A stretch of DNA of 64,000 nt. Origin: Enterocloster clostridioformis (GTDB taxonomy: Bacteria > Bacillota > Clostridia > Lachnospirales > Lachnospiraceae). The stretch spans positions 1,984,001 to 2,048,000 of the forward strand of contig NZ_JAIWZC010000001.1 of NCBI RefSeq assembly GCF_020297485.1. Reading direction: 5' to 3'. Under the pieces are notes generated by a model. It saw nothing but the letters and a program-made list of their open reading frames with translations. It was not told the DNA's origin and ran no database searches. Both the position numbers and the translations under genes were made by a program. Each line of letters starts with the position of its first letter. Position 1 is the stretch's first letter. Shown here piece by piece: positions 1 to 64,000 of this stretch.

Positions 1-21
1 TCTCTTACCCTGAATCCTCAT
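1..21 (-). CDS. Start of an unidentified gene running off the left edge
   Basis: Only the first seven codons are visible, reading MRIQGKR on the minus strand. The ATG at 19-21 is preceded by a good ribosome binding site (AGGAG, 8 nt upstream), and a plausible promoter lies at 76-103. Nothing can be said about the product. Confidence 0.5.
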
Positions 22-75
22 AATTTCTTCTCCTTCCATTTATATGTTCTCAATATTAATTCCCCTTAGTTATAA

Positions 76-103
76 GTATATCACGTTAGAAACATTTTTC
101 AAT
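76..103 (-). promoter_or_regulatory. Putative sigma-A promoter for the left-edge gene
   Basis: Minus-strand TTGAAA (98-103) and TATACT (76-81) are separated by 16 bp, in an AT-rich stretch just upstream of the start codon at 21. The rest of 104-187 shows nothing recognisable. Confidence 0.5.
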
Positions 104-187
104 ATACCTCCTAAAATAAAAAAATATTTTTTTTAATTCAAAATGCCTATCTATAATCTCCAGTATATACAGGGCGCAAAAAAGTGC

Positions 188-235
188 AAAAAAGCAGGAG
201 CCTGTGTCACATAAAATATGATTCACAGCCCCTGC
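188..235 (-). terminator. Rho-independent terminator after hydF
   Basis: GCAGG (194-198) pairs with CCTGC (231-235), with a second short stem inside (CTGTG/CACAG). On the minus strand it is followed by six T. It lies about 70 nt past the hydF stop codon. Confidence 0.6.
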
Positions 236-302
236 CTTATATCACTTATCCGTATTTCCCAACCGTCCGGTTATGACGCATCCTGATTCAGACTCCCCGC
301 CC

Positions 303-1538
303 TCATCCTTCCCGGCTGCCGTCCAGCAGCGCCGCTATCTCCGGAAATGGTTCCACGCTCCGCCTCAATATCCCATGTATGTAAGCAATGGTTATGCCAT
401 AGTTGGTCATGGGAATTCCCTGGTCCTGAGCGCATTTCATTCTATATTTCATCTCACGCTCATTCAGCATGCATCCGCCGCAATGGACAATCAGATGATA
501 GCCAGCCAGTTCATCCGGAAACTCCGTACCTGAGGTAAACACAAACTCCGGTTCTGTTCCGGTATACTCCCGTATCCACTTGGGCAGCTTTACGGTCCCG
601 ATATCTTCGCACTGCCTGTGATGGGTGCAGCCCTCAGAAATCAGGATTCTGTCTCCCTTTCTGATGCTGTCCAGAGCCCTGACGCCCTGCACCATGGGCT
701 CCAGACTGCCTTTATAGCGGGCAAAGAGAATGGAAAAGGAAGTCAGGAGAATATCCTCCGGCGTATCTGCACTGACCTTAGCAAATACCTGACTGTCGGT
801 GATGACCATTCTGGGCTTCTTCTCCAGAGATGCCAGCGTGTCCTTCAGTCCGTTTTCCCTGACCACCACGGACACTGCATCCGCTTCCAGGATGTCGCGT
901 ATGGTCTGCTGCTGGGGCAGAATCAGGCGTCCCTTGGGAGCCGCCTTGTCAATGGGTACCACCAGTACGGCCAGATCCGATGGAGAAAGCAAATCTCCCA
1001 CGATTTTGCGGCTGTTCTCCTGGGTCCTGCCCAGCTGCGCCAGACACTCCTTCAGCGCCGCAATACCCTGACCGGTATGGGCGCTGACAGACAGGACGGG
1101 AACCGAGTCAGGAATCCCCTCCGGTCTCTGACCGGAAATTCCGTCCAAATCCGCCTTGTTGCAGACCGCCACGCAGGGAATCTGTTTTTCCCCTATCTTC
1201 TCCAGGAGGGCATAGTCCTCCGAAGCCGGGCCGTGACAGACATCCATCACCAGCACAGCCACGTCTGTCTTGTTTAGTACCTGATAGCTCTTCCTCACCC
1301 TCAGGCTTCCCAACTGGCCCTCATCGTCAATGCCGGGCGTGTCAATCATCATCACAGGGCCCAGAGGCAGCAGCTCCATGGCCTTATAAACAGGGTCCGT
1401 AGTGGTTCCCTTCACGTCCGACACCACAGCCAGATCCTGGCCCGTGACCGCGTTCAGCACGCTGGATTTGCCGGCGTTTCTCCTTCCAAAAAATCCAATA
1501 TGTATCCGGTCCGATGCCGGCGTATTGTTCATTCCCAT
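303..1538 (-). CDS. hydF: [FeFe]-hydrogenase maturation GTPase HydF
   Basis: HydF is the scaffold GTPase on which the di-iron subcluster of the [FeFe]-hydrogenase H-cluster is assembled before transfer to HydA. The N-terminal G domain shows the P-loop GRRNAGKS, then DTPG and NKAD. The C-terminal domain carries the cluster ligands CTHHRQC and HCGGC. The length (411 aa) is normal. I chose the ATG at 1538 (MGMNNTP) because GAGGAG lies 9 nt upstream; the ATG two codons earlier is too close to that site. It follows hydG by 24 bp and is the last gene of the TM1266-hydG-hydF operon. HydE and the hydrogenase itself are not in this window. Confidence 0.96.
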   Translation of the reverse strand: MGMNNTPASDRIHIGFFGRRNAGKSSVLNAVTGQDLAVVSDVKGTTTDPVYKAMELLPLGPVMMIDTPGIDDEGQLGSLRVRKSYQVLNKTDVAVLVMDVCHGPASEDYALLEKIGEKQIPCVAVCNKADLDGISGQRPEGIPDSVPVLSVSAHTGQGIAALKECLAQLGRTQENSRKIVGDLLSPSDLAVLVVPIDKAAPKGRLILPQQQTIRDILEADAVSVVVRENGLKDTLASLEKKPRMVITDSQVFAKVSADTPEDILLTSFSILFARYKGSLEPMVQGVRALDSIRKGDRILISEGCTHHRQCEDIGTVKLPKWIREYTGTEPEFVFTSGTEFPDELAGYHLIVHCGGCMLNEREMKYRMKCAQDQGIPMTNYGITIAYIHGILRRSVEPFPEIAALLDGSREG

Positions 1539-1562
1539 GGTCATCCGCTCCTCTTCCCCTGT

Positions 1563-2984
1563 TTAAAATCTGAAATCCCTGACGCCCTGTTCAATCTTTA
1601 CCAGGTTATCCCTGACAATCTGGCGCACCTTCTCCTTTGGTATGCTTCCGATTTCCTTCTCTATGAGCGCCTCGCCGATGCGCCTTGTCTCCTCAGAACT
1701 GTAATCCATGAGATATTCCTTCAGCGTCATGAGAGCATTGGGATGGCAGCAGTTTTGAATCTGCCCGCTCTTGCACAGGGACATGAAACGGTCGCCTGTG
1801 CGCCCTTCCCTGTAGCAGGCCGTACAGAAGCTGGGAATATATCCCATACCCATGAGCCAGTTCACTACCTGGTCCAGGGTACGGTTGTCGCTTACATCGA
1901 ACTGGGCCGAACATTCATCCTCAGGCTCAGGTTCAAAGTAGCCGCCCACGCTTGTCTTGGAGCCGCCGCTGATTTGGGAAATGCCCAGGTGCAGCACCCG
2001 TTCCCTGGTTTTCTGGCTCTCTCTTGTGGAAACAATCATGCCTGTGTAGGGAACCGCGATTCGAATACAGGCAACCAGCTTGGCGAAGGTGTCGTCATCG
2101 ATTCCATTGTCAAAGGAATCCGGGTCAATGTCATCCGCCCTTCGTATCCTGGGCACGCTGATGGTATGGGGTCCCACCCCGAACACTGCCTCCAGATGCT
2201 CCGCGTGCATCAGAAGTCCCGCAAATTCATACCGGTAAAGCTCCAGGCCAAACAGCACGCCGCAGCCCACGTCGTCAATACCGCCCATTTGGGCACGGTC
2301 CATCGCCTCTGTGTGGTAACAGTAATCATGCTTTGGCCCTGTGGGATGAAGCTTTTCATAGCTTTCCTTATGATATGTCTCCTGGAACAGGATATATGTA
2401 CCGATTCCCGCGTCCTTAAGCTTCCTGTAATTCTCCACCGTGGTGGCCGCTATGTTCACGTTGACGCGGCGTATGGCGCCGTTTTTATGCTTTATGCTGT
2501 AAATGGTGTCAATGGACTCCAGCATGTATTCAATGGGATTGTGCACCGGGTCCTCCCCTGTTTCAAGGGCCAGGCGCTTATGCCCCATATCCTGCAGCGC
2601 CATAACCTCCCTGCGGATTTCATCCTGGGTCAGCTTCTTCCTTGGGATATGTTTGTTCTTGGCGTGGTAGGGACAGTACACACACCCATTGATACAGTAA
2701 TTGGACAGGTACAGGGGCGCAAACAGCACAATGCGGTTTCCGTAGAAATCCCTTTTAATCTGTTCCGCCAGCTCATAAATCTCCTGGTTCTTGTCCTCCA
2801 GTCCGCAGTCCAGAAGCACCATGGCCTCCCTGTGGGTCAGCCCCCTGCGCTCCCTGGCCTTTGCCAGAATCTCGTCAATCAGTTCCCTGTTTGTGCTGTT
2901 TGCCTCCCCGTAGGCAAGGGTCTCCTCAATTTCCCCGTGGTGAATGAATTCCTCTGCACGGGATGATTTTAGGTCGTAATTCAT
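1563..2984 (-). CDS. hydG: [FeFe]-hydrogenase maturase, radical SAM tyrosine lyase HydG
   Basis: HydG cleaves tyrosine to p-cresol, CO and cyanide, and delivers an Fe(CO)2(CN) synthon for the hydrogenase H-cluster. The radical SAM motif CINGCVYC (CX3CX2C) is present in the first third. The C-terminal CTAC followed 22 residues later by another Cys is the CX2CX22C motif of the auxiliary cluster that separates HydG from ThiH. The length of 473 aa is typical. The start has AAAGGAGAGG just upstream. It sits between the TM1266-family gene and hydF in one minus-strand operon. A 488-codon antisense ORF covers it but is a shadow. Confidence 0.97.
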   Translation of the reverse strand: MNYDLKSSRAEEFIHHGEIEETLAYGEANSTNRELIDEILAKARERRGLTHREAMVLLDCGLEDKNQEIYELAEQIKRDFYGNRIVLFAPLYLSNYCINGCVYCPYHAKNKHIPRKKLTQDEIRREVMALQDMGHKRLALETGEDPVHNPIEYMLESIDTIYSIKHKNGAIRRVNVNIAATTVENYRKLKDAGIGTYILFQETYHKESYEKLHPTGPKHDYCYHTEAMDRAQMGGIDDVGCGVLFGLELYRYEFAGLLMHAEHLEAVFGVGPHTISVPRIRRADDIDPDSFDNGIDDDTFAKLVACIRIAVPYTGMIVSTRESQKTRERVLHLGISQISGGSKTSVGGYFEPEPEDECSAQFDVSDNRTLDQVVNWLMGMGYIPSFCTACYREGRTGDRFMSLCKSGQIQNCCHPNALMTLKEYLMDYSSEETRRIGEALIEKEIGSIPKEKVRQIVRDNLVKIEQGVRDFRF

Positions 2985-3074
2985 GTTCTTCCTCTCCTTT
3001 TCTTGCCGGGTCAGGGTCCATGGCCATGGCGGCCTCCGGTAACACTTCCCCGCCAGATAATTTATATAGTTTTA

Positions 3075-3326
3075 TCAACTACCGATATTGGAGTACAGGG
3101 CCTTGGAGTTAACGCCCTGAAGCCTGCCCAGTTTGCCGGACAGGGCGCTTATGATGTCCTGGGGCGCATCCACCACAACGCTTATAATGTTAACCTTTTT
3201 CTTTTCATAGGGAAGCCCCATCCTCCCAATGATGTACTGACCGTATTGGTGGAGCAGATCGTTGACGCTTTCCACCGCATCCTTATTTTCCACTATTATG
3301 CCGATTACCGCGATTCTTGTCTCCAT
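3075..3326 (-). CDS. TM1266-family iron-only hydrogenase system putative regulator
   Basis: An 83-residue ACT-like small protein (starts METRIAVIGIIVENKDAVE, with RMGLPYEKKKVNIISVVVDA in the middle). Genes of this family are found beside hydEFG in anaerobes and are named putative regulators of the iron-only hydrogenase system; the biochemical role is not settled. The start has GGGAGG 6 nt upstream. It is the first gene of the operon with hydG (90 bp gap) and hydF. Its start codon lies only 21 bp after an intrinsic terminator, so expression probably depends on read-through of the leader described at 3347-3547. Confidence 0.85.
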   Translation of the reverse strand: METRIAVIGIIVENKDAVESVNDLLHQYGQYIIGRMGLPYEKKKVNIISVVVDAPQDIISALSGKLGRLQGVNSKALYSNIGS

Positions 3327-3346
3327 ATGATACCTCCCGATAACTG

Positions 3347-3547
3347 AAAAAAGGATACGCCAAAAAGGCGTATCCTGAACATACTGTCATATCTGTGTCC
3401 CCGCCTTCCCCTTCAGCCTTGCTTCAGGTCAGTCAATCACATATCCTGATATGGGATTTGCTGCCGTCTCTTTGCTGTAAGGCCCTGGCCGTAAGACAGG
3501 CCTGTCAGCGCAGATACCGGTACCATGTACCGTGGCGCACATCCGTT
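3347..3547 (-). ncRNA. Structured ~200-nt leader RNA with a terminator ahead of the hydrogenase-maturation operon
   Basis: Transcription from the promoter at 3554-3582 would make a ~220-nt leader. It ends in an intrinsic terminator (9-bp stem 3353-3361/3367-3375, A5 loop, then six T), immediately before the ribosome binding site of the TM1266-family gene. Inside are strong hairpins: CGGTAC-ATG-GTACCG (about 3520-3534) and CATAT-CAGG-ATATG (about 3440-3455). The 5' segment at 3534-3544 (RNA GGAUGUGCGCC) can pair with the 3' arm of the terminator (GGCGUAUCC), giving a mutually exclusive antiterminator. This is riboswitch or attenuator architecture. I do not recognise the class; T-box, cobalamin, TPP, SAM and glycine consensus sequences are absent. 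Confidence 0.6.
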
Positions 3548-3553
3548 TTTCTT

Positions 3554-3582
3554 ATCTTACTACAGGCCAGGGGGACTGTCAA
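3554..3582 (-). promoter_or_regulatory. Consensus promoter of the TM1266-hydG-hydF operon
   Basis: Minus-strand TTGACA (3577-3582) and TAAGAT (3554-3559) are separated by exactly 17 bp. It starts 17 bp after the stop of the upstream permease gene, so the hydrogenase operon is transcribed on its own with a ~220-nt leader. Confidence 0.75.
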
Positions 3583-3598
3583 TCATTATTCCGGAAAT

Positions 3599-4540
3599 CT
3601 ACCTGGCTCCCCTTATATACGGCTTACCCAATGCCTCGGGCGCGCTGTTTCTGCCGATGGAGCCCAGAAGGGCAACCAGGGTTATGATGTAGGGCAGCAT
3701 GGCCAGAGCCTGTGTGGGCAGGGGCACTCCGATGGCCTGGAGGCGGATTTGAAGGGCATTGGCCGCGCCGAATATGAAGGCCGCGCCCATCATTCCAAAG
3801 GGCACATACCGGCCCAATATGACTGCCGCCAGGGCTATGTATCCCCTGCCTGATGTCATATTCTCAGAAAAATTACCCACCTGCACCAGAACCAGATAGG
3901 CGCCTCCCAGCCCTCCCAGCATTCCGTTTAACAGCACAGCCGCCCACTGGTACCGGTGTACGGGTATACCGGCTGAATCCGCAGCCCTGGGATTCTCCCC
4001 GATGGCGGCAAAGGCCATTCCCTTTGACGTCCTGCTGTAAAACAGAGCGACCAGGATTACCAGCACATAGACCCCGTATGTCAGTATGTCCTGGTTGAAC
4101 AGGGCGTTTCCTATCAGGGGTATATCCCCCAGAAAGGGTATCTTAAGCTTTGCAAAGGGTTCAATCTGCTGATAGGACCGGCCGCTTGACATCAGTTTAT
4201 AGAGAAAGCTGGTGACTCCGGCCATAAATATATTGATGGCGATTCCGCTGACAGACTGGTCCTGGGCCAGCCTGATGGACAGCAGCCCGTGGATGGCGCT
4301 GACCATGGCCCCGCCCGCCATGCCGCACAAAAGGCCAACGGCCAGGCTGCCGGAATAAAGGGTTCCCGCAAAGGAGAAAAAGGCTCCGCCCAGCATGACT
4401 CCCTCCATGCCTATGTTAAGGATTCCCGCCTTCTCGGATATGGTCTCCCCCAGTCCGGCGTAAATCAGAGGCACGGCCATTCTTACGGACGCCGTCAGAA
4501 AGGCCGTCACAAAACCAATGGTCATGATTTGCTCTAACAT
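3599..4540 (-). CDS. ABC transporter permease, BmpA/NupQ-type nucleoside importer
   Basis: A polytopic membrane protein of 313 aa from the BPD_transp_2 (branched-chain/ribose/nucleoside) permease family. It has the GLGETISEKAGILNIGMEG region typical of NupQ/YufQ-like permeases. It would form the channel with the second permease and the duplicated ATPase encoded just upstream. I chose the ATG at 4540: AGGAGG lies 7 nt upstream and the gene then overlaps the preceding permease by 7 bp, as expected for coupled translation. The longer reading frame to 4759 is not supported. It is the last gene of the transport operon. Confidence 0.9.
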   Translation of the reverse strand: MLEQIMTIGFVTAFLTASVRMAVPLIYAGLGETISEKAGILNIGMEGVMLGGAFFSFAGTLYSGSLAVGLLCGMAGGAMVSAIHGLLSIRLAQDQSVSGIAINIFMAGVTSFLYKLMSSGRSYQQIEPFAKLKIPFLGDIPLIGNALFNQDILTYGVYVLVILVALFYSRTSKGMAFAAIGENPRAADSAGIPVHRYQWAAVLLNGMLGGLGGAYLVLVQVGNFSENMTSGRGYIALAAVILGRYVPFGMMGAAFIFGAANALQIRLQAIGVPLPTQALAMLPYIITLVALLGSIGRNSAPEALGKPYIRGAR

Positions 4541-5562
4541 GGTTTTTCCTCCTTTCTCTTCCTGTAAAACAGCTCCCTGCCCAGAATCAGCAGCACAATC
4601 AGCCCCACCAGGATATTGACAATGGCCGAAGGCACTCCCATCTGCCTCTGCATGGAATTGGCTCCCACCTCCAGGGCCGCAAAGGCGATGGCGGCAAAGA
4701 GTACGCCCAGGGGATGGTTGGAGGCCAGAAGGGCGATGAGCACCGCTGTGTATCCGCACTCCCCGGAGATTCCCTCCAGAAGCTTTCTCTGCACTCCCAT
4801 GACCTCCACGGCTCCTGCGATTCCCGCCAGTCCGCCGCTTAAGAACGCGGAAATGATGATGTTTCTGACAACAGAGATTCCATTGCAGGCAGCTGCCCGC
4901 TTGTTGAATCCCACCACCTTGATTTCATATCCCACCGTTGTCTTTTCCAGGATGAACCAGACAAGGAACACCATGAGCACGGCAATGATAAATCCCGCGT
5001 GAAGCCTGGTGGGCTTTAAGAACCGGTAAAGGGTGACGGAAGGGTCCAGCTTGGGCGACTGAGGTATGCTTCCTGCCGGGTCCATGAGGAAGGTCCTGAC
5101 CGCAATGCCCAGGAAATTGATGGCAATGTAATTCAGCATGATGGTTACAATGATTTCCGATATCCCCAGCTTTGCCTTAAACATGGCGGCTATCAGAGCC
5201 CAGAGACCACCAAATACAAATCCCATCAAAATGGCGCACAGGATGCGGAGCGCGCCGGGAATCCCGGTCCAGGTAAGGGCCGCCCACGCCGAGGCAAGGG
5301 CCCCTATGTAAAACTGTCCCTCCGCGCCGATGTTGAAAAAGCCGGTCCTGAACGCCACCGCGCATCCCAGACCCGTAAAAATCAGGGGGGCTGCCTTTAC
5401 AAACACTTCCATGAACCCGTTTAAGTTTCCAAATATGCCCTTAAAGAACATGGCATAAGCCTCTGCCGGGCTTGCGTCTGACAGCATGATGAGAACCGTC
5501 CACACTGCCACTGCGATGAGTCCGATGCCTGCTGTCTCAAATATTTTTGATTTCCTATTCAT
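4534..5562 (-). CDS. ABC transporter permease, BmpA/NupP-type nucleoside importer
   Basis: The first of two membrane subunits, 342 aa, with a hydrophobic N-terminal segment and the conserved GLGCAVAFRTGFFNIGAEGQ region of the NupP/YufP family. The ATG at 5562 (MNRKSKIF) is preceded by AGGAGG; the ORF extends six codons further up but without a binding site. It overlaps the ATPase gene by 8 bp upstream and the second permease by 7 bp downstream, so the three genes are translationally coupled. Confidence 0.9.
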   Translation of the reverse strand: MNRKSKIFETAGIGLIAVAVWTVLIMLSDASPAEAYAMFFKGIFGNLNGFMEVFVKAAPLIFTGLGCAVAFRTGFFNIGAEGQFYIGALASAWAALTWTGIPGALRILCAILMGFVFGGLWALIAAMFKAKLGISEIIVTIMLNYIAINFLGIAVRTFLMDPAGSIPQSPKLDPSVTLYRFLKPTRLHAGFIIAVLMVFLVWFILEKTTVGYEIKVVGFNKRAAACNGISVVRNIIISAFLSGGLAGIAGAVEVMGVQRKLLEGISGECGYTAVLIALLASNHPLGVLFAAIAFAALEVGANSMQRQMGVPSAIVNILVGLIVLLILGRELFYRKRKEEKPC

Positions 5563-7084
5563 TTGCCGCCTCCTTAGCAATACCGCCCATCAGCAGGCCA
5601 ATTTTATGTACATCCGCCTCTTCCCGGTTCAGGATCCCTATGATACGGCCCTCATACATGACTGCCACGCGGTCGCTTACCCCCAGGATTTCATCCAGGT
5701 CAGCCGATATCAGCAGGACGCATCTGCCTGCATCCCTCTGCCTGAGGAGGGTTTCATGGACAAACCGGGTGGCTCCGATATCCAGTCCCCTTGTGGGCTG
5801 GCTGGCCACAATCAGGCCGGCTTCCCCGGATATCTCCCTGGAAAGTATGACCTTTTGCTGGTTACCGCCGCTCATCAGCTTTACCGGTGTTTTGATGCCG
5901 CTTTTGCCCGAGGTCTTGATGCTGTATTCATCCAGGGCCTCCCTGGCTCTCTTCTCCGCCTGTCTGTAGTCCAGCACCATTTTCCTTGAAAAAGGTTCCC
6001 TGTCAAAGTCCCTTAAAATCAGATTGTCCTCCACCGTCATGTCCATGACCAGGCTGTCGCCGTGACGGTCATCGGAAATATAGGAGATACCCGCCCGGAA
6101 CCGTTCCTTTACACTGTCCTTTCGTATATCCTTTCCCTGGTATTCCATCTGTCCGCTTTTAATCCTGCGGATTCCTGTTATTACCTCGGCCAGCTCCTTC
6201 TGTCCGTTGCCTTCCACTCCCGCGATTCCCAGGATTTCTCCCCTGCGTATGGTAAGGCTTACGTGGTCCAGAGACATCTTGGTGCTGTGCTTTTTGTGGA
6301 GACACACATCCTTAAGGCTTAAGGCCGTCTCCCCGGCAGCGGATTCCCTTATCTCTCTTTCCGTCTTAAGCTCCCGCCCAATCATACAGGCAGACAGCTC
6401 CTCCGGCGTTGTCTCCTTTGTCACCAGGCTCCTGACCTTCCGGCCGTCGCGCAGCACCGTCACCCGGTCGCTGATATCCATGATTTCCCCCAGCCGGTGG
6501 GTGATGATAATAATTCCATAACCCTCGTCACGCAGCCGTTTTAATACCCCGAAAAAATTCTCCGTTTCCTGGGGCGTGAGTACGCCGGTGGGCTCGTCCA
6601 GAATCAGCAGGCTCACATCCCGGTACAGAGCCTTGAGAATCTCCACCCTCTGCTGCTCTCCCACGGAAAGGGTGTGGACAGGGGCTTCCGGGTTTACCGG
6701 GAGACCGTAGGCCGCGGCAAGGCCCGTCAGTTTTTCCCTTGCCGACTTCCGGTCCGCCATGATGCCCTCCCCCTTTAATCCCAGCATCACATTGTCCAGC
6801 ACCGTCATTTTCTTCACCAGGGAAAAATGCTGGTGCACCATGCCGATTCCCCTGGCAATCGCCTCCCCCGGCGACTTAAATTCCACATTATGGCCTTTAA
6901 AACAGATTTCCCCCCTGTCCGCCTGATAAATGCCAAACAGAATATTCATAAGGGTGGTCTTGCCGGCCCCATTTTCCCCTAACAGCGCATGTATCTCCCC
7001 CTGCTCCACAGACAGGTCCACATCCTCGTTGGCATACACGCCTGCAAAGGATTTGGTTATATGCTTCATCTCAAGTAATGGCAT
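5555..7084 (-). CDS. ABC transporter ATP-binding protein with two ABC domains (nucleoside-type)
   Basis: Energises import by the two permeases. Two nucleotide-binding domains lie in tandem, as in NupO and ribose-type ATPases: first Walker A GENGAGKTT, signature LSVGEQQR and Walker B LLILDEPT; second a degenerate Walker A (GVEGNGQKEL), signature LMSGGNQQK and a degenerate Walker B (LIVASQPTRGLD). The altered second site is usual in this family. The start chosen, MPLLEMKH at 7084, has AAAGGA at suitable distance; an ATG three codons upstream (7093) sits directly on that site. It lies about 90 bp downstream of the substrate-binding lipoprotein gene. Confidence 0.92.
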   Translation of the reverse strand: MPLLEMKHITKSFAGVYANEDVDLSVEQGEIHALLGENGAGKTTLMNILFGIYQADRGEICFKGHNVEFKSPGEAIARGIGMVHQHFSLVKKMTVLDNVMLGLKGEGIMADRKSAREKLTGLAAAYGLPVNPEAPVHTLSVGEQQRVEILKALYRDVSLLILDEPTGVLTPQETENFFGVLKRLRDEGYGIIIITHRLGEIMDISDRVTVLRDGRKVRSLVTKETTPEELSACMIGRELKTEREIRESAAGETALSLKDVCLHKKHSTKMSLDHVSLTIRRGEILGIAGVEGNGQKELAEVITGIRRIKSGQMEYQGKDIRKDSVKERFRAGISYISDDRHGDSLVMDMTVEDNLILRDFDREPFSRKMVLDYRQAEKRAREALDEYSIKTSGKSGIKTPVKLMSGGNQQKVILSREISGEAGLIVASQPTRGLDIGATRFVHETLLRQRDAGRCVLLISADLDEILGVSDRVAVMYEGRIIGILNREEADVHKIGLLMGGIAKEAANE

Positions 7085-7174
7085 CTGTTCCATCCTTTCT
7101 TTCCAAACAGGGCCCGCACCCCCGGACACGCAGAGCTGCGGTTGGTTTGATGCAGGCCCCTTTCAGGAAATATC

Positions 7175-8293
7175 TTATGTTCTGGGCTTGGTATCACATG
7201 TCACTTCAAACGTTCCGGACTCAATTGCCGCAATCTTATCGGAAATCTTCTGCTTCAGCTCATCGGGAACAGCGGAATCCAGATTGTGGTAAGGCGCAAC
7301 GCTCACTGCCCCGTCTGCCATTCCCAGCTGGTAGATGCCGCCCTCAAAGGTTCCGTCCGCAACCGTCTTAAAGGCAACCTCAATCACATGAGGAATGTGG
7401 TAAACAGATGAGGAAAGGATGGTGTCGGGCGCCAGATCATTCTGGTCATAGGAGTCGCCTGTGGCGTAGACCTTTGCTTCCTTTGCCGCATTGATGGCTC
7501 CTGTTCCCGACTCGTTGGCACAGTGTCCGATTACATCCGCGCCATTATCAATCATGGCCTGGGCGGCCTCCTTGCCAAGGGCCGTATCGGTAAAGGAACC
7601 GGTCCATGCGGTCTGTACCTGGATGTCAGGGTTTACTTCCTTTGCCCCGTCCTCAAATCCGTTCATAATCTTCACAAGGGACGCGCCCTGAATCGGTCCG
7701 ATAAAGCCCACCTTGCCGCTCTCGGACATGCCGGCTGCCAGCATTCCCATGATGTATCCGCCTTCCTCACACTTTGACACATAGGAGGCCACATTGTCGG
7801 CAGACACCTCTCCCTCCGTTACAATGAACTTTGTATCCGGATACTGCTCCGCAACGTCCACCGCCGGATCTCCGAACTCGTATCCGTGACCGATGACCAC
7901 GTCATATCCGCTGGCCGCATAATCCGCAAAAGCAGCCTCAATGTCATCCGGTGTCAGGTTCTCCGTATAGGTCACCTCACAGCCGTAATCCGCCTCTAAA
8001 AGCTTAAGGCCGTCATAGGCTGACTGGCACCAGCCCATATCATTGGCCGCGCCGGACAGGCACAGGGCCACCTTGTACGTCTTGCCGTCCGCTGTCCGGC
8101 TTCCTTCCTCCTGGCCGCCTTCGGCCTGGTCCCCATTTGCCTGGGTATCTGCCGCCTGGGCGCCCCCGGCCTGCTTATCTGCAGCCTCTGTCTTTGCCGC
8201 TGTCTCCTTTGTTTCCCCGCCGCATCCGGTCAGGCCAAAGCCTGCCATGGATAATGCCAGGGCTGCCGCCGCTAAACGCATTCTGTTTTTCAT
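7175..8293 (-). CDS. BMP-family ABC substrate-binding lipoprotein (purine nucleoside type)
   Basis: The extracytoplasmic binding protein of the ABC importer. MKNRMRLAAAALALSMAG is a lipoprotein signal peptide ending in the lipobox LTGC. A short Ala/Gln/Glu-rich linker follows, then the BMP/PnrA fold (KVALCLSGAANDMGWCQSAY, later GFIGPIQGASLVKIMNGFEDG). Characterised BMP proteins bind purine nucleosides; the exact ligand here is inferred. The start at 8293 has AAGGA upstream; the frame runs 20 codons further without a good site. The gene follows the MerR gene by 73 bp and precedes the ATPase gene. Confidence 0.92.
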   Translation of the reverse strand: MKNRMRLAAAALALSMAGFGLTGCGGETKETAAKTEAADKQAGGAQAADTQANGDQAEGGQEEGSRTADGKTYKVALCLSGAANDMGWCQSAYDGLKLLEADYGCEVTYTENLTPDDIEAAFADYAASGYDVVIGHGYEFGDPAVDVAEQYPDTKFIVTEGEVSADNVASYVSKCEEGGYIMGMLAAGMSESGKVGFIGPIQGASLVKIMNGFEDGAKEVNPDIQVQTAWTGSFTDTALGKEAAQAMIDNGADVIGHCANESGTGAINAAKEAKVYATGDSYDQNDLAPDTILSSSVYHIPHVIEVAFKTVADGTFEGGIYQLGMADGAVSVAPYHNLDSAVPDELKQKISDKIAAIESGTFEVTCDTKPRT

Positions 8294-8366
8294 GTCTCTT
8301 ATCCTTCCTTTTTCCTTAGATTTTTTATGTTTCCTCATTAGGTACCCCATCATCAGTCATGTGAAT

Positions 8367-9122
8367 CTATAACACCCGAATCTGCATGGCGGTGATAAAA
8401 TTTTTATTGTCACTCTCCACGAACTGATCCAGAATATTAAAATTGATGGCCTGGGCCCCCAGCTCAAGGTCCGGCCTGGCCTCCCTCAGACGCCGGATGG
8501 TGTCCGGCACCCCCTCGTATCCGCCCAGATGGTATCCGCAGAGGAAGTCGCCTCCCCGGATAATCTGGATTCTGGACTGAGGTATGGTTTTTGGTATCTC
8601 CTCATGGTCCGGATACAGGTAGGCCCCAAAATACTTCCGGTCTCCCTCGTAAAAGGCGATGGTGGGATAAAAATAAAAGGAATTTTCCCTGTACAGCAGC
8701 TCCTCGTCGCCTATGGAAATAAACCTCCGGTCCTCAAAATGCTTTACCGCAATCTCATCCAGACGGATTCCATCCATCTCCTGTTCCATGAACCGGATTT
8801 TTCTCTGGATGGCCTCATCTATGTTGAGCAGCTTCTGCCACTGCCTACGAAGCTTCTGGGAGCGCTGCTTCATAATGTCCACAGCCCTGCTGGAATTTAA
8901 GCTGGTTCTGGATTCCTTGATTTCCTCCAGGGAATAGCCCAGACGGCGCATATAGGACACGGTTGCCAGCTCGTATATCTGGTCAAACTCATACTTTCTG
9001 CGCCCGTTTTTCTCATTGCGTTCCCTGGGGGAAAAGATGCCGACGCTGTCGTAGTAGTACAGTGTCTGTATGTTAAGCCCGAACAGCTCCGCCAATTCCC
9101 CGATAGAAAAATATTCCTTCAC
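8367..9122 (-). CDS. MerR-family transcriptional regulator of the purine-type operon
   Basis: 251 aa. The N-terminal winged helix is a clear MerR domain (YFSIGELAELFGLNIQTLYY), followed by a long helix for dimerisation and a C-terminal domain of about 130 residues that resembles GyrI-like effector-binding domains. It is encoded between the amidohydrolase and the BMP lipoprotein genes on the same strand. It most likely controls the operon through the 19-bp-spacer promoter at 10692-10722, which contains a perfect 17-bp palindrome. The ligand is unknown; a purine or oxidised purine taken up by the importer is the obvious guess. Confidence 0.88.
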   Translation of the reverse strand: MKEYFSIGELAELFGLNIQTLYYYDSVGIFSPRERNEKNGRRKYEFDQIYELATVSYMRRLGYSLEEIKESRTSLNSSRAVDIMKQRSQKLRRQWQKLLNIDEAIQRKIRFMEQEMDGIRLDEIAVKHFEDRRFISIGDEELLYRENSFYFYPTIAFYEGDRKYFGAYLYPDHEEIPKTIPQSRIQIIRGGDFLCGYHLGGYEGVPDTIRRLREARPDLELGAQAINFNILDQFVESDNKNFITAMQIRVL

Positions 9123-9177
9123 CTGCCAACCTTCTTTCCTTTTTTCTGCCGGCTTCCCCTTTAAATAAGATTCCCCC

Positions 9178-10608
9178 TTAAATAAATTCCCTGTACGCGC
9201 TGTGAGGCTCCCGGATGACCCTTGTGCATACAGCCTCTCCCTCCAGGGCCAGCTTTCTCTCGTCCACGCCTTTCAGGATGCCGTCTTTGTAAACAATGTT
9301 TCCGTTAATCATGGTCATCCACACCGGTCCGGTCAGTCCCACTCTGGCCAGCAGGTTCTTCGGGTCGTGCAGGGCGCCCGCCAGCTCCAGTGTCTCTGTG
9401 TCAATCATAAACAGGTCCGCTGCCTTTCCCGCTTCCAGGGACCCCAGGTCGCCTCTTCCAAGGGTCTTTGCCCCGTTTACGGTGGCCACCTTTAACATGT
9501 CATAGGCGGAGACGCATCCCCCTCTCTCCTTGGTGTGGTTTGCCTGCATCAGGTAAGCCATGCGCAGGGCATCCAGCAGATTGGAACTGTCATTGGTGGC
9601 GGAACCGTCGCATCCCAGGCTCACAAGGATGCCCGCTTCCCGCATTTCCTTTATATTTAGAATCGGGAAGCCGCCAAGTACGGCCGGCGCCGGACAGTGG
9701 GAAACCCCTGTGCCTGTGGCTGCCAGGACCCTATACTCTTCCTTTGTCACTTCCCAGTCATGGGCGTACCACACGTCCTCTCCGATAAAGCCCATCTCTC
9801 CACACCAGTCCATGGTGCGCTTGCCCCAGCGGGCCATCATGCCCTCGTTCTCTCCCTCGCCCAGATGCGTATGCATCCTGACCCCCTTCTCCCTGGCCAT
9901 GGCCACGGTCTCGGCAAAGGTTTCCCTGCGGCAGTTAATGGGCTGGCAGGGCGCCATGACTATCTGCCTCATGGAAAACGGCCCGGAATCGTGATACAGT
10001 CCAATCAGCCTGTCACAGTCCTTTAAGAACTCATCCGTTGTCTCCAGCATATTGTCGGGAATGGAGCTTCCTTCACTTCCGGGAAGGGTGTTGGTCCCCC
10101 TTCCGGCGTGGTACCGGATGCCCAAAAGCTCTGCCGCCTCCATCTGACGGTCCACCGGTGACTTGCCGGTCTTCCTGGTGTAGCAGTATTGGTGATCAAA
10201 GGCGCAGGTACAGCCGTGTTTCATCAAATCCGCAAAGGATGTAAGGGTGGAGTAGTAAATCACGTCGGAATCAATGTTCTGGAATATGCGGTAAATCTTA
10301 TCAATCCAGTCCATCACCATCATGTTGGGATAGTCAATGGTCATGAGATTGCGCACAAAGGTCTGGAAAAAATGATGATGGGTGTTGATCAGGCCCGGAT
10401 ACACGAATTTTCCCTCTGCCCGGATGACCTGGACCTCCTCCTGATTCAGATTTCTTCCTGACGCCGGGTCCCCTCCGTTCATCAGGTCCCTGCCGATTGC
10501 CAGTATCTTCGGCCCCTCAATCAGCATGTCCGCGTCCCTGTAAACCCGGTCTTCCCCGTCACAGGACACGATTGCCCTGGCATTCTTAATAAGAATCTTT
10601 TTGTCCAT
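9178..10608 (-). CDS. Amidohydrolase-family deaminase, 8-oxoguanine deaminase/AtzB-like
   Basis: 476 aa, cytosolic, metal-dependent hydrolase of the ATZ/TRZ-type amidohydrolase family. The metal ligands are visible: the NTHHHFFQT box near residues 76-84, MHTHLGEGENEG in the middle, and LGCDGSATND towards the end. The closest families by motif are 8-oxoguanine deaminase and hydroxyatrazine ethylaminohydrolase. Its place as first gene before a BMP-type importer suggests deamination of an imported purine. Substrate assignment is inference; guanine deaminase or another aminohydrolase remains possible. The start has GAGAGG 7 nt upstream. Confidence 0.85.
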   Translation of the reverse strand: MDKKILIKNARAIVSCDGEDRVYRDADMLIEGPKILAIGRDLMNGGDPASGRNLNQEEVQVIRAEGKFVYPGLINTHHHFFQTFVRNLMTIDYPNMMVMDWIDKIYRIFQNIDSDVIYYSTLTSFADLMKHGCTCAFDHQYCYTRKTGKSPVDRQMEAAELLGIRYHAGRGTNTLPGSEGSSIPDNMLETTDEFLKDCDRLIGLYHDSGPFSMRQIVMAPCQPINCRRETFAETVAMAREKGVRMHTHLGEGENEGMMARWGKRTMDWCGEMGFIGEDVWYAHDWEVTKEEYRVLAATGTGVSHCPAPAVLGGFPILNIKEMREAGILVSLGCDGSATNDSSNLLDALRMAYLMQANHTKERGGCVSAYDMLKVATVNGAKTLGRGDLGSLEAGKAADLFMIDTETLELAGALHDPKNLLARVGLTGPVWMTMINGNIVYKDGILKGVDERKLALEGEAVCTRVIREPHSAYREFI

Positions 10609-10640
10609 TCTTTACCTCTCTTTCGGAAATATCATGCTGC

Positions 10641-10669
10641 AAAAAAGGACCGGCTTTGCCAGCCGGTCC
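10641..10669 (-). terminator. Intrinsic terminator between the symporter and amidohydrolase genes, inside the amidohydrolase leader
   Basis: A perfect 9-bp stem (10647-10655/10661-10669) with a 5-nt loop and a six-T tail on the minus strand. It can end the symporter transcript. It also lies downstream of the MerR-type promoter at 10692-10722, so transcripts from that promoter must read through it. Confidence 0.8.
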
Positions 10670-10680
10670 TTTCCGCTTGG

Positions 10681-10725
10681 CTCTTGAACCTATTATATAT
10701 CCTATAGCCGCTATAGGTTCAAGAG
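10681..10725 (-). promoter_or_regulatory. MerR-type promoter and operator of the purine-type operon
   Basis: On the minus strand TTGAAC (10717-10722) and TATAAT (10692-10697) are separated by 19 bp. That over-long spacer is diagnostic of MerR-activated promoters. The spacer holds a perfect 17-bp palindrome, CCTATAGCCGCTATAGG (10701-10717). A second, outer 13-bp inverted repeat (10681-10693 and 10713-10725) encloses the whole promoter. The expected start of transcription is near 10685. Confidence 0.75.
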
Positions 10726-10789
10726 TAATTTTGTTTTTATTATAAATCGCTATATTCATATTAGTAAAACTTATAAATATGCAGACCCG

Positions 10790-11983
10790 TCACAGCCCGC
10801 TTTCAATCTTCTGCCTCTTGATTCCGTGTTTCTCGGCAAAGCCTGTAAGAATCATGGTCAGGGCCCCGTCACCGGTCACGTTGCAGGCGGTTCCGAAGCT
10901 GTCCTGAAGGGCAAAGATGGTAAGCATCAGCGCTGTTCCCGTTTCGTCAAATCCCAGTACGCCTGTAATCAGACCCAGGGAAGCCATAACCGTGCCTCCG
11001 GGAACACCGGGCGCTCCGATGGCGAACACACCCAAAAGGGCGCAGAACAAAATCATGGTGCCCAGGGACGGAATGGTTCCGTAAAGGATCTTGGATATGG
11101 TCATCACAAAGAATACCTCTGTCAGAACAGAACCGCACAGATGGATGTTGGCAAAGAGCGGGATGCCGAAGTCCACCATGTCATCCCTGAGAGGCGGCTG
11201 TGATTTCTTGGCACAGCGCAGGGCAACAGCCAGTGTAGCCGCTGAGGACATGGTACCCACCGCGGTAATATAGGCAGGTCCGTAATTCTTTATGACATCC
11301 AGCGGATTCTTGCCTGAATAGGCGCCGCCGACGGCATACAGCAGGGCCAGCCAGATGTAATGGCCAATCATGACAATGATGACCACCTGGATGAACACGG
11401 GAAGCTGTTTTGTAATAGTCCCCTCATAGGAAAGGGCACAGAATGTAAACGCGATAAACACAGGAAGGATAGGAATTACCACCTTGGTGACAACGGACAG
11501 CACAATCTGCTGGAACTCCTCCAGCACCTGAGTAATCACCGCGGCCTTGGTCCATGTGGCGGCCAGGCCCAGAAGCAGTGAGAACACCAGGGCGCTCATC
11601 ACAGGCATAATTTGAGGTATATCCAGCTGGAACACGATTTCCGGCAAATCCTTTAACCCCTCCACCTCAGTGGCAATGGACAGGTGAGGAATCATAAGAA
11701 AACCTGCCGTCATAGAAAAAAGGGCTGCACCGATAGATGAAACATAGGCAATTATAATGGCGACTCCCAGCATTTTGGATGCATTGTTGCCCAGCCTTGT
11801 GATGGAAGGGGCAATGAATCCGATGATGATAAGCGGCACACAGAAAACAATGACCTGGTTCAGGATGTATTTGATTGTCACAACAACATGCATAAGGCCG
11901 CTCCCGGCCAACTGACCAACTATGATGCCCAGGATAACGCCCAAAAGCAACCGAAACGGTAAACTGCCTGTTATTTTTTTCAT
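10790..11983 (-). CDS. Dicarboxylate/amino acid:cation symporter (DAACS family)
   Basis: 397 aa integral membrane symporter of the GltP/DctA/SstT fold, which couples uptake of acidic or small neutral amino acids or dicarboxylates to Na+ or H+. The serine-rich hairpin motif GTMSSAATLAVA and the late TGDGALTMILTGFA region are visible. It starts 2 bp after the stop of the CyuA-type gene; its binding site GGAGAATAAGT lies in that gene's end, so the two are coupled. The partner suggests that it imports L-cysteine or L-serine, like SstT, but this is inference. Confidence 0.88.
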   Translation of the reverse strand: MKKITGSLPFRLLLGVILGIIVGQLAGSGLMHVVVTIKYILNQVIVFCVPLIIIGFIAPSITRLGNNASKMLGVAIIIAYVSSIGAALFSMTAGFLMIPHLSIATEVEGLKDLPEIVFQLDIPQIMPVMSALVFSLLLGLAATWTKAAVITQVLEEFQQIVLSVVTKVVIPILPVFIAFTFCALSYEGTITKQLPVFIQVVIIVMIGHYIWLALLYAVGGAYSGKNPLDVIKNYGPAYITAVGTMSSAATLAVALRCAKKSQPPLRDDMVDFGIPLFANIHLCGSVLTEVFFVMTISKILYGTIPSLGTMILFCALLGVFAIGAPGVPGGTVMASLGLITGVLGFDETGTALMLTIFALQDSFGTACNVTGDGALTMILTGFAEKHGIKRQKIESGL

Positions 11984-11985
11984 AC

Positions 11986-13260
11986 TTATTCTCCAATCAT
12001 GATTTTTATGATTTCCTCGTTGGTCTCCTTCATCCCTTCTTTTCCAAGACGACCAACGTTCTTAAGTGTGGCCTCGACACCCTTGGTGACGATACCGTCT
12101 CCCCCGTAAAACTGCTGACCGCGTATATACATGTTGTAGCCCAGAATTCCCGCATCCACTGCCGAGGCAATCTTGGCCGCGCAGGAAGCCTTTGCTCCGT
12201 CACAGACAATGCCCGACACAATGGCAAGGGCGTTTACAACCGTATGTACGACTTCTTTGAAACCGCCGCCGCACAGGTAAGCAATCCCTGCACCGGCGCC
12301 TGCACCGGCACTGACAGCCCCGCAGTAAGCGGAAAGCCTGCCAATGGGAGTCTTCTGATGGATGGCTGTCAGGTTGGACAGAGCCAGCGCCCTGTACTTC
12401 TTATCCTCATCCACCTTAAATTCCTCCGCATATACCAGCACGGGAACAGAGGCAGTGATACCCTGGTTTCCGCTTCCCGAATTGATGATGACCGGCAGTT
12501 CACAGCCATTCATCCTGGCGTCAGAACCTGCCGCTGCCATGGCTTTTGCCCTGGTGCGGACATCATTTCCGGACATTTCCAAAAGAACAGAGCCGATATT
12601 GGCGCCATAATCCCCTTTTAATCCCTCCTGGGCAATGGCCCAGTTGTACTTAATCTGGCGGTCCAATACTTCCCGTATATCCCCGATGTCCACCGTATTG
12701 ATAAAATCCCAGATGTCCTCCATGTTGAGCAGGCTTCTGTCAGTCAGACCCTCCTCCTCGCCTGCCACCTCTACCTGCTTAAGAATCTCCCCATTCTTTT
12801 CAATCAGCACGATATTGGTATGATAATTGGCGATGCGGACCTTTGCGTAGGAATCCCCCTTATACAGAGTCACGATGATATCAAAGGTAATGCCGTTATC
12901 CGCATGCTCCACCCTGATTTCCGTGTTATCCAGGAATTCCTTCATCTGTCTGGTCTGATCTGGTGTAACTTCTGCAATCACCTCCAGTTCTTTGTCCGAA
13001 TCTCCCGCAACAATTCCCGCTGCTGCCGCTGCCGGAATGCCCTTCAGATGATTCGTGTTAGGCACGATAACCGACTTCACATTCTTGATAATGCTTCCGC
13101 TGGCTCCCACCACCACACGGTCCGGCAGCTCCCCCAGCACTTTCCTGGCCGTGGCCGCCGCATAGGCAAGGGCAATGGGCTCTGTACATCCCATGGCCGG
13201 AAGCAGCTCCTCCTTCAGAATTTGAACATACGCTCCGTACTTAACATTTGTTTTTTCCAT
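11986..13260 (-). CDS. L-cysteine desulfidase / L-serine deaminase-like protein (CyuA, UPF0597 family)
   Basis: 424 aa cytosolic enzyme of the CyuA/YhaM (UPF0597) family, related to the alpha subunit of iron-sulfur serine dehydratases. It would convert L-cysteine to pyruvate, sulfide and ammonia, or deaminate serine. Cys25 in the MGCTEPIALAYA motif and later Cys residues (CGAVSAGAGAGAG, GIVCDGAKASCA) match the positions that hold the oxygen-labile [4Fe-4S] cluster. It is operonic with a DAACS symporter and divergent from a LysR gene (174 bp between starts), which is the likely regulator. Confidence 0.87.
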   Translation of the reverse strand: MEKTNVKYGAYVQILKEELLPAMGCTEPIALAYAAATARKVLGELPDRVVVGASGSIIKNVKSVIVPNTNHLKGIPAAAAAGIVAGDSDKELEVIAEVTPDQTRQMKEFLDNTEIRVEHADNGITFDIIVTLYKGDSYAKVRIANYHTNIVLIEKNGEILKQVEVAGEEEGLTDRSLLNMEDIWDFINTVDIGDIREVLDRQIKYNWAIAQEGLKGDYGANIGSVLLEMSGNDVRTRAKAMAAAGSDARMNGCELPVIINSGSGNQGITASVPVLVYAEEFKVDEDKKYRALALSNLTAIHQKTPIGRLSAYCGAVSAGAGAGAGIAYLCGGGFKEVVHTVVNALAIVSGIVCDGAKASCAAKIASAVDAGILGYNMYIRGQQFYGGDGIVTKGVEATLKNVGRLGKEGMKETNEEIIKIMIGE

Positions 13261-13434
13261 GATGATTGTGATACCTTTCTCAATTTTAATTGATTATCCG
13301 GAAAATTACTATACATTTTGGATTGATTTCTGATTAATATTAATGTACCATAAAAGCATATGGTTGTAAAATTTAATGTTTTTATGATATCATTTAAAAA
13401 TTTTTATACAAAATGAGCAAAGGAATCACATCAT

Positions 13435-14310
13435 ATGGAGCTACGGGAGATTGCCGCCTTTATCCAGGTAGCGCAGTTAAAGAGCTTTTCCAAGGCAGCC
13501 AGACAGCTGGGTTATTCCCAGGCAGCTGTCACCATTCAAATCAAACAGCTGGAGCAGGAGCTGAACGTCCATCTCTTTGACCGCATCGGCAAACAGACCA
13601 CCCTGACCCATCAGGGAGCCCTGTTTTACGAACACGCGGTCTCGGTCATGAAGGAGCTGGAACACGCCAGGGACGCGGTCACCCATGTTTCAGAGCTTAC
13701 CGGAAGCCTGTGTCTGGGGACCATTGAATCCATTTGCGCCACCATATTCCCGGAGCTGTTAAGGGAATACCACAGGCTCTACCCCAAGGTCAACATAAGG
13801 CTCATCACCGACTCCCCTGAGACACTGTTGGAGATGATGAACAGCAATGCCATTGATATAGTGTATTTCCTGGATAAGCGTATGTATGACAGCAAATGGA
13901 TAAAAGTCCTGGAGGAACCGGAGGACATTGTGTTTGTCACCGCCTCCGGCCACCCCTTTGTGGGGAGGGACAGCCTGGACCTGGACCAGGTCATAGGCCA
14001 GCCCTTCATCCTCACCGAGAGAAACGCCAGCTACCGTTTTATCCTGGACCAGTACCTGGCTGCCCAGGGCAAGGAAATACACCCCTTTCTGGAGATAGGG
14101 AACACGGAATTTATCATCAACCTGCTGAGAAAGAACCTGGGTGTTTCCTTTCTTCCGGAATTCACCATACACAGGGATATTATCAGCGGAGAGCTGGCCG
14201 TATTGGATGTCAGGGATTTCTACATGAGGACCTGGCGTCAGATTGTTTACCACAAGGATAAGTGGGTCACCAGAGAGATGGACGCGTTCATACGTCTGGC
14301 CAGGAGTTAA
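13435..14310 (+). CDS. LysR-family transcriptional regulator, divergent from the cysteine/serine genes
   Basis: 291 aa. The winged-helix domain is at the N-terminus (MELREIAAFIQVAQLKSFSK, then AARQLGYSQAAVTIQIKQLE), followed by a periplasmic-binding-like effector domain of normal length. It is divergent from the CyuA-type gene. The intergenic region contains the palindrome ATTAATATTAAT (13333-13344), which fits a T-N11-A LysR box. It probably activates the cysteine/serine uptake and degradation genes. It ends 11 bp before a large convergent terminator. Confidence 0.9.
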   Translation: MELREIAAFIQVAQLKSFSKAARQLGYSQAAVTIQIKQLEQELNVHLFDRIGKQTTLTHQGALFYEHAVSVMKELEHARDAVTHVSELTGSLCLGTIESICATIFPELLREYHRLYPKVNIRLITDSPETLLEMMNSNAIDIVYFLDKRMYDSKWIKVLEEPEDIVFVTASGHPFVGRDSLDLDQVIGQPFILTERNASYRFILDQYLAAQGKEIHPFLEIGNTEFIINLLRKNLGVSFLPEFTIHRDIISGELAVLDVRDFYMRTWRQIVYHKDKWVTREMDAFIRLARS

Positions 14311-14320
14311 ACCCCAAAAA

Positions 14321-14386
14321 AGCAGCCCGGCGCGTCAGAATTTAATTCTGAAGGGAGCATGTTCTCCCTGCCGCACATGGGCTGCT
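14321..14386. terminator. Three-helix bidirectional terminator between lysR and leuD
   Basis: AGCAGCCC (14321-14328) pairs with GGGCTGCT (14379-14386). Enclosed are two further hairpins, TCAGAAT/ATTCTGA (14335-14351) and GGGAG/CTCCC (14353-14368), which gives a three-way junction. A5-6 precedes and T3 follows, so it can serve both convergent genes. Confidence 0.65.
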
Positions 14387-14397
14387 TTCCTGCTTTT

Positions 14398-14883
14398 CTA
14401 TTGTCCGTTAATGTAATTCACCAGGCCGCCCGCCGATATGATTTTCTGCATGAAGGGCGGGAAGGACTGGCCCTGATAGGTCTCTCCCTTTGTCTTGTTG
14501 GTGATGATTCCGCTGTCAAAATCAACTTCCACCTCATCCCCCGCCTCAATGGACCTGGCCGCCTCCAGGCACTCAATGATGGGAAGGCCGATGTTTATGG
14601 AATTCCTGTAGAAGATACGGGCAAATGTCTCCGCGATAACGCAGCTCACTCCCGCGCACTTGATGGCCAGAGGCGCGTGTTCCCGGGAGGAACCGCAGCC
14701 GAAATTCTTGTTGGCCACAATGATGTCCCCCTTTTGGACCTTATTCACAAACTCCCTGTCAATATCCTCCATACAGTGTTTTGCCAGCTCGTCGCCCTGG
14801 GTGGCGTTTAAATATCTGGCCGGGATGATGACATCCGTATCCACATTGTCACCGTATTTAAAAACGTGTCCGCATGCTTTCAT
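14398..14883 (-). CDS. leuD: 3-isopropylmalate dehydratase small subunit
   Basis: 161 aa swivel-domain subunit of isopropylmalate isomerase, which converts 2- to 3-isopropylmalate in leucine synthesis together with LeuC. Visible motifs are the start [20 protein letters not shown] and the loop [12 protein letters not shown] that reaches into the active site. The start at 14883 has AAGGAG 8 nt upstream; the frame is open for 12 further codons without support. It follows leuC by 44 bp on the same strand. Confidence 0.95.
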
Positions 14884-14927
14884 GTTCAGTCTCCTTTTCC
14901 TTTCACAATGATATTGCATTTATTCCG

Positions 14928-16190
14928 TTAATCCAGCCGGCACGGGCAGATAATTTTTCCCGCCACGGCACTTGCGGCAGCCACGGCCGGGCTGGCCAGA
15001 TATACCTCTGAATCAACGTGTCCCATACGTCCCACAAAGTTTCGGTTTGTTGTGGAGATGCACCTCTCCCCGGCCGCAAGGATACCCATGTAGCCGCCCA
15101 GACACGGACCGCAGGTAGGTGTGCTCACCACGGCTCCCGCCTCAATGAAAATCTCCAGAAGCCCCTCTCTCATTGCCTGAAGATAGATGGACTGGGTAGC
15201 CGGTATCACGATGCAGCGCACACCCTTGGCAATCTTCCTGCCCTTTAATACCTCCGCCGCGATTCTCATGTCCTCTATACGTCCGTTGGTACAGGAACCG
15301 ATGACCGCCTGGTCCACCTTCACATCCCCTGCCTGGTCAATGGTCCTGGTATTGGAAGGAAGATGGGGGAAGGATACGGTGGGCTTTAACTGGGACAAGT
15401 CAATCACATATGTCTCATCATACTCCGCGTCCTCATCCGCCTTATATGCGGTAAACCCGCGCTTTGAATGCTCCTTCATATATTCGGCGGCCAGTTCATC
15501 CACCGGGAAGATTCCGTTCTTTCCTCCTGCCTCGATTGCCATGTTGCAGATGGTAAAGCGGTCATCCATGGAAAGGTTCCTGATTCCCTCCCCCACGAAC
15601 TCCATGGACTTATACAGGGCTCCGTCCACACCAATCATGCCGATAATATGTAAGATTACATCCTTGCCGCTGACCCACTTGGAGGGCTTGCCCACCAGCT
15701 CAAATTTAATGGCAGAGGGCACCTTAAACCATGCCCTGCCGGTCACCATGCCGGCTGCCATATCCGTGCTTCCCACCCCCGTGGAAAATGCTCCCAGCGC
15801 TCCGTATGTACATGTGTGGGAGTCCGCGCCTATGACCGCGTCACCGGCCACCACCAGTCCCTTTTCAGGAAGAAGGGCATGCTCGATTCCCATCTCTCCC
15901 ACATCGAAATAATTGGTTATCTCATGGCGGCAGGCAAACTCCCTGCAGCACTTGCAGTTCTCAGCCGACTTTATATCCTTGTTAGGGATAAAATGGTCCA
16001 TAACCAGGGCAATCTTGTCCTTATCAAACACGGTCTTTCTGTCCATCTTCTTCATCTCGTTGATGGCAACCGGAGAAGTGATGTCATTTCCCAGCACTAA
16101 ATCCAAATCCGCCTCTATGAGCTGTCCCGCCTTCACTTCCTCAAGTCCTGCGTGGGCAGCCAGGATTTTCTGGCTCATGGTCATTCCCAT
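14928..16190 (-). CDS. leuC: 3-isopropylmalate dehydratase large subunit
   Basis: 420 aa aconitase-fold subunit carrying the [4Fe-4S] cluster. Motifs include [29 protein letters not shown] and [13 protein letters not shown], the last supplying cluster cysteines. The length is that of the two-subunit (HacA-like) LeuC. The start ATG at 16190 has GGAGG 9 nt upstream. It forms an operon with leuD and is divergent from a LysR gene 152 bp away. The minus-strand TATAAT near 16240 has only a poor -35, as expected for an activator-dependent promoter. Confidence 0.95.
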
Positions 16191-16342
16191 AACTTATTTC
16201 CTCCTTCAATATCCTTCTCTTTAATAATTCCTCGAAATTATATCATCCGTGCTTTACATTTTAGCATATGTATTGTTATAATAAAAATGCATAATATGAA
16301 TGGGATATATGAAAAAATGTTATATAGCAGGAGGGGGATTCC

Positions 16343-17224
16343 ATGGAACAGAACCTGTCCCAATACAAGATATTTTATGAAGTGGCCAAAGCCGGCAACA
16401 TATCCAAGGCCGCAAAGGAACTTTACATCAGCCAGCCCGCCATCAGCAAGGCCATCAGCAAGCTGGAGGACAGCCTTGGCCTGTCCCTGTTTACCCGAAG
16501 CTCCCGCGGAGTACAGCTCACCTCTGAGGGTGAAATTCTATTTGAACATACCAGGGAGGCTTTTGACGCCCTGGACCGGGGCGAACAGGAACTGAAGCGG
16601 ATTCAGGAATTCGACATCGGCCACTTACGGATTGGGGTGAGCAACACTCTGTGCAAATATATCCTGCTTCCCTACCTGAAGACCTTCATCGACCAGTATC
16701 CTCACATGAAGGTTACCATAGAAAGCCAGGCCACAGCCCAGACCCTTGGCCGGCTGGAGCAGCAGAAGATCGACCTGGGCCTGGTTGCCGAGCCCTCGGT
16801 CCGCCGTGACCTGGCCTTTATCCCGGTCATGGATATCCAGGACACCTTTGTCACCACCCCCAATTATCTGGAGAACCTGTACCTGAGAGAGGGGCGGGAT
16901 ACCAGCCTGTTTGAGACGGGCAACATCATGCTTCTTGACACCAGCAACATGACCCGCCACCATGTGGACGAATACATGGAGGAAAACAACATCTGTCCCC
17001 ACCAGATTCTGGAAGTCACCACCATGGACCTGCTGATTGAATTTGCCAAAATTGGCCTGGGCATTGCCTGTGTCATCAAGGAATTGGTGCAGAAGGAGCT
17101 GGACAGCGGCCTGCTGGTAGAGATTCCCCTGTATATCCCCATCCACCGCAGGACCATCGGCTTCGCCTATCACCCCTCCAACCAGGCCATGGCCCTGAAA
17201 ACATTCCTGGAGTTTCTGTACTGA
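16343..17224 (+). CDS. LysR-family transcriptional regulator, divergent from leuCD
   Basis: 293 aa. The N-terminal HTH reads YEVAKAGNISKAAKELYISQ and continues as PAISKAISKLEDSLGLSLFT; a LysR substrate-binding domain follows. It is divergent from leuC; the shared 152-bp region is AT-rich with imperfect dyads (ATGCAT and ATACATATG around 16262-16290) suitable for LysR binding. It probably activates leuCD in response to a pathway intermediate, but this is by position only. The start has a GGAGGGGG site 6 nt upstream. Confidence 0.9.
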   Translation: MEQNLSQYKIFYEVAKAGNISKAAKELYISQPAISKAISKLEDSLGLSLFTRSSRGVQLTSEGEILFEHTREAFDALDRGEQELKRIQEFDIGHLRIGVSNTLCKYILLPYLKTFIDQYPHMKVTIESQATAQTLGRLEQQKIDLGLVAEPSVRRDLAFIPVMDIQDTFVTTPNYLENLYLREGRDTSLFETGNIMLLDTSNMTRHHVDEYMEENNICPHQILEVTTMDLLIEFAKIGLGIACVIKELVQKELDSGLLVEIPLYIPIHRRTIGFAYHPSNQAMALKTFLEFLY

Positions 17225-17255
17225 TACTCCGAATATGCATATTCTGCATATATAA

Positions 17256-17298
17256 AACAGGCGGATTCCCCGGTTTCCTTCCGGGGCCTCCGCCTGTT
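17256..17298. terminator. Bidirectional terminator between lysR and ilvC
   Basis: AACAGGCGG (17256-17264) pairs with CCGCCTGTT (17290-17298), with an inner CCCCGG/CCGGGG stem. It separates the convergent lysR and ilvC genes. Confidence 0.8.
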
Positions 17299-17357
17299 CT
17301 TCCTTGTATCCGCCAATCTTCCCGAATACAATCTACGCAGCGTTCGTTGTGAATCAA

Positions 17358-18383
<1,026 letters not shown>

Positions 18384-18479
18384 TCAATTCCTTTGAACTT
18401 AAATCTTAAATGATATATGTTTAAGGCAACAAAACCGACGACTCTCTGTCCGCCTTTGGCCGCCCCTTAAGCCTCTGTT

Positions 18480-18983
18480 TTATGGAAGCATCCTGATATC
18501 CTCCGCGCCTCTTTCCAGTCCCGTAAGACCGGTTCTGGCCAGCTCCAGGATTTCATAATCCTCCAGCAGGTTAATAAGCGCATCCAGTTTGGACTGGTCT
18601 CCTGTCAGCATGACTGTCAACGAATCCTTTCCCACATCCACAATGGTGGCGCGGAAGATACTGGATATGGCGCTGACGGACTGGCGGTCGCTGGCATTGG
18701 CACGCACCTTCACCATCATCAGTTCCCTGTATACGGAACGGTCCGGCTGCAGCTCCTTGATATCCCTTACATCCTCCAACTTATTGAGCTGGTTCTTAAT
18801 CTGTTCCAGGACGGTCTGGTCTCCCAGGGAAACCACGGTCATCCTGGAGTACCGCGGGTCAGCGGTGACACCTACAGTCAGACTCTCAATATTGTATCCG
18901 CGGCGGCTGAAAAGCCCTGCTACACGGGCCAGCACACCTGCGGTATTGTCCACAAGCAGCGATAACACGATTCTGTCGTCCAT
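18480..18983 (-). CDS. ilvN: Acetolactate synthase small (regulatory) subunit
   Basis: 167 aa. An N-terminal ACT domain (LSLLVDNTAGVLARVAGLFS, then RRGYNIESLTVG) binds valine for feedback control, followed by the C-terminal IlvN/IlvH domain. Length is typical of IlvH/IlvN. It is transcribed with ilvC, probably from the consensus promoter at 19047-19075. No T-box or leader peptide is evident in the short 5' region. Confidence 0.95.
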   Translation of the reverse strand: MDDRIVLSLLVDNTAGVLARVAGLFSRRGYNIESLTVGVTADPRYSRMTVVSLGDQTVLEQIKNQLNKLEDVRDIKELQPDRSVYRELMMVKVRANASDRQSVSAISSIFRATIVDVGKDSLTVMLTGDQSKLDALINLLEDYEILELARTGLTGLERGAEDIRMLP

Positions 18984-19046
18984 CTAATCCCACCCTCTCA
19001 TTTGACGGCAAGCGCAAAAGCAGCTGCCTTCTTAATAGTAATTTCA

Positions 19047-19075
19047 ATCATAGCAACCATTATTCTATTTGTCAA
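19047..19075 (-). promoter_or_regulatory. Consensus promoter for ilvN-ilvC with an inverted repeat
   Basis: TTGACA (19070-19075) and TATGAT (19047-19052) on the minus strand have a 17-bp spacer. Inverted repeats AACCATT/AATGGTT and CATAATA/TATTATG overlap and precede the promoter (about 19054-19100) and may be an operator. Confidence 0.7.
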
Positions 19076-19108
19076 TTGCATAATAGGAATGGTTATTATG
19101 AGTTCAAG

Positions 19109-19777
19109 TTATAGTGACAGGAGCAAATCCCTTAATTCCTTCACCGTCCCCGCAATCCAGGCAGGTCTGCACCCATCCATCTCCTGGCGGTCGCCATATC
19201 CGTAGAGCACGCCCACGCATTCCATGCCGCACTCTCTGGCCCCCAGGACATCGTGCTCCCTGTCCCCTACCATCATGCAGCGTCCGATTGTCTCATCGTC
19301 CGGCTCCAGGCCGCACTGTTCCAGCACATATCGGATTACATCCCCCTTGCGCACCCGCGTTTCCCCCATATCGGCTCCGCCGATGAAATCGAAATAGTCC
19401 GCCATGTCAAAGTGCTCCAGTATCTTCCTGGCAAACTCCTCCGGCTTGGAGGTGGCCACCAGCAGCACCCTTCCCGCCTCCTTTAAGGCTTCCAGCATTT
19501 CCTTTATGCCGGGATACTCCTTATTCTGAACCCAGCCCCTGACGCTGAAATACTCCCGATACGCCTGTACTCCCTCCCATGCCTGCTCATCGGAAAAGCC
19601 GTAATACTTCTTAAAGCTGTCCCTCAGAGGGGGCCCTATGAAGGGCGTCAGACTGTCCAGATCATCTGTCTGTATCCCGAAATGCGCCAGTGCGTGCTGT
19701 ACCGATTTTGTGATTCCCTCCTTAGGGTCTGTCAGGGTTCCATCCAAGTCAAATAAAATATAATCCTTACGGTTCAT
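19109..19777 (-). CDS. HAD-superfamily phosphatase, phosphoglycolate phosphatase-like
   Basis: 222 aa cytosolic hydrolase of the Gph/PGP type. Motif I is DLDGTLTD near the N-terminus, motif II is VATSKPEEFA, and motif III/IV is MVGDREHDVLGARECG; the cap is the helical C1 type. Substrate cannot be fixed from sequence; pyrophosphatase PpaX is an alternative. The start at 19777 (MNRKDYILF) has AAGGAG 8 nt upstream. It lies 31 bp downstream of nudC. Confidence 0.88.
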   Translation of the reverse strand: MNRKDYILFDLDGTLTDPKEGITKSVQHALAHFGIQTDDLDSLTPFIGPPLRDSFKKYYGFSDEQAWEGVQAYREYFSVRGWVQNKEYPGIKEMLEALKEAGRVLLVATSKPEEFARKILEHFDMADYFDFIGGADMGETRVRKGDVIRYVLEQCGLEPDDETIGRCMMVGDREHDVLGARECGMECVGVLYGYGDRQEMDGCRPAWIAGTVKELRDLLLSL

Positions 19778-19808
19778 GGTCACTTCTCCTTTTTTATGTG
19801 GCTGCCTG

Positions 19809-20642
19809 CTATATCTTCCCATCCTTAAACGCCTTCATCATCTCGTGTCCCACACTGATACAGGGACCGTATTCCACGATTTCATCCCGTGTAAACCAGC
19901 CGGCCTCGCACAGCTCCTCTTCCTCCAGGCATATGGTGTCATTCCCGTCCAGCTCCGCCGTAAATCCCACCATCTCCGTATCGGAAAATGCCCAGGGCTG
20001 GCTTTTATAGTAGCGGATATTCTTCACCCTAAGGCCCACTTCCTCCATGACCTCCCTGCGGACGCAGTCCTCAAAGGTCTCTCCGATTTCCACGAATCCG
20101 GCAATCAGCGCATAGTTGCGGTAAGCGCCTCCGGCATAGCGCGACATTAACAGCTTGTCCCCGTTGGTAATGGCCACGATGACAGCCGGACTGATCTTGG
20201 GGTATTCCGTCTGCCCGCAGGAAGGACAGACAAGGGCGCGCTCCCTGGCGCTGGGTTCTGTCTTCGAGCCGCAGCAGCCGCAAAACCGCCTGCTCTGCAT
20301 CCACCGGTAGAGCTGGCTGCCCGTTATCCCCGCAAACGCCTGGTGAAGGGGTTCAAAATTCCGGAACACAGTCAGAGGCTCCATGTAAAAACCCCCGAAT
20401 TCCGGCACCGCCATGTCCGTCACACAGTAATAGGCCCTGTCATCAATAGAAAAAAGGTACTGTGCCTGTTCCGAAAATTCCCCTTCCTCTCTCAATTCCC
20501 CGAAGGTAGGGATCGCACTCCCCTTTTCGCCTTTGAGAAGCATTACCTTATTATATTCGTAGTGAAGCAGATAATCCCTGTCTTCCGGTTTCTTCCTCCT
20601 GAATACAGGGTCATATGTATGCGGTGCAATATCCTGAATCAT
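19809..20642 (-). CDS. nudC: NAD+ diphosphatase / NADH pyrophosphatase (Nudix)
   Basis: 277 aa. It hydrolyses NAD(H), and in some bacteria removes NAD caps from RNA. It has the zinc ribbon (CGCCGSK and CPSCG), then a complete Nudix box of the form GX5EX7REUXEEXGU, then SQPWAFSD, the SQPW motif that defines the NudC subgroup. Length is normal. It is followed by a HAD phosphatase gene. Confidence 0.93.
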   Translation of the reverse strand: MIQDIAPHTYDPVFRRKKPEDRDYLLHYEYNKVMLLKGEKGSAIPTFGELREEGEFSEQAQYLFSIDDRAYYCVTDMAVPEFGGFYMEPLTVFRNFEPLHQAFAGITGSQLYRWMQSRRFCGCCGSKTEPSARERALVCPSCGQTEYPKISPAVIVAITNGDKLLMSRYAGGAYRNYALIAGFVEIGETFEDCVRREVMEEVGLRVKNIRYYKSQPWAFSDTEMVGFTAELDGNDTICLEEEELCEAGWFTRDEIVEYGPCISVGHEMMKAFKDGKI

Positions 20643-20821
20643 GCATTTAGCCTCCGTCCTTTACGGTCTGTTAATCCTGAAAGTCCAACCTGTAAAAATA
20701 TATTTAGTGTCTATTGTATCACAGGAACGGTTCATTGTAAAACCTTCCTTTCAAATCAGCGAAGTAAATCAATAAAGCACAGCAGTGAGGTAAAACCAGT
20801 GAGGCAGGAACGCCCGTCAAA

Positions 20822-20851
20822 AAAGGACGCCCTGTATCCGGAACGTCCTTT
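20822..20851 (-). terminator. Terminator after the HPr-like gene
   Basis: Stem AAAGGACG/CGTCCTTT (20822-20829/20844-20851) with a T-rich tail on the minus strand. It lies just past the HPr-like stop codon. The 170 bp between it and nudC hold nothing else that I can see. Confidence 0.7.
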
Positions 20852-20857
20852 CACCTC

Positions 20858-21040
20858 TCAGTCATGGATCACAACATTCAATTTTTTATGAATCCCCAGA
20901 CTGAGAATTCCCAGCATGGACTTTCCGTCCACCATGCAGCTGCCGCAGCACACGTCAATATCTTCCGGCTGCTTCTCGCTCTGCTGGACAAACCGTTTTA
21001 CATCCTCCACCGAATCAAACATGACTTCCCTTGTGGTCAT
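20858..21040 (-). CDS. Short HPr-like protein lacking the phospho-histidine
   Basis: 60 aa. The segment DGKSMLGILSLGI matches the regulatory serine (Ser46) region of the PTS carrier HPr, but the protein is shorter than HPr and has no counterpart of the active-site His15. It therefore cannot carry phosphate from EI and may be a Crh-like regulatory or orphan protein. A CCGSC motif precedes the HPr-like part. The start MTTREVMFD has AGGAGG 9 nt upstream. It is followed by a terminator. Confidence 0.75.
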   Translation of the reverse strand: MTTREVMFDSVEDVKRFVQQSEKQPEDIDVCCGSCMVDGKSMLGILSLGIHKKLNVVIHD

Positions 21041-21081
21041 ATAGGCACCTCCTGTCATTTTATACAGAAAGTCTTCCCATA

Positions 21082-22476
21082 TCAAAAAGGCTTATACACG
21101 CCAAACCGCTTTTTAAGGGGCTTAAGCTTCCAGCGTCTGAGGCTGCTGAAAATGTAATAATAAATCACAAAGGCGACCGTGGTCAGGCTCCAGGTCAGCG
21201 GATAGCAGAAGGCCGCGCCGATGATAGTGTGGTAATGAGGCAGCACAAACATAATCCACAGCACCCTGACCGCGCACACGCCGATGCCCGTGATGACGAG
21301 GGGCATCCACGCGTCTCCCACCCCTCTGAGGGTACCGGAAAGTATCTCAATGGCAATATAGGTAATAAAGGTCGGGACCATGAAATGCAGCAAATCCATG
21401 CTGATGGCCTGGACCTGCCGGTCCGTGGTGAACAGTTCCACCAGCAGATGGCCGCCGTTATACAGAACCACTCCCACGGACGCTGTCAGCACCACGCCGA
21501 TCACCATGCAGGCACCGGCGCCCTTGCGCACACGGTCCAGACGGCCGGCCCCGAAATTCTGCCCCACGAAGGTGGTGGCGGATATGCCGAGGGCATTAAT
21601 CATCATCCAGTACAGGCCGTCCACCTTGCCGTAGGTGGCCCATGCAGTCACATTGTCTGTTCCCAGGGTATTGACACCGGCCTGGATGATGACATTGGAT
21701 ATATTGTACATGACGGACTGCATCCCGGCAGGGATACCGATGCGCACAATCCTCTGGAGCATCCTCTGGTCAATGCGCACCTTCTTCCATTCCAGCTTAT
21801 ACATATCGTCCGTTTTCATAAGCGCACGGACCACCAGGATTGCGCTTAAAAGCTGGGACGTGATGGTAGCCAGGGCAGCGCCTGCCACTCCCATCCGCAA
21901 CACTGCCACCAGCAGCACATCCAGAATAATGTTGGTAAAACAGCTGGCAATGAGGAAATACAGGGGCCGTCTGGAATCTCCGACGGCCCGCAGGATTCCG
22001 GCGCCCATGTTGTAAACCAGGTTGACTATGATACCCAGGAAATATATGCGGATATACACCACCGCATGGCCCATGACATCCTCCGGCGTCTTCATGGTTT
22101 CCAGGGCCCAGGGCGATCCCACCAGACCCACAATCATGAATATAATACCCCCAATAACGGAAAAAGCAATGGATGTATGTACGGCCCAGTGGACCTTATC
22201 CGCCTTCCTGGCGCCGTAAAACTGGGATATGACCACCGTGGCGCCGCTGGACAGGCCCACAAAGAAACCCACCAGCAGATTAATCAGGGTGCTGGTGCTT
22301 CCACCCACCGCAGCCAGGGCCTGCTTTCCCACAAAGCGGCCCACCACCATGGCATCCGCCGTATTATACAGCTGCTGGAAAAACGTTCCGAACAATATGG
22401 GAAAGAAAAACAGCAGCAGCTGTCCGAAAATGCTTCCTTCCGTGATACGGTTTTTCTTTGCAACCTTTCCCTCCAT
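21082..22476 (-). CDS. MATE-family efflux transporter
   Basis: 464 aa, about 12 membrane segments in two homologous halves, of the multidrug and toxin extrusion family (drug:Na+ or H+ antiport). Visible family features are GQLLLFFFPILFGTFFQQLY followed by NTADAMVVGRFVG at the N-terminus, and the second-half repeat beginning IPAGMQSVMYNISN. The drug substrate is unknown. It is encoded 41 bp upstream of the HPr-like gene and starts 54 bp after the terminator of the SPFH gene. Confidence 0.92.
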   Translation of the reverse strand: MEGKVAKKNRITEGSIFGQLLLFFFPILFGTFFQQLYNTADAMVVGRFVGKQALAAVGGSTSTLINLLVGFFVGLSSGATVVISQFYGARKADKVHWAVHTSIAFSVIGGIIFMIVGLVGSPWALETMKTPEDVMGHAVVYIRIYFLGIIVNLVYNMGAGILRAVGDSRRPLYFLIASCFTNIILDVLLVAVLRMGVAGAALATITSQLLSAILVVRALMKTDDMYKLEWKKVRIDQRMLQRIVRIGIPAGMQSVMYNISNVIIQAGVNTLGTDNVTAWATYGKVDGLYWMMINALGISATTFVGQNFGAGRLDRVRKGAGACMVIGVVLTASVGVVLYNGGHLLVELFTTDRQVQAISMDLLHFMVPTFITYIAIEILSGTLRGVGDAWMPLVITGIGVCAVRVLWIMFVLPHYHTIIGAAFCYPLTWSLTTVAFVIYYYIFSSLRRWKLKPLKKRFGVYKPF

Positions 22477-22529
22477 ACCTGCACCTCATGTCTGTACATT
22501 TTCGTAAAAATCATAAAGAATAAAACAGC

Positions 22530-22556
22530 ACCCACCAGTTAGGTCAGCTGATGGGT
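22530..22556 (-). terminator. Terminator after the SPFH gene
   Basis: A 9-bp stem (22530-22538/22548-22556) followed on the minus strand by TGTTTTATT. Between it and the SPFH stop are short repeats of TTATTCTGCGGCC (22606-22660), which look like a duplicated gene end. Confidence 0.65.
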
Positions 22557-22638
22557 ACTGCCTCCAATTCCTATCTTATATCATGGACCGGCTTTTGTCC
22601 ATCGGATTTTATTCTGCGGCCGCTTATTCTACGGTCTT

Positions 22639-23589
22639 TTATTCTGCGGCCTCATCTTTTGCGGCTACCTCTGCGATGGATTTAACCAGACCGGCAATTC
22701 CCTGGATATCCGAAGGAATAATTATCTTATTGGCCTTTCCGTTGGCAGCTGCCTGGAACGCCTCCAGGCTCTTAAGCTGAAGGACCGCATTGTCAGCCCC
22801 TGCCTCCTTGATGAAACGGATACCGTCTGCCGTAGCCTTCTGCACGGAACGGATGGCCTCTGCCTGGCCCTGGGCCTCCTTAATCTTCTTTTCCTTCTCG
22901 GCCTCAGCCCTCAAGATAGCCGCTTCCTTCTCAGCCTCCGCGTTCAGAACCGCGGATTCCTTGTTGCCTTCCGCCACCAGAATCATGGACTTCTTCTCGC
23001 CCTCAGCCCTCAGAATAGATTCACGGCGCTCGCGCTCTGCCTTCATCTGTTTCTCCATGGCCTCCTGGATAGCTGCCGGAGGAATGATGTTCTTAAGCTC
23101 TACCCTGGTCACCTTGATGCCCCACGGGTCCGTAGCAATATCCAGCGACTCCTGCATCTTGGCATTGATGGTTTCCCTGGAGGTCAGCGTTTCATCCAGC
23201 TCCAGGTCACCGATAATATTACGCAGGGTGGTGGCTGTCAGGTTCTCAATGGCAAGCAGCGGACGCTCCACGCCGTAAGCATACAGCTTCGGGTCCGTGA
23301 TGTAGAAGAATACCACCGTATCAATCTGCATGGTTACGTTATCCTTGGTGATAACCGGCTGGGGAGGGAAATCCTCCACCTGCTCCTTCAGATTCACCTT
23401 CTTGGCCACACGGTCGATGAAGGGAACCAGGAAATGAATGCCCACGCTGTATGTGCCGAGATAGGCACCCAGCCGTTCCACCACCAGAGCCTGAGCCTGG
23501 GGCACGATTCTGATACAGGTGGACAGAATGAATAAAATAATGACTGCAATGATGATGAACGTGATAAATCCTCCGATTGCTCCAAACAT
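22639..23589 (-). CDS. SPFH/stomatin-like membrane scaffold protein (QmcA-like)
   Basis: 316 aa. One N-terminal membrane segment (ITFIIIAVIILFILSTCI), then an SPFH/Band 7 domain (QALVVERLGAYLGTYSVGI), then a charged Ala/Glu-rich coiled coil (EKEAAILRAEAEKEKKIKEA). Such proteins form membrane microdomain scaffolds and often pair with NfeD proteins, as here (23611-24063, immediately upstream on the same strand). The exact cellular role is unknown. Confidence 0.92.
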   Translation of the reverse strand: MFGAIGGFITFIIIAVIILFILSTCIRIVPQAQALVVERLGAYLGTYSVGIHFLVPFIDRVAKKVNLKEQVEDFPPQPVITKDNVTMQIDTVVFFYITDPKLYAYGVERPLLAIENLTATTLRNIIGDLELDETLTSRETINAKMQESLDIATDPWGIKVTRVELKNIIPPAAIQEAMEKQMKAERERRESILRAEGEKKSMILVAEGNKESAVLNAEAEKEAAILRAEAEKEKKIKEAQGQAEAIRSVQKATADGIRFIKEAGADNAVLQLKSLEAFQAAANGKANKIIIPSDIQGIAGLVKSIAEVAAKDEAAE

Positions 23590-23610
23590 ATGAATCCTCC
23601 TTATGTTTCT

Positions 23611-24063
23611 TTATACTTTTTCCACTTCATGTTCCTGCTTTGCCGCAGCTACCAGCAGCTTAGCCCCGCTGACAGCGGATATAATCACTACATCACCCGC
23701 TTCAAAGGTATCCCCCTCCTGCGCCGCCCTGGCAAGCCAGGTTTCACCGGCCAGGATGGCAGTCCCTGTACCCGCCACATTATCAATACGTTCCTTGACC
23801 ACGGCCTTACGGCCTGTCAGACTGTCAACATTGGTATTTGTCCGCTTGCTGTACAGGTACTTGTACGCAAAGGGACGGACCATGAGAAACAGCATGAAGG
23901 ACACCGCCACAAACACTGCCAGCTGGGGATACAGACCGCCTCCACACACCTGCACCACCAGAGCCGCCAGGGACCCTCCGGCAAACCAGATACTGGTCAG
24001 GGATGTAGTAACTCCTTCCACTACCAAAAAAACCACAAACGCGATAAGCCAAATAAGGGACAT
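23611..24063 (-). CDS. NfeD-family membrane protein
   Basis: 150 aa. Membrane segments at the N-terminus (IWLIAFVVFLVVEGVTT and LAVFVAVSFMLFLMV) are followed by a C-terminal OB-fold domain (LTGRKAVVKERIDN, then GTAILAGETWLARA). This is the short NfeD type encoded with SPFH proteins; it precedes that gene by 21 bp. The -10 of its promoter is probably in the AT-rich stretch around 24110-24180. Confidence 0.9.
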   Translation of the reverse strand: MSLIWLIAFVVFLVVEGVTTSLTSIWFAGGSLAALVVQVCGGGLYPQLAVFVAVSFMLFLMVRPFAYKYLYSKRTNTNVDSLTGRKAVVKERIDNVAGTGTAILAGETWLARAAQEGDTFEAGDVVIISAVSGAKLLVAAAKQEHEVEKV

Positions 24064-24297
24064 GTAAATCTCCTTTCATCTGCACAGAATATGGAGAAAA
24101 TTGGTTACTTATTCTTATTGTATCATAGTCAGACTTAAAATCAATCAAGGGATTGTAAATTTATCATATTCTTAATATAATTGTAAGCAGTACGAAAGGT
24201 TATGCGTCAGTTAAGGACGCCGCTGCTGTTATTATATGTTTTTGCAAACAGGTTATACTTAACATAAACTTAAATACACATGATCAGGGGGTACAAC

Positions 24298-25311
24298 ATG
24301 AAACGCATACTCTTACTCGGAACAGGCGGCACCATTGCCTGCAAGCGCACGGATAAAGGGCTTAAGCCCGTCATTACATCGGATGAAATCCTGTCCTATG
24401 TGCCCGACAGCCGAAGCTACTGTGAAATCCACTCCATCCAGCTGATGAACATAGACAGCACCAACATACAGCCCTGCCACTGGCTGGCAGTCGAAAAGGC
24501 AATCGAGGAAAACTACGGCCAATACGACGGCTTTGTCATCACCCACGGCACGGACACCATGGCTTATACGGCCGCGGCCCTGTCCTACCTGATTCAGCAT
24601 TCGCCAAAGCCCATCATCATCACCGGGGCCCAGAAGCCTATTGACATGGAAAATACGGACGCCAGGACCAACCTGGCCGACAGCCTTCTCTTTGCCTCCT
24701 GTCCCGGCGCCCACGACGTGAACCTTGTCTTTGACGGCAAGGTCATTGCAGGCACCAGGGGAAAGAAGGAGTGGACAAAAAGCTATCACGCGTTTTCCAG
24801 CATCAACTATCCTTATGTGGCCATCATCCAGGACGGCCAGATTATATTTTATCTGGACGACAAGGACAGGGACAAAAAGCCGGTCTGCTTCTACCGCCAA
24901 ATGGACGGGGATGTGGGGCTCATGAAGCTGATTCCCTCCATGGACGCTTCCCTGCTGGATTACATGGCGGAGCATTACGACGCCGTCATCATAGAATCCT
25001 TTGGAGTGGGCGGCCTGCCGTCCTACCAGGACGGGGATTACCACGGCGCCATCGCCCGTTGGACAGGCCTTGGAAAGACCGTCATCATGACAACCCAGGT
25101 CACCAACGAGGGCAGCGACATGTCCGTCTATGAGGTGGGCCGGAGCATCAAACAGGAATTCGGCCTTCTGGAAGCCTATGACATGACCCTGGAGGCAGTA
25201 GTTACTAAAATCATGTGGATACTCGGTCAGACAAAGGACCCTGTCCGGATACGCAGGATGTTCTACGAGACCGTGAACCGGGACATACTCTGGAAATGGA
25301 GTGAAAACTAA
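24298..25311 (+). CDS. ansA: L-asparaginase, cytosolic type
   Basis: 337 aa amidohydrolase converting L-asparagine to aspartate and ammonia. The two catalytic threonine motifs are GTGGTIA (near residue 10) and THGTDTM (near residue 80), with the lysine region ITGAQKPI after them. No signal peptide is seen, so it is the cytosolic type I enzyme. The ATG at 24298 has AGGGGG 6 nt upstream; an in-frame ATG at 24280 lacks a site. No gene is recognised in the 250 bp that follow. Confidence 0.92.
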   Translation: MKRILLLGTGGTIACKRTDKGLKPVITSDEILSYVPDSRSYCEIHSIQLMNIDSTNIQPCHWLAVEKAIEENYGQYDGFVITHGTDTMAYTAAALSYLIQHSPKPIIITGAQKPIDMENTDARTNLADSLLFASCPGAHDVNLVFDGKVIAGTRGKKEWTKSYHAFSSINYPYVAIIQDGQIIFYLDDKDRDKKPVCFYRQMDGDVGLMKLIPSMDASLLDYMAEHYDAVIIESFGVGGLPSYQDGDYHGAIARWTGLGKTVIMTTQVTNEGSDMSVYEVGRSIKQEFGLLEAYDMTLEAVVTKIMWILGQTKDPVRIRRMFYETVNRDILWKWSEN

Positions 25312-25560
25312 TACCCTGCCTCTGACCCGTTTTTAGAGAACTGTGCGGAGTTCTATTTTAAGCCCCTTTCCCTTGACTGTGATTTATCTTATTTTATCTA
25401 CAATGCTTTTGCCCATGCGGGGGAATTATATCTTGAACTAGAGAAATCCCACGACAGCTTCCCGGCCAGCGGACCTGTTCCCAGGGCCGCCGTCTGCCGC
25501 AGGGTCTCCAGTTGGAGTACACAAAAGGGAAATGGCGGGGGGTGGAGCAGTTCGGAGAGA

Positions 25561-26183
25561 CTAAGTCCCGCTGCGGAAACGGTCACAGCCCGGGCTGCGT
25601 TCCCGCCTCTCACGGACGCGATCCCCCATGCACGTCCGCGTCCCCTCCCCCGCCTCATTCACAACCGTAAACCCAAGTATCATTCCCCCTCCCACTGCCT
25701 GAAACACAGTGATGGACTCATGCAGGATAGCCACCGATACCAGGATGGCCGCAAGGGGGTCTATGTAGCTGAGAATAGAAGCTTCCTGGCCTTTCAGATA
25801 ACGAAGGGATGAAAAATACATGCAATAACATATGCCGGTGTGGAACACTCCCACCACCAGAAGGTTTGCAACCCCAAGTACATCCATTTCCGAAAGATGG
25901 GATCCTCCTGTCAGGCACACATAGGGAGTGAGAACCAAAATGGCTGCCAGGAACTGGTAAAATGTCCGGTTAATGCCCGACACATGACGTATGCTTTTAT
26001 TGAACAATACCACCGACGCATAAAACACAGCGGCCCCCAGGCCGAACAAAATCCCAATCAACTCACGGCTTCCTCCTCTGCTGACACCTATCACCAGCAC
26101 CAGTCCCAGTGTGGACATAACGAAACAGAACACCTGGCGGGCGGTAAGCTTCTCCTTAAACAGGAAGGGGCTCGCCGCTGTCA
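25561..26183 (-). pseudogene. EamA/DMT-family transporter, N-terminal third deleted
   Basis: The frame encodes the C-terminal ~200 residues of a drug/metabolite transporter (second EamA repeat, LKGQEASILSYIDPLAAI). The first ~85 residues are missing. Upstream the sequence changes at about 26183 into the N-terminus of an unrelated AEC transporter. The last residues (RERRERSPGCDRFRSGT) look like read-through past the normal C-terminus. No binding site is seen for the apparent start. Confidence 0.8.
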
Positions 26184-26342
26184 CTCAAACAGCAGTACGG
26201 GAAGGGCCACCTTAAACACAAACTGATTGACCCTGTCCACAAAGACTCCTTCCATGATTCCTGCTTTTCTGAAACACGCCCCCAATACCATAAGGAAAAA
26301 GATGGGCATGGTCGCATTGAGACTGAATATGAGATGTTCCAT
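26181..26342 (-). pseudogene. AEC-family transporter, only the first ~53 residues left
   Basis: MEHLIFSLNATMPIFFLMVL and the following LGACFRKAGIMEG match the N-terminus of auxin-efflux-carrier family permeases (normally about 310 aa). An excellent binding site (GGAGG, 9 nt before the ATG at 26342) shows that this was the start of a real gene. After LPVLLFE the frame stops at the junction with EamA sequence. Confidence 0.78.
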
Positions 26343-26526
26343 CGCAGTCTGCCTCCTGTCTTTTTTTGCACATTTTCCCTGTAACAATATGCGCTGGCCG
26401 TTTCTTTGTCAAGTCTTTCAAGATTTTCTTATTGACATTTCCTCTGTCTCGTGATTAAATAGAATCAACTTATTAATATAATTTTAAAAAGTGCGTTAAT
26501 AATTGTATGAAAGGAGGGGTATTCCC

Positions 26527-27528
26527 ATGGCCCAGGAAGAACCGGTCACTGTAAAACAGCTGAATAAAGAGCGCATACGAGCTTACATGGGTAAACATGA
26601 GTCTGCTTCCAGAAGCCAGATTGCCAGGGAGCTGGGATTAAGTTTCCCTACGGTCGGACGCCTGATTGATGAACTGTGCTCCGATGGGGAACTGACTGAA
26701 CAAGGGGCCGGCTCATCCACCGGAGGCAGGTGCGCCTGCCTTTATGAACTGAATCCCCTTTTCAGCCTGTATCTCCTGGTACAGGTTGAGTCGGACCGGG
26801 TATGCTGGAATCTGAAGGATATGAGAGAGAACACCGTGGAGCAGGGATGTCTGCCCTTTGAAATTCTGTCCCTGGAACAGCTGGATGCCCTGATTCTCGA
26901 TATCCACAACCGGTATCCCCGCCTGAAAGCAGCCGCCGCGGGGATTGCCGCCCTGGTAAATCACGGTGTGGTGGAAGAGACCAATCAGTACAGCGGACTC
27001 AAAGGCATGAACCTGGAGGAGCATTTCCGGCGTCTGGTTCCCATCCCCATGACAGTGGGAAATGATATGAATTTTCTGACCATGGGCTGCTGGGCCCAGA
27101 AGCACCCTGATACAGGCTCCCTGGTCACGCTCTTCATGGGAGGAAACGGTATAGGAGGCGGAATGGTCATTGACGGTCATCTGTGGACCGGGGCCTCAGG
27201 CTATTGCAGCGAGGTCAGCTTCCTGCCTGTCTATAAACAGTTAAACAGCGGCGGCCCTGGTCTGCCTCCCGCGGAGAACATAAGCGAGCTATATGCACGC
27301 CTGATACAAATTTATGCCGTGACGGTAAATCCTCACATGATTGTGCTCTACCGCCACCCCCTGCTGGAGGGAAAAGCAGACGAGATCCGCCGTCTCTGCG
27401 TTTCCTATCTGCCGTCCAAGGCAATCCCGTCTATAGAGCTGTCCTATGATTACCAGCAGGATTATGAAAAGGGCCTGTTTGCCGTGGCAAAGTCCCTGGA
27501 ACAGGCTGCCAGTGAAGGAGGTTCATAA
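26527..27528 (+). CDS. ROK-family transcriptional regulator
   Basis: 333 aa. An N-terminal winged helix (IARELGLSFPTVGRLIDELC) is followed by a ROK-type actin-like domain (TVGNDMNFLTMGCW, then LFMGGNGIGGGMVIDG), as in NagC/Xyl repressors. The usual ROK zinc cysteines are poorly conserved, which suggests a regulator rather than a kinase. The start at 26527 has GGAGGGG upstream. Its stop codon overlaps the start of the following HAD gene by one base (TAATG), so the two are coupled. Confidence 0.88.
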   Translation: MAQEEPVTVKQLNKERIRAYMGKHESASRSQIARELGLSFPTVGRLIDELCSDGELTEQGAGSSTGGRCACLYELNPLFSLYLLVQVESDRVCWNLKDMRENTVEQGCLPFEILSLEQLDALILDIHNRYPRLKAAAAGIAALVNHGVVEETNQYSGLKGMNLEEHFRRLVPIPMTVGNDMNFLTMGCWAQKHPDTGSLVTLFMGGNGIGGGMVIDGHLWTGASGYCSEVSFLPVYKQLNSGGPGLPPAENISELYARLIQIYAVTVNPHMIVLYRHPLLEGKADEIRRLCVSYLPSKAIPSIELSYDYQQDYEKGLFAVAKSLEQAASEGGS

Positions 27529-28159
27529 TGCGCTACACCCATGTTGTGTTTGATATTGACAACACGCTGATTAATACCACCGGGGCCGTGCTCCACGGAC
27601 TGCAGAGAGCTCTCAGGGATATAACCGGGGAACACTGGGACATAAGCCGGCTTCTGCCGGTTCTGGGCATACCAGGGCTGGATGCATTTGAACGTCTGGG
27701 CATACATTCCCCCGACCAGATATTCCGGATTTATCCCCGGTGGGAACAGTATGAACAGGAGTATCAGTACACCGCCTATCTGTATGAGGGCATTGTACCC
27801 CTGTTGGATTTTCTGAAAAAAAGGGCTGCAGCCTGGGCATCATCACTTCCAAGACAATGCCTCAGTACACCTGCAGCTTCCTTCCCTTTCAGATATCCGG
27901 ATATTTTCAGACCGTCATAACGGCCGATGACACAGTCCGCCACAAACCGGATCCGGAACCCATGCTTGAATATATGAAACGCACTGATGCCTGTCCCCGG
28001 CAGATTCTCTACATCGGGGACAGCATCTACGACATGCAGTGCGCATCCCGGGCCGGAGTTGACTCCTGTCTGGCTTTGTGGGGCTGCCACTGTCCGGACG
28101 ACATCTCATCCACCCATCGTTTTGAGGATCCGGCTGCCATCATACGCTGGCTTGAATGA
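27528..28159 (+). pseudogene. HAD-superfamily phosphatase interrupted by a frameshift in an A7 run
   Basis: The first frame gives DIDNTLINTTGAVLHGLQRA (motif I) up to FLKK; the second frame, displaced by -1, continues with GCSLGIITSKTMPQYTCSF and ends with YIGDSIYDMQCASRAGVDSC (motif IV). Together they make a normal ~210-aa phosphatase. The switch is at the run of seven A near 27817-27824. This may be a true mutation, slippage on the run, or a sequencing error. It is coupled to the ROK gene. Confidence 0.8.
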
Positions 28160-28348
28160 TACGCCAGAATGAGACGCCAAAATGAGACACCGGCTTCCAC
28201 GCTTCACCGCCCCGCGTCTGATTTCTCCCTCAGCAGCCAGCCCAGTCTGGACTGGTCAAATATTATCAAACTGGATATTTTGCTCAGTCCACTTTTCCGT
28301 TATAGTAGGTATCAGCATTTAAGTACTTCAATTTAAGGAGGTATCCCT

Positions 28349-28870
28349 ATGACGGAACGTTTCTCTACTAAAAAACTGGTGTTGTCTGCCCTGTTCGCAG
28401 CTCTGGCCTGCGTGGCCACCATGTCCATCCGCATCCCCACCCCCGGTACAGGCGGTTACATCCACCCGGGCGACGCCATCGTGATTCTCTGCGGCGTGTT
28501 TTTGGACCCGATATCCGCATTCCTGGCAGCCGGTATCGGCTCCTGCATGGCAGACCTGCTGGGAGGTTATTTCATCTATGTCCCCATCACCTTTGCCATC
28601 AAGGGCCTGGTGGCATTTTCGGCAAGCCATGTCTGCCGCAGTTTAAGGGCCAGAGGGATGAATCCATATGCCGCCGTAGCCGGCTGCGGTGTGATTGACA
28701 TTGTTCTGGTGGCCGGAGGATACTGCATGTGCGAAGTCTTTCTATACGGATTAGGTGCTGCCCTGGCCAGTGTTCCCAGCAACATCATCCAGGGAATCAG
28801 CGGCCTGATTATCTCCAGCGCCCTGTATCCGGTCCTCCAAAAGCCTCTTTCCATGGCGTTAAAGGCTTAA
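28349..28870 (+). CDS. ECF transporter S component (substrate-binding membrane protein)
   Basis: 173 aa, about six membrane segments, with the N-terminal motif TKKLVLSALFAALACVATMS and a HPGDAIVILCGVFL segment typical of ECF-type S components for vitamins or cofactors. The vitamin cannot be told from sequence. It would dock to a shared EcfAAT module encoded elsewhere. The binding site AAGGAGG is 7 nt before the ATG. No riboswitch of a known class was recognised in the 190 bp upstream. Confidence 0.85.
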   Translation: MTERFSTKKLVLSALFAALACVATMSIRIPTPGTGGYIHPGDAIVILCGVFLDPISAFLAAGIGSCMADLLGGYFIYVPITFAIKGLVAFSASHVCRSLRARGMNPYAAVAGCGVIDIVLVAGGYCMCEVFLYGLGAALASVPSNIIQGISGLIISSALYPVLQKPLSMALKA

Positions 28871-28899
28871 AGGGTGTGAGAAAGCATTGTAAGACACTC

Positions 28900-29218
28900 C
28901 TAAAACGAATCCGGCATTTCAGCCACGGTCTCTCCATAAATGGGATGGCGCTTATAGGGCGCTATCTCAGCCAGAGGCTTCAGGACAAAATCACGCTTGT
29001 GCATCTGTGTGTGAGGTATGCTAAACTGTTCCGATACATACACCAAATCGTAATAGAAAATAATGTCCGGGTCCAGCGTCCTGGGGCCCAGTGTATGATT
29101 CGCTTCCTTCCCGCTGCCGCCTCGATTTCATGTAGGCCGTCTAACAGTTCCTCCGGTGTAAAGAGGGTTTTTATTTCCATACATCCGTTGATGAAATCAG
29201 CCTGGTCCGTCACTCCGT
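28900..29218 (-). pseudogene. folK: folK remnant (dihydropterin pyrophosphokinase) fused to truncated lpdA
   Basis: On the minus strand the sequence YGVTDQADFINGCMEIKT and the following FTPEELLDGLHEIEAAAGRK is the middle of FolK. A one-base deletion near 29085 shifts into the frame GPRTLDPDIIFYYDLVYVS, which contains the FolK signature, and continues to HPIYGETVAEM at the stop (28900). The N-terminal ~45 residues are absent because the gene is joined to the 3' part of lpdA at about 29218. It is non-functional. Confidence 0.8.
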
Positions 29219-30508
29219 ATTTGCCGCCGCGGTGGCCATCTCCCCGATCATGTCCGTGGCCCTGGCGCACATCATCTGGGCTCCCAGCACCACCTTGGTG
29301 TCGGCTTCTGCAATGATTTTGATGAAGCCTCTCTCCTCCCTGGATATCTGGGATTTCCCATTGGCGGACATCAGGAATTTCCCCACTGACACAGGTATCC
29401 CAGCCTGGGCCGCCTCGTCCTCCGTAAGTCCCACGGAGGCAATCTCAGGACTGGTGTACACGCAGTTGGGAACAATGGATAAATCAATGGAGTGGCCTGT
29501 TCCCGCCAGGTGTTCCGCCACCCATACTCCCTGGGCGCTGGCCACATGAGCCAGCTGGATTCCCTTAATCACGTCTCCGATGGCGTATACACCCTCCATG
29601 GATGTCTCAAAGTTGGAATCCACCACAATTCTTCCCCGCTCCATGGCAAGCTCTGTCCCCGGTCCCAGCAGCTTTTCCGTTTCCGGCACCCTGCCGGCGG
29701 CCGACAGCACATAATCCGCTTCCTCCCGCTTCTCCTCTCCCTTTTCCTCGAAGACGCAGGCCAGACCATGTTTCGTCTCTTCAATCCTCTTTACCGTGGC
29801 TCCTGTATAGATTTTGATTCCACGCTTTTTGAGAATCATTTTCAGGTTCTGGGAAATGTCCTGACCCAGGTCTGCCAGGAGCCTTGGAAGGGCCTCCGCT
29901 ATGGTCACCCGGATGCCAAGGGATGAAAATACAGAGGCAAATTCAGCTCCGATCACGCCTCCACCGATAATCAGCAGGCTTTCCGGCGCACGCTTCAGTT
30001 CAAACAGCCTGTCGCTGGTAAGCACCCCGGGCAGGTCCAGTCCCTGGATGGGCAGGTTCATTGGCTTTGAGCCTGAGGCCAGCAGCACATGCTTTCCTTT
30101 TAACACCCGGCTTTCCTCTTCTCCTTCACACCCTGTCACCAGCACGGTTTTGTCCGCCTGCAGAGCGCCGGTTCCCTTAACCAGCGTCACGCCGTTTGCC
30201 TTAAAGAGCTGCTCCACTCCCTGTCTTAAGCTTCCTGACGTTCCCTCCTTGTATTCCAGAATCTTATCATACTCATACCGGACATTCTCCGCAAAAATGC
30301 CGAAATGTCCGCCCTCCTTCATCTCCCTGTAAAGCTGGGACGCATGAATCATGGCCTTGACCGGAATACAGCCACGGTTCAGGCAGGTTCCCCCTTCCTC
30401 CCTGTTTTCCACCACTGCCACCGTAAGCCCCAGCTTGGCGCCCTTGATTGCCGCCACATAACCGCCGGGACCCGCTCCTATGATAACCAAGTCAAATCTA
30501 TCTGCCAT
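29210..30508 (-). pseudogene. lpdA: Dihydrolipoyl dehydrogenase lacking its C-terminus
   Basis: 432 codons remain of a usual ~465. The FAD motif GAGPGGYVAA, the redox disulfide CLNRGC and the NAD motif GGGVIGAEFAS are intact. The frame leaves the family at MIGEMATAAAN and stops two codons later, where folK sequence begins. The lost segment contains the catalytic His (HPT-E motif) and the dimer interface, so activity is unlikely. It is the lipoamide dehydrogenase (L-protein) gene of the glycine cleavage cluster, 92 bp after gcvPB. The start has AGGAGG. Confidence 0.85.
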
Positions 30509-30600
30509 TTTTCCTCCTATTGCCGCCGGAGCGCGCCGGAATCCCTTCCGACACGCTCCTGAGCACTGCCTGTATTGTTCTGCAAATCAATTGCCTGCTC

Positions 30601-32043
30601 TTACTCCCCCATATAGCGCAGCACCGGCTTTCTGGCCGCGGTCACCTCGTCCAGCCGGCGGACCGGAGTCTTGACCGGAGCCTGGTGAAGGCTCTCCGGG
30701 TCTGCCTTTGCCGCCTCATAAATGTTCCGGAATACCTCAATGGCTTGGTCCAGCGTCTCCCTTGACTCTGTCTCGGTGGGCTCCACCATCAGGGCCTCAT
30801 GGACAATCAGCGGGAAGTACATGGTGGGCGGATGGATACCGTAATCCAGAAACGCCTTGGCAATATCCATGGCCGACACATTGATATCGTGTTTCAAATC
30901 CTCCAGCGTCATGACAAATTCATGCATACAAGTCTCATTGTAAGCCATCTTATACAGGTCTGACAGCTTATTCATCATATAGTTGGCATTCAGCACTGCA
31001 TTGGAGGATGCCTCGGGAATCCCTTCCCTGCCCAGGGTCATGATGTAGGACAGCGCCTTTACCACCTCCCCGAAGTTTCCATAGAACATCTTTACCCTTC
31101 CAATGGATTCCGGCTCCTTCACAAAGCTTAAAGCCCCGCAACCTTCCTCTTCTCCCGACGCCTTAACCATAAATCCCGGAAGGAAGGGCCGCAGGAATTC
31201 CTTGCAGCCCACAGGGCCGCTTCCCGGACCGCCTCCGCCGTGAGGCGTGGAAAATGTCTTGTGAAGGTTCAGGTGGATTACGTCAAATCCCATATCTCCC
31301 GGTCTCACGATGCCCATGACCGCGTTGAGGTTGGCTCCGTCGTAATAGCACAGCCCTCCCGCCTCATGGACAATGCGGGTAATCTCCAGGATGTTTTTGT
31401 CAAAGAGCCCTACTGTGTTGGGATTGGTCAGCATCAGACCTGCCGTGTCCTCCCCCACTGCCTCCTTAAGCTTATCTAGATCCACGCATCCGTCCTCCCT
31501 GGAGGGAATGCTGACAACGCTGTAGCCGGCCATGGTGGCGCTGGCGGGATTGGTGCCATGGGCAGAGTCAGGGACAATGATTTTCGTCCTCTTTTCGTCC
31601 CCTCTGAAATGGTGGTAAGCCTTCATCAGCAGCAGACCCGTAAATTCCCCATGGGCGCCTGCCGCGGGCTGGAAGGTCATGGCCTCCATGCCTGTTATTT
31701 CACACAGATACTTCTCCGCCAGGCCAAACACCCTGAGGGCGCCCTGTACCGTATGTTCAGGCTGCAGCGGATGGATACCCGCAAAACCCTCCAGGGACGC
31801 CGCCTCCTCGTTTACCTTGGGGTTGTATTTCATGGTGCAGGAGCCCAGGGGATAGAAGCCGTCGTTGACGCCGTGGGCCCGCCCCGCAAGACCGGTATAA
31901 TGTCTGCTGATTTCATTTTCAGAAAGCTCGGGCAGGTTCAGTTTCCTCTCCCTGCCAATTCCTATCTCGTGGACCGGCACGTCGCAGTCCGGAAGCAGGT
32001 GGCAGTGTCTGCCAGGAGTTCCTTTTTCAAATATTAATTTCAT
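30601..32043 (-). CDS. gcvPB: Glycine dehydrogenase (decarboxylating) subunit 2
   Basis: 480 aa C-terminal half of the split P-protein; it decarboxylates glycine with PLP and loads H-protein. The PLP lysine lies in DVIHLNLHKTFSTPHGGGGP, and the tail KTPVRRLDEVTAARKPVLRY is typical. The ATG at 32043 overlaps the gcvPA stop (ATGA) and has AGGAGG upstream. The gene itself looks intact, but its partner gcvPA is broken by a fusion and an IS66 insertion, so no active P-protein is expected from this locus. Confidence 0.93.
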   Translation of the reverse strand: MKLIFEKGTPGRHCHLLPDCDVPVHEIGIGRERKLNLPELSENEISRHYTGLAGRAHGVNDGFYPLGSCTMKYNPKVNEEAASLEGFAGIHPLQPEHTVQGALRVFGLAEKYLCEITGMEAMTFQPAAGAHGEFTGLLLMKAYHHFRGDEKRTKIIVPDSAHGTNPASATMAGYSVVSIPSREDGCVDLDKLKEAVGEDTAGLMLTNPNTVGLFDKNILEITRIVHEAGGLCYYDGANLNAVMGIVRPGDMGFDVIHLNLHKTFSTPHGGGGPGSGPVGCKEFLRPFLPGFMVKASGEEEGCGALSFVKEPESIGRVKMFYGNFGEVVKALSYIMTLGREGIPEASSNAVLNANYMMNKLSDLYKMAYNETCMHEFVMTLEDLKHDINVSAMDIAKAFLDYGIHPPTMYFPLIVHEALMVEPTETESRETLDQAIEVFRNIYEAAKADPESLHQAPVKTPVRRLDEVTAARKPVLRYMGE

Positions 32044-32491
32044 TCCCCGCATACCTCCTGCACGATTTGGGCCGCCTGGTCTATGTCTTCCTTCCGGTTC
32101 TGCTCAGTAGCGCACCAGAGAATCTCCCTGTCATTTAAGGGCAGTCCCCCCAGGATTCCCTTTTCCTCCAGAGCCTTTAAGATAAGGCCGCTGTCCGTAT
32201 CTCCCTCGGTGACGAACTCGTGGAAGAATTCCCTGTCATACCTGGCCGTGAGGCCGGCCTGTTCCAGCTGTTCCTTCAGATAATGGGCCTTGGAGGTGCA
32301 GAGAACGGCTGTCTTTCTTAACCCTTCTCCTCCCATGGCCGCCATATATACGCTGGCAGTCAGGGCGCAGAGGGCCTGGTTGGAGCACACGTTGGAGCTT
32401 GCCTTTTCACGTCTTATATGCTGTTCCCTGGCCTGGAGGGTCAGCACATACGCTCTCTTGCCGTCCACATCCCTTGTCTCTCCCACGATTC
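32040..32491 (-). pseudogene. gcvPA: gcvPA, 3' part downstream of the IS66 insertion
   Basis: About 148 codons of glycine dehydrogenase subunit 1, from RIVGETRDVDGKRAYVLTLQ through SSNVCSNQALCAL to the end (QIVQEVCGE). It continues the frame of the segment at 35139-35447 across the insertion. The left copy of the target duplication CACGATTC is at 32484-32491. The stop overlaps the gcvPB start. Confidence 0.88.
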
Positions 32492-32563
32492 GTAAGTAAG
32501 TAATAATCCGTATCTTGACAAAATAAGAAATCCCCCAGCACTTACCGGGGGAAGATCTGTCTT

Positions 32564-34213
32564 TTACTTTTTAAGTTTGCTGCGGCAATCATCAGGCAGA
32601 TTGGAGGACCATGGGAGAAGCTCCAGCATTTCTTCCTTTGCCGGAAACGCACCGAGTTCTTTCATCTTTTCCATCACATATGTGAGATAGTTGTATGGCT
32701 TCAGTCCATTCAGAAGCGCAGTTTCTGTGATGCTGTACACAGTCGCACTGGCCTGTGCCCCGCGGATGCTTTTGGCAAACAGCCAGTTGCGTCTCCCTAT
32801 GGCAAAATTTTTCAGTGCCCGCTCTGCAGCTAGATTGTCAATACTCAGATGGCCATCTTCCAGATACCTTTTCAGATAGGTTTCCTGGTTCAGCGTATAC
32901 AGGACCGCCTCTCCGATCTTAGAAGATCTGTCCACAGCATCCTCCAGGGTATGAAGCCACTCGAAAAAAGCCTCTAAAAGCGGCTTTGCCTGCTTTTGAC
33001 GCTCTTCATACCTTTCTTCCGGTGACTTGTCACGGATCATCTCTTCGATCTTATAGAACATCCCGATCCGTGCCATTGCCTGATATGCGGTTGTTTCCTT
33101 CAGCTGCTCTTTGGTAAAGTCCTTTTTCAAAACGGTCAGGGATTCATCAAATCTGCGCCTCGCATGGGCCATGCATCCTGTCACGGTGATCCTTTCCGGA
33201 AGGCTGTGGTATGCCTGGTATCCATCGCAGGTGAAATATCCCTGGTACTGATCCCCAAGGAATTCCACCGGATGATATCCCGCCCGGGTTCTTTCGTATT
33301 GGAAGAGGACCATCCGGGGTGCGCCGCTGTATTCATCAGTGAGATAGACCCACATCCAGTTCTGGGTGGAACCTTTCTGTTCCGGCTCATCGATTACCTG
33401 AACACGGGTTTCATCCCCATGAGCGTACCGGCTCCGGAGGAATTCTTCCTTCATCAGTTCATAAAGCGGCTGCAGATACCGGTCCGCACACTGGATGATC
33501 CAATTCGCCATGGTCTTTGTGGAAAGGTTCAGGTCGTAACGGGCGAATTCCCGTTCCTGACGCGCAAGGGGCATGCCGCCCACATACTTTGCGTTCATGA
33601 TGCCTGCCACCAGGGATGGTGTTGCCACACTGCCTTTGAGAAGGGAAGGCGCCTTTTCCGGACGTTTCATCGCCCCGCATTTCGGGCAGCTGTAAACATA
33701 GGTGACCTCCTCCACCACTTCAAACCGTGCAGGCACAAACTTCAGGCGCTTCACCGTCTCTTTTGTCACGACTTTATATTTGGTATTGCAGTCCGGACAG
33801 TTTCGGTCCGCGCCGGTCAGCTTATACTCAATTACTTCCGTTGTCTCAAAGGCGGAAAGATCTTCCTCCTTTTTGCCGGAACGTTTCTTTCTTTTATAGG
33901 AAGACGGATGGATCTCCTCCATTTCCGGCTCCGGCGCATCAGGCTCTGCTTCCTGCTCTGCCTCGTTAAAAAGGTTCAGCTGCGTATAGCCATCCGCATA
34001 TTTTTCGCTGGATGGGCCAAACTGTTTCCGCTGCGCAAGAGTCAGACGGTCAGAAAGCATCGCGTTCAGGAATTCCAGTTCCTTTGTTTTTTCTTCGAGG
34101 ATCTGGATCTTTGTTTCCTGTTTCTGATAATGCTCCCGCATGGTTTTCATCAGGGAGATGATATCCTCCCTGCTCATCTTGTTCAGTTGTTCCTCTGTAA
34201 AAAGCGGATCCAT
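32564..34213 (-). CDS. tnpC: IS66 transposase TnpC
   Basis: 549 aa catalytic transposase. An N-terminal leucine-rich coiled coil (HYQKQETKIQILEEKTKELE), a zinc-finger-like segment (CPDCNTKYK and CPKCGAMKRP) and the DDE domain with YAHGDETRVQV, YFTCDGYQAY and the C-terminal region (ERALKNFAIGRRNWLFAKS) are all present. Full length for the family. It is the third gene of the element. Confidence 0.95.
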   Translation of the reverse strand: MDPLFTEEQLNKMSREDIISLMKTMREHYQKQETKIQILEEKTKELEFLNAMLSDRLTLAQRKQFGPSSEKYADGYTQLNLFNEAEQEAEPDAPEPEMEEIHPSSYKRKKRSGKKEEDLSAFETTEVIEYKLTGADRNCPDCNTKYKVVTKETVKRLKFVPARFEVVEEVTYVYSCPKCGAMKRPEKAPSLLKGSVATPSLVAGIMNAKYVGGMPLARQEREFARYDLNLSTKTMANWIIQCADRYLQPLYELMKEEFLRSRYAHGDETRVQVIDEPEQKGSTQNWMWVYLTDEYSGAPRMVLFQYERTRAGYHPVEFLGDQYQGYFTCDGYQAYHSLPERITVTGCMAHARRRFDESLTVLKKDFTKEQLKETTAYQAMARIGMFYKIEEMIRDKSPEERYEERQKQAKPLLEAFFEWLHTLEDAVDRSSKIGEAVLYTLNQETYLKRYLEDGHLSIDNLAAERALKNFAIGRRNWLFAKSIRGAQASATVYSITETALLNGLKPYNYLTYVMEKMKELGAFPAKEEMLELLPWSSNLPDDCRSKLKK

Positions 34214-34360
34214 AACACAGCCTCAACTTTCTGAAATCTCTACCAGAAAGTATACCAGAAAAAGCATTCCGTTCCTATAGGAAACTGCATTCCGGGACGG
34301 AGGAAAATCCGCCCAAAACAAAGTGATTTTCGGCTTTTTGCGAATTGACAGGATCCGGGC

Positions 34361-34714
34361 TCATATGACGATCTTCGGGTGACGTTCTTCAAATGCGCCG
34401 CTGGGGTTCAGGGATAAACCATCGCACAGCCAATGGATCTCTTTCAGCGTAACTTTCTGCAGTTCATCCGGTGTGTCAGGCCAATGGAAGGAATCGCGGT
34501 CCAGCCGTTTCATCAGGATCCAAAACCCTGACCCGTCCCACTGAAGGATCTTGAGCAATGTGCGCCTGCGATTGCAGAACGCGAACATACAGCGGGAGTA
34601 CGGATCGAGATGGAATTTCAGTTTGATGATGGCCGCTAAACCAGTGTAGCTCTTCCGGAGGTCCGTGCAGCCACATGCCAGATAGACTGTAGTACTTCCG
34701 TAAAAATCAAGCAT
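34361..34714 (-). CDS. tnpB: IS66 accessory protein TnpB
   Basis: 117 aa IS66 Orf2 family protein (CGCTDLRKSYTGLAAIIK, CRRRTLLK-like CNRRRTLLKILQWDGSGFW). It is required for transposition in the family, but its biochemical role is unclear. Its start overlaps the tnpA stop by 8 bp, which indicates translational coupling. Confidence 0.95.
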   Translation of the reverse strand: MLDFYGSTTVYLACGCTDLRKSYTGLAAIIKLKFHLDPYSRCMFAFCNRRRTLLKILQWDGSGFWILMKRLDRDSFHWPDTPDELQKVTLKEIHWLCDGLSLNPSGAFEERHPKIVI

Positions 34715-35078
34715 AGTTCTTTAAGGCCTGAAGCAGGGCAGTCAACAGTCTGGCTGGACAGTCCGCAGCAACTTCAATCCGGATATTTTCCGGGAGACAG
34801 AGCATCACAGGAGGTTTTCCTGTATCTGCTGTACTGAAATGGAGTTCATGTTCCGAAGGGAGCTTTGCAAACACCGGATCAGAAGCACTTTCTGTCTCAG
34901 CTGCTTCTGACTGGAGCTTTCGGATCCAGTAACCCAGTGTAGACTGTGGGATTCCATTCTGCTGACACCATTCTTTGCGGGATAAACCGCTTTCCTGAAA
35001 AGCATGGAACCGGTCTGCCCAAAGGTCAGCCTTTGAGGTTACATTGTCATTCGTATTTATTGGTATCACCTCCATCAT
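34707..35078 (-). CDS. tnpA: IS66 accessory protein TnpA
   Basis: 123 aa. The N-terminal helix-turn-helix reads FQESGLSRKEWCQQNGIPQS and continues TLGYWIRKLQ, as in IS66 Orf1 proteins; the second half is variable. It is the first gene of the element, starting 60 bp inside the right end. Confidence 0.93.
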   Translation of the reverse strand: MMEVIPINTNDNVTSKADLWADRFHAFQESGLSRKEWCQQNGIPQSTLGYWIRKLQSEAAETESASDPVFAKLPSEHELHFSTADTGKPPVMLCLPENIRIEVAADCPARLLTALLQALKNYA

Positions 35079-35138
35079 TTGAACTTATCTTATCAAATGT
35101 GGATGGAAATTTGCAGATACTGATTATTACCTACTTAC

Positions 35139-35807
35139 CACGATTCTGCCCGGAAGCTTTCTTCCCATGGCTGATGTAGCTGTCATAAAGCCCAGGTACG
35201 GGCCTCCGAAGCAGAGAGGCATGCCCAGGGGCTGGCCGTCTCCAACCGCGATGTCCGCACCGCATTCCGCCGGTGTGGGCAGAAGATCCAGGGAGATGGG
35301 GTTGCAGCCCATGATATATTTGGCTCCCTTTTCATGGGTGATTTCTCCCAACAGGCCGCATTCCTCCAGATTACCATAGTAGTTAGGCTGCTGCACATAG
35401 AAGCAGGATGCCGTGTCGTCTAACAGTTCCCTTAAGGCGTCCTCGTCCATGCCCATGACCGTGTCGCCGGGCTTTAACATGGCAACGAACACAGCCATGT
35501 TGGCCTGGGCTCCGGAATGGGGCTGTACATTTACGTAGTCGCATCCGAACAGCTTCTTTGCCCTCTCAATGGCAATGGTCTCCACCACGTCCACAAACTC
35601 GCATCCGCCGTAATAGCGTTTTCCCGCGTATCCTTCCGCGTATTTGTTGGTGAGCACCGTGCCCATGGCAGCCATCACCGGCTCCGATACAATGTTCTCG
35701 GAAGCAATCAGCTCCAGATTCCTTCTCTGGCATCCGCACTCCGCCTTGATTGCCTCCCCTATCTCTTTGTCATATCCCTCAATAAAATCCATTACCTGTT
35801 CAACCAT
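35139..35807 (-). pseudogene. In-frame glyA::gcvPA deletion fusion, cut by IS66
   Basis: Residues 1-120 are the N-terminus of serine hydroxymethyltransferase ([50 protein letters not shown]). From about residue 121 (position 35447) the sequence is glycine dehydrogenase subunit 1 ([20 protein letters not shown] through [20 protein letters not shown]). The joint is in frame. Lost are the rest of glyA, the first ~170 residues of gcvPA, and possibly gcvT and gcvH. The start at 35807 has AAGGAGGG. Translation ends in the IS66 end, after GRIVVSR. Confidence 0.88.
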
Positions 35808-35960
35808 TGGTTATACCCTCCTTTTTATTTTTCATCACGGTCTTATCAATCTGCCCTGCTTCTGCCTCCGAAACCATACCACCTCCCCATTTGTACCGTG
35901 CGCTTTTTTTAAGACCGGACCGGATATATACATGCCCTGTGTCCATGGCCCGGATATCAA

Positions 35961-37806
35961 ATCGAGTAGGAGGAAGGCGATTATTTCGCCTTCCGACCTC
36001 TCACACCACCGTACGTACCGTTCGGTATACGGCGGTTCAATCAACTTAACATGTAACAGCCTTTTCGGCGTAGTAGTCTTCCATGGATACAAGACCAAAC
36101 TTAGCTAGTCTCTCTTTACTGATACAAATGTGGAGATTCCAGCTTCTGCACACTCTGGCATATCCTTTGGCATATGAAATGCCATGTGCCGCATTTGGCG
36201 GCAGACCAAGTTTGATAAGATTCTTTTCCCTGTTCTTTGGCGTTTTCCAGTGTTTCCATATGCACATGCGCAGTCGATACCGAATCTGTCCGTCCATTTT
36301 TGCGCACAGCCTTTTCATGCTTCCGATTTTGAAATAATTTATCCACCCTCGGATAAGCCGGTTGAGTTTCCCAATTTTATAACCATTGCCCACTCCCCAG
36401 CTCCTGCTTGTATATTTCTTCATCTGCGCCTTGAACTTTGCTGCCGCTTTCGGGTGTGGTCTGGCTTTGTACCCTTTGGCAAATGAGTCATAGTAAAATC
36501 CAAACCCCAGATACTTAATGCCCTTTGGTTTATCAACCCTGCTCTTTTCCGCGTTCACTTTCAGTCCAAGCTTTTCCTCTATAAACCGAGCCACGCTCTT
36601 CATTACCCGCTCTGCCGCCTGTCTGCTCCCGACCATTATAATAAGGTCATCTGCATACCGGACGAAATCCAGCCTCCTTGCTTCCAGTTCTTTGTCCAGC
36701 TCATTTAACATGATATTTGCTAACAGCGGCGAGATATTTCCACCCTGCGGTGTGCCGACTACCGTATCTTCATACTCATCATCAATCATTACGCCGCTGA
36801 CCAGAATCTTTCTTACCACCGATATGACATCTCCGTCCTTTATTGTCCGTCCGAAAATCGTCATCAGCTTGTCATGGTCTACTGTGTCAAAGAATTTCGC
36901 TAGGTCGATATCCACTATCCAGTTGTGTCCGTCATTCATCATTTCCAATGCTTTAAGGACTGCCTGCTGTGCACACCGCTTGGGTCTGAATCCATAGCTG
37001 TGGTCGTGAAACTGCTCCTCAAATATCGGGGTAAGCACCTGTGCCACCGCCTGCTGTACAAAGCGGTCTACTGCTGTTGGCACTCCAAGATTTCTTGTAC
37101 CACCATCGGGTTTGGGTATCTCCACCCTGCGGACTGGCTTCGGCTTATACTTCCTCGTCCGCAACTGTTCCTTAATGTTTTCGCCGTTTTCCGAAAGATA
37201 TGCGCCAAGTTCTTCAACGGTCATCCCGTCCACGCCTGCCGCTCCTTTATTCCTTACGACTTGCAGATACGCCGCATTTAGATTATCCCTGCTTAATATC
37301 TGCTCCATGAGACTGCTTGTGTCCATGCGTTGTTTCCTTTCTGCCCCTTTTGCCTTTGCCGCCTTTGAAGTCATCGACAGGCGTATGCTCCGGCTACGAA
37401 GTGGAACGTACTTCAACTGATTGATTGTTCAGCCCTTCGCTCCGTCCCCATTACAGGAACTTCCTCACTACTATGGCTTCTGCTGACTTCTCACAATTCG
37501 TTGTTACTACGGCTAATGAGACCGCCTGTGAGACCTCCCCAGTTAAGGTGCGTGTTCTTTTCCTCCATGTACCTGCCGCATTTACTCGTACTTCCGGCAA
37601 CCTTTTGGACTTCAGTGCCTTTTGCCACCTTATCCGTATTTCCGAGCCTTATATGCGGTTCCTGTCCGTCAGGTCAGAGGTTTGCTTACAGCTTCTTTCA
37701 GATTCCGTCTCACGGCGGACACCCTTGCTGTTCGGCTATGTGCTTCGTTGTTGCCTACGCGCACTTGGGACTTTCACCCATTAGAAAACGCCCATGCTGG
37801 GCAAAC
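35961..37806 (-). mobile_element. Group II intron inserted behind the glycine riboswitch terminator
   Basis: The 5' end GTTTGCCCAGCATGGGCG (37806 downwards) and the early GGGTGAAAGTCCC are group II domain I sequences. Domain IV carries the reverse transcriptase ORF. Domain V is the hairpin around 35999-36040 with a GAAC tetraloop (TACC-GAAC-GGTA), and domain VI is the GGAAGGCGA/TCGCCTTCC hairpin, ending CTACTCGAT at 35961. The intron starts directly after the T-tract of an intrinsic terminator, the target preference of group IIC introns. The encoded protein has no endonuclease domain. Region 37327-37806 holds the RNA domains only. Confidence 0.85.
36046..37326 (-). CDS. ltrA: Group II intron reverse transcriptase/maturase
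   Basis: 426 aa. Reverse transcriptase blocks are clear: RNKGAAGVDGMTVEEL, SYGFRPKRCAQQAVLKAL, GTPQGGNISPLLANIMLNEL and the catalytic YADD. The maturase domain follows (RLIRGWINYFKIG). No HNH endonuclease is present at the C-terminus. The start at 37326 is chosen for its AAGGA site 8 nt upstream; the frame is open for 30 further codons. It is likely functional for intron splicing and mobility. Confidence 0.93.
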   Translation of the reverse strand: MDTSSLMEQILSRDNLNAAYLQVVRNKGAAGVDGMTVEELGAYLSENGENIKEQLRTRKYKPKPVRRVEIPKPDGGTRNLGVPTAVDRFVQQAVAQVLTPIFEEQFHDHSYGFRPKRCAQQAVLKALEMMNDGHNWIVDIDLAKFFDTVDHDKLMTIFGRTIKDGDVISVVRKILVSGVMIDDEYEDTVVGTPQGGNISPLLANIMLNELDKELEARRLDFVRYADDLIIMVGSRQAAERVMKSVARFIEEKLGLKVNAEKSRVDKPKGIKYLGFGFYYDSFAKGYKARPHPKAAAKFKAQMKKYTSRSWGVGNGYKIGKLNRLIRGWINYFKIGSMKRLCAKMDGQIRYRLRMCIWKHWKTPKNREKNLIKLGLPPNAAHGISYAKGYARVCRSWNLHICISKERLAKFGLVSMEDYYAEKAVTC

Positions 37807-37839
37807 AAAAAGCGCACGAACAAAAAAATGTTCATGCGC
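37807..37839 (-). terminator. Expression-platform terminator of the glycine riboswitch
   Basis: An 11-bp RNA stem (37829-37839/37812-37822, one G-U pair) with an A/T loop and a five-T tail (37807-37811). The group II intron begins at the next base. Confidence 0.85.
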
Positions 37840-37975
37840 TCTGTCTTTGTACCTGAAAGATTTGGCTTCGTCGGTGCTATCGCTTTCCAGAGTTTCGTCC
37901 AGTATCCGGTTCTTTTGCCTGAGAGTTCTTCGCTTCCCCTTCGGCGCTGCCTGTGCAGTCTCTCCCGAATCCATC
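37838..37975 (-). ncRNA. Tandem glycine riboswitch (gcvT motif)
   Basis: Minus-strand sequence shows two glycine aptamers in tandem. The first has GGGAGAGAC, GCGCCGAAGGGG and ACTCTCAGGCAAAAG; the second has ACTCTGGAAAG, CACCGACGAAGC and TCTTTCAGGTACAAAGACAG. These are the conserved blocks of the gcvT RNA. In this family glycine binding turns on the glycine cleavage operon. Here a terminator follows immediately, and then a group II intron, so the link to the downstream glyA/gcv remnants is interrupted unless the intron splices out. Confidence 0.92.
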
Positions 37976-38038
37976 ATCCGATTATATAAATTTATCAACA
38001 AAAGCATTTATATCAGTTCTGCTTTGTGCTATTTTCAT

Positions 38039-38068
38039 ATTATCACACTTAACATTTTCAGTCGACAA
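38039..38068 (-). promoter_or_regulatory. Putative promoter of the glycine riboswitch transcript
   Basis: TTGTCG (38063-38068) and GATAAT (38039-38044) on the minus strand are 18 bp apart, about 65 nt upstream of the first aptamer. Confidence 0.5.
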
Positions 38069-38086
38069 GTAAAATGTGTTTAATTT

Positions 38087-38460
38087 TTAACGCATTTTCC
38101 CGTTATTATACTGTATTTTTGCCGTATTTCCTGTTTCTTCCTGTCCCTTTATGCATATGCGGCTGACCCTGTAGGAGTACAAAAGGAAAGCTGTCATGGC
38201 AATGGAGAGGGCTGCCGCAATGATCCAGGCAATGTTGTATGAGCCCGTCATATCATAGGCCGGCGCAATCAGAGGACCGCCCAGGGCATATCCCACGCCG
38301 GGGAAAAGACTGAGGAATCCATAGATTTCCGCGTAATGCTTTGTAACGAAGATTCCGCTGGTGATAACCGGAGCGCTTACGGTTCCTATACAGGCACTGA
38401 ACCCAGGCAAAATTGCCATCAGGTACAGGAAGAGCTGATGTTTAATAAATATCAAACAAA
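38087..38460 (-). pseudogene. Major facilitator transporter, C-terminal third only
   Basis: The frame gives the last ~120 residues of an MFS protein (LPGFSACIGTVSAPVITSG, then FLSLFPGVGYALGGPLIAPA and a final membrane segment). The N-terminal ~260 residues are missing. At about 38460 the sequence changes into a transposase on the opposite strand. Substrate unknown. Confidence 0.75.
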
Positions 38461-38469
38461 TTTCTGAAC

Positions 38470-39738
38470 GGGGCAGGCTGCACTCAGAACTCTGGGAACC
38501 ATGGCAAAAACTCCGGCTCTTTGACACCGATAAAGCGATGGATTATCTCTCCGCTTTTTATCCACCTATGGGGCGCCCTGCCATCAACCAGCCGCAGATT
38601 CTCAGGTCTTTTGTCCTGTTCTTTCTGCTTGTTTCCAAGGGCCTTGCCTCTCTTTCCCCCACGGCCTGGGCTGCCAGGCTCCGGCAGGACCGCCTCCTCG
38701 CTGTCCTCACCGACTGTCCCCCTGACCGTCTCCCGCCGCTCGGCTCTTACTACGACCTGATTGACCGCCTTTGGGTTTACCCGGATACAACCCGCTATTC
38801 CCGGCACAGGCTCTTTCCTGCTTCCTGGAATTCCAGAAAAACGGACAGGCCAAAAGGGAAACATCAGAAAGCCTCTGAATCCCGCCAGGGCATCGTAAAG
38901 TGTATTGCAGAACGTCTCCTGGATGATAGGTCCATCCCTTTCAACTTCGAGGAAAGGCTTCAGCAGTTCTTTTACGCTGCAGCCGTCCTTCCGTCCATGC
39001 AGCAGGGGCTTATCCCTTCAGATAACCTTACTGTTTCCGGCGACGGTACCGCAGTACATACCCACGCTTCCCCCAGAGGACACCGCTTAGATCCTTCCTC
39101 CCCGGAGGGCTCCTCCCGCCATTATTCCGACCCCGATGCTTCCTGGGGCTGGGACAGCGACCTGGATAAATACTATTATGGATATACACTTTTCCATCTG
39201 TCCTGACATAACAGTTCCCTGAAGATTGACCTTCCGCTGCTCCTGCGCTTTACCAGTGCGAAACGCCATGATTCTGTCAACTTTCTGGTCGCTTTTCATG
39301 AAATGGAGAAAAACATGCCTGGCTTTTCCATGAAAAACATGTGCCTGGACTCCGCCATGGATAACCTTCCTGCCTACACGTTACTAAAGAACCGGAAGAT
39401 CCGGGCTTTTATTGACCTGGCATCCTGAATGATTATGGTCTTCACCGGATGGTACTCCATGAAAACCACGTTATTCCTTCATGACCACGATCATTGCTAT
39501 ATGCATCCATTTAGATGCCCGCTTTAAAAAGCGGCAGAATGCGGAATAGCTGATATCTGGCATTTATCCAAATATCCTATCAAAGGACCTCCTGTCGAAG
39601 GTCTAAAAATCATGCCCTTCTTTATTCTGTATTCCCTGGATAATCATCACCTCCACCTCTCGTTTCCCGATTATTCATTGGCATTTTTTAATTGTTTGAA
39701 AATTGTATCAATTGTTTATCAAGTTTCCGAGACCGCTC
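38470..39738 (+). pseudogene. Degraded transposase gene (IS1182/ISNCY-like), first copy
   Basis: The plus-strand sequence from RLHSELWEPW through AFYPPMGRPAINQPQILRSF and DNLTVSGDGTAVHTHASPRG is a DDE-type transposase, interrupted by a stop near 39206. It continues SAKRHDSVNFLVAFHEMEKN, then has an internal deletion near 39423 and a one-base loss in the last segment. Both ends of the element are lost or unclear. The 3' 316 bp recur at 59425-59741. Family assignment is uncertain. Confidence 0.7.
39423..39738 (+). repeat. Direct repeat A of a ~316-bp transposase 3' end
   Basis: About 98% identical by eye to 59425-59741 (about five differences) and in the same orientation. Identity starts at TCCTGAATGATTATGG and ends at GAGACCGCTC. 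Confidence 0.9.
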
Positions 39739-39960
39739 CTCATCTGTCCGATTTTGAATTCCAATAGTATCATAATCTGTTCCACGCCTTCTTTGGCTTT
39801 GTGTAAATAGCACCTCAAATTTCTCCCTAAGTTTCTTTGTGCTCCGGATATTGCCTTTCCAGATACTATCATGTATGGCATACTGCAGCACCTGCTGTAT
39901 CTCATCTTCGCTTAGTCCGTTAGCAACGGGACAATGGGTTCTGCTTTTTCATACTTCTTA
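39739..39960 (-). pseudogene. Fragment of a phage/plasmid replication-type protein
   Basis: The minus-strand frame reads GLSEDEIQQVLQYAIHDSIW followed by KGNIRSTKKLREKFEVLF. This resembles the C-terminal end of replisome-organiser or DnaD-like replication proteins of mobile elements. No start is present, and its end runs into the transposase remnant. The next ~115 bp, up to the cupin gene, hold no recognisable gene. Confidence 0.4.
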
Positions 39961-40074
39961 AAATTTCAGTTCGATGTGTAGCTACTTATCATTTGTCTTA
40001 CTTCTGTGTTCTTTCTAATGAGCAAATACGTCTTTTTTCATATAATATTATAAATTAGCGCCTTGGAGACAAAA

Positions 40075-40554
40075 ATGTTTAACAATCAACATACTAACTC
40101 GCCTTCCTATACCTTGGGAGCTTCCTACTCCAGCTTCCAATCAAATGTGGCAACTGATTACGGTCCAAATCCGTTTATTATTGATATTAGCAATGCCACT
40201 ATGAATAATGACACATTTCGCACTGCCTTATGGACAGGTAATAACTTACAGCTTACTCTGATGAGTATACCAGTTGGTGACGAAATAGGGTTAGAGGTTC
40301 ATCCTAACGATGACCAATTTTTGCATATTGAATCCGGCCATGGGGTTGTTCAAATGGGTAACCAGATGGACCGTTTAAACTTTCAACAACCAGTCTTTAC
40401 TAACAGTGCTATATTTGTTCCTGCCGGAATCTGGCACAATGTAGTAAACACTGGTGATATTCCTTTAAGATTATACTCTATTTATTCACCTCCTCATCAC
40501 CCTTGGGGTACTGTCCACCAAACTAAAGCTATCGCAGAAGCAAATCATTACTAA
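40075..40554 (+). CDS. Cupin-domain protein
   Basis: 159 aa, low GC compared with the flanking core. The cupin motif 1 region reads EIGLEVHPNDDQFLHIESGH and motif 2 VPAGIWHNVVNTGD; His, Glu and His ligands for a metal are present. It resembles the small YrkC-type cupins of Firmicutes; function unknown. The ATG at 40075 is preceded by TTGGAG (6-nt spacing). A terminator follows at 40563-40592. Confidence 0.85.
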   Translation: MFNNQHTNSPSYTLGASYSSFQSNVATDYGPNPFIIDISNATMNNDTFRTALWTGNNLQLTLMSIPVGDEIGLEVHPNDDQFLHIESGHGVVQMGNQMDRLNFQQPVFTNSAIFVPAGIWHNVVNTGDIPLRLYSIYSPPHHPWGTVHQTKAIAEANHY

Positions 40555-40562
40555 TCACCACC

Positions 40563-40592
40563 TCGTCAGTTCTTTTAGAAGGACTGGCGAGT
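40563..40592 (+). terminator. Terminator after the cupin gene
   Basis: CTCGTCAGT pairs with ACTGGCGAG (one G-U), followed by TCTTT. Confidence 0.65.
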
Positions 40593-40680
40593 CTTTAGCT
40601 AATCTCACTTCTAACAAAATCATAATTTATAACCCCATAACATATAATTAACTAAATATAAACAATAGGCATACCAGTAT

Positions 40681-41145
40681 ATGAAAATACGAAATAAAAG
40701 TGCTCTTATTATATCAATACTTATCCCATTAGCAGTTGGTTCAATGTCTGCATTATTTAGCGGAAATATGTTATCATACTCTATTTTAGATAAACCAGCT
40801 TTTAGCCCACCAGGATTTATTTTTCCTATCGTATGGACAATACTTTACATACTGATGGGAATATCCTCATATATAGTTTATTCTTCAAACAGTCCCAATA
40901 AACCGAAAGCTTTGTTGATCTATGGTATACAGTTATTCTTCAACTTTTGTTGGAGCATTATCTTCTTCGGTTTGGACCTTTACCTATTTGCTTTTATCTG
41001 GCTCATTGCGTTAATCTTTATAATAATAATTATGATAAGGCAATTTTACATTGTTAGCCCTCTGGCTGCTTATTTACAAATTCCCTATCTGATATGGTGT
41101 ATATTTGCCGCATACTTAAATTTCTCTATTTTCATATTGAATTGA
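40681..41145 (+). CDS. TspO/MBR-family membrane protein
   Basis: 154 aa with five membrane helices, the TspO fold. The signature W-P-containing segment is PAFSPPGFIFPIVWTILYIL followed by MGISSYIVY; the late FNFCWSIIFFGL and PYLIWCIFAAYLN are also typical. TspO proteins bind porphyrins and related ligands. Low GC suggests acquisition together with the cupin gene. No strong ribosome binding site is seen before the ATG. Confidence 0.9.
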   Translation: MKIRNKSALIISILIPLAVGSMSALFSGNMLSYSILDKPAFSPPGFIFPIVWTILYILMGISSYIVYSSNSPNKPKALLIYGIQLFFNFCWSIIFFGLDLYLFAFIWLIALIFIIIIMIRQFYIVSPLAAYLQIPYLIWCIFAAYLNFSIFILN

Positions 41146-41155
41146 TATGTGAAGT

Positions 41156-41189
41156 GAACCGACTAAGCCAAACTTATTCGGTTCTTTTT
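41156..41189 (+). terminator. Terminator after tspO
   Basis: GAACCGA (41156-41162) pairs with TCGGTTC (41178-41184), followed by five T. Confidence 0.75.
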
Positions 41190-41419
41190 ATTGACATCTT
41201 GTAATTTTTTAATTCCACCTGCAGATTTCCACATTCCGGGCAGTACATAACCGCTCCGACCACCATTTCATATCTGCCACCTAAGGCATAGTAAGCCCGG
41301 CCCCGTCCATCAGATACCGCAGGGGATGCGCCGGCACCCGGTGCACTGCCCCTTCACGCAGCAGCTCCGCCTTTGTTTCCAACGTCTTTCCCCGTTCTCA
41401 TCCCATCTCGGGTTCCTGC

Positions 41420-42031
41420 ATTCTCATTCTGGTAGTTGGTATTTATGTTGCCTGCACCGGGCTTATCAAGCGGGTAACCACAAAAACCATCCACGCCGTT
41501 GTGAATTCCGTGGTAGTGTTCGTGCTGTCAGCAGCCTTTATCGCCTATGCCCCGGACTATATCGGGAAAATCAATGAATTTTCCGCAGACATCAACGCCA
41601 GCCTGTCACTTGGCACAAAGATTGTGCTGCCAAACTCGGAAAGTCAGGGGAAAGACAGTGTAGACCTTATCCGTGACAGCCTGTTCTCCATTCAGGTGAA
41701 ACAGCCGTGGCTCCTGCTGCAATACGGCAACTCGGATGTGGAAAGTATCGGAGCTGAACGTGTGGAAAGCCTGCTCTCAACCAGCCCCAACAAAAGGGGA
41801 GAAACCATGAAGCTAAGACACCTCTTTTTTGCCTGCTCCGGCGTGTTCGTGATGATTTTCTCCCTGTACTTTTGGTGGTGATTGTGTTCTTGGATGAAGA
41901 AGACGGCGGAAGAGACTATACAACGCAGGTATCGCAGTTTGAGCTTGTGTTGGAGAAGAACGGGGAGAATTGGAAGATTGTAAAAATAAGTCAAAACTTG
42001 GAAAGCAATATTTCCCCTTATGCATCATAAT
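41420..42031 (+). pseudogene. Remnants of Tn916-like conjugation genes (orf15 end and orf13/tcpC-like)
   Basis: The plus-strand frame AVVNSVVVFVLSAAFIAYAP through LLQYGNSDVESIGAERVESL matches the VirB6-like membrane protein (ORF15 type) of Tn916-family elements, without start or end. Next, MKLRHLFFACSGVFVMIFSL begins an ORF13/TcpC-like protein that is broken near 41881. Its C-terminal piece (QFELVLEKNGENWKIVKISQ) resumes in another frame and ends at 42030. The stretch 41190-41420 carries only a short minus-strand piece with CPECGNLQVELKN and nothing else that I recognise. Confidence 0.6.
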
Positions 42032-42082
42032 TGTTAAAATGCGGTTTTTTCTGCTCCACTTCTCACACAATTACAGCATGCT

Positions 42083-42156
42083 TTAAGGAAGCAATCTGTT
42101 AATATCTCTCGGGAACAACGTCGTAAATCTTACATTTTCATATCCTAATAACTTAC
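42083..42156 (-). pseudogene. aspS: Last 24 codons of the interrupted aspartyl-tRNA synthetase gene
   Basis: The minus strand reads KLLGYENVRFTTLFPRDINR and stops, which is the C-terminal end of class II AspRS. It continues exactly from the GLGLGLERFT motif on the other side of the IS630 copy at 42159-43527. Confidence 0.85.
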
Positions 42157-42158
42157 TA

Positions 42159-43527
42159 GTACAGCATTGCCAAAATAATAATGAATAGACGTTGCTTTTT
42201 TATTGTAGTCGGTGCATAATAATTCTATCACTAAAGAATGGATGGGTTATTATGCGAAGGAAAACAATTGATACTATCCCGGTTTTATCTGATGCCATGA
42301 AAAACATATTATCTGCTTTTTCAAAAAGCCGCTCCCTTCCGTCAGGACTGGTCAAAAGAGCCAGCATTGTCCTGCTTGCGTCACAGGGAGAACTCAACCA
42401 GAATATTGCACCACAGGTCGGGCTTCATTATAATAATGTTGCCACCTGGCGCAGTCGGTTCCTCGCGGCGCTCCCAGCCTTGCGGAGGATTGAAATGGAC
42501 GCCCCGGAAAAGCTTGAAGATGAGATACGGGCAGTCCTGTCCGATAAAAAACGCCCCGGTGCCCCGTCTGTTTTTACGCCGGACCAGATCATGCGGATCA
42601 TCGGCCTTGCCTGCAGCAACCCAAATGATTTTGGGTACGAAGTAAGCCAGTGGAGTCTCCCGCTGTTAGTGGCAGAAATTAAAAAGCAGGGGATCGCTGA
42701 ACAGATTTCTGAGAAATCTGTCAGCCGTTTTTTAAAAATGAGGTAGATTTACATCCCCACAAAATCCGTTACTGGCTTCATTCTTCGGAAAAGACGGAAG
42801 CCCCGGAATCTTTTGCTCGGAAAGTAAACGAAATCTGCGGCCTGTACCAGAGTGCCCAGGAACAAAGCCGGGAAGGTGCACACATTGTTTCCACGGATGA
42901 AATGACCGGGGTACAAGCGCTGGAACATAAATATCCTGACAAGCTCCCATTACCCGGCCAGTGCGCCAAAATGGAGTTTGAGTATATCCGCCATGGCACG
43001 ACCAGCCTCATCGGGTTCTTTGATGTTGCAACGGGCCGTATGGAAATGCCGTATTTAAACTCCACACGCACAGAAGAGGATTTTGTGGAAGCCGTGAAAG
43101 CATTGGTAAGGACAGACCCGCAAGCCCCATGGACATTTATATGCGATGGCCTAAACACCCATAAGTCGGAAACCCTTGTCCGCTATGTGGCAGAAGCCTG
43201 TGCCCTTGGCGTGGAACTGGGCAAAAAAGGGAAAACAGGGATCCTTAAAAGTATGGAAAGCCGGGCGGATTTCCTGCATGACCCTTCCCACCGGATCCGC
43301 TTTGTCTATACTCCGAAACACAGTTCCTGGATGAACCAGATTGAGATATGGTTTGGCATCATTAACCGGAAGCTGCTGAAGCGGAAAAGCTGCCTATCAA
43401 TAGAAGAACTGGAAGCAAGCATCCTGCGCTTTATTGAACAATACAATCTTACAGCACACCCATTTAAGTGGACATATGCCGGGATACCATTAGTAATTTA
43501 ATCACTGATATTTAAGCAATGCTGTAC
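42159..43527 (+). mobile_element. IS630-family insertion sequence, copy A
   Basis: A 1369-bp element with terminal inverted repeats GTACAGCATTGC / GCAATGCTGTAC, flanked by the TA duplication of the family (42157-42158 and 43528-43529). An almost identical copy lies inverted at 54602-55970. It interrupts aspS near its 3' end. Confidence 0.93.
42252..43501 (+). CDS. IS630 transposase, two frames joined by a -1 frameshift signal (copy A)
   Basis: The first frame (42252-42746) holds the helix-turn-helix half (MRRKTIDTIPVLSDAMKNIL, then HYNNVATWRSRFLAALPALR) and ends in FLKMR-stop. The second frame begins upstream of that stop with NEVDLHPHKIRYWLHSSEKT and carries the DDE half (IVSTDEMTGVQALE, FICDGLNTHKS, KHSSWMNQIEIWFG). 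The overlap contains T-TTA-AAA, a canonical -1 slippery heptamer read in the right phase. The same arrangement in the second copy argues for programmed frameshifting rather than mutation. Confidence 0.9.
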
Positions 43528-43529
43528 TA

Positions 43530-44701
43530 GTGAAACGTTCCAAGCCAAGTCCAAGTCCTCCGTGTGGCGGCATACCGTATTTATGCATCATAAGATAACT
43601 TTCAAACAATTGCACATTCATATTTTTCTTATTCATTTTTGCAATCTGTTCTTCATAATTATGGATTCTCTGACCACCGGTTGTAATTTCAAGTCCTCTA
43701 AACAGCAAATCGAAACTTTCTGTTTCATTAGTATGTTCTTTACTGTCCATAGCATAAAACGGTCTCTTTACACTCGGATAATGTGTTACAAAAACGAATT
43801 CACTTCCAGTTTCTTTAAAAATAATCTCTGATAAAAGTTTTTCCTCTTCTGGTTCAAAATCTTCCCAATCTTTTACAGGACGATTATGAGCCTCAGCTAT
43901 TTTAATCTTCGCTTCATGAAAACTAATTGCAGGAATTGTCTCAATTATAGGCAAATTAAGATCAAGCAATGCTATTTCCTTTTTATAATGCTCAGACAAA
44001 TAATTCAATGTATATTTCAGCATTGCAGTTTCCATTTCCATAATTTCCTCAAAACTATTTATATAGCCCATTTCAAAATCCACGCTGGTATATTCGTTCA
44101 AATGTCTTGATGTATCATGTTTCTCAGCTCGGAACACTGGTGCAATTTCAAATACACGTTCAAACACGCCTACCATCATCTGCTTATAAAACTGAGGGCT
44201 TTGAGCCAAATATGCCTCTTGTCCAAAATAGTTTAAAGAAAATATATTGGCGCCTCCTTCTGCTCCTGACTGCACGATCTTAGGCGTATGAACTTCTGTA
44301 AAATGTTCATTATAAAGGAATTCTCTAATCCCCCTGCAAATGCCTTCCTGTAATTTAAAAATAGCTCTTTCTTTTTCATTTCTTAAAGTGATTGGTCTAT
44401 AGTCAAGCAAATTTTCTATAGAAGTATCCACGATTTTTTGGTTGATTACAATTGGTGATATTTCATGAGGTTTACTTAAAACTTTTATATTTTTAATATG
44501 CAATTCATATCCTGTTTTACTTCTACCTTCCGCCACTAAAATCGCAGTAATTGTTACACAACTTTCTTCTGCTGGTATTTCGAGATTTCCCGAAGCAACG
44601 CACTGAACTACATCTCTTTTTGTTCTTAATAACACAAAAGAAAAACCTTTCATTTTTCTAACTTTGTAGATACTTCCATGAATTTGTATGTTGTTGCTAA
44701 G
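43530..44701 (-). pseudogene. aspS: Non-discriminating (archaeal-type) aspartyl-tRNA synthetase, truncated at both ends
   Basis: About 390 codons of an AspS2-type class II synthetase, of the kind that can charge tRNA-Asp and tRNA-Asn. Visible are the OB-fold start (NNIQIHGSIYKVRKMKGFSF), motif 2 (FRAEKHDTSRHLNEYTSVDF) and motif 3 (GGLGLGLERFT). IS630 interrupts it after ERFT; the last 24 codons lie at 42083-42156. At the 5' side the frame opens only after a stop at 44702-44704, with no start codon or binding site, where the next transposon begins. The gene is low in GC and probably cargo. Confidence 0.85.
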
Positions 44702-44837
44702 CTAATTTGTCATCCATACTGCTCTGCTTGAATGTCAGAGACTTGCTCTGTATAATGTCAATGAACATTCTACAGAAAGAGAAAGTCCCAGAAGACCCTC
44801 CCGCTAAGTTGTGTCCTCTGAGACTCATGATAAAACC

Positions 44838-45368
44838 ATGATTATTGTATCAGAGTACACGGAATCTGACAAGGGGGATGGCGTAATTACTATCCATTGT
44901 AACGAAAATTGTATATGCCCCATATGCCGGTCCCCTGTCAGCCACCGTGACTGGAAACCACGAATCATGAAGCTGGATGGCGGACAGGTGGTGTGGCTGA
45001 TGATTGAGCGGAGACGGTGTGACAATGAGGGCTGCCGGAGGCTTCACAGTCTTCTCCCTGATAAGCTCGTCCCTTATAAGCATTATGGCTCCGACCTTAT
45101 CGCTGCCGTGCTGGATGGTGATATCATGCCGGAGGATACCATGAACGAGGATTATCCTTGTGATGAAACCATACGGCGGTGGCACCACTGGCTTATGGCA
45201 AACTTCTCCCGGACAGAAGGTTACTGTCGGCAGGCTATGAGCCTCTTAAGGAATCCCGGACTGGCCGGCGCGGCCATTTTGGAAACAATTAGGAAATCCT
45301 GTGACAGGTGGCTTCCCGCTGTCCTGCGCATGGTCTATAACTCAGGCGGTTTCCTGGTATCCGTCTGA
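44838..45368 (+). CDS. DUF6431-type zinc-motif protein of the transposon
   Basis: 176 aa. An N-terminal zinc-ribbon pattern (CNENCICPICRSPVSHRDWK, then RRRCDNEGCRRLHSLLPDKL) is followed by a helical segment ending in RRWHHWLMANFSRTEGYCRQ. It resembles the DUF6431 proteins that accompany transposase/AAA+ gene pairs in Clostridia, and it may bind DNA ends or targets. No function is established. Start choice is uncertain: ATG 44838, or GTG 44811, neither with a clear binding site. Confidence 0.65.
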   Translation: MIIVSEYTESDKGDGVITIHCNENCICPICRSPVSHRDWKPRIMKLDGGQVVWLMIERRRCDNEGCRRLHSLLPDKLVPYKHYGSDLIAAVLDGDIMPEDTMNEDYPCDETIRRWHHWLMANFSRTEGYCRQAMSLLRNPGLAGAAILETIRKSCDRWLPAVLRMVYNSGGFLVSV

Positions 45369-45446
45369 GGACATCTTATATGCACCCACTTTGTTTTGGC
45401 TGTCAGCGCTTTTTGCGGTATGCTGTCCAAAAAGGAGGTGCATACC

Positions 45447-46862
45447 ATGCAGACAATCAAAAAAGATTTAAACGGGAGGGATAACGAGGCGCTCTCACGC
45501 TACACCTTGATCGCGCCACTGCTTGATGAGAGCCTGGATCCCGCCAAACGCAGCCAGCTGCGGGAAGAAGCAGCCTCAAAGTCAGGCTTATCCGAGCGTA
45601 CCATCTTCCGGTACCTTGCCGCCTATGAAGAAAAAGGCTTCGAGGGTCTCAAACCCGTCGTGCCGGCTCAGGCGGTTGTCTCCGGGAGGCTGCCGGATAA
45701 TTACCGGAAGATTGTGGAGCAGGCAATCCAACTGAGGAAGGAAGTACCCAGGCGGAGCGTGGAGCAGATCATCTTCATCCTGGAGCAGGAGGGCTGGGCG
45801 GAGCCGGGCGTACTCAAGCGCCCTACCCTGCAGCGTCACCTTTATAAAGCCGGTTTCGGCACGAGACAGATGCAGACATACGCAAGCGCACGCGAAAGCT
45901 CGTCCAAACGTTTCTGCAAGCCCAACAGGATGATGATGCTGCAGGCTGATATCAAGTATGGGTGTAAGCTCCCCATAGGGAAAAACGGGGCGATGGTGCA
46001 GACATATCTGTCCTCCGCCATCGATGACCACTCCAGATACCTGGTCCATTCCCGGTTTTATGACAACCAGGAGGAAAGCATCGTGGAGGATACCTTCCGG
46101 AACGTCCTCTTGAAGGCCGGGGCTTGTGATGCCGTATACTTTGACAACGGTTCGCAGTATGTGGCAAAACAGCTGAAATTCTCCCTTGCCAGACTTGGGA
46201 TTACGGTTCGGCACGCAAAAGTCCGCAGCGGAAAATCAAAGGGGAAAATAGAAAAATTCCATCAGGTGGTCGATGCTTTTCTCAGGGAGGCCCGGATCCA
46301 TAAGGTCAAAACACTGGAAGAGCTTAACCGGCACTGGAAAAACTACCTGGAGGAATACTACCATAAGCAGCCGCACGAGGGCATCCGGGAGTATTATGAG
46401 AGCCTTGGCATGCCCGTCCCACCAGAAGGGATCACCCCTCTCCAGGAGTGGAACCGGGACTGCCGGCCTTTAAAGTTCCTGGATACATCCGTAGTGGCGG
46501 AAGCGTTCCTCCATCATGAAGAACGCCTTGTTGACAAGGGCGGCTGTATCAGCTTTCAGGGCCGCAAATATGAGACAAAACCGTCCCTTATCGGTTTCCG
46601 GGTGGAGATTTCCTATGACCCTGCTTCGCCGGAAACCATCACGATCCGCCATAAAGGGATTGAACCGTTTACCGCAAAGCCGCTCGAAATGAGGCCGTTT
46701 TGTGATAAAAAAGACCCCCTGCCGATTTCCATGCAGGAAACGGAGCCGGATAATTCCCGTATGCTGGAGGCGCTGGAAAAGAAGAGCGCAGCATCCAAAA
46801 AGCACATGGCAGATGCCATCTCTTTCGGACAGTACAGGAAGGATGGTGGCAGCAATGTATAA
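45447..46862 (+). CDS. DDE transposase/integrase of the Mu/TniA type
   Basis: 471 aa. An N-terminal helix-turn-helix (AASKSGLSERTIFRYLAAYE) is followed by an rve-type catalytic core. The triad is Asp168 (LQADIKYG), Asp233 (YFDNGSQYV) and Glu269 (GKIEKFH), with 35 residues between the last two, the DD35E spacing. A C-terminal Mu-type beta-barrel segment follows. It would cut and join transposon ends and rely on the AAA+ partner encoded next (8-bp overlap, ATGTATAA). The start at 45447 has AAAGGAGG. Confidence 0.9.
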   Translation: MQTIKKDLNGRDNEALSRYTLIAPLLDESLDPAKRSQLREEAASKSGLSERTIFRYLAAYEEKGFEGLKPVVPAQAVVSGRLPDNYRKIVEQAIQLRKEVPRRSVEQIIFILEQEGWAEPGVLKRPTLQRHLYKAGFGTRQMQTYASARESSSKRFCKPNRMMMLQADIKYGCKLPIGKNGAMVQTYLSSAIDDHSRYLVHSRFYDNQEESIVEDTFRNVLLKAGACDAVYFDNGSQYVAKQLKFSLARLGITVRHAKVRSGKSKGKIEKFHQVVDAFLREARIHKVKTLEELNRHWKNYLEEYYHKQPHEGIREYYESLGMPVPPEGITPLQEWNRDCRPLKFLDTSVVAEAFLHHEERLVDKGGCISFQGRKYETKPSLIGFRVEISYDPASPETITIRHKGIEPFTAKPLEMRPFCDKKDPLPISMQETEPDNSRMLEALEKKSAASKKHMADAISFGQYRKDGGSNV

Positions 46863-47667
46863 AGCTTTTTACGAAATGCAGCGTCTCCCTTTCGTGCGCG
46901 ATATCCCGTCGGGGATGCTGTATGAGTCACCGGCGATGGCGGACACCCTTGGGCGCCTGTCTTATGTGGCAGACCGCCAGCTGTTCGCCGTGGTGACGGC
47001 GGATGCCGGGTGCGGCAAGTCAACGCTGGTGCGCCGTTTTGTGGAGACGCTCCCCAAAGAGGAATATATCTTCCTCTACCTGTCGGACTCCAAACTGACC
47101 CCAAGATGGTTCTACAAAGGCATGCTCGACCAGCTGGGCGTGGAATCAAAGTTCTACCGCGGCGATGCCAAGAGGCAGCTTCAGAAGGAGGTGGAGATCA
47201 TCCGCGGCGTGCAGGGCAGGAAAGTCGTCTGCATCCTGGATGAAGCACACCTTCTGGAAAAAGAGACCATTGAGGAATTCCGCTTCCTGCTGAATTATAA
47301 ATTCGATTCTATGAGCCCTATGGCACTCGTGCTCGTCGGGCAGACGGAGCTGTGGGATAAACTCCGGCTCCAGCGGTATGCGGCCGTCAGGCAGCGGATT
47401 GATTTAAGCTGCATCCTGCCCCATCTTGACCGTGCGCAGACGGAAAGATATATCCGTTCCCACCTTGCGTATGCCGGAGGCAGGCAGGATATCTTTACCG
47501 ATAAGGCCATGGACGAGAGCTTCCGCGAGTCCACGGGGATCCCAAGGCGCATCAACCGGATCTGTAACGGCTGCCTGATGTACGCCAGCCAGCAGGGAAA
47601 GCGTCTCACGGACGAACATCAGGTAAGGTTTGTCCTCGAACATGAGATGCTGGGAGGTGAGGCCTGA
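46855..47667 (+). CDS. AAA+ ATPase of the TniB/MuB/ExeA type (transposition target selector)
   Basis: 270 aa. Walker A ADAGCGKST (residues 49-57), Walker B VVCILDEAH (124-132), sensor GQTELWDKL and an arginine-rich lid (GIPRRINRICNGCL). Proteins of this family select target DNA and activate the DDE transposase. The start ATG overlaps the end of the transposase gene; the stop overlaps the next start (TGATGG). A longer frame upstream lies inside the transposase gene and is not real. Confidence 0.9.
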   Translation: MYKAFYEMQRLPFVRDIPSGMLYESPAMADTLGRLSYVADRQLFAVVTADAGCGKSTLVRRFVETLPKEEYIFLYLSDSKLTPRWFYKGMLDQLGVESKFYRGDAKRQLQKEVEIIRGVQGRKVVCILDEAHLLEKETIEEFRFLLNYKFDSMSPMALVLVGQTELWDKLRLQRYAAVRQRIDLSCILPHLDRAQTERYIRSHLAYAGGRQDIFTDKAMDESFRESTGIPRRINRICNGCLMYASQQGKRLTDEHQVRFVLEHEMLGGEA

Positions 47668-47963
47668 TGGTTCAGAACAAAGAACATCGCCCGGCAGAGA
47701 CCTTTGCTGACCGCATGCGCCAGTCCGGCGTATTGGATCTGCTGGAGGAATACATGGACATCCGGGACGAACTGGAGGAAGCCCTCAATTCCATAGAACT
47801 GCTCCATGGGGATATCAGGATCGCCATGGATGACATCAGCGGACAGCTTGAAGATCTTCAGGAGCATATGGATAACGTCAGCAGTAAACTGCGCAGGTTC
47901 AAATCGCCGCATGCAAAGCAGTATGAAGTTGTCAAAGATCAAGGCGTGCTTCCATTTGACTGA
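47667..47963 (+). CDS. Small acidic coiled-coil protein of the transposon
   Basis: 98 aa, unrecognised. The middle is a strong acidic coiled coil (DLLEEYMDIRDELEEALNSI, then DDISGQLEDLQEHMDNVSSK) with a basic patch before the end (LRRFKSPHAKQY). It is coupled to the AAA+ gene and is the last gene before the right end, so it probably assists transposition or target choice. No known domain is visible. Confidence 0.7.
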   Translation: MVQNKEHRPAETFADRMRQSGVLDLLEEYMDIRDELEEALNSIELLHGDIRIAMDDISGQLEDLQEHMDNVSSKLRRFKSPHAKQYEVVKDQGVLPFD

Positions 47964-48096
47964 AAAGCCTATGCAGGAGCACTCTCTATCAAAACGATGG
48001 TTTTAAGGGTGGAGAAATCCACCCAGAAGCCACCGCAATGACTGACATGAGTTAGAGCAGCCTGCTGAAAAATGAACAAATCTGGTCAGCGTCATA

Positions 48097-48192
48097 TCAG
48101 GAGGTCAGTAACATTTGTATTTCTCCGATGTGTTCTACTAACTCCTCAGCTTCCAATTCAGTTACAATAATATTTCCTTTTATATTTTCCAT
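48097..48192 (-). CDS. Truncated small acidic ORF at the transposon edge
   Basis: A 31-codon frame, MENIKGNIIVTELEAEELVE followed by HIGEIQ, with a good binding site (AAAGGA, 7 nt before the ATG at 48192). The last codons are transposon end sequence, so the gene was cut. The acidic sequence resembles leader peptides of some modified peptides, but no biosynthetic genes are nearby. Confidence 0.4.
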   Translation of the reverse strand: MENIKGNIIVTELEAEELVEHIGEIQMLLTS

Positions 48193-48213
48193 TGTTTTAT
48201 CCTTTCTATCTCG

Positions 48214-48396
48214 TTATTTGATTTTTATAAAACAACTACTATCCATAAGAACATCGTCTTTATGTCCCATACGATCACCTTCTTTCAAAATATGTACTCG
48301 TATGGAAATTGATAAAAAGGGTACAAAAAAAACCACACGAGCAAAGTATTTATCTTTACCAATGTGGTCTATTATCTTTATATTCCACATAGGCAC
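48214..48396 (-). CDS. Small basic ORF of unknown function
   Basis: 60 codons (WNIKIIDHIGKDKYFARVVF, a hydrophobic FVPFLSISIRVHIL stretch, ending SSCFIKIK). Low GC. It lies between a consensus promoter (48534-48562) and the truncated ORF at 48097-48192. No family is recognised and no clear ribosome binding site is seen. Confidence 0.4.
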   Translation of the reverse strand: MPMWNIKIIDHIGKDKYFARVVFFVPFLSISIRVHILKEGDRMGHKDDVLMDSSCFIKIK

Positions 48397-48533
48397 AACA
48401 CATTTAGCGCTTGCACCTATGACAAATCACAGATACAAACGCTACCTATCGTCGTCCCTATTCAGTTTCTGGAACTGATTATTAAACATAATTATACCTC
48501 TATCTGGGTTGAAATTCTCATTTATTTCTTGCC

Positions 48534-48562
48534 ATTCTATCACTGATTAAATTAATTGTCAA
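48534..48562 (-). promoter_or_regulatory. Consensus promoter reading towards the small ORFs
   Basis: TTGACA (48557-48562) and TAGAAT (48534-48539) on the minus strand have a 17-bp spacer, a near-perfect sigma-A promoter. The two small ORFs at 48214-48396 and 48097-48192 are the only candidates downstream before the transposon. Confidence 0.65.
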
Positions 48563-48639
48563 GATACCCTTGGATTGCATGAAACTCGCGAAACTCGTAT
48601 ATAACGATTTCATAAACTAAGACATATTAATCTAAGAAA

Positions 48640-48950
48640 CACCATCCATTCTTGTCAGAATATCTGCCACATATAGAAACATGACTGTGACGAAGATCGT
48701 GGATTCGTATGACTGGAACTCCTGTCTCTTTGCATCCCCTTTCCATTTTACGTTTTATTAATCCGCACCGTCTGTTTTTCAAAATCGAAATTCTCTGGTG
48801 TGAGGGCAAGCAGCTCGCCATCCCGAATTCCGGTCCAGTACAGCATTTCAAAAGCGTAATAAGATCTGGGCTTGCCCATCATAGTCTAAGCATGTTTCAG
48901 ATATTGTTCCTTTGTCCAGAACTTCATTTCCTTCGGAACCTCTTTTCCCA
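48640..48950 (-). pseudogene. Tyrosine recombinase (ICE/phage integrase) remnant
   Basis: The minus strand shows KEMKFWTKEQYLKHA, then after a stop SYYAFEMLYWTGIRDGELLA (which contains the first catalytic Arg). After a frame change comes VIRIHDLRHSHVS with the HxLR box. Deletions and stops make it inactive. It fits the Tn916-type integrase, in line with the conjugation gene remnants at 41420-42031. Confidence 0.75.
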
Positions 48951-49309
48951 TGCTCCCCGTTGAGCTTGGCGAGCTTTTGGGGTTCCTCGGAAAGACTTCG
49001 GATGTTCGTGTGGCACAGTATGAAACAGAAGCCAGAACTCCCAAAGCTGACCTGATCAAAAAAATGGCACAGATCTTCGATATCAGCCCAAGAGCAATCA
49101 ATGTTCCGGACATTGACTCCTATCTTGGTCTTATGCACACCCTCTTTGCACTGGAAGATATGTATGGAATCAAAATCGGAGAAATCGACGGAGAACTCTC
49201 TCTCCGCCTTGACCGGGAACACAAGAACTATCAGCATCTGTTCACATCTTTTCTTGCATGGCAGCAAATGGCTGCAAAACTGGAATCCGGAGAAATCAGC
49301 CAGGAATAA
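48950..49309 (+). pseudogene. XRE-type regulator, N-terminal truncated
   Basis: 119 codons: LGELLGFLGKTSDVRVAQYE then TEARTPKADLIKKMAQIFDI is the second half of a helix-turn-helix domain, followed by a conserved C-terminal region of mobile-element regulators (DSYLGLMHTLFALEDMYGIK). The first ~15 residues of the HTH are absent and the frame overlaps the integrase remnant. The region 49310-49507 after it holds no gene I can identify. Confidence 0.6.
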
Positions 49310-49523
49310 CTTCGTGTATCATTGCCCCTCTTTAAGCGAGCTTAATCGGTGCATGATCCACTCAGTTGCTGTTCGGATTGTTGCCAAATCGTTGCCAAAA
49401 TATTAACGGATTTTGTTTGGAATCCGCATAAATACTAGGCTTATTTTTGCAAAATCCTATTCGAACCCGCAAAGTTTTTTGTTTTAATCTTGTTTTTCTA
49501 TATTTATCACGACTTTACAACTT

Positions 49524-50747
49524 TTATAAATGCCAGCACTGTTGCCGAATTAACTGTTTTAAAGCTTTCATAACAACACTGGATTTTATGCTGGTTTCGA
49601 TATTTCTCACGAAAGTGGTATAAAATACCTGCTGCCGGATTTGCTCACTAAGGGCAAACCGAAATTCCTGCACACTTTCTGTACGGTACTTTGAAAATGA
49701 TTCTTCCTGATATGGCAGTATCTTCATGGCACAATACGAGATGTTGATCAGGTTAACCAACATTTCGATTCCCTTCCGACTGCGTAACATATAGCTGCAT
49801 AACGACCAGAACGTTTTCTGTTCATAATAACTCACCTCGATATTCCAGCGAAATGTGTAACACAATAATGGAATGAACTGCATACGCTCACTCCCGGTCT
49901 GGTTTAGCGGCGCCTTTTCCTGCCATGCGCAGAATATCTGCATCTGCTCTGGAATAATCGTACTGAAAAACAGGCGTCTGGAGCCGCCGGTTTTCTCTGT
50001 AGAAGTTACATAGGCGGGAACCTCCCTTTGCCCGAAGATATTGGTAGGGACCCGGCGTACACCCATGTAGTAATCCCCTATCTTTTCAGCAGAAAGAGTG
50101 AAGTCCTCTTTAATAGAAAGGCGTTCCCCATGCTTTGCGGGCCTGCCTCTTCTGCCGGTTGGCTGTGGGGCAAGGTCATAAATAACAGAGTCAGCCCTGG
50201 CATTACAGATCAAATCTAGATTTGGATATTCATCAACAATACAGGCGAGATTTTTCTTGGCGTACCAACTGTCACAAAGGATTATGACATTCTTCTGAGA
50301 AGCAAAAGAGGGCATGACCTGAGGCACCATGGCTGCGGCAAGCTCCAGTTTCGATTGTTTTTTCTGCCACATGCGGTAACCGAGAGGGACAGCCAGATAA
50401 GCAATCCGGCGGTTGCTCCATATGGGGACACAAAGCATGAGACTGACAAAGCAATGGCCGTTCAGATAGTTGGAGCCATTGTGTGCTGCATGGTCAAAAA
50501 GTTTTGAAACATCTTCAAATTTCCTTCCAAATTTAGAAATCATGGTATCATCAATGCAGAAGAAGACCGGCTGTGACTTCAGGGAGTCAGGAATGAGTTT
50601 TAAAGCCAGGGATGCCGTTACATTCATGAATCTGGAATAGTCTGCTTTGGAGTAGGAACAGGCATAATAAAAAGCAGTCAGTGACTTTTGGGTGATGCCA
50701 GACAAAAAATGTCGGTAGAGGGAACGGATGGAATCCGCCGACTCCAT
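49524..50747 (-). CDS. IS4/IS701-like DDE transposase
   Basis: 407 aa. DDE motifs: CIDDTMISKFGRKFEDVSKL (first Asp), IILCDSWYAKKNLACIVDEY (second Asp), and the Y-(2)-R-(3)-E-like segment FRWNIEVSYYEQKTFWSL with the Glu. The length and motifs fit IS4-group transposases; the subfamily is uncertain. The stop lies within the left inverted repeat of the unit. The apparent start MESADSIRSLYRH is acceptable, though no strong binding site is seen. Confidence 0.85.
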   Translation of the reverse strand: MESADSIRSLYRHFLSGITQKSLTAFYYACSYSKADYSRFMNVTASLALKLIPDSLKSQPVFFCIDDTMISKFGRKFEDVSKLFDHAAHNGSNYLNGHCFVSLMLCVPIWSNRRIAYLAVPLGYRMWQKKQSKLELAAAMVPQVMPSFASQKNVIILCDSWYAKKNLACIVDEYPNLDLICNARADSVIYDLAPQPTGRRGRPAKHGERLSIKEDFTLSAEKIGDYYMGVRRVPTNIFGQREVPAYVTSTEKTGGSRRLFFSTIIPEQMQIFCAWQEKAPLNQTGSERMQFIPLLCYTFRWNIEVSYYEQKTFWSLCSYMLRSRKGIEMLVNLINISYCAMKILPYQEESFSKYRTESVQEFRFALSEQIRQQVFYTTFVRNIETSIKSSVVMKALKQLIRQQCWHL

Positions 50748-51075
50748 GGCAAGTATGGATAAAGCCAGTAGAAATAAAGTCTCCGCGGCAGGGGAAGAAA
50801 ACGTTTTAAAATAGATGGAAAAATATTGATGAAGTCTACCAATCAGGTTCTTTTCGTTGTATAATGAGTTTGTCGTACAGGGTCACTTTCCTTTGGAGAG
50901 TATGAAAAAAAGTCTGTAAATTGAGATCTTCTATGATAAGTTAATGAGAAAGGTAGGTGGATGTCGTGACCACCTACCTTTACTATACGGATGCTTTTGG
51001 ATTCTGTCAAGATGTATTGGAAAATCCCATCAAATTATGGTACACTTCTTACAGGAAAACATCAGGAGGTGTGCC

Positions 51076-51351
51076 ATGAAGCTAAAAACAGACGATCCCT
51101 TTGTACCTGAAGATATCAGGGCAAAGATCAATGGACTGCAGTCCCTGCTGGATCATGCAGCCGACTTATACAGTGATATCTATAGCTGGTATGACAGTGA
51201 ACTGAAATCCTATGACCCGAAAGCCACCGCAGACGATGAACTGTTTGACCCTGGCACAGGGACTGTTGTGGAGGGGATCGATTACCTGTCTATCATGGAA
51301 TCCCTGTCAGAGCTGCAGACAGCCAACGAATGTAAAATGCAGAGGGATTAA
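51076..51351 (+). CDS. Small acidic hypothetical protein
   Basis: 91 aa (MKLKTDDPFVPEDIRAKING, then LLDHAADLYSDIYSWYDSEL), mostly helical and acidic; no family recognised. The ATG has AGGAGG 7 nt upstream. Its stop overlaps the end of the convergent small gene at 51348-51560 by four bases. Confidence 0.6.
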   Translation: MKLKTDDPFVPEDIRAKINGLQSLLDHAADLYSDIYSWYDSELKSYDPKATADDELFDPGTGTVVEGIDYLSIMESLSELQTANECKMQRD

Positions 51352-51560
51352 CCTTGTGTCCCATCGGCCTGGCCTCTGGCGATGTCTTCCCGTATCAGGG
51401 CCTTGATGGCCCCTTGGACGGAAGTGTCCCTGCCATATTTGTGCTGTCTGACCCAGGCCAGGATATCTGCATCTGTCTTCATATTCAGTTTTAACTTCAC
51501 CTGTACAGTATTATAGCTGTCGTACCTGTCCTGAGCATCGTATTTTGAAAATCCATACAT
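51348..51560 (-). CDS. Small hypothetical protein, possibly a DNA-binding or plasmid-type protein
   Basis: 70 aa (MYGFSKYDAQDRYDSYNTVQ, VKLKLNMKTDADILAWVRQH, SVQGAIKALIREDIARGQ). A beta-strand followed by two helices would suit a ribbon-helix-helix fold, but this is a guess. AAGGAG precedes the start by 6 nt. The palindrome AGGTGTACACCT just upstream (51580-51591) could be an operator. Confidence 0.55.
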   Translation of the reverse strand: MYGFSKYDAQDRYDSYNTVQVKLKLNMKTDADILAWVRQHKYGRDTSVQGAIKALIREDIARGQADGTQG

Positions 51561-51605
51561 GGAAAGCTCCTTTCCGGATAGGTGTACACCTATGCCTGTG
51601 CGCTC

Positions 51606-52850
51606 TTATTCCGGCAGTCTGCCTTCGTACATAATGGACAGTTCCCCATAGACCTGCCCCCAGTTGCGGATGGGCATGGTCCACTTCTTCGTCGCCTCGA
51701 ACGTGGCCAGGTACAGAGCCTTTAAGAGCGCCGTGCTGCCCGGGAACACGCTCCGCTGGCGGTTGAGCTTCCGGTAGGTAGAGTTGAGGCTCTCGATCGC
51801 GTTGGTAGTATAGATCACCTTCCTGACCTCCATGGAAAACTTGAAGATGGGGGATACCACATCCCAGTTGTCATGCCAGCGTTTCATTGAGTTGGGGTAC
51901 TTTGGCGTCCACTTTTCCGTCACCTTCTCCAGCGCCTCCAGCGCCTTTTCCTCGTTTGCGGCATGGTAGATGGTTTTCAGGTCCGTGGCAAATGCTTTCC
52001 GGTCCTTGTCGGAGACGTATTTCAGCGTGTTCCGTACCATATGTACGATGCAGCGCTGCTGCTCCGTCTTCGGGAATGCCGCCGTTATGGCTTCCTTAAT
52101 GCCCGTGAGCCCGTCCGAGCAGAGAATGAGGATATCCTTCACACCGCGGTTCTTCAACTCGTTCAGAACGCAGAGCCAGTACTTGGAGCTTTCATTCTCC
52201 CCGATCTGTATGCTCAGGACTTCCTTTTTACCTTCCAGCGTAAGGCCGAGGATGACATAGGCGGCAAGCTTGCGGATTACCCCGTCCTCCCGCACGGAAT
52301 AATGGATTGCGTCGATGTAGACCACGGGATAGACTTCCTCCAGCGGGCGGTTCTGCCAGTCTTCAATCTGCGGCAGTATCTTGTCCGTCACGTCCGAGAT
52401 GAACCCTTCCGAAGCCTCAAAACCATAAATGTCCATCAAGGTATCCGAGATTTGGCGGGTTGTCATGCCTTTTGCATACATGGATATGATCTTCTGGTCA
52501 ATGCCGGAAATGTCCTTCTGGCGCTTTCTTACCACCTGGGGTTCAAACGTGGACTTCCTGTCCTGGGGCACCTGGATGTCCATGCTCCCGAAGCTGCTGT
52601 TGATCCGCTTGGGCTTGTAGCCATTGCGGTAATCATCCGAATCCGACCGTTCTGACCTCCCATAGCCGAGATGCTCATCCATCTCCGCTTCCATCATCTC
52701 CTTCAGGGTGCTCCCCAGCAGGTCTTTGAGGGCTTCCTGGATATCCTCCGCAGTCTGGATGTCATACTCTTCCAGGAGCTGATGGACGATGTTCCTTTTC
52801 CCCTCCGTCATGACTACTTTGTGTACGGGCTGTTTTTCTCTTCTTGCCAT
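51606..52850 (-). CDS. IS256-family transposase
   Basis: 414 aa, full length. Mutator-type transposase with YPVVYIDAIHYSVREDGVIR (first Asp), LCSDGLTGIKEAITAAFPKT with the following QRCIVHMVRN (second Asp and the C-H motif), and TTNAIESLNSTYRKLNRQRS (Glu). The start at 52850 has GGAGG 9 nt upstream. Element ends are probably GGACACTTTGGTGTA (reverse complement, about 52982) and GGATAGGTGTA (51575); the left end is imperfect and no clear target duplication was found. Confidence 0.93.
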   Translation of the reverse strand: MARREKQPVHKVVMTEGKRNIVHQLLEEYDIQTAEDIQEALKDLLGSTLKEMMEAEMDEHLGYGRSERSDSDDYRNGYKPKRINSSFGSMDIQVPQDRKSTFEPQVVRKRQKDISGIDQKIISMYAKGMTTRQISDTLMDIYGFEASEGFISDVTDKILPQIEDWQNRPLEEVYPVVYIDAIHYSVREDGVIRKLAAYVILGLTLEGKKEVLSIQIGENESSKYWLCVLNELKNRGVKDILILCSDGLTGIKEAITAAFPKTEQQRCIVHMVRNTLKYVSDKDRKAFATDLKTIYHAANEEKALEALEKVTEKWTPKYPNSMKRWHDNWDVVSPIFKFSMEVRKVIYTTNAIESLNSTYRKLNRQRSVFPGSTALLKALYLATFEATKKWTMPIRNWGQVYGELSIMYEGRLPE

Positions 52851-53252
52851 AATAATAGGCCTCCTTATGATAATAGATTTTATCATAGAAGACCTAATGC
52901 TTAATAGCTATTTACAGAAAAACTTTCATACTCTCTTCCTTTGTATATTTTGTTGGCAAACTAATTATACACCAAAGTGTCCTGTACGATATTTTTTTTC
53001 TTAAAAAGTTGTAAAGTCGTGTATATTTATCTATACCACTCCGTATAGATATTACTCGTATTCCTCACACTATTTTTCTTTATTGTTATGGTATCCGGTG
53101 GCTTGCACCCTCCTTTGCAAACCGGTACTACCAATCAAAGAATAATGAGAAAATGGTTTACCAATCCATGTGTATATTATGACTCTGATTTGAGAAATTT
53201 GCGTTCACTTTTTTATGATAAACATCCGCATATTTAACCGTAACGATAGTCG

Positions 53253-54290
53253 CTACTGTTTTCCGCAACATTTCTTATACTTTTTGCCACTTCCACATGG
53301 ACAGGGATCATTTGGATATATTTTTTTCTCTTTTACAACCGGAATCTGTTTTGGTGCCGTAAATTCATCAAAAATTTCATCTTCATCCATTTCCCATTTT
53401 TTAATCGAGTTCTCGAATGTGTCTAACTGCTGCTGATACCATTTGCTTTCGTTTTCTTTTCCGACATAATCGGCTAATTGCCGCGCACGCATAAAAAGAA
53501 TCGAATTATCCACGTAACACGAAACACCCCATGTCACTTTTCTTACCACTTCATACGCTTTCTCTGCATCTCCATTTTCAAAAAGAATCCAGCTAAAGCT
53601 ATTGGTTCCATTTACGTTTTGCGAGTCATCCATCAGCCAATTTTCATAATATTCATATGCCTCCGCTGTTTTTCCTTCCCGAAAAAGGGATTCGCCAATG
53701 CCGCACCGAAAACAGCTGTCGTCTTCGCCTTGCCAATCAAACATCTCCAATATCTTTTGGCAGAACGCAATTCTTTCCCCATATTTTCCTGCATTTCCCA
53801 GTTCCATCTCATAGTCCTGAAGCCAGCAGTCAATCGGATATACATAATCCTGTGACTCCATCAGACCATAAAGTGTCTCTGTTTCCGGAACCTGTTTCAT
53901 AACAGATTCAAAAATATCCCACGCTTCCTGCCAAAAACACAGGCCTTCTGCTGCCTTTTGTTCTTCAAAAGATTCATATCCTTTTTGAACCAACTCATCC
54001 CACTTATCCCATTCCGTTCTTATGTGATGATCGTCCTCATAATCAATACTTTGCCTTAACATCTCCTCAAGGCTGCTTTTATACTTTTCTTCATCAAAAG
54101 CCTGTCCCTTTTTCAAAATATCATAAATTTCTGTAAGTACAACTGCTCCGATTTTATCCTTTGCTTCTGACTTTGAATACCCGGCATCCAACAGTTTGTC
54201 ATATGTATTCTTCGTGCATGGAGGATCGTTTGCTTTTAACTGATTATCCACCACCTCCAAAATGCTCTTCTTCAGTCTTAAATTCGCCAC
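53253..54290 (-). CDS. SEC-C-motif protein of unknown function
   Basis: 345 aa, low GC. A helical N-terminal domain ([20 protein letters not shown], a DUF1841-like pattern) and TPR-like helices in the middle ([19 protein letters not shown]) are followed by a C-terminal zinc-binding SEC-C motif ([18 protein letters not shown]). The motif occurs in SecA and many stand-alone proteins; no specific role is known. The start is GTG at 54290 with AAAGGG upstream. Regions 53022-53252 and 54291-54440 on either side hold nothing I recognise. Confidence 0.8.
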
Positions 54291-54444
54291 TATTTTACCG
54301 CCCTTTCCAAAAGTATTTTTATCAGTTATGCTTTAAAACTTCCAATGCCCTTAATAGTAATTTTTTTCTCCTGTGTTCTTCCAAAAATGTCTTATATCCG
54401 GCATTCCATTAATGGTATCGTAATTTAAGACGAAAAAGCAGAAT

Positions 54445-54599
54445 ATGCCAAAAAAGTTGGCAACTTACCATGCAGGTGGATTGGTCGAAAAATCTGAAGA
54501 AACGCTTGGACCTGACTATGAGAGTAAATTTAGTCCGAAACCTTTCGGTAAAGAACTCCCTGTCAAAACAGGGACTGCTCTTCTTGATATCAACCGCAC
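54445..54599 (+). pseudogene. IS3-family transposase remnant, 5' part, cut by IS630
   Basis: MPKKLATYHAGGLVEKSEET, then GTALLDINRTS, joins across the IS630 copy to VYYSGSPVSHEELDCK (55973-56092). Together these give the LDINRTSVYY box at the N-terminus of IS3 OrfB transposases. The rest of the gene is missing. Confidence 0.6.
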
Positions 54600-54601
54600 T
54601 A

Positions 54602-55970
54602 GTACAGCATTGCTTAAATATCAGTGATTAAATTACTAATGGTATCCCGGCATATGTCCACTTAAATGGGTGTGCTGTAAGATTGTATTGTTCAATAAAG
54701 CGCAGGATGCTTGCTTCCAGTTCTTCTATTGATAGGTAGCTTTTCCGCTTCAGCAGCTTCCGGTTAATGATGCCAAACCATATCTCAATCTGGTTCATCC
54801 AGGAACTGTGTTTCGGAGTATAGACAAAGCGGATCCGGTGGGAAGGGTCATGCAGGAAATCCGCTCGGCTTTCCATACTTTTAAGGATCCCTGTTTTCCC
54901 TTTTTTGCCCAGTTCCACGCCAAGGGCACAGGCTTCTGCCACAAAGCGGACAAGGGCTTCCGATTTATGGGTGTTTAGGCCATCGCATATAAATGTCCAT
55001 GGGGCTTGCGGGTCTGTCCCTACCAATGCTTTCACGGCTTCCACAAAATCCTCTTCTGTGCGTGTGGAGTTTAAATACGGCATTTCCATACGGCCCGTTG
55101 CAACATCAAAGAACCCGATGAGGCTGGTCGTGCCATGGCGGATATACTCAAACTCCATTTTGGCGCACTGGCCGGGTAATGGGAGCTTGTCAGGATATTT
55201 ATGTTCCAGCGCTTGTACCCCGGTCATTTCATCCGTGGAAACAATGTGTGCACCTTCCCGGCTTTGTTCCTGGGCACTCTGGTACAGGCCGCAGATTTCG
55301 TTTACTTTCCGCGCAAAAGATTCCGGGGCTTCCGTCTTTTCCGAAGAATGAAGCCAGTAACGGATTTTGTGGGGATGTAAATCTACCTCATTTTTAAAAA
55401 ACGGCTGACAGATTTCTCAGAAATCTGTTCAGCGATCCCCTGCTTTTTAATTTCTGCCACTAACAGCGGGAGACTCCACTGGCTTACTTCGTACCCAAAA
55501 TCATTTGGGCTGCTGCAGGCAAGGTCGATGATCCGCATGATCTGGTCCGGCGTAAAAACAGACGGGGCACCGGGGCGTTTTTTATCGGACAGGACTGCCC
55601 GTATCTCATCTTCAAGCTTTTTCGGGTCGTCCATTTCAATCCTCCGCAAGGCTGGGAGCGCCGCGAGGAACCGACTGCGCCAGGTGGCAACATTATTATA
55701 ATGAAGCCCGACCTGTGGTGCAATATTCTGGTTGAGTTCCCCCTGTGACGCAAGCAGGACAATGCTGGCTCTTTTGACCAGTCCTGACGGAAGGGAGCGG
55801 CTTTTTGAAAAAGCAGATAATATGTTTTTCATGGCATCAGATAAAACCGGGATAGTATCAATTGTTTTCCTTCGCATAATAACACATCCATTCTTTAGTG
55901 ATAGAATTATTATGCACCGACTACAATAAAAAAGCAACGTCTATTCATTATTATTTTGGCAATGCTGTAC
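54602..55970 (-). mobile_element. IS630-family insertion sequence, copy B
   Basis: 1369 bp, the same length and ends as copy A (42159-43527), inverted relative to it, flanked by TA at 54600-54601 and 55971-55972. It sits in an IS3 remnant. A few base differences from copy A (for example DDPKK instead of DAPEK in the first frame) show that the copies have begun to diverge. Confidence 0.93.
54628..55877 (-). CDS. IS630 transposase with -1 frameshift signal (copy B)
   Basis: Same layout as copy A: the first frame spans 55877-55383, the second ends at 54628, and T-TTA-AAA lies in the overlap (about 55392-55400). Both frames are otherwise open. Motifs IVSTDEMTGVQALE, FICDGLNTHKS and WMNQIEIWFG give the DDE residues. 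Preservation of both frames in both copies indicates a functional fused product. Confidence 0.9.
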
Positions 55971-55972
55971 TA

Positions 55973-56092
55973 GCGTGTATTACAGCGGGTCACCCGTATC
56001 TCATGAGGAATTAGACTGCAAAGCGGCCGAAAAATTCTGCTATCAACTGTCAGACTCCAGAGTCCCGCTACTATCCGGCACTGTTGATTGAT
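55973..56092 (+). pseudogene. IS3 transposase remnant, continuation after IS630
   Basis: The frame VYYSGSPVSHEELDCKAAEK continues the piece at 54445-54599 and soon loses similarity, ending in a stop. The region 56093-56129 has nothing further. Confidence 0.55.
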
Positions 56093-56129
56093 TATGCAGC
56101 TTAGGGATAACATTCTTCCCCCGCCTCAA

Positions 56130-56267
56130 CTACATATCATAGTCTTTTGGTTCTGAGCCAAATGTAACCTTGCATACAGATAATTTGCCCTCTGATATGC
56201 GTTCAAAAACGCCTACCCAAAATGGTTCCTCAAAAAATACTGTCAGTCTGCCCGAAACTTTGTCCAT
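56130..56267 (-). pseudogene. yjdF: yjdF (DUF2992) fragment, copy 1
   Basis: 45 codons, MDKVSGRLTVFFEEPFWVGV then ERISEGKLSVCKVTFGSEPK and a stop. This is the N-terminal third of YjdF, matching the second copy at 58566-58977 almost residue for residue. A binding site GGAGGAATTGTC and a complete riboswitch leader precede it. The rest of the gene has been lost. Confidence 0.85.
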
Positions 56268-56410
56268 GACAATTCCTCCTTAAAATGATTGTAATGAACA
56301 AAGCACGGACGACCCTAAGGAAGGAGGGCTGCTTACACCAAATCGGTGCGACTGGACTACCTACCAGTTCTGCAAGGTTGCCTTGCGTTGTGTTTTTATC
56401 TTTGCCACAG
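56268..56410 (-). ncRNA. yjdF riboswitch, copy 1
   Basis: The minus-strand leader upstream of yjdF copy 1 aligns along its length with the leader at 58978-59120. Conserved parts include CACCGATTTGGTG, ACTGGTAGGTAGTCCAGT and a GC-AAGG/CCUU-GC hairpin. The two copies differ by paired changes in that hairpin. The known yjdF-motif RNA sits in exactly this position and senses azaaromatic compounds. Regions 56411-56531 and the flanks show nothing else. Confidence 0.8.
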
Positions 56411-56531
56411 CTTACTTTTTATAACCATACTCCCCAATCCCCATAGTTAAATGTTCCACTGCCATGATGAAGTTTTCCGTCCACCTTAAGATTTCTAAAT
56501 GCTTCTCGCATATGAATTAAAATTTACGGCT

Positions 56532-57130
56532 TTATATCCAATGAATGATGTGCTTTACTGCACAGCAAAACCAGGTGGCACCTGAAAAGCCCGCAGGGAA
56601 GCGAATTTCCCACCGCACGGTCTTCGTCATTCTGACGAAGCGAAAAAGTGGAAAACCGCTGGCTTCAACAGAACCTATTCCATGAAAAACAGCATGTTTT
56701 CCACATAAAGACAGCGAGTCCGGAAAAACAGAGACGGTTATCCTCCAATCGCCGCAGCGGCTCTGTCGACATGTGGATAAGTTCCCCATGGAGCTGTTCC
56801 GGATGCATAAGGGCAGAAAAAATTTTCTCCCGTTTGCACAAAAATCAGAAGTCCTTCTTTTTCACGGGGCGGATCGCCTTGGGCTGGTCGATAGAAAGCC
56901 CCTCCAGGAGCCAGCGGTATTCCTGCCGGGTAAGGTTCCTTACTTGGGAGGAATTCCTTGGCCACTGGAAACGGCCGTTATCCAGTCTTTTATACAGAAG
57001 GCAGAAGCCGTCTTTTTCAAAATGCAGTGCCTTGATTCGGTCACAGCGTCTCCCACAAAAAAAGGAACAGGGAATTGCTGTAGGGATCCATTTCATAGGT
57101 ATCCCGGATGATGGCCATCAATCCATTAAA
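56532..57130 (-). pseudogene. IS66 remnant (tnpB and start of tnpC)
   Basis: The minus strand carries AIIRDTYEMDPYSNSLFLF, then after a frameshift in a T-run CGRRCDRIKALHFEKDGFCL and YRWLLEGLSIDQPKAIRPVK, the IS66 TnpB family. Further on, HPEQLHGELIHMSTEPL resembles the start of TnpC and degrades after that. It is different from the complete IS66 at 32492-35138. Confidence 0.7.
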
Positions 57131-57623
57131 GCTATCTAAAGAGGGAATTAGCAATAACGTATCTATATATCTACTGATAGGTTCAATCCTATCGTCACAA
57201 TAAATTTGAGTGATTTTATCTGAAATTGAGTCTTTAAAATACCGTGTAGTTTTATTACTCCAATTATCGATTGGACATTTTCTAATTTCTCTTTCAAATA
57301 ATGCAGATAAGACTAAAGCACAGCTAAAAAACAGCTTCTTATCAAATAATTTTTCGGCTTCAATCCACCAATTATTTTTCTCAACTTCAAATCGCGCATA
57401 TCCCCTTCCAAGTTTCCTCATTATTAGGTTCCCAAAAAGGAGAGATAACCCACCCATTTTGCCCTAATTCTCTACATTTATTCCGTATTTTATTTGAAAC
57501 ATTATTTGAAAAATCTGTATCTATCCACACATCTGCCAAAAATTCATTTTGCTTTTCCACTCGATCCGTGCCATTAAACCTATAATCTACCAGACACCTA
57601 AATGTATATAAAGATTCCAACAC
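57130..57623 (-). pseudogene. Unrecognised gene, frameshifted and cut by the IS66 remnant
   Basis: Starts at GTG 57623 with AGGAG 8 nt upstream (MLESLYTFRCLVDYRFNGTD). One extra A near 57418 shifts the frame; the other frame continues GRGYARFEVEKNNWWIEAEK and LFFSCALVLSALFEREIRKC until IS66 sequence begins near 57130. A low-GC protein of unknown function with aromatic and acidic character; no family recognised. Confidence 0.5.
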
Positions 57624-57705
57624 TTCATTTCTCCTATCCCTGATTGCTTGTAGTACTTTTCAATATGGTGCTAGCACCATGTAATTTTTGCACCAACAAG
57701 GAAAT

Positions 57706-58176
57706 CTATCTGCGTTCCCTCAACTTGTTCAAAATCGCCATAACATCCGGCTGCGTTGGTGTGAACTTTATACCACGCTTCAACATACCTATGACTTTTC
57801 TCGCTTTCTGCTCAATCTCTCTGGCAGTATGCTCACTCGTCAACATCAGATGATTCCCAGCGATTGTATATTCCCGTTCTATGTATTCCTCTGTTATCGG
57901 AAACATATCCTGTATCAGGAATGCGCTCTCCCGGCTGTCATCCAGTTTGACGATATGGAGAATATCGCAGGGTTTCCCGGCTTTTACTTTTTTCTCCATA
58001 ATCCGTCTGTATTTATCAATGCGGCTGGACAATGGTATCATCCAGTATATCCCGGTACTTGAATCTTCAAAGCAATAATAATGCGGTCTGTTTCCCGCCT
58101 TATTCCCTTTGAGATATGGGTCTGGCATATCCTCAAAAAATTTGTCCTTGATAATATAAAAGCCTGTTTTCTTCAT
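57706..58176 (-). CDS. cptN: Type III toxin-antitoxin endoribonuclease toxin, CptN/ToxN-AbiQ superfamily
   Basis: 156 aa. It begins MKKTGFYIIKDKFFEDMPDP, with YLKGNKAGNRPHYYCF and TGIYWMIPLSSRIDKYRRIM following, then DILHIVKLDDSRESAFLIQD, in the pattern of CptN toxins. These are sequence-specific RNases held inactive by a small repeat RNA. Supporting context is decisive: two 45-nt tandem repeats (58228-58323) and an intrinsic terminator (58196-58225) lie directly upstream behind a strong promoter. The start at 58176 has GAGG upstream. It appears intact, so it should be active as a maintenance or anti-phage module. Confidence 0.88.
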   Translation of the reverse strand: MKKTGFYIIKDKFFEDMPDPYLKGNKAGNRPHYYCFEDSSTGIYWMIPLSSRIDKYRRIMEKKVKAGKPCDILHIVKLDDSRESAFLIQDMFPITEEYIEREYTIAGNHLMLTSEHTAREIEQKARKVIGMLKRGIKFTPTQPDVMAILNKLRERR

Positions 58177-58195
58177 TTGCCTGTCCTCATTATGG

Positions 58196-58225
58196 AAAAA
58201 GTCCCCCACCTTGCGGCGAAGGACT
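58196..58225 (-). terminator. Terminator between antitoxin RNA and toxin gene
   Basis: An 11-bp RNA stem (58215-58225/58200-58210, with G-U pairs) closed by a GCAA tetraloop and followed by five T. In type III systems such a leaky terminator sets the ratio of antitoxin RNA to toxin mRNA. Confidence 0.85.
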
Positions 58226-58227
58226 AT

Positions 58228-58323
58228 ACTTTCAACCCAACCATTTATATACCGCATATCGGTCAGCGGTAAACTTTCAACCCGACCATTTATATACCAC
58301 ATATCGGTCAGTGGTAAACTTTC
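58228..58323 (-). ncRNA. cptI: Type III antitoxin RNA repeats (cptI)
   Basis: Two tandem 45-nt units (58273-58317 and 58228-58272) plus a 6-nt start of a third (58318-58323). The units differ at only three positions. Each contains TTTACC, TGACCGATAT and TATATAAATGG blocks. Each repeat would be cut by the toxin and fold as a pseudoknot that inhibits it. The copy number of about 2.1 fits the CptI type. Confidence 0.87.
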
Positions 58324-58334
58324 TTTGTACCTAC

Positions 58335-58363
58335 ATTCTAGCAAGTGCAAAGAGGAAAGTCAA
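58335..58363 (-). promoter_or_regulatory. Promoter of the cptIN locus
   Basis: TTGACT (58358-58363) and TAGAAT (58335-58340) on the minus strand are 17 bp apart, placing the transcription start just before the first antitoxin repeat. Confidence 0.8.
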
Positions 58364-58555
58364 TAAGGCTTTCCATTAAAATTTTATGCAAATAGCCGCT
58401 AATTATTCCCGTTACGCAACAAAAACCGCATTTGAGTAATAAAGGTATAAAGTATCACCAACACCATTTTTGCACTCTCAAACCCTTATAAAATAAGCAT
58501 TCCAGATACCCTAAAGCGTAACAATAGACAATATGCAACTTAATTGAGAAAAGCC

Positions 58556-58576
58556 GGGGCAGGCGTTACCTGCCCC
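58556..58576 (-). terminator. Terminator at the end of yjdF copy 2
   Basis: GGGGCAGG (58556-58563) pairs with CCTGCCCC (58569-58576) around the yjdF stop codon, with a short T-rich tail on the minus strand. Region 58364-58555 holds no gene. Confidence 0.65.
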
Positions 58577-58977
58577 TATGCTTTTCTTTCCTTTTCTGCT
58601 GTTTCAGTTCAAACTGCCGCTGTTTCTCTGCTTCCCGTTGCTCCCGGCTCACAGTCTTGCGTTCATTTTTCAACTGCTCCTGCTGTAATTTCAAAGCCTA
58701 TTGCGATTTTGTGCATATCCCGGTGTTCTGCACCTGTTTCCGCACTTCCCGCTGTACCCGTTTCGGATTGCGAGCAACTTCCATCAGTTGCCACAGCCAG
58801 ACTAAATTTCAGCCGATAGTAATTTTTCAGAACAAAATCGTATATCTCATAGTCCTTTGGTTCTGCTCCAAATGTGATTTTGCACACAGATAACTTTCCC
58901 TCAGATATTCGTTCAAACACGCCTATCCAGAATGGTTCTTCAAAAAATACTGTCAGTCTGCCCGCTATTTTGTCCAT
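58566..58977 (-). pseudogene. yjdF: yjdF (DUF2992), copy 2, with frameshift and nonsense codon
   Basis: It starts MDKIAGRLTVFFEEPFWIGV with an AGGAGG site. The N-terminal ~75 residues are normal. The C-terminal family tail (LKLQQEQLKNERKTVSREQR, then EKQRQFELKQQKRKEKHRGR) is present in another frame and preceded by a TAG where a Gln codon is expected. A frameshift and a nonsense mutation therefore break the gene; the apparent 104-codon frame ends at 58663. YjdF proteins are unassigned but are controlled by the azaaromatic-sensing riboswitch found upstream. Confidence 0.8.
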
Positions 58978-59120
58978 GACAATTCCTCCTTGAAAATTGT
59001 AATGCACAAAGAACGGACGACCCAAGGAGGGAGGGCTACTTACACCAAATCGGTGCGACTGGACTACCTACCAGTTCTACAAGATTACCTCGCGTTGTGT
59101 TTTTATCTTTGCTCCTATAT
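58978..59120 (-). ncRNA. yjdF riboswitch, copy 2
   Basis: This leader of yjdF copy 2 aligns with copy 1 (56268-56410). The hairpin CGAGG-UAA-UCUUG here corresponds to CAAGG-CAA-CCUUG in copy 1, so bases on both sides of the stem differ but pairing is kept. Stems CACCGATTTGGTG and ACTGG/CCAGT are identical in both. Position directly upstream of yjdF identifies the yjdF-motif RNA. Region 59121-59315 has only a short membrane-peptide frame fragment (IFGLGTVTAAFIGILVMILI). Confidence 0.8.
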
Positions 59121-59317
59121 GTTACCACATAAATGTCCATTTTTCCATAAAAATGTGGCAATCCGCTTATTAGTGCAAACTGCCACATTATCACACTTTT
59201 CTTATTTGTTTTAACTGACACGGTGCTGACATCATGTTCAAATCAAAATCATTACTAAGATTCCGATAAATGCAGCTGTGACTGTTCCCAGTCCAAATAT
59301 GGCCGCGTCATAAAAAC

Positions 59318-59550
59318 GAAACCCGAATGGAGCATCCGCCTTTATACAAAAGTCCCACGCGGCACGGAGGAATATAAAGAAATCTATAACCAGCGTACCG
59401 CTACGGAGCGCATCAACAACCGCGTCCTGAATGATTATGGTCTCCACCGGATGGTACTCCATGGAAAACCACGTTATTCCTTCATGACCACGATCACTGC
59501 TATATGCATCCATTTAGATGCCCGCTTTAAAAAGCGGCAGAATGCGGAAT
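59318..59550 (+). pseudogene. Transposase 3' remnant (IS1182/ISNCY-like), second copy
   Basis: The plus-strand frame EWSIRLYTKVPRGTEEYKEI then YNQRTATERINNRVLNDYGL and AICIHLDARFKKRQNAE is the C-terminal end of the transposase seen at 38470-39738. This copy keeps the natural frame where the first has lost a base. The N-terminal part is missing. Confidence 0.75.
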
Positions 59551-59741
59551 AGCTGATATCTGGCATTTATCCAAATATCCTATCAAAGGACCTCCTGTCG
59601 AAGGTCTAAAAATCATGCCCTTCTTTATTCTGTATTCCCTGGATAATCATCACCTCCACCTCTCGTTTCCCGATTATTCATTGGCGTTTTTTAATTGTTT
59701 GAAAATTGCATCAATTGTTTATCAAGTTTCCGAGACCGCTC
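59425..59741 (+). repeat. Direct repeat B of the ~316-bp transposase 3' end
   Basis: Near-identical partner of 39423-39738 in the same orientation; together they bracket about 20 kb of accessory DNA. The flank 59742-59962 has a short hairpin (GGACCTTT/AAAGGTCC, about 59770-59793) and no gene that I recognise. Confidence 0.9.
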
Positions 59742-59962
59742 ATTTTAGGACAAAAAACAACACGAATCCGCGGACCTTTGAAAAAGAAAGGTCCACAAAC
59801 TCATGTTGTACAAAATCAAGCCGAAGCTCTGCACGCAACTATTTACTCCCCGGTTATACCAATCCAGGAACAAAAGCCAATGTTCTCGCGAAAGAATATC
59901 GTTATCTTACAACAAATCGGCTGTTTTTTTAGCATACTGCACAAGATTTTTCTTTGGTTCAC

Positions 59963-60295
59963 CTATACAAAATCCTCCCGCATAGGATTAAAGATATCCA
60001 GAAGAATGCCTGCCTTCCTGCACACGCATCCATGCTCCACGCCGTCCAGCTTCAGCATGGTATCCCCTGCCCTCACTGTTTTTTTCTCACCGTCTATATT
60101 AAACTCGAATTCTCCGCTTACCACATATGTAATCTGGGTATGGGGATGATGATGAAGGCTGCCCACGGCTCCCTCCTCAAAGGTATTCTCCACACACATC
60201 AAATCCTTACTGTAAGCCAGAACCCTCCTGACAACCCCAGGCCCCGCCTGAACCGGCTCCGCGTTCTCATGAAACACCCATCTTTCATCCAGCAT
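59963..60295 (-). CDS. Cupin-domain protein, KdgF-like
   Basis: 110 aa single-domain cupin. Motif 1 is GAVGSLHHHPHTQITYVVSG with the His cluster, and motif 2 is GDTMLKLDGVEHGCVC. The pattern matches KdgF, which linearises uronates released from pectin or alginate, but other small cupins share it. The ATG at 60295 (MLDERWVFHENAEP) is preferred because AAGGAG lies 8 nt upstream; the frame opens seven codons earlier. GC is like the core genome. Confidence 0.8.
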   Translation of the reverse strand: MLDERWVFHENAEPVQAGPGVVRRVLAYSKDLMCVENTFEEGAVGSLHHHPHTQITYVVSGEFEFNIDGEKKTVRAGDTMLKLDGVEHGCVCRKAGILLDIFNPMREDFV

Positions 60296-60414
60296 GTCAC
60301 TGTCTCCTTCCGTCATTCACCGCAGTCATCCGCGGTATATTCTCCATTATACCAAGCAGGCGGGGCTGCGGCTAGTCCCCGCTTCTAGTTTTCTGAATTT
60401 TTTAAATACGTTTC

Positions 60415-60620
60415 TCACAAATGTTTATTTCTCAGATTCCGTAACGCCTCCGCATGGTCCGTCTTGCCATGGGGAAGGCCCATATCAAAGCCCACGAAGG
60501 TGGGGTAATGGCTTCCCTTGCCAGTACATCCTGATAAAATTCCTCTGTGTCCGTGATTTTTCCTGCCCTGTACAGCTCCCCTGACAGGATTCTTATGATA
60601 TCCTTTTTACTGCCTTCCAT
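60415..60620 (-). pseudogene. PTS EIIA (fructose-type) N-terminal remnant with frameshift
   Basis: The minus strand reads KDIIRILSGELYRAGKITDT then EFYQDVLAREAITP; after a one-base change it continues FVGFDMGLPHGKTDHAEALR to a stop. This is the phospho-histidine region (LPHGKTDH) of a fructose-family EIIA. Both the start and the remaining ~85 residues are missing. It lies 88 bp downstream of galT. Confidence 0.65.
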
Positions 60621-60707
60621 ATCGAATACAATACAGTTCTCATTTAAATCATACTTATCAATTTTCCAATTTCTGTTTACTGTAAATGTATCTTACAGCC
60701 AGGCTGA

Positions 60708-62228
60708 TTATACCTCTTCAAAGCCGACAAAGTGTAGGAATCTTGCAAATGCCCTCCGTCCTTGCCCGTCGCATTTATAGACGCCCGCATCCTCCAGGAC
60801 CCGTGCAAACACCTTTCCCACTTCCTCCTGCAGTATGGACCACACATTATCCCTTGTCACCGGGATGCCCTTTTCCTGATAAACGGGCAGGAATTCCTCC
60901 ACCCAGTCAGCGTGTTTCTCAAGGACCTCATCCCTTCGTATATCCTTTCCATCCACCATGTACTCTCCCAGCATTGCCAGCTCCGTCTTAAGCCTTGAAG
61001 GCAGCACAGCCAGTCCCATGACCTCAATCAGGCCAATGTTCTCTTTCTTTATGTGATGAAGCTCCTGATGGGGATGGTATACGCCCAGCGGGAATTCCTC
61101 TGTGGTAATATTATTGCGCAGCACCAAATCCAGTTCAAAGGTATCCCCAACCTTTCTGGCAATGGGCGTAATGGTGTTATGAGGTTCTCCGTCTGTCTCG
61201 GCAAAGATAAATGCATCCTCATCCGTATAGCCTCTCCATGCTCCCAGTACAGCATCCCCCAGCTCAATCAGTCTGTCCGGGTCAGCCGCCCGAAGCCGCA
61301 GCACGGACATAGGCCAGAATACGATTCCCGCTTCCACATCCTCGTACCCTTTTATGGTAAAATGCTTCTCTATGGGCGCTTTTGCCATGGCAAAGGTATA
61401 ATGTCCCCCCTGGAAATGGTCATGGCTCAGGATGGATCCTCCCACAATGGGAAGGTCCGCATTGGAGCCCAGGAAATAATGGGGAAACTGTTTGATAAAG
61501 TCAAACAGCTTTCTGAATGCCGCCTTATCAATTTTCATAGGCACATGCTGTCCGTTAAACACGATGCAGTGCTCATTATAGTACACATATGGGGAATACT
61601 GGAATCCCCACTGACTGTCATTGATGGTAATGGGAATGATTCTGTGGTTATTCCGGGCAGGATGATTGGTCCGCCCCGCATATCCCACGTTCTCCATGCA
61701 CAGCTGGCATTTGGGATAGCCGCTCTGCTTGGCTAGTTTAGCCGCGGCAATGGCCTTTGGATCCTTTTCCGGTTTGGACAGGTTTACCGTAATGTCTAAC
61801 GTACCGTAACGGGTATCCGTGGTCCACTTCATATCCCTTGCAATGCGGTAACGGCGGATATAGTCGGAGTCCTGGCTAAAGCCGTAATACCAGTCAGTTG
61901 CTTTCTCAGGGGACTCCTCATAGCGTTTCCAGAATTCTTTTACCACCTCGCCCGGTCTTGGCATCAGGCAGTTCATCAGCTTTGTGTCGAGCAGATCCCG
62001 GTAAACCACGCTGTCCTCCTTAAGCACGCCCGTGTCCGCGGCACAGTCCAGAAGCTCCTTTAAAATGGCCTCCAAATCCCCGCTCTCCGCCGGCCCCTGG
62101 GGTTCTTCATACTCGTCCATTCCCATCACATCCAGGATTTGGTTCCTGGCATAAATAGCGTCCACCTCAGATATGAGCCCCTTATCCAGACCGTACTGTA
62201 CCAATCCCTTAACCGCTTCATAAACCAT
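60708..62228 (-). CDS. galT: UDP-glucose--hexose-1-phosphate uridylyltransferase (class II, Firmicutes type)
   Basis: 506 aa. It exchanges UMP between UDP-glucose and galactose-1-phosphate in the Leloir pathway. It is of the larger Firmicutes GalT2 family; the active-site HxHxQ motif is in GSILSHDHFQGGHYTFAM, and CQLCMENVGYAGRTNHPARN is a family signature. I place the start at 62228 (MVYEAVKGLVQYGLDKGL) because GGAGG lies 8 nt upstream; the frame is open 30 codons further, with a weaker site at 62291. galK and galE are not in the window. Confidence 0.94.
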   Translation of the reverse strand: MVYEAVKGLVQYGLDKGLISEVDAIYARNQILDVMGMDEYEEPQGPAESGDLEAILKELLDCAADTGVLKEDSVVYRDLLDTKLMNCLMPRPGEVVKEFWKRYEESPEKATDWYYGFSQDSDYIRRYRIARDMKWTTDTRYGTLDITVNLSKPEKDPKAIAAAKLAKQSGYPKCQLCMENVGYAGRTNHPARNNHRIIPITINDSQWGFQYSPYVYYNEHCIVFNGQHVPMKIDKAAFRKLFDFIKQFPHYFLGSNADLPIVGGSILSHDHFQGGHYTFAMAKAPIEKHFTIKGYEDVEAGIVFWPMSVLRLRAADPDRLIELGDAVLGAWRGYTDEDAFIFAETDGEPHNTITPIARKVGDTFELDLVLRNNITTEEFPLGVYHPHQELHHIKKENIGLIEVMGLAVLPSRLKTELAMLGEYMVDGKDIRRDEVLEKHADWVEEFLPVYQEKGIPVTRDNVWSILQEEVGKVFARVLEDAGVYKCDGQGRRAFARFLHFVGFEEV

Positions 62229-62349
62229 AGAAATATCCTCCCTGTACACTCTTCCATCTAAGCGCAGCCACATGCCGCTGTTTTCTTCCATTATAACCCT
62301 CACACCCCGTAACCACAATGCACTTTTTTACTTTTATATCCTGTTTTTG

Positions 62350-62937
62350 TTAAACGGATCGGAGTAAACGGTTCACCCGGCCCACCAGAATTCCTCCCAG
62401 AAGGCCAATCAGCGCTCCCGCCGCACAGCCTGCTGTCAGAAGCACCGGCAGGTAGGAAAACACGCCGAACGTATTCACCACAAAGGCCGCCATCAGAAAC
62501 TGTCCGATATTATGGGCCACTCCTCCCAATATGCTGACTCCCACCATTCCGAACAGCCTGAACCGCTTGCACAGGGCCATGATGGTAAGGCTCAGGGCAG
62601 TCCCCGACAGACCAAACAGGATGGCCGAAGGCGGCCCAAACAGGATGCCTGATAAAAGTATGCGCACCACGCTGATAAGAGCTGTCTCTTTTGTTCCCAT
62701 ACAGTACAGTCCCACCATGGTAACCAGATTAGCCAGCCCCAGCTTTACCCCGGGCGCTCCCAGATATACCGGCACCAATGACTCCACGTATCCCAGCACC
62801 AGTGCCAGGGCTGTCAGTATCCCAAAAAGGGCCGCATTTCTGGCAGAGGCTCCGGGGACTTGTTTTGCCTGGCCTTTTTTCACCGTTACAGCTGAGTCTT
62901 TATATGATTCTGTGACTGCCTTTTTCTGATTCGTCAT
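62350..62937 (-). CDS. Gx transporter family membrane protein (heptaprenyl diphosphate synthase component I-like)
   Basis: 195 aa, about five membrane segments, of the Gx_transp/HepT-I-like family. A 30-residue hydrophilic N-terminus is followed by NAALFGILTALALVLGYVES and GAPGVKLGLANLVTMVGLY. The family resembles ECF S-components and is often annotated as heptaprenyl diphosphate synthase component I, a name with little support; substrate unknown. It lies upstream of galT on the same strand. Confidence 0.85.
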   Translation of the reverse strand: MTNQKKAVTESYKDSAVTVKKGQAKQVPGASARNAALFGILTALALVLGYVESLVPVYLGAPGVKLGLANLVTMVGLYCMGTKETALISVVRILLSGILFGPPSAILFGLSGTALSLTIMALCKRFRLFGMVGVSILGGVAHNIGQFLMAAFVVNTFGVFSYLPVLLTAGCAAGALIGLLGGILVGRVNRLLRSV

Positions 62938-63455
62938 ATGATCCTCCCGTCTTCATCGCGGCATTTCATCCTTGCCCTGCGCTCTGTGTTGAACACGCAT
63001 GTTCAACACGCATATAGTATACCATGCATGACCCAATTCTTCCATAGTGCCTTGGAGCGTAGGCGGCAACAGAACGGCAACCGTCTGAACTGTTTTCATG
63101 TATGAAAATGGACGGGAATGAATTACCACCGCTGCCTGTGCGAAAACTCATTGTATGCAATGGCGTATTGTGATAAAATTCTTAAGGAAAGTATCAGATT
63201 CAGAGCGACAAAAAAATGAACAGCTTATGCAAAAGATAAACTGCTCTGAATGTGATTCTTTCCAATTGTACCAAGTCGCGGAACTTTAGCCATAGGCTGT
63301 ATGGGGATAGTATTTCCCCAGGGAAGCTTAAAATAGTGGATTATGGTGGTCTGCAATGCAGAAGCAGGACGATTTTAGCTGTATCCCATATTTTTGGGTA
63401 TGCTTCGCAGACCTCCCGATGGCAGGTCTTAAAAAATATATAGGAAAGCAGCCTG
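62938..63455. other. Intergenic region without a recognisable gene
   Basis: About 500 bp between the Gx transporter gene and the IS91 transposase. It contains a short tandem TGTTGAACACGCATG/TTCAACACGCATA repeat (62978-63015) and a hairpin-like AGACCTCCCGATGGCAGGTCT (about 63409-63430) close to the expected end of the IS91 element. No reading frame with a binding site or family similarity is seen. Confidence 0.5.
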
Positions 63456-64000
63456 TCAGGAAGAAGGAACATGACACCTTCCCAGCTGTTTCATGGCTGT
63501 ATGACCACATTCAGGACACACACAGATATCGAAATTCCAGACTGCTTTTAAAAGCTCTGCCAGGGACATTCCGGCGTAACGCTGCTTGAAACGCTGTCCA
63601 TTCTGAAGCTTAAAGATAACCTTCAGATTCTTATATTTCATCCGATTGTTCAGAAAACCATAATAGCGTATTTTCTGAAAGCCGGAAGGCAGCACATGCA
63701 TCAGGTAACGGCGTATAAACTCCGTGTTGCCAAGAGTAATCTGACGTTTTGGTTCACCCGGCTTTTTTCCACGGGCAGAGAATGTTACCGTATCTTCCGT
63801 AACAGAAAGGATCCTGCTGTTAGAGATGGCGATTTTGTGGATGTAGCGTCCAAGGTATTCAATGACATTGCCGAAGCCGTTGAAGGTTTTCTTGATGTAG
63901 GGGCACCAGTCCATTTCATAAAGCTTATTTTTAAATTCCTTCCAGTGGTAAGAATTACGCAGGTTTTCACAGGAGGATGAAAAGTTAAGGGAGCCGCTTT
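63456..64000 (-). CDS. IS91-family transposase, 3' part, running off the right edge
   Basis: At least 181 codons remain open to the window edge. YLGRYIHKIAISNSRILSV is the conserved block after the catalytic tyrosines in IS91/IS801 rolling-circle transposases. TFSARGKKPGEPKRQITLG, FIRRYLMHVLPSGFQKIRYY and a terminal zinc-type CVCPECGHTAMK follow. Codons upstream of MDWCPYIKKT are in frame (NFSSSCENLRNSYHWKEFK), so the visible ATG is internal. The upstream half is outside the window. Confidence 0.85.
   Translation of the reverse strand, partial: SGSLNFSSSCENLRNSYHWKEFKNKLYEMDWCPYIKKTFNGFGNVIEYLGRYIHKIAISNSRILSVTEDTVTFSARGKKPGEPKRQITLGNTEFIRRYLMHVLPSGFQKIRYYGFLNNRMKYKNLKVIFKLQNGQRFKQRYAGMSLAELLKAVWNFDICVCPECGHTAMKQLGRCHVPSS

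Follow-up and report, generated by a model that had tools for sequence, protein, structure and literature searches.

A conserved attenuator-type leader RNA before hydrogenase-maturation genes of Clostridia, with TM1266 as its candidate regulator

The TM1266–hydG–hydF operon of Enterocloster clostridioformis is preceded by a leader RNA that we regard, with high confidence, as a conserved cis-regulatory attenuator. Our somewhat favored reading is that it belongs to a new family of OFF-type transcription attenuators of the hydrogenase-maturation operon, bound by TM1266, perhaps together with an effector. Support is good for the RNA and for its layout; TM1266 as the binder, the sign of control and the signal are inferred. 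In the window, the whole stretch of 64,000 nucleotides analyzed here, the minus strand carries in order a promoter, a ~200-nt leader, a terminator, TM1266, hydG and hydF:

3577..3582, minus strand: −35 box TTGACA (promoter-site search).
3554..3559, minus strand: −10 box TAAGAT (promoter-site search), at 17-nt spacing from TTGACA.
3347..3547, minus strand: predicted leader transcript, with its start placed from the promoter; fold z −3.4.
3470..3513, minus strand: module A, an upstream hairpin of like layout to module B, also seen in the free fold.
3397..3437, minus strand: module B, the conserved core hairpin, sole match of covariance model R2 in the window; its helices covary.
3432-3429 and 3408-3405, minus strand: CUGA and RAAG of module B.
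3428-3426/3412-3410 and 3423-3421/3417-3415, minus strand: P1 and P2 of module B.
3402..3409, minus strand: predicted antiterminator strand GGAAGGCG, the 3′ strand of the core hairpin (fold cut before the terminator 3′ arm).
3363..3370, minus strand: its predicted partner CGCCUUUU, terminator 5′ arm and loop (same fold).
3347..3376, minus strand: intrinsic terminator of 10 bp (3376..3352) with a 5-nt loop UUUUU, then U6.
3075..3326, minus strand: TM1266-family gene, 83 aa, candidate regulator (TIGR03959 118.9 bits, PF21699).
1563..2984, minus strand: hydG (TIGR03955 933.9 bits).
303..1544, minus strand: hydF (TIGR03918 566.2 bits).

TM1266, HydG and HydF all exceed their NCBIfam cut-offs. The consensus promoter TTGACA-17-TAAGAT named in the original prediction is present at 3582..3554, and TTGACA-17/18-TAAGAT also occurs in L009–L013; the terminator announced before TM1266–hydG–hydF is likewise in place with that gene order, its helix measuring 10 bp where a perfect 9 bp had been given. 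On site counts alone, promoter and terminator are each unremarkable (3 promoter-like sites in 750 bases vs 0.8 expected; 1 terminator-like site vs 0.8). The leader as a whole is structured, as proposed: its fold is 3.4 sd more stable than dinucleotide shuffles, with 0/200 shuffles as good. An ordinary leader without regulation, its terminator belonging to the upstream transcript, would fit the ~0.8 terminator-like sites expected per 750 bases, but conservation, covariation, and strand and position bias (below) leave this reading virtually no credence.

No known RNA class fits the leader, in agreement with the original prediction. Rfam 15 returned no family at or near its gathering score, and 6S RNA is not among the three matches listed up to E 10 for the window. 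Matches at permissive E in the leaders of the window and its relatives were at chance level only. Among 7 + 13 relatives, no passing match fell within the motif; those above cut-off were tRNAs and one Clostridiales-1 RNA, all outside it. The azaaromatic (yjdF) and glycine riboswitches of the window are likewise structured RNAs of the same genome, but they lie at other loci and, unlike the leader, give clear Rfam matches. The two azaaromatic riboswitches (56289-56409 and 58997-59116, minus strand; 56 and 66 bits) are 2.6 kb apart. Also on the minus strand, the glycine riboswitch (37897-37977) stands immediately upstream of group II intron matches, to D1–D4 (37432-37719) and to the 3′ domain ~1.4 kb further (35961-36037); an intron may lie behind this riboswitch.

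The conserved portion of the leader is a ~40-nt hairpin, CUGA-P1-RA-AG...CU-GA-P1′-RAAG. Its strands are nearly identical in pattern (5′-CUGA-NNNC-RA-AG and 5′-CU-GA-GNNN-RA-AG) and make up a helix of near two-fold symmetry, interrupted by two tandem-purine loops, in the order CU:AG, GA/RA loop, covarying pairs, RA/GA loop, AG(G):(C)CU. P1 generally comprises four covarying pairs, three in the window. CU:AG is nearly invariant, so covariation is neutral on its pairing. The window's own copy, outside the sequences of the R2 model, is a weak match to it (16.0 bits, E 0.055 in 64 kb), with no other match up to E 10. Module A follows the pattern CU-GC-GCUG-AC-AGGCCU...AGGGCCU-UA-CAGC-AA-AG, with internal-loop bases that differ from those of module B. 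A descriptor devised after viewing the same leaders found it in 9/14 of the genus/3-bp set vs 0/140 shuffles; its P1 changes from GCUG:CAGC to GCCG:CGGC and, in L069, to GUCA:UGAC. Scans outside the genus set gave few matches (1/50 and 2/46).

BLAST against 17 genomes of the genus matched the whole leader strongly in G004, G012 and G011 and partially in G007 and G009, with no match in the others. In a wider search, the whole leader as BLAST query matched 5/397 genomes including its own, the other four matches spanning 22–30 nt only and taken as chance. A short motif, CUGA-NNN-RA-AG..CU-GA-NNN-RAAG, recurs in most of the other TM1266 leaders of the genus, whose remaining leader sequence is different or missing. 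The motif was not found in L040 and L041, TM1266 loci of the same genus with a promoter-like TTGACA...TAGTACCATAGTGTCAT; these possibly have another type of control. A descriptor that requires the helices matched 28/99 TM1266 leaders vs 1.7% of mononucleotide shuffles. Searches had supplied 39 of these 99 loci and another 60 were fetched, to the exclusion of 46 weaker TM1266 places.

A covariance model, R1, was built from 15 leaders. Its matches adjoining relevant genes were collected by hand into alignment A4 (50 loci, 51 rows), with matches inside unrelated reading frames omitted, and A4 yielded covariance model R2 and a sequence-only control model, R3. A MAFFT alignment mixing 3-bp and 4-bp forms of P1 (A1) was out of register and was excluded from the models. 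Seeding from TM1266 leaders biases the models towards TM1266-linked copies.

P1 and P2 covary strongly, including at sites placed by the sequence-only model. The original prediction had proposed to look for covariation upstream of TM1266-family genes. A4 holds standard pairs in 94.3% of cells vs 66.1% with shuffled partners (covariation score 0.796 vs 0.256), and a slid-structure control reached at most 51.1% paired. Because R1 rewards pairing, the test was repeated on class-wide loci placed by sequence alone. R3 at E 0.5 hit 41/46 of these loci at the R2 site, in the correct orientation, with no other matches, and the resulting alignment of loci outside the models (A6) was paired in 92.1% of cells vs 70.7% shuffled; the 46 loci were first found by R2, so some bias remains. 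Two further alignments gave 95.6% vs 75.8% (A5, for the 3-bp form that the window shares with its relatives) and 96.6% vs 72.3% (A8).

R2 at E 0.05 matched in 79 of 391 Clostridia genomes, with ~20 chance matches expected. We inspected the 49 best class-wide matches (29 + 20, leaving aside one already in the model): 46/49 adjoin TM1266, hydE, hydG, aspA or ABC-transporter genes and span 25 families of Clostridia, and the other three (L241, L285 and L292) lie inside unrelated reading frames. The conservation sought by the original prediction extends well beyond Lachnospiraceae, and neither this check nor the Rfam one refuted it. In the window's own family, loci with relevant genes, hydF included, account for 13/13 strong, 11/20 weaker and 9/20 weak matches; the remaining weaker and weak ones are mostly within reading frames. 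Off-target matches, mostly in long reading frames, were taken as chance (L148, L150, L202, L204, L206, L208 and L214–L218), as were L259, L266, L267, L269–L274, L276, L278, L285, L292 and L241; ~25 off-target matches would be expected by chance at E 0.1 in 250 genomes. Loci fetched by TM1266 protein alone were also scanned with R2 (E 0.1). Among the best 80 of 238, 41 loci gave 44 matches, none of them off the TM1266 strand; 38 precede TM1266, and the other 6 stand immediately before hydG. This set may overlap the earlier ones (at least L343, judging by its length, is apparently on the same contig as a model member).

The aspA product exceeds the NCBIfam cut-off for aspartate ammonia-lyase, and PMC11736057 describes aspA as a member of hyd operons. 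The RNA-linked transporters are an SsuA/NMT1-like ABC system and a FecCD system (PF01032), and the RNA precedes such operons in genomes where the hydG search found none (e.g. G035, G047). In L301 (G047:C21, hydG not found in the genome) the RNA is followed by an SsuA-like lipoprotein, a diguanylate cyclase, a fused permease-ATPase and TM1266; a dehydratase-activator assignment for the 1111-aa protein of this locus was rejected, the protein being the diguanylate cyclase. L302 (G549:C7) has RNA–TM1266–FecCD permease-ATPase, then NifH-family (PF00142) and nitrogenase-component-1 (PF00148) proteins and a lipoprotein. Two RNA copies stand 1.4 kb apart in L193/L275 (G150:C4), the second directly before TM1266 and a lipoprotein. 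The hairpin is also present in L321, a record titled Spirochaetaceae MAG, where it stands directly before hydG, and in L355 of the cultured Desulfosporosinus hippei DSM 8344. Upstream of hydE in the window's own genome lies a weak copy (L054:1942-1981, 11.1 bits, E 1.4; G000:C1 near 3971467). It has a terminator partner of its own (−13.7 kcal/mol), but by eye there is hardly any pairing in its P1, and we treat this copy as tentative. After this hairpin, within L054:1942-2210, comes a short frame whose beginning (MLNIAVYGKGGI) resembles that of the NifH-type protein of L302 and which then stops.

The 3′ strand of the core hairpin can pair with the 5′ arm and loop of the terminator. In the window, 3409-3402 pairs with 3370-3363 over 8 bp (−11.8 kcal/mol), and these 8 bp exclude CU:AG. 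Terminators were recognized in 37/46 class leaders, 38/50 model leaders and 14/14 of the genus set, and in each set the strand on average prefers its own terminator to swapped ones: −12.3 vs −9.1 kcal/mol in the class set (0/5000 permutations as good), −13.0 vs −10.1 in the model set (0/5000) and −11.3 vs −9.0 in the genus set (3/5000). The genus-set median rank is unremarkable because close relatives share terminators. Taken individually, 10/37 class leaders place their own terminator in the best 5%, and pairing is poor in L058, L062 and L065. By eye, the pairing in L246, L256 and L257 covers part of P1′ and so excludes the closed hairpin. The core lies 14–223 nt from the terminator in 36/37 class leaders with a recognized terminator and 3 nt in the other. 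Since antiterminator and closed hairpin share bases, the closed hairpin would go with the terminator and hence with OFF. In 6 loci with the hairpin directly before hydG, its 3′ strand extends into the ribosome-binding site of that gene, whose start follows immediately, an overlap consistent with binding as shut-off.

The original prediction had drawn the switch differently, with the 5′ segment (3534-3544) pairing with the terminator 3′ arm. That complementarity exists: 3533-3544 reaches −14.2 kcal/mol (−19.1 including the U tail), a value matched by 13/500 mononucleotide-shuffled leaders, and three close relatives give −10.4 to −14.2. Six other genus leaders give an overlapping range of −7.6 to −12.7, however; some leaders with module B have a minimal 5′ region or none (L043, L044, L058); and the pairing with class-wide support is instead that of the core 3′ strand with the 5′ arm. 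We therefore attach very little credence to the leader 5′ end as the antiterminator, although it may contribute an extra pairing.

Co-occurrence was counted in a family set of 250 genomes, with the RNA called at E 2e-4 and TM1266 absence judged by one query at E 0.001. The RNA is present in 31/73 genomes with TM1266 and hydG and in 17/57 with TM1266 only, vs 0/40 with hydG only and 0/80 with neither; within hydG-positive genomes, the RNA–TM1266 association has a Fisher value of 9e-8. At E 1e-3 a single match enters the last group (G233, inside a reading frame). Weaker R2 matches exist in 7/40 hydG-only genomes (E 0.0018–0.25), those in G186 and G203 falling within reading frames and the other five at E 0.036–0.25. 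Class-wide, 46/46 RNA-positive loci are in TM1266-bearing genomes (39 seen in the locus, 7 by genome search), vs 51/70 in a random draw of genomes without an RNA match (p 4e-5), 5/70 of which have hydG without TM1266. By these counts, TM1266 is a better guide to the presence of the RNA than the hydrogenase is. Conversely, the 51 class genomes just named and 82/130 TM1266-positive family genomes (RNA at E 2e-4) carry TM1266 with no RNA detected; missed divergent copies or other TM1266 roles might account for them. The predicted tie to hydrogenase maturation holds in that the RNA sits beside those genes, but it needs widening, since the RNA also precedes transporter operons in genomes with no hydG found and follows TM1266 more closely.

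The prediction of a riboswitch or attenuator layout is borne out as to an attenuator-type leader; as the RNA tracks TM1266 and precedes transporter operons in genomes with no hydG found, control by a protein is no less likely than a metabolite riboswitch. The latter is the main rival. The direct ligand of the core would then be an ion or small molecule, such as an H-cluster precursor, an iron–sulfur related signal or a transporter substrate, and TM1266, as a protein of the same pathway, would give a similar pattern. Terminator-controlled riboswitches such as THF-II and HMP-PP combine a compact core, covarying helices and an alternative pairing with the terminator or ribosome site. The leader shows the same combination: compact internal loops with fixed bases, a conserved structured core with covariation, and an expression platform at terminator and ribosome site. 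The co-regulated ABC transporters (SsuA/NMT1-like, FecCD) are usual riboswitch company. Moreover, the RNA persists where TM1266 is broken or distant: in G004 (L009, about 1430–1480) TM1266 has an internal deletion, yet the leader is still 95% identical, and G007 and G009 keep the RNA with only a distant TM1266 paralogue, the G007 leader directly preceding hydF. On the other hand, the leader differs from such riboswitches in lacking an Rfam match and in going together with a protein gene: 0/40 hydG-positive genomes without TM1266 carry the RNA, a rule that a free-standing aptamer need not obey. Its core is also a short two-fold-symmetric helix with no branched pocket. We judge direct ligand binding possible but rather doubtful.

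Of the genes seen, only TM1266 recurs in all three operon kinds (hydrogenase, SsuA-like, FecCD), although not all loci carry it. TM1266 is put forward on co-occurrence, and the regulator might instead be another RNA-binding protein, with TM1266 traveling along in the operons; given the spread of TM1266 over all three kinds, we hold this very unlikely. The protein is a sequence relative of solved structure 2nzc, named a hypothetical protein, and we know of no report of RNA binding by its family.

With the RNA family, its helices, gene company, alternative pairing and TM1266 co-occurrence established, our preferred reading of an OFF-type attenuator would work as follows. In the unbound leader, the 3′ strand of the core hairpin would pair with the terminator 5′ arm, and RNA polymerase would read through. 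A bound core hairpin would stay closed with its 3′ strand unavailable, the terminator would form, and TM1266–hydG–hydF would remain untranscribed. The most likely binder would be TM1266 itself, alone or with an effector in the manner of PyrR, and TM1266 would be the first gene of the operon it represses.

In PyrR systems, the regulator gene stands first in the operon, and sites lie before and between operon genes. The present arrangement is alike in layout: the candidate binder is encoded in an operon that has sites ahead of its genes and between them. It is also alike in its anti-antiterminator hairpin logic, where mutual exclusion is read from shared bases; PMC4347634 describes PyrR as OFF control in which a protein-stabilized anti-antiterminator allows the terminator. 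The RNA differs from that of PyrR systems in sequence and, with its two tandem-purine loops and two-fold symmetry, in shape; protein family and genes differ as well, and the operon-coded candidate is the TIGR03959/PF21699 protein, not PyrR itself. The Bgl/Sac-type RAT, a 23–30 nt hairpin near the terminator (PMC4347634), is likewise close to its terminator, but it overlaps and blocks it (ON), whereas here the core lies upstream without such overlap and its closing would favor the terminator.

More tentatively, TM1266 may found a novel type of attenuation protein that acts by binding RNA. A dimer or tetramer might sit on the two-fold-symmetric tandem-GA helix, sense the state of H-cluster assembly or a transporter-imported small molecule, and shut its targets either through the terminator or by masking the ribosome-binding site of hydG; a single RNA code might then serve hydrogenase, SsuA-like, FecCD and one nitrogenase-like cluster of Clostridia.

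H-cluster maturation is chemically well studied, and a 2017 survey reportedly listed 224 candidate RNAs. Among the titles and abstract starts listed by searches of open-access literature, none describes the present RNA, and no open-access paper was found on a regulator of H-cluster maturation genes. The words hydrogenase, hydG, hydE and hydF are absent from the main text of PMC11109978, PMC8632094, PMC6429828, PMC2864571 and PMC2965389. An uncatalogued RNA that 25 families of Clostridia carry next to maturation genes or transporters offers a testable handle on the regulation of the maturation genes, with the linked transporters as a route to the signal. It also brings a proposed function for TM1266, annotated only as a putative regulator, and may help in raising or cutting hydrogen production in gut and industrial Clostridia.
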